Source: Rhodocyclales bacterium
GTDB taxonomy: Bacteria; Pseudomonadota; Gammaproteobacteria; Burkholderiales; Rhodocyclaceae
Assembly (NCBI GenBank): GCA_021286885.1
Contig: JAJTBM010000059.1
Coordinates: forward strand, 1-11,128
Direction of reading: 5' to 3'
Length of the DNA: 11,128 nt
Part shown: in pieces, positions 1-11,128 of the stretch
Position numbering within the stretch: the stretch's first letter is position 1
Layout: each line of letters begins with the position of its first letter
Program-made: the position numbers and the translations under genes
The notes under the pieces: generated by a model
The model's database searches: none
Told to the model about the DNA's origin: nothing
Seen by the model: the letters and a program-made list of their open reading frames with translations, nothing else

Positions 1-86
1 ATCTGCGGGCCTTCCCCGATCTCTCTCACCTCGGCCTGAACCTGGCGGGCATGGGCGCCCCTGGTGGCTGGGAGGCAGACTGGTGA
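1..86 (+). CDS. C-terminal end of an unidentified protein (partial)
   Basis: One reading frame is open from the left edge and stops at TGA 84-86. It gives about 27 residues ending in GMGAPGGWEADW. The composition is unremarkable and I do not recognise the family. A second plus-strand frame is also open here, so the assignment rests only on the clean stop just before a non-coding region. The gene lies mostly outside the window. The hairpin starting 12 bases downstream has its T-run on the minus strand, so it is not this gene's own terminator. Confidence 0.4.
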   Translation, partial: LRAFPDLSHLGLNLAGMGAPGGWEADW

Positions 87-97
87 GCGCAGGCAAT

Positions 98-146
98 AAA
101 AAACCCCTCAGCAGCTTCTCTGCCGAAGCAGAGTCACCGAGAGGGG
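98..146 (-). terminator. Rho-independent terminator of a minus-strand transcript
   Basis: Read on the minus strand, CCCCTC (141-146) pairs with GAGGGG (104-109). Inside it is a second perfect 6-bp stem, CTCTGC/GCAGAG (118-133), capped by the very stable UUCG tetraloop. The outer stem is followed directly by TTTTTT (98-103) and then ATT. On the plus strand no T-run follows the hairpin, so it acts on minus-strand transcripts. It lies about 225 bases past the DUF599 stop codon. It therefore ends either a long 3' untranslated region of the comEC cluster or a separate small RNA. Confidence 0.8.
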
Positions 147-371
147 CCGTGTTGATGTGAATCCTAAACGACCGAACCTGCACCGTCAAGAAACAGGGCT
201 TCTCGGTCATTCAGGCTGCCAAGGGGACGAGCCTGACAGAATCCACGTGCGGAGTGGGGGTCAACAAGCGAGCGACACGGCAGGCCTGGGCGTATCACCA
301 CAGGTGGTTTCTACCGAGCCCCTTGCACGGGCGCTTATTTCATTGAACGTTGTACAGCACCAATCAGCACC
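147..371 (-). ncRNA. Non-coding stretch with a rod-like RNA fold, candidate small RNA
   Basis: No convincing protein gene is present. The sequence can fold into one long rod on either strand. The outer stem pairs AGGG...CTCGGT (195-207) with ACCGAG...CCCCT (313-323). A second stem pairs CAGGcTGCC (212-220) with GGCAggCCTG (279-288). Toward the tip, TGAC/GTCA and CCAC/GTGG pairings are nested. One side of the rod carries an enlarged internal loop (289-312) holding a small ACCAC/GTGGT inverted repeat. The strong terminator at 98-146 favours the minus strand as transcript. The overall shape (closing stem, one-sided bubble, apical rod) loosely recalls 6S RNA, but I cannot align it to any RNA family from memory. 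It could equally be a structured 3' UTR. Confidence 0.33.
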
Positions 372-1055
372 TCACCTCTTCATCGCCAAAAACGTATGCG
401 ACAAAAAGTCCCGCCGGTAGAGCACCAGCACGCTGAAGGTGGTGAAGGCAATGAAAAAGCCCGGGTGGCCGAACCAGAACACCGCTGCGAGGCCGAAGTA
501 ATAGGCGCGAATGCCCCGGTTGAATTCGTCCCCGGCCAGGGAGTTGACCTTGGCCAGGCGCTGGGCGTCGTCTTCGGTGCCCTCGCCCGGGGGCGGAGCG
601 GCGCCGATCAGGATGGAGAGCATGTTGAACTGGCGCAGCGACCAGGTGAACTTGAAGTAAGCACCCACAAACACCATGAGCAGGAGCAGCAGCTTTACCT
701 CCCACACGTCCCGGGAGACGTGGCGGGCAAAGGGCAGTTCCTCGGCGGCGTCGATCAGCTTGTCGACGGTGCCCAGCAGGGCCAGCAGGCCGGCGATGAC
801 GTAAATGGTGGTGTTGGCGTAGAACGAGACGTTCTGCATCAGATTCCCCACCAGGGAGGAATCGGCCACCCGCACCTCCCGGCGCAGGAGCTGGCGCGCC
901 CAACCCAGCCGGAATTCGTGGCTCACCCCCATCAGCCCCCGGGCGCCCTTGGGGCCGTGCTCGCAGATCCAGCCATAGCCAAACCAGCAGCACACAAACC
1001 AAGTGAGGGCAAACCAATCGACTGCGGTAAAGGCCTGGAGCCAGGCACCATTCAT
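372..1055 (-). CDS. DUF599 family integral membrane protein
   Basis: This is a 227-residue protein with about four membrane segments, near residues 13-30, 76-96, 120-142 and 185-213. The SLRQFN sequence (139-144) and the FNRGIRAYYF stretch (168-177) are typical of the DUF599 family of inner-membrane proteins, whose function is unknown. I chose ATG 1055-1053 because GGAGG sits seven bases upstream and because the longer reading frame upstream of it runs through the hydrolase gene. That ATG overlaps the hydrolase stop codon as ATGA, which suggests translational coupling. It is the last gene of the comEC - hydrolase - DUF599 cluster. The family is a good match, but no biochemical role can be read from the sequence. 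Confidence 0.85.
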   Translation of the reverse strand: MNGAWLQAFTAVDWFALTWFVCCWFGYGWICEHGPKGARGLMGVSHEFRLGWARQLLRREVRVADSSLVGNLMQNVSFYANTTIYVIAGLLALLGTVDKLIDAAEELPFARHVSRDVWEVKLLLLLMVFVGAYFKFTWSLRQFNMLSILIGAAPPPGEGTEDDAQRLAKVNSLAGDEFNRGIRAYYFGLAAVFWFGHPGFFIAFTTFSVLVLYRRDFLSHTFLAMKR

Positions 1056-1981
1056 TGCACGCCCTCCAGCAGGAAGCTGCGCACCGGGGCGATCTGGGCT
1101 TCGTCCATCAGGGTGGGGGCGTGGCCCACGCCGGGGATGTCCACCCGCCGGGCCTGGGGCCCGCGCTCGGTCATGCGCCGGGCGGTTTCGTCCAGCAGCA
1201 GGTCGGATTCGGCACCGCGCACCAGCAGCACCGGGCAGCGGATGCTGTCGTACACCGGCCACAGATCCACATCCAGCACCACCGGGGCCTGGCGGAAAGC
1301 GTCGCCGATGCCCGGATCGTAGGCCATGGCCCAACCCGCATCGGTCTGGCGGATGGAGCTGTCGGTGAGCTGGGCCCACTGGGCATCGGTGAGTTGGCCA
1401 AAAGGCGCACTTACCGCCCGGATGTAGGCTTCGGCGGCGGCCCGGTCAGGGAAAACCGGGGCTTTGCCCACGTACTCGCCAATCCGGCGCAGGGACTGGG
1501 CGGTAATCAGCGGGCCCACATCATTGAGCACCAGCTTGCGAATCGGATTGCCGGGCAGGCTGGCGATGAGCATGCCGATCAGCCCGCCCATGGAGGTGCC
1601 CACCCAATCCACCGTCTCCACATCCAGCCGGGCCAACAGAGTGACCATGTCGGCCACGTAGGTGGGGAACTGGTAATCGGCCTTGACCGCCAGCCAATCG
1701 CTCTGGCCGCGCCCGGCCACATCCGGGCAGATCACCCGGTAATGGCCGGCAAGGGCCCGGGCCAAGTCGTCGAAATCCCGGGCATTGCGGGTGAGGCCAT
1801 GGACGCAGACCAGCACCCGGGGGTTGGCCGGGTCGCCCCACTCCAGATAGTGCATCCGGTGCAGGCCGTGGGGGCCACAGCACTGGACGCTGTGCGCCCG
1901 GGGGCCGGCGGCAGCGGGGGCAACAGAGGGCGTTTGGAGGGTGCCGCCCAGCAGGCGGCGCAACGCAGCAATCAGGCTCAT
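1052..1981 (-). CDS. Alpha/beta-fold hydrolase
   Basis: This 309-residue protein is probably cytoplasmic. The family hallmarks are in order: an oxyanion-hole strand and HGLTRN (61-66), the nucleophile elbow GTSMGG with Ser130, a candidate acid at Asp260 after the VLLVRGAESD strand, and catalytic His287 in GVGHAP. The lid region lies between about residues 155 and 235. The layout fits the esterase / enol-lactonase / dehalogenase-like branch, and the substrate cannot be told. A Ser nucleophile argues against a dehalogenase, which would use Asp. The ATG at 1981 is the first usable start after comEC, but its ribosome binding site is weak. Met43 (ATG at 1855) is a less likely alternative because conserved-looking sequence (VQCCGPHGLHR) precedes it. 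The gene is 67 bases downstream of comEC and shares ATGA with the DUF599 gene. Confidence 0.88.
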   Translation of the reverse strand: MSLIAALRRLLGGTLQTPSVAPAAAGPRAHSVQCCGPHGLHRMHYLEWGDPANPRVLVCVHGLTRNARDFDDLARALAGHYRVICPDVAGRGQSDWLAVKADYQFPTYVADMVTLLARLDVETVDWVGTSMGGLIGMLIASLPGNPIRKLVLNDVGPLITAQSLRRIGEYVGKAPVFPDRAAAEAYIRAVSAPFGQLTDAQWAQLTDSSIRQTDAGWAMAYDPGIGDAFRQAPVVLDVDLWPVYDSIRCPVLLVRGAESDLLLDETARRMTERGPQARRVDIPGVGHAPTLMDEAQIAPVRSFLLEGVQ

Positions 1982-2048
1982 GGCAATCGTGGTGCGGCTC
2001 AAGGTTGTGATGGCCCAAGGATAGCACCGCAGTGCGGCAATCCGGGTT

Positions 2049-4397
2049 TCAGTCGCGCCAGTAGCGCTTCTCCACCGTGCGCCAGGGCTCCACGCGCAGG
2101 CCGTCCGATTCCATGTGGATGCGCAGGGCGCCGCCCTGGTCAGTGCGCAGGCGTTCGGCCCCCGCCGCACCCCAGGCCGCCCAGACTTTGGGATGGGGAT
2201 GGTGGAAGCGGTTGCGGTAGCCCACCGGAAACAGGGCCCAGCGGGCGCCCGTGGCGGCAATGAAGGGCGGGGTGGATGAAGTGCGGCTGCCGTGATGGGG
2301 CACCACCACCACATCCGCCGCCAGCGCAGCAGGATCGGCGGCCACCAGTTCGGCTTCGGTGGGGGCTTCCATGTCAGCGGTGAGCAGCAAGCGCTGGCCA
2401 GCGACGTCGATGCGCAGCACGCAGGACCAGGCGTTGGTCTTGCGCTCGTCCCCCTCCTCCACCGCGCCCCGGGGCGAGAGCACTTCAAAGCCCACCCCGT
2501 CCCACACCCAGCGCTGGCCGGCGGCACAGGGCTGGTAGGCAGCCCCCGCCATCAGACGCACCGGGTGGCTGGCCGGCAAAGAGGCGCGCACCCGGGCCAC
2601 AGGCAGCCCCAGGAACACCGATTCGGCGCCTCCTGCATGGTCTTGATCTGGATGGGTGATGATGAATTCGTCCAGCTGGCGCACGCCCTGGGCGCGCAGA
2701 TAAGGCAGGAGGATGCGCTCCCCGCTATTGGCCTCCGCCGAAAAGGCCGGGCCCGCGTCGTACACCAGATCATGCCCGGCGGTGGCCACATGCACCGCCA
2801 GCCCCTGGCCCACATCCAGCAGCGTTACCCGGGCGCTGCCGGGGGCCGGGCGGGGGGGCGTCCAGCCCACCAGGGGCACCAGCAACAGCCCCCCGAGCCA
2901 GCGGGCCGGCGTGCCCCGGGGCAGGAGCAGCCACAAACAGCCCGGCAGGGCCAGCAGCACCAGCGCCAGGGGCGGGCGAGCCTGCTGCCATTGGGCCCCG
3001 GGCCAACGGGCCAGCCACTCCACCGGCACCATGCCCCAGGCCAGCAGCCCGTGGGCCAGATCTGCCAGCATCTGGAGCGGCAACAGCGCATAGGCCAGGG
3101 CCAGGGGCGTCACCAGAAAGCTGATGAGGGGCACCGCCAATGCGTTGGCCAGGGGTGACACCAGCGAAAACTGCTGGAACAGGATCAGCATGGCGGGCAA
3201 CAACCCCAGGGTGACGACCCACTGGGTACGCAGCCCGGCGCGCCAGCCCGCCTCCGCCCCCAAACGCCCACCCAGGGCCCAGAACAGACAGGCCACTGCG
3301 CCGAAGGAGAGCCAGAAGCCCGGCGCCAGCACCGCCCAGGGGTCGATCAACAACACCACTCCCAGCGCCAGGGCCAAGACCGGGCCGGGGGCCAGCTCCC
3401 GGCGCAGCAACAAGGCCAGGGCGCCCACCGCCAGCATGTACAGGGTGCGCTGGGCTGGAATCCCCCAGCCGGCCAGGAGGCAATACGCCCAGGCCCCCAA
3501 AGCCCCCGCCAGCACCGCCGCCTGACGCGCCGGCCAGCGCAGCACCAGGGCCGGAAAACGCGCCCACAGCCCATGCACCAGCCGCCCCAGCAGCGCCGCC
3601 AGCAAGGTGATGTGCATGCCGCTGATGGCTACCAAGTGGGCGATGCCGGTGGTGGCGAACATCTGCCACTGGGCCTGCGGAATGGCCCGCTGATCGCCCA
3701 CCGCCAGCGCAATCAGCACCCCCGCGTAGGGCTTGTCGGGCAGGGCCTCCAGAAAACGCTGGCGGATGACTTCGCGCCAGTGCTCGATCCGGTAGCCCAG
3801 CCCCGGGGCCAAAACCTCCAGCCGCTGGGCCTTGCCCGGGCGCACCTGCCCGGTGGCGCGCAGATCCTGCTCCAGCAGCCAGGCTTCAAAGTCGAAGCCA
3901 TCCGGATTCACGCTGCCGTGGGGGCGGCGCAGGCGCAGGGTGAAGCGCCAGCGCTCCCCTGCATGCACCTGGGGGTTGCCATACCATTCATCCTCTTGCC
4001 AGCCCCGATACCAGGCCAGCAGCAGGCGACGCGGAACGGGGATGGAAGCGGGCGTGGCGTCCGGCTCCACTTCAAACACAAAGCGCACGCCCTTCTCCAG
4101 GCTCTGGGGCAGGCTGGCCACCACGCCGCTCACCTCCACCTCCTGGCCTTCCAGGGCCAGGGGCAGCGCATCCGCCAAACGCAGCTCGGCACGCCAGGCG
4201 GTGTAAGCGCCCCCCAGCAACAGGGCCGCCAGAACCAGCGCAGGCCGGCGCCCCCGGCCCGGCGGGGCCAGCATGGCGTAGATCAATCCCACCCCGCCCC
4301 CGAGCACCAGCCCGGCCCAGGCGAGCGGGTCAGGGAGGGCGGGCGCCCACTGGATCAGGGCCACCCCGGCCAGCCATGCAATACAGATAATTTCCAT
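2049..4397 (-). CDS. comEC: ComEC/Rec2 DNA uptake channel protein
   Basis: This 782-residue polytopic inner-membrane protein forms the channel through which single-stranded DNA enters during natural transformation. The N-terminal hydrophobic segments are followed by a DUF4131/OB-like region (about 30-190). The Competence domain (about 210-490) carries the hallmark HLVAISGMHITLL (244-256) and many membrane helices. The C-terminal metallo-beta-lactamase-like domain (about 510-780) has LLDVGQG (516-522), THPDQDHAGG (571-580), LLTADME (661-667) and PHHGS (690-694). These motifs are those expected of a metal-binding domain of this type, proposed in other bacteria to degrade the non-transforming strand. 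Length and domain order are normal for a full Gram-negative ComEC, and no frameshift is seen. It heads the minus-strand cluster and is divergent from the DUF2062 gene. Presence of ComEC alone does not prove competence. Confidence 0.97.
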   Translation of the reverse strand: MEIICIAWLAGVALIQWAPALPDPLAWAGLVLGGGVGLIYAMLAPPGRGRRPALVLAALLLGGAYTAWRAELRLADALPLALEGQEVEVSGVVASLPQSLEKGVRFVFEVEPDATPASIPVPRRLLLAWYRGWQEDEWYGNPQVHAGERWRFTLRLRRPHGSVNPDGFDFEAWLLEQDLRATGQVRPGKAQRLEVLAPGLGYRIEHWREVIRQRFLEALPDKPYAGVLIALAVGDQRAIPQAQWQMFATTGIAHLVAISGMHITLLAALLGRLVHGLWARFPALVLRWPARQAAVLAGALGAWAYCLLAGWGIPAQRTLYMLAVGALALLLRRELAPGPVLALALGVVLLIDPWAVLAPGFWLSFGAVACLFWALGGRLGAEAGWRAGLRTQWVVTLGLLPAMLILFQQFSLVSPLANALAVPLISFLVTPLALAYALLPLQMLADLAHGLLAWGMVPVEWLARWPGAQWQQARPPLALVLLALPGCLWLLLPRGTPARWLGGLLLVPLVGWTPPRPAPGSARVTLLDVGQGLAVHVATAGHDLVYDAGPAFSAEANSGERILLPYLRAQGVRQLDEFIITHPDQDHAGGAESVFLGLPVARVRASLPASHPVRLMAGAAYQPCAAGQRWVWDGVGFEVLSPRGAVEEGDERKTNAWSCVLRIDVAGQRLLLTADMEAPTEAELVAADPAALAADVVVVPHHGSRTSSTPPFIAATGARWALFPVGYRNRFHHPHPKVWAAWGAAGAERLRTDQGGALRIHMESDGLRVEPWRTVEKRYWRD

Positions 4398-4445
4398 AGC
4401 CGGACTTTAGCCCCAAGGGAAACCCCCAGGGCTGGCCCGGTCGGT

Positions 4446-4451
4446 TAAAAT
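4446..4451 (+). promoter_or_regulatory. Probable -10 element for the DUF2062 / potassium channel pair
   Basis: TAAAAT is a five-of-six match to the sigma-70 -10 consensus in an otherwise GC-rich, 89-base divergent gap (4398-4486). It lies 36 bases before the chosen ATG at 4487 and would give a leader of roughly 30 bases. No good -35 element is visible at the proper distance, so an activator may be needed. The call rests on the -10 match and position only. Confidence 0.4.
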
Positions 4452-4486
4452 CCTTGTCCCCATGCGGGTCTTGCCCTGCTTCATCC

Positions 4487-5026
4487 ATGCGCCGACTGAT
4501 CAAGAATTACCTGCCAGACCCTGCGACCTTGGCCGCCAACCGCTGGCTGGCGCCCTTTGGCGCCACCCTGCTCCACCCCTGCCTGTGGCACCTGAACCGC
4601 CGTTCGGCGGCGGGTGCAGTGGCGGTGGGGCTGTTTTGCGGGTTGATCCCCGGCCCCTTCCAGATGCTGGGGGCGGCCCTGGTCTGCCTGGTGTGGCGGG
4701 TGAATCTGCCCCTCGCCCTGTTCACAACCCTCTACACCAATCCTTTCACCATCGTGCCCCTTTACATCCTGGCCTTCGGCCTGGGCGAACGGATTCTGGG
4801 CCCCGGCCCGGCCCGCTTCACTGAACCGCCCGAATGGCACGCCCAGAGCCTGAGCGCGTGGGTGCTGGAACTCGCCGGCTGGCTCCAGAGCCTGGGCCAG
4901 CCCCTGGCCCTGGGCCTGCTGGTGCTCGCCAGCGGGCTGGCCCTCGTCGGCTACGGGCTGACCCGACTGGCCTGGCGCTGGTATCTGGTGCGCCGCTGGC
5001 AACAACGCCAGGCGCTGCGCCCATGA
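4487..5026 (+). CDS. DUF2062 domain membrane protein
   Basis: This 179-residue protein fits the DUF2062 family closely. It has an N-terminal [13 protein letters not shown] start, WLAPFG, then [11 protein letters not shown], followed by a hydrophobic helix holding [13 protein letters not shown]. Next comes a conserved-looking [18 protein letters not shown] segment, and a further hydrophobic helix lies near the C terminus. The family is a small inner-membrane protein group of unknown function, common in proteobacteria. I start it at ATG 4487 rather than at an upstream in-frame TTG (4454), because family members begin close to the LIKNYLPDP motif and the TTG lies almost on the predicted -10 element. 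The stop codon overlaps the next gene's start as ATGA. That suggests translational coupling with the potassium channel, which is the only clue to its role here. Confidence 0.88.
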
Positions 5027-6105
5027 AGCTGCCCCGCCTGTTTGGCCCGCCCCGTACGCCGGCCCCGGTGCGTCACCGCCATTCCCAACGGCGCACCCAG
5101 CTGCCTCGTATTTTGCGGCGCATCTACTACGCCGCCGGCCTACTGCTGGCCCTCACCGTGCTGGGGACAGGCGGCTTCTATCTGGCCGGTGGCGACCAGG
5201 CGAATTTCTCCGATGCGCTCTACATGACGCTCATCACCATCACCACGGTGGGCTACGGGGAAGTGGTGCCCATCGACGGGATCGTGGAGCGCCTGTTTGC
5301 GGGCCTGATCGCCCTGGCGGGCTTCGGGGCCGTGACTTTTTTGTTTACCAGCCTGACCGTTTTCTTTCTGGAAAGCGATCTGGATTACACCTTGCGGAGA
5401 CGTCGCATGGAAAAGCAGGTCCAAAAACTGCAAGGCCATTACATCATCTGCGGCTTTGGCCGGGTCGGGCGCAATGTGGCCCGGGAACTGAGCAATACCA
5501 ATCGCCACTTTGTGGCCATCGACATGGACGAAAGCGCGCTGGAGGCCCAACGCGAACGCCATCCGGGGCTGATCTACCTGGTGGGTGATGCAAGCGACGA
5601 TGATCTGCTCCAGAGCGCCGGCATCGACCGGGCCCAGGGGGTGTTTGCAGTCACCGGGGATGACAGCCGCAACCTGATGATCGTATTCACCGCCAAACAG
5701 CTTCACCCGGACATTCGCATCGTGGCCCGCTGCCATGAGGTGCGCAACGGCGAGAAGCTGCGCCGGGCCGGCGCCGACAGCGTGGTATCGCCCGATTTCA
5801 GCGGCGGGATGCGGATTGCTTCCAGCATGGTGCGCCCCCACGTGGTGACTTTCCTGGACGAGATGCTGCGCTCCGAGCACAAGCTGCGCCTGGAAGAAGT
5901 CCCGGTACCGCGCCAGTTTGCCCCCCGGGCCCTGGGCACCCTGCAGCTGCGCAGCCCCAACTATGTGCTGGTGGCCGTGCGTACTGGTTCGGACTTTGTA
6001 TTCAATCCGCCCAAGGATTTCATGCTGGAGCCGGGCCAGCACATCATCGCCATGGCCTCGCCCCTGGGGCGCCAGGAACTGGAAACCGCCCTGCTACCCG
6101 ACTGA
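5023..6105 (+). CDS. Two-TM potassium channel with cytoplasmic RCK domain
   Basis: This 360-residue protein is built like MthK-type channels. A basic N-terminal tail (1-33) is followed by TM1 (about 34-55), a pore helix, the selectivity filter TVGYG (75-79) and TM2 (about 90-115). A basic linker (125-128) leads to a regulator-of-K-conductance domain. Its Rossmann-type GFGRVG (144-149), acidic IDMDE (166-170) and GDASDDD (188-194) suggest nucleotide binding. A TrkA_C-like domain closes the protein (about 290-360). Four subunits would make the pore in the inner membrane. ATG 5023 overlaps the DUF2062 stop as ATGA; longer frames upstream are only the shadow of that gene. Met129 is preceded by a Shine-Dalgarno-like sequence and may start a free RCK subunit. 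The family is secure; ion selectivity for K+ follows from the filter, while the gating ligand is unknown. Confidence 0.93.
5396..5409 (+). promoter_or_regulatory. Candidate internal translation start for a free RCK domain
   Basis: GGAGA (5396-5400) lies six bases before an in-frame ATG (5407-5409), codon 129 of the channel. This Met falls exactly at the TM2-RCK linker. Initiation there would give a soluble protein of 232 residues with the whole nucleotide-binding and TrkA_C region but no pore. In the archaeal channel MthK a similar internal start (Met107) supplies extra RCK subunits for the gating ring. The same use here is inference. The GGAGA also encodes part of the Arg-rich linker, so chance is possible. 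Confidence 0.4.
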
Positions 6106-6136
6106 TCTCCGGCAGGCAGCCAGACATCATCCACGC

Positions 6137-6188
6137 AAAAACGCCAACCCCCGCTCCGGCCTGGCCGATGGCGGGGGTTGGCGTTTTT
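6137..6188. terminator. Bidirectional intrinsic terminator between convergent genes
   Basis: An 18-base perfect inverted repeat (arms 6137-6154 and 6171-6188) surrounds a 16-base loop that can itself form a small CGGC/GCCG stem. Each arm consists of an A/T run of five at the outer edge, then ACGCCAACCCCCGC-type GC-rich sequence. The T-run therefore follows the hairpin on both strands. It lies 31 bases after the channel stop and 57 bases beyond the chemoreceptor stop, so it can end both converging transcripts. Confidence 0.95.
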
Positions 6189-6198
6189 AGATCCACAC

Positions 6199-6236
6199 GG
6201 CCCATCAAGGCCCATCAGGTCACAATCAGGTCACAA
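6199..6236. repeat. Two adjacent short tandem duplications
   Basis: GGCCCATCA occurs twice with a 10-base period (6199-6207 and 6209-6217). It overlaps the start of a perfect 11-base duplication, TCAGGTCACAA at 6215-6225 and 6226-6236. Both lie in the short gap between the bidirectional terminator and the chemoreceptor stop codon. They look like slipped-strand duplications; no function is evident. Confidence 0.7.
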
Positions 6237-6245
6237 ACACGCGCC

Positions 6246-8267
6246 TCAGACCCGGAAGTGGGACACCTCGGAGCGCAGTTGCTGGGCGAGGTTTTCGAGG
6301 CGGCGGGCAGTGGAGGCCGTGGCCTGGATTTCGGTGTTGTTGCTCTCCGCCATTTGGGCAATCTGCTCGACGTTGCGCGCAATTTCCGAGCTGGTCACAC
6401 CCTGCTCCCGCAGGGATTGGGAAATCACGGCCACCACGCCGACCACCTGATCAGCCCCACTACGGATCTGCCCCATGGACGCGCCGGCCTCCCCTGCAAG
6501 AGCCACCCCGGCCTGAACCCGAGCCACCCCATCTTCCATGGTCTGCACGGCCCGGCCCGTGCCCGCCTGAATGGCATTCACCATCTGGGTAATTTCGCCG
6601 GTTGCCTTGGTGGTGCGTTCGGCCAGCTTGCGCACCTCATCGGCCACCACCGCAAAACCCCGCCCGGTTTCCCCTGCCCGGGCCGCCTCAATCGCGGCAT
6701 TCAGGGCCAGCAGATTGGTTTGATCTGCAATTTCCTTGATCGAATTCACGCTGCTGGCAATCTGGGCCGCTTGTTCGCCCAAAGCCTGGATCACGCCCGC
6801 CGATTCACGCACCGATACGGCAATCCGCTCCATGTCAGTCACGGTCTGAGCCACCACCGAGGCGCCGGTCTGGGAGAGTTGGCCAGAGCTGGACGAAACA
6901 CCTTCGGCCTCTTGGGCGCTATGGGCAATTTCTTCGATGCTGGTGGTCAGCTGCTCGACCGCAGCCGCCATGGCCGAGGCTGCATCGTTCTGGCGACTGG
7001 ATCCCATGGAGACTTGGCTGGCAGACCCCGCCAAGGCCACAGCCGCCGTAGTGACATCCTGGGCACCACTTTGCAGCTTGCGGATCACGTCCGCAAAACT
7101 CTGGGCCATCTGATTGAACTGCTGGGCCACCTGGGCCAACTCATCCTGAGTCGAGAGCTGAATGCGGGTTGCCAGATCGCCCCCCGCCAAGGTTTTAGCC
7201 CCCGCTTGCAACTCCGCCACCGAGCGGGTGACCGACAGGCAGAAAGCCACCGAGAAATATACCATCACCAGCAAGGCTGCCCCCGTGAGGGTGCTGGCCA
7301 GATAAAAACTACGCTCGTAATCGGCCACCCGCTGGGTCAGCATGCGCTGTATGGCGGGTTGGAGGCTCTGCTCGGACTCGGTAAACACCAGATCAATGCT
7401 CTCGCTGACCAGCGCGAAGTAGGTGTCTGGCTTCATCTCGAACTGGCCTTTCAGGATCTGCCCTTCCAGTACTTGCAGTGTCTGGTCGACCCCCTGATTC
7501 AGGCGCGTATTCAAGCCCTCCAGGGTGCTGCGCAGACCGGGGTTAAAACTGGCCGCCCGGGTGAAGTTCTCGTTGAGTTCGCCGCGCACCATGTTCAGCT
7601 CACCAATCTGGGTGCTGATTTCATAGCGCAGGGCATCATCCAGACTCTTGCTCACCAAGGCATTGGTGCCACTGGCTCGCAGGCGTCCCAGGCGCTCAGC
7701 CACGTCCGGCATGCCATGGAGCACATTCACGATCAGATAATAGGTATCTGCCACCGGATCCAGGGAGAGATAGCCGTCATCCCCCAGATCATGCAGGGCC
7801 AGGGTGGCCTGGGCGATCATCTGGCTATGGATTTTGCGGCTTTCCTGGGGCGACATGCTTGCGCCACGCTGCTTGATGTCCTCCCAGTCCCGCACCACCT
7901 GGCTCCAACGCTTATGGGCCGTGGGCGCAACACTGGCCGGCAGCGCATCATTCACCTTGTGGAAGGCGCGATCCAGCTCGGCGGTTTTCTCATCCAGCCG
8001 CCCTTTCATGCTCACATCCCCCTTGAGCACCCATACCGAGAGCCCTCGGTGCTGCTGGGACAGCCGGATAAAATGCACCACGCTCGGCACCCGCCCAATG
8101 GCATCCTGCTCATGGGCGGCGAAATCGATGTTCTCCTTGAGGGTGACGGTGAACTCGTACAGCAAAAAGCTGATGACAGGCACCGCGATCAGGCCCATCA
8201 ATACAAACTTGGCCGAGTATCTCAATCGATTGAGCAACAGAATGCCAGGCTCAAACAAAGCTTTCAT
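6246..8267 (-). CDS. Methyl-accepting chemotaxis protein
   Basis: This 673-residue transmembrane chemoreceptor has TM1 at about 18-37, a large periplasmic region (38-320), TM2 (about 321-345), a HAMP domain (346-398) and a cytoplasmic signalling coiled coil (400-673). The hairpin tip that contacts CheA/CheW is intact at about 511-533 ([22 protein letters not shown] region). The periplasmic part looks all-helical. [12 protein letters not shown] stretch (71-81) and a [11 protein letters not shown] stretch (169-179) resemble paired helical-bundle sensor domains, including the nitrate/nitrite-sensing type, but the ligand cannot be inferred. No CheR-binding pentapeptide is seen at the C terminus (ends SHFRV). 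The ATG at 8267 is preceded by GGAGGT; a longer frame starting 20 codons earlier lacks such a site. A sigma-28-type promoter lies upstream. Confidence 0.96.
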
Positions 8268-8314
8268 ACCACCTCCGAAAGTTGTGACTCGACGACTGAG
8301 CCGTACCTGGGGGT

Positions 8315-8341
8315 GTATCGGAACCAAGCAGACAAACTTGA
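8315..8341 (-). promoter_or_regulatory. Sigma-28 (FliA) flagellar-class promoter of the chemoreceptor
   Basis: On the minus strand TCAAGTTT (8341-8334) is followed, after exactly 11 bases, by TCCGATAC (8322-8315). The FliA consensus is TAAAGTTT-N11-GCCGATAA, so 13 of 16 positions agree and the spacing is exact. Transcription would begin near 8307 and give a leader of about 40 bases before the GGAGGT and ATG at 8267. It lies between the lolD stop and the receptor start, so the receptor has its own flagellar-regulon control separate from lolCD. Confidence 0.82.
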
Positions 8342-8389
8342 GCCCGCCCAGCCCGCGAAAATGCGATACAAATTAGCGCACCTTGCTTC

Positions 8390-9100
8390 TCAGCCCGCCA
8401 CCAAGCACCCATCCTGCAGTTGCAGACTGCGGGTGGCCTGGGCCGCAAGCCGGTTGTCGTGGGTGACGATGATGAAGCTGGTGCCCTGATCCCGGGCCAG
8501 GCCCAGCATCAGCTCAAACACTTTGTCGGCGGTCTGGCGGTCCAGGTTGCCGGTGGGCTCGTCGGCCAGCACGCAAGCCGGACGCGTCACCAGCGCACGG
8601 GCGATGGCGGCGCGCTGGCGTTCGCCCCCGGAAAGCTCGGCGGGGGTGTGATCCAGGCGGTGGCCCAGCCCCACCGCCTCCAGGGTGGCCTTGGCCTGGG
8701 CCAGGGCCTCAGGGCGCTTCATGCGGCGCACCAGCAGGGGCATGGCCACGTTTTCGAGGGCGGTGAATTCGGCCAGCAGGTGGTGAAACTGATACACGAA
8801 GCCCAGCGATTCATTACGCAGCCGGCCCCGCTCCTTGTCGGAGATGCTGGAAAAATCCCGCCCAAGCAGGCGCACCGCGCCCCGGCTGGGCACATCCAGC
8901 CCCCCCAGCAGGTGCAGCAGGGTGCTCTTGCCGGAGCCCGATGAACCCACAATCGCCAGTTGCTCGCCCCGCCGCACCGCGAGGCTCACCCCCCGCAGCA
9001 CATCCACGGCGGCGGCGCCTTCGCGGAAGGTCTTGCCCAGATCGGTGCATTCAAGCACCAGGCCCCCGTCGGCGGGCTGAATCACTTGGGTTTCACTCAT
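8390..9100 (-). CDS. lolD: Lipoprotein-releasing ABC transporter ATPase LolD
   Basis: This 236-residue ABC ATPase energises release of outer-membrane-destined lipoproteins from the inner membrane to LolA. Walker A is GSSGSGKST (52-60), the Q-loop lies in FVYQFHHLL (101-109), the signature is LSGGERQR (156-163), Walker B is CVLADE (176-181) and the switch His is in VTHD (212-215). The FVYQFHHLL sequence is characteristic of LolD among related export ATPases such as MacB or FtsE. The start ATG (9100-9098) overlaps the lolC stop by eight bases, typical of a tightly coupled lolC-lolD unit. Length is normal. The gene is followed by the chemoreceptor, which has its own promoter. Confidence 0.95.
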
Positions 9101-10331
9101 AGCGCAGGGCCTCCGCCGGGTTGAGGCGGGACGCCCGCCAGCTGGGATACAGGGTGGCCACCAGGGTCAGCACAAAGGATACGGCGGTAATCGCGATCAC
9201 ATCGCCCCACTGCAGTTCAGAGGGCAGATCGGAGATGTAATACACGTCCTTGGACAGGAACTGGATGCCCAGGAGGCGCTCGATGGCCGGCACCACCACG
9301 TCGATGTTGAGGGCCAGACTCACCCCGCCGGCCACGCCCAGACCCAGGCCAATGAAGCCGATCAGGGCCCCCTGGATCACAAAAATGGCCATGATCGAAC
9401 CCGGGCTGGCCCCCAGGGTGCGCAGGATGGCAATGTCGGCCTGCTTGTCCTGCACTGCCATGACCAGGGTCGAGACAATATTGAAGGCCGCCACCGCCAC
9501 GATGAGCAGCAGGATGATGAACATCACGTTCTTCTCGATCTGCACCGCCCGGAAGAAATTGGCGTGGCTGCGCGTCCAGTCGGAGGCCATGGCATCGGCG
9601 TCCAGGTATTTGGCCAGCTCGTGGGACACCCGGGGCGCGGCAAACAGATCGTCGATCTTGAGGCGCACCCCGCTCACCCGGTCTTCCATCCGGTACAGGG
9701 TCTGGGCGTCCTGCATGTGGATCAGGGCCAGGCTGGAGTCGTACTCGAACATCCCCACCTCAAAGATGCCCACCACCTGAAACTGCTTGAGCCGGGGCAG
9801 GATGGCCGCTGGCGTCACCAGGCCCTGGGGCGCAATCAGCGTCACCTTGTCGCCGGGCATCACATGCAGGGCCCGGGCCAGGTCGGCCCCCAGGCCCGGC
9901 GGGAGATCCTCCAGGCGGCCCGACTTCATGTGCTGGGCGAAATCGGCCACCTTGTCCTCGGCATCCGGCAACACCCCCCGGATCAGCGAGCCGCGTACCG
10001 ACTGGTCAAAAGACAACATCCCCTGGGCCTGGACAAAGGGCGCGCTGGCCAGCACTCGGGGGTGCTTGGACACCTCGTCCGCCACCCGCTGCCAGTTGTT
10101 CAACTCCCCATCGTAGCCACTCACCTGGACGTGGGAAGCCACCCCCAGGATGCGGGTACGCAGCTCCCGCTGGAAGCCGTTCATCACCGAGAGCACCACA
10201 ATCAGGGCCGCCACACCAAGGGCAATCCCCAGCATGGACACCATGGAAATGAAGGATATGAAGCGATTGCCACCCTGGGCACGCCGCTTGGAGCGGGTAT
10301 AGCGCAGGCCAACCAGAAATTCGTAAGACAT
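9093..10331 (-). CDS. lolC: Lipoprotein-releasing ABC transporter permease LolC/LolE family
   Basis: This 412-residue inner-membrane permease has the standard LolC/E layout: TM1 (26-50), a large periplasmic domain (about 51-267), then TM2 (268-292), TM3 (313-340) and TM4 (377-397). The cytoplasmic coupling segment [17 protein letters not shown] (293-309) and the C-terminal [11 protein letters not shown] (402-412) are strong family marks. The periplasmic [14 protein letters not shown] stretch (171-184) sits where the LolA-contacting hook lies in LolC. Only one permease gene is next to lolD. Either a LolE partner is encoded elsewhere or this is a LolF-type subunit working as a homodimer, so the symbol lolC is provisional between those. 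It overlaps lolD by eight bases. No clear promoter element is seen in the 257-base gap upstream. Confidence 0.93.
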
Positions 10332-10538
10332 GGAAACCCGTTCGGAAAACGCCCGAGACTGGCGCAGGCGCGCATTGTGCCGGACTTGGCCAAGCGGGGG
10401 TATCCCGAAAGTGCATCAAAACACGGCAAAGCTGTGCAGAAGTGGCGCCGAATCCATTCCAAAAGAATAGTTCCTTTAAAAATCGACACGCGCTGCTTTT
10501 TGCTGGAAGGGGCTGGCTAGAATCCGTCGGCGTTTTAC

Positions 10539-10552
10539 ACAAATACATTTGT
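10539..10552. promoter_or_regulatory. Inverted repeat in the divergent gap, possible operator
   Basis: ACAAAT-AC-ATTTGT is a perfect 6+2+6 palindrome inside an AT-rich patch of a GC-rich genome, 37 bases before the plus-strand lipoprotein start. The divergent gap (10332-10588) holds lolC's upstream region and this one. A TAGAAT (10518-10523) could be a -10 element for the plus strand, but its -35 is poor. The palindrome could bind a dimeric regulator or be chance in AT-rich DNA. Confidence 0.3.
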
Positions 10553-10588
10553 TTTCAAAAGTTTGCACCAACCCCCAAGCTACGGACA

Positions 10589-11128
10589 ATGCGCACCATG
10601 ACCGCTATCCCCTCTTTCAGCTCTCCGTCCCGCCTCCTGACCACCCTCGCCCTGGGCAGCAGCCTGCTGACCCTGAGCGGCTGTGCCAACATGCAGATGG
10701 GGGCTGAAGAAGCCAAGACCACCGCCACCGGATCAGCCGGCGGCGCCAATACCCAGAACGCCAACGCCAAACTCGAAAAGTGCGATGCACCCCTGGGCAC
10801 CATCACCGTGGTGGAAGACACCAACGCGCCCTGGTACGGCATGCTCACCGGGCAAATGAAGCTGGGCTCCACCGTGCCGGTCATCAACGGCCTGACCGAC
10901 CGTTCGCACCCCTGCCAGATTCTGGCCGATCTGCAGACAATCGAGGAGCATTCCGGCCCGGTCGCCGGCAAGACGATCGCCTGGATCGGCGACGGCAACA
11001 ACGTCTGCCACAGCTTCATGCACGCGGCGCCCAAGTTCGGCTTCCACCTGAACGTCGCCTGTCCGGCGGAATACCACCCCGACCTGCGCGATCTGGAAAA
11101 GGGCGGCGCGGCCGTCACCCTGACCAGC
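10589..11128 (+). CDS. Chimeric frame: CsgG-type lipoprotein start joined to ornithine carbamoyltransferase core (partial)
   Basis: The frame is open for 180 codons to the window edge. Residues 1-32 form a lipoprotein signal with lipobox LSGC (29-32). The following Ala33 predicts outer-membrane sorting by the Lol system. Residues 61-98 ([30 protein letters not shown]) resemble the start of CsgG/HfaB-family lipoproteins, which normally go on to a QQSNCFVVVERG segment. Instead, from about residue 96 the sequence matches ornithine carbamoyltransferase: [13 protein letters not shown] (107-110), [19 protein letters not shown] (127-138). The carbamoyl-phosphate motif STRT and the whole N-terminal domain are missing, so this product could not be a normal ArgF enzyme. 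No frameshift or composition change marks the join. It is either a genuine gene fusion by rearrangement or an assembly chimera. The start could also be the second ATG (10598). Confidence 0.75.

Follow-up and report, generated by a model that had tools for sequence, protein, structure and literature searches.

Metagenome assemblies contain chimeric contigs, which the passages of PMC8171044 dealing with them attribute to "chimeric nodes" of the de Bruijn graph, in which sequence shared by two species links them; chimeric contigs made up 12.7%, 12.5% and 18.0% of the length in three assemblies tabulated there. Here, we analysed an apparent in-frame fusion between a CsgG/HfaB-type lipoprotein gene and an ornithine carbamoyltransferase gene (argF) at the end of a betaproteobacterial contig. 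From the sequence comparisons described below, the apparent fusion is almost certainly an interspecies assembly artefact, a judgement that takes in both a join made in the assembly graph and a chimeric read.

The window, by which we mean the whole stretch of DNA analysed (11,128 bases), spans the full length of contig C51 in the draft genome G000 (3.44 Mb in 611 contigs, completeness of 80.53% and contamination of 2.78%), and the window end is the contig end. An open frame runs on the forward strand from an ATG at 10589 to 11128, giving 180 codons without a stop, and it is truncated by the contig end since the window is the whole contig. Its translation carries an LSGC lipobox with the cysteine at residue 32 (judged by eye, without a signal-peptide program), 20 further residues (not shown) followed by GDGNN after the lipobox, and an HPCQ motif, while the STRT motif is absent from the translation of 10589-11128. 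The uninterrupted frame, the lipobox cysteine, HPCQ, the GDGNN-type sequence and the absence of STRT are as the first-pass annotation had read them.

The first part of the frame (10589..10866, forward strand; residues 1-92, with the Cys32 lipobox) is the 5' portion of the host's own CsgG/HfaB-family lipoprotein gene, based on identity to the database protein P0002 and matches in seven of 22 other same-genus genomes. P0002 has 295 amino acids and is encoded on a contig of 1141 bases; it agrees at every position with window residues 1-99 and diverges thereafter (KLLIQQSN versus NGLTDRSH in the window, with codon 100 being Lys versus Asn). It matches PF03783 (CsgG) at residues 104-260 with 33.8 bits against a cut-off of 20.8, a region that lies past the join. 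The window frame itself has the lipobox cysteine and no PF03783 match in Pfam; its left part is assigned to CsgG because P0002, identical over residues 1-99, matches this family. The earlier reading of a CsgG-like first part to about residue 98 thus holds through P0002, although not through a Pfam match of the frame. DNA of the csgG-type gene was found in 7/22 other genomes of the same genus at 79-84% nucleotide identity, and all seven matches end at 10887. Relatives of the left part in a scan of contigs were the betaproteobacterial loci L019 and L024 (among the best 80 of 589 relatives), and we call the host Zoogloea-like because P0002 resembles the Zoogloea sp. proteins P0123 and P0124. Several other relatives in the CsgG/HfaB family, including P0189 and P0196 (among the best 120 of 6459), carry an extra PF01471 domain that P0002 does not have.

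From residues ~90-94 onward, the frame is ornithine carbamoyltransferase according to Pfam and NCBIfam profiles. The end of PF02729 (E of 7.4e-9) and the start of PF00185 (E of 4.5e-11) are matched in the frame, and the match to NF001986 (E of 6.8e-34) covers only profile positions 116-195 of 307, with 117.4 bits versus a cut-off of 306. As a member of ArgF the frame therefore shows the HPCQ motif, and it lacks the two complete domains and the carbamoyl-phosphate STRT motif. At the DNA level, 10867-11128 is identical in 260/262 bases to argF on locus L124 (genome G081), the best among the matches listed, with both differences (at 10921 and 10939) being silent, so that the right part is identical in protein. 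G081 belongs to the genus of Brevundimonas naejangsanensis (G032), and a search of this genus matched 129/131 genomes at E <= 0.001, a count that includes G099 (22 bases only) and G079 (150 bases, at a contig end). Residues 94-180 had their best relatives in L41A, an unclassified alphaproteobacterium (94%), then in Brevundimonas and other Caulobacteraceae (best 80 of 589 relatives); the genome of L41A, G031, itself falls among genomes of the Brevundimonas naejangsanensis genus. On these identities the tail is of foreign origin, and the foreign part makes up the last 241-262 bases of C51, with 10888..11128 (forward strand) being the misjoined piece of Brevundimonas argF according to the 260/262 identity over 10867-11128.

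When the fused protein was searched against genomes of the same genus, an ArgF match was found in 10/12 at a protein identity of 53-57% and was absent in the other two (77% and 82% complete). A deletion bringing together two genes of G000 was rejected on this level of likeness to same-genus ArgF and on the finding that PF02729 and PF00185 have no match elsewhere in the genome beyond the tail. We also compared the 6.5 kb around a Brevundimonas argF (L003:2000-8500) with G000, and found, besides the tail (90%), four short matches of 69-82%, which rejects transfer of a larger Brevundimonas region. Regarding a mobile-element origin, megablast of 10589-11128 returned no phage record, and megablast of 10850-11128 returned one plasmid record, a Sphingomonas argF aligned over 24% of the query with 91% identity, and this origin was likewise rejected. 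Separately, the assembly seems to lack both the argF proper to this genome and its aspartate carbamoyltransferase, a member of the same Pfam family (no PF02729 besides the tail; completeness of 80.53%). Two further database proteins have unusual structures of their own. P0048 (208 amino acids, from a contig of 706 bases) resembles a further chimera, between two argF genes, with an N-terminal part unlike Brevundimonas, a conserved stretch and then a Brevundimonas-like part; P0050 (190 amino acids) starts with MCIRDS just ahead of ArgF sequence, presumably a translated sequencing adapter.

The join lies somewhere in 10867-10887, where the nearest relative switches abruptly; the earlier estimate of 10874-10882 falls within this interval. 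This switch stretch (10867..10887, forward strand) comprises 21 bases assignable to either parent, its limits being set by where L124 and the csgG-type sequences cease to match. Identity to L124 argF starts at 10867, with a mismatch at 10866 and no match farther left, while the DNA of P0002 can match the window to 10887 at most (its Lys codon 100 corresponds to 10886-10888). Because argF fails at 10866 and the csgG-type relatives fail from 10888, the overlap cannot exceed 21 bases, an upper bound derived from the P0002 protein and the DNA of relatives. Both parents encode STVPVI at the join in the same reading frame, which is why the frame stays open. Against an overlap of this length, the 21-mer at 10867-10887 was found, besides the window's own loci, in L124 alone; none of the fetched csgG-type relatives has it, seven of them differing at 3-5 places (79-84% overall identity). 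The smallest default k in common short-read assemblers is 21. In favour of the artefact, two genomes of such sizes (3.44 and 3.5 Mb) would have ~5 (GC of 50%) to 33 (GC of 65%) 21-mers in common by chance. Brevundimonas loci totalling 143,557 bases and same-genus loci totalling 55,633 bases had no 21-mer in common, with ~0.02 expected by the same formula.

These results would fit the assembly of a mixed sample, in which betaproteobacterial (Zoogloea-like) DNA probably co-occurred with Brevundimonas DNA. The assembly would have left the csgG-type gene inside the stretch of <=21 bases shareable with Brevundimonas argF, run ~241 bases into argF, and stopped at the contig end. Such a join was probably made in the assembler's graph rather than by a chimeric read, and the host gene would share its third-codon bases with argF in the overlap. 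The other form of the artefact, a chimeric read or library molecule formed by template switching or ligation between organisms and then assembled onto the contig end, is unlikely, though it deserves some weight. The tail terminates the contig and, at 241-262 bases, would have roughly the size of one read or of a merged pair. However, a switch within a shareable stretch of <=21 bases is what a graph join predicts and what random ligation does not, although template switching could make use of such a stretch as well.

Evidence on the proper continuation of the csgG-type gene came from a second contig of the same genome, C325 (4088 bases). Searching P0002 against the window's genome placed residues 118-295 on bases 3-536 of C325 at 99% identity. 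On L106 (G010) the left part of the window matches as far as 6263 and the match to C325 begins at 6212, and on L107 (G012) these positions are 9960 and 9909, leaving a gap of 50 bases in both; the csgG-type gene is unbroken across the gap in both loci, and C325 stays in line with them for a further 2.5 kb. The residue numbering of P0002 also gives 50 bases absent between C51 and C325. Since the two contigs are colinear on L106 and L107 with a gap that agrees with this numbering, C51 and C325 are, from gene order and sequence, neighbours, and the argF tail is out of place on C51.

This arrangement bears directly on the option of a real recombination, in which Brevundimonas argF DNA would have entered a Zoogloea-like genome by STVPVI microhomology and broken the csgG-type gene. 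The continuous frame is what such an event could leave, and one contig alone forbids nothing, but the 3' part of the csgG-type gene heads C325 in line with two relatives, an intact protein (P0002) exists, the 6.5-kb region around argF has few counterparts in G000, and the contig stops inside the foreign piece. We consider this option highly improbable, and there is similarly little chance of a variant in which a cross-class microhomology recombinant occurs in part of the population beside cells with an intact csgG-type gene. Each parent gene is also known whole and free of the fusion (P0002 and L124 argF), and a protein covering both parts was found only as the window's own P0001, from one contig (best 120 of 7958 matches, with 8000 candidates scored). 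With the fused protein as query, none of the 12 genomes of the same genus gave a match spanning both parts. Among the origins proposed in the first-pass annotation, the assembly chimera is upheld by the 260/262 identity of the tail to Brevundimonas argF and by the continuation of the gene on C325, while a join by deletion or recombination finds no support, and neither does the idea that the parent genes were lost or copied. Searches of the rest of the genome for the parent genes, as it had advised, brought up the csgG-type 3' part on C325 and no other PF02729 or PF00185 match.

Upstream of the frame, an FtsX/MacB-type (LolC/E-like) permease gene at 9093-10331 (reverse strand) is 87-90% identical in 11/12 same-genus genomes, with no full-length match in G008. 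Relative to G010, the permease gene is 15 bases short (5 residues, read as EFGIV there), spanning 1236 bases in the window versus 1251 in all 11 full-length same-genus matches, which could result from either a genuine deletion or a further assembly error. In the window, 257 bases (10332-10588) separate the permease from the csgG-type gene, and a 501-codon open frame lies between the two on L106 (G010; 6638-8143, reverse strand).

An expressed fusion lipoprotein, with the displaced half of ArgF acting at the cell surface, would make use of the lipobox and the open frame. All evidence for a chimera counts against it, and the ArgF piece equals the L124 protein with silent changes only, which argues for a piece of a functional argF and not for a decaying or re-purposed fragment; its probability is negligible. 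A real fusion product and the exported dead enzyme fragment proposed earlier were both rejected on the basis of P0002, the L124 argF match and the continuation on C325. The argF fusion is best regarded as an artefact for which no biological explanation is needed, and its value is as a warning only. The only ornithine carbamoyltransferase match found in G000 is foreign, and a pathway annotation counting the tail would therefore be wrong. The protein collection searched already contains the fused product (P0001, 177 amino acids, with two Pfam domains). More generally, where one short motif is encoded by both parents, an open frame over a join is weak evidence that a fusion is genuine.

Among the closest known proteins are two CsgG/HfaB-family proteins of Zoogloea sp., P0123 (83% identity to P0002 over 90%) and P0124 (87% over 86%), whereas the window's contig bears residues 1-99 only. 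The right part equals L124 in protein and is 97% identical to P0005 among Brevundimonas ornithine carbamoyltransferases, and unlike them it is without the enzyme's first part and, as the contig ends there, its last part. As a whole, the locus resembles the chimeric contigs described in the relevant passages of PMC8171044 in that a common stretch appears to join sequences of two species; in those passages the common stretch links evolutionarily similar species, whereas here a betaproteobacterium and an alphaproteobacterium would be joined through an overlap of <=21 bases at the end of a contig.
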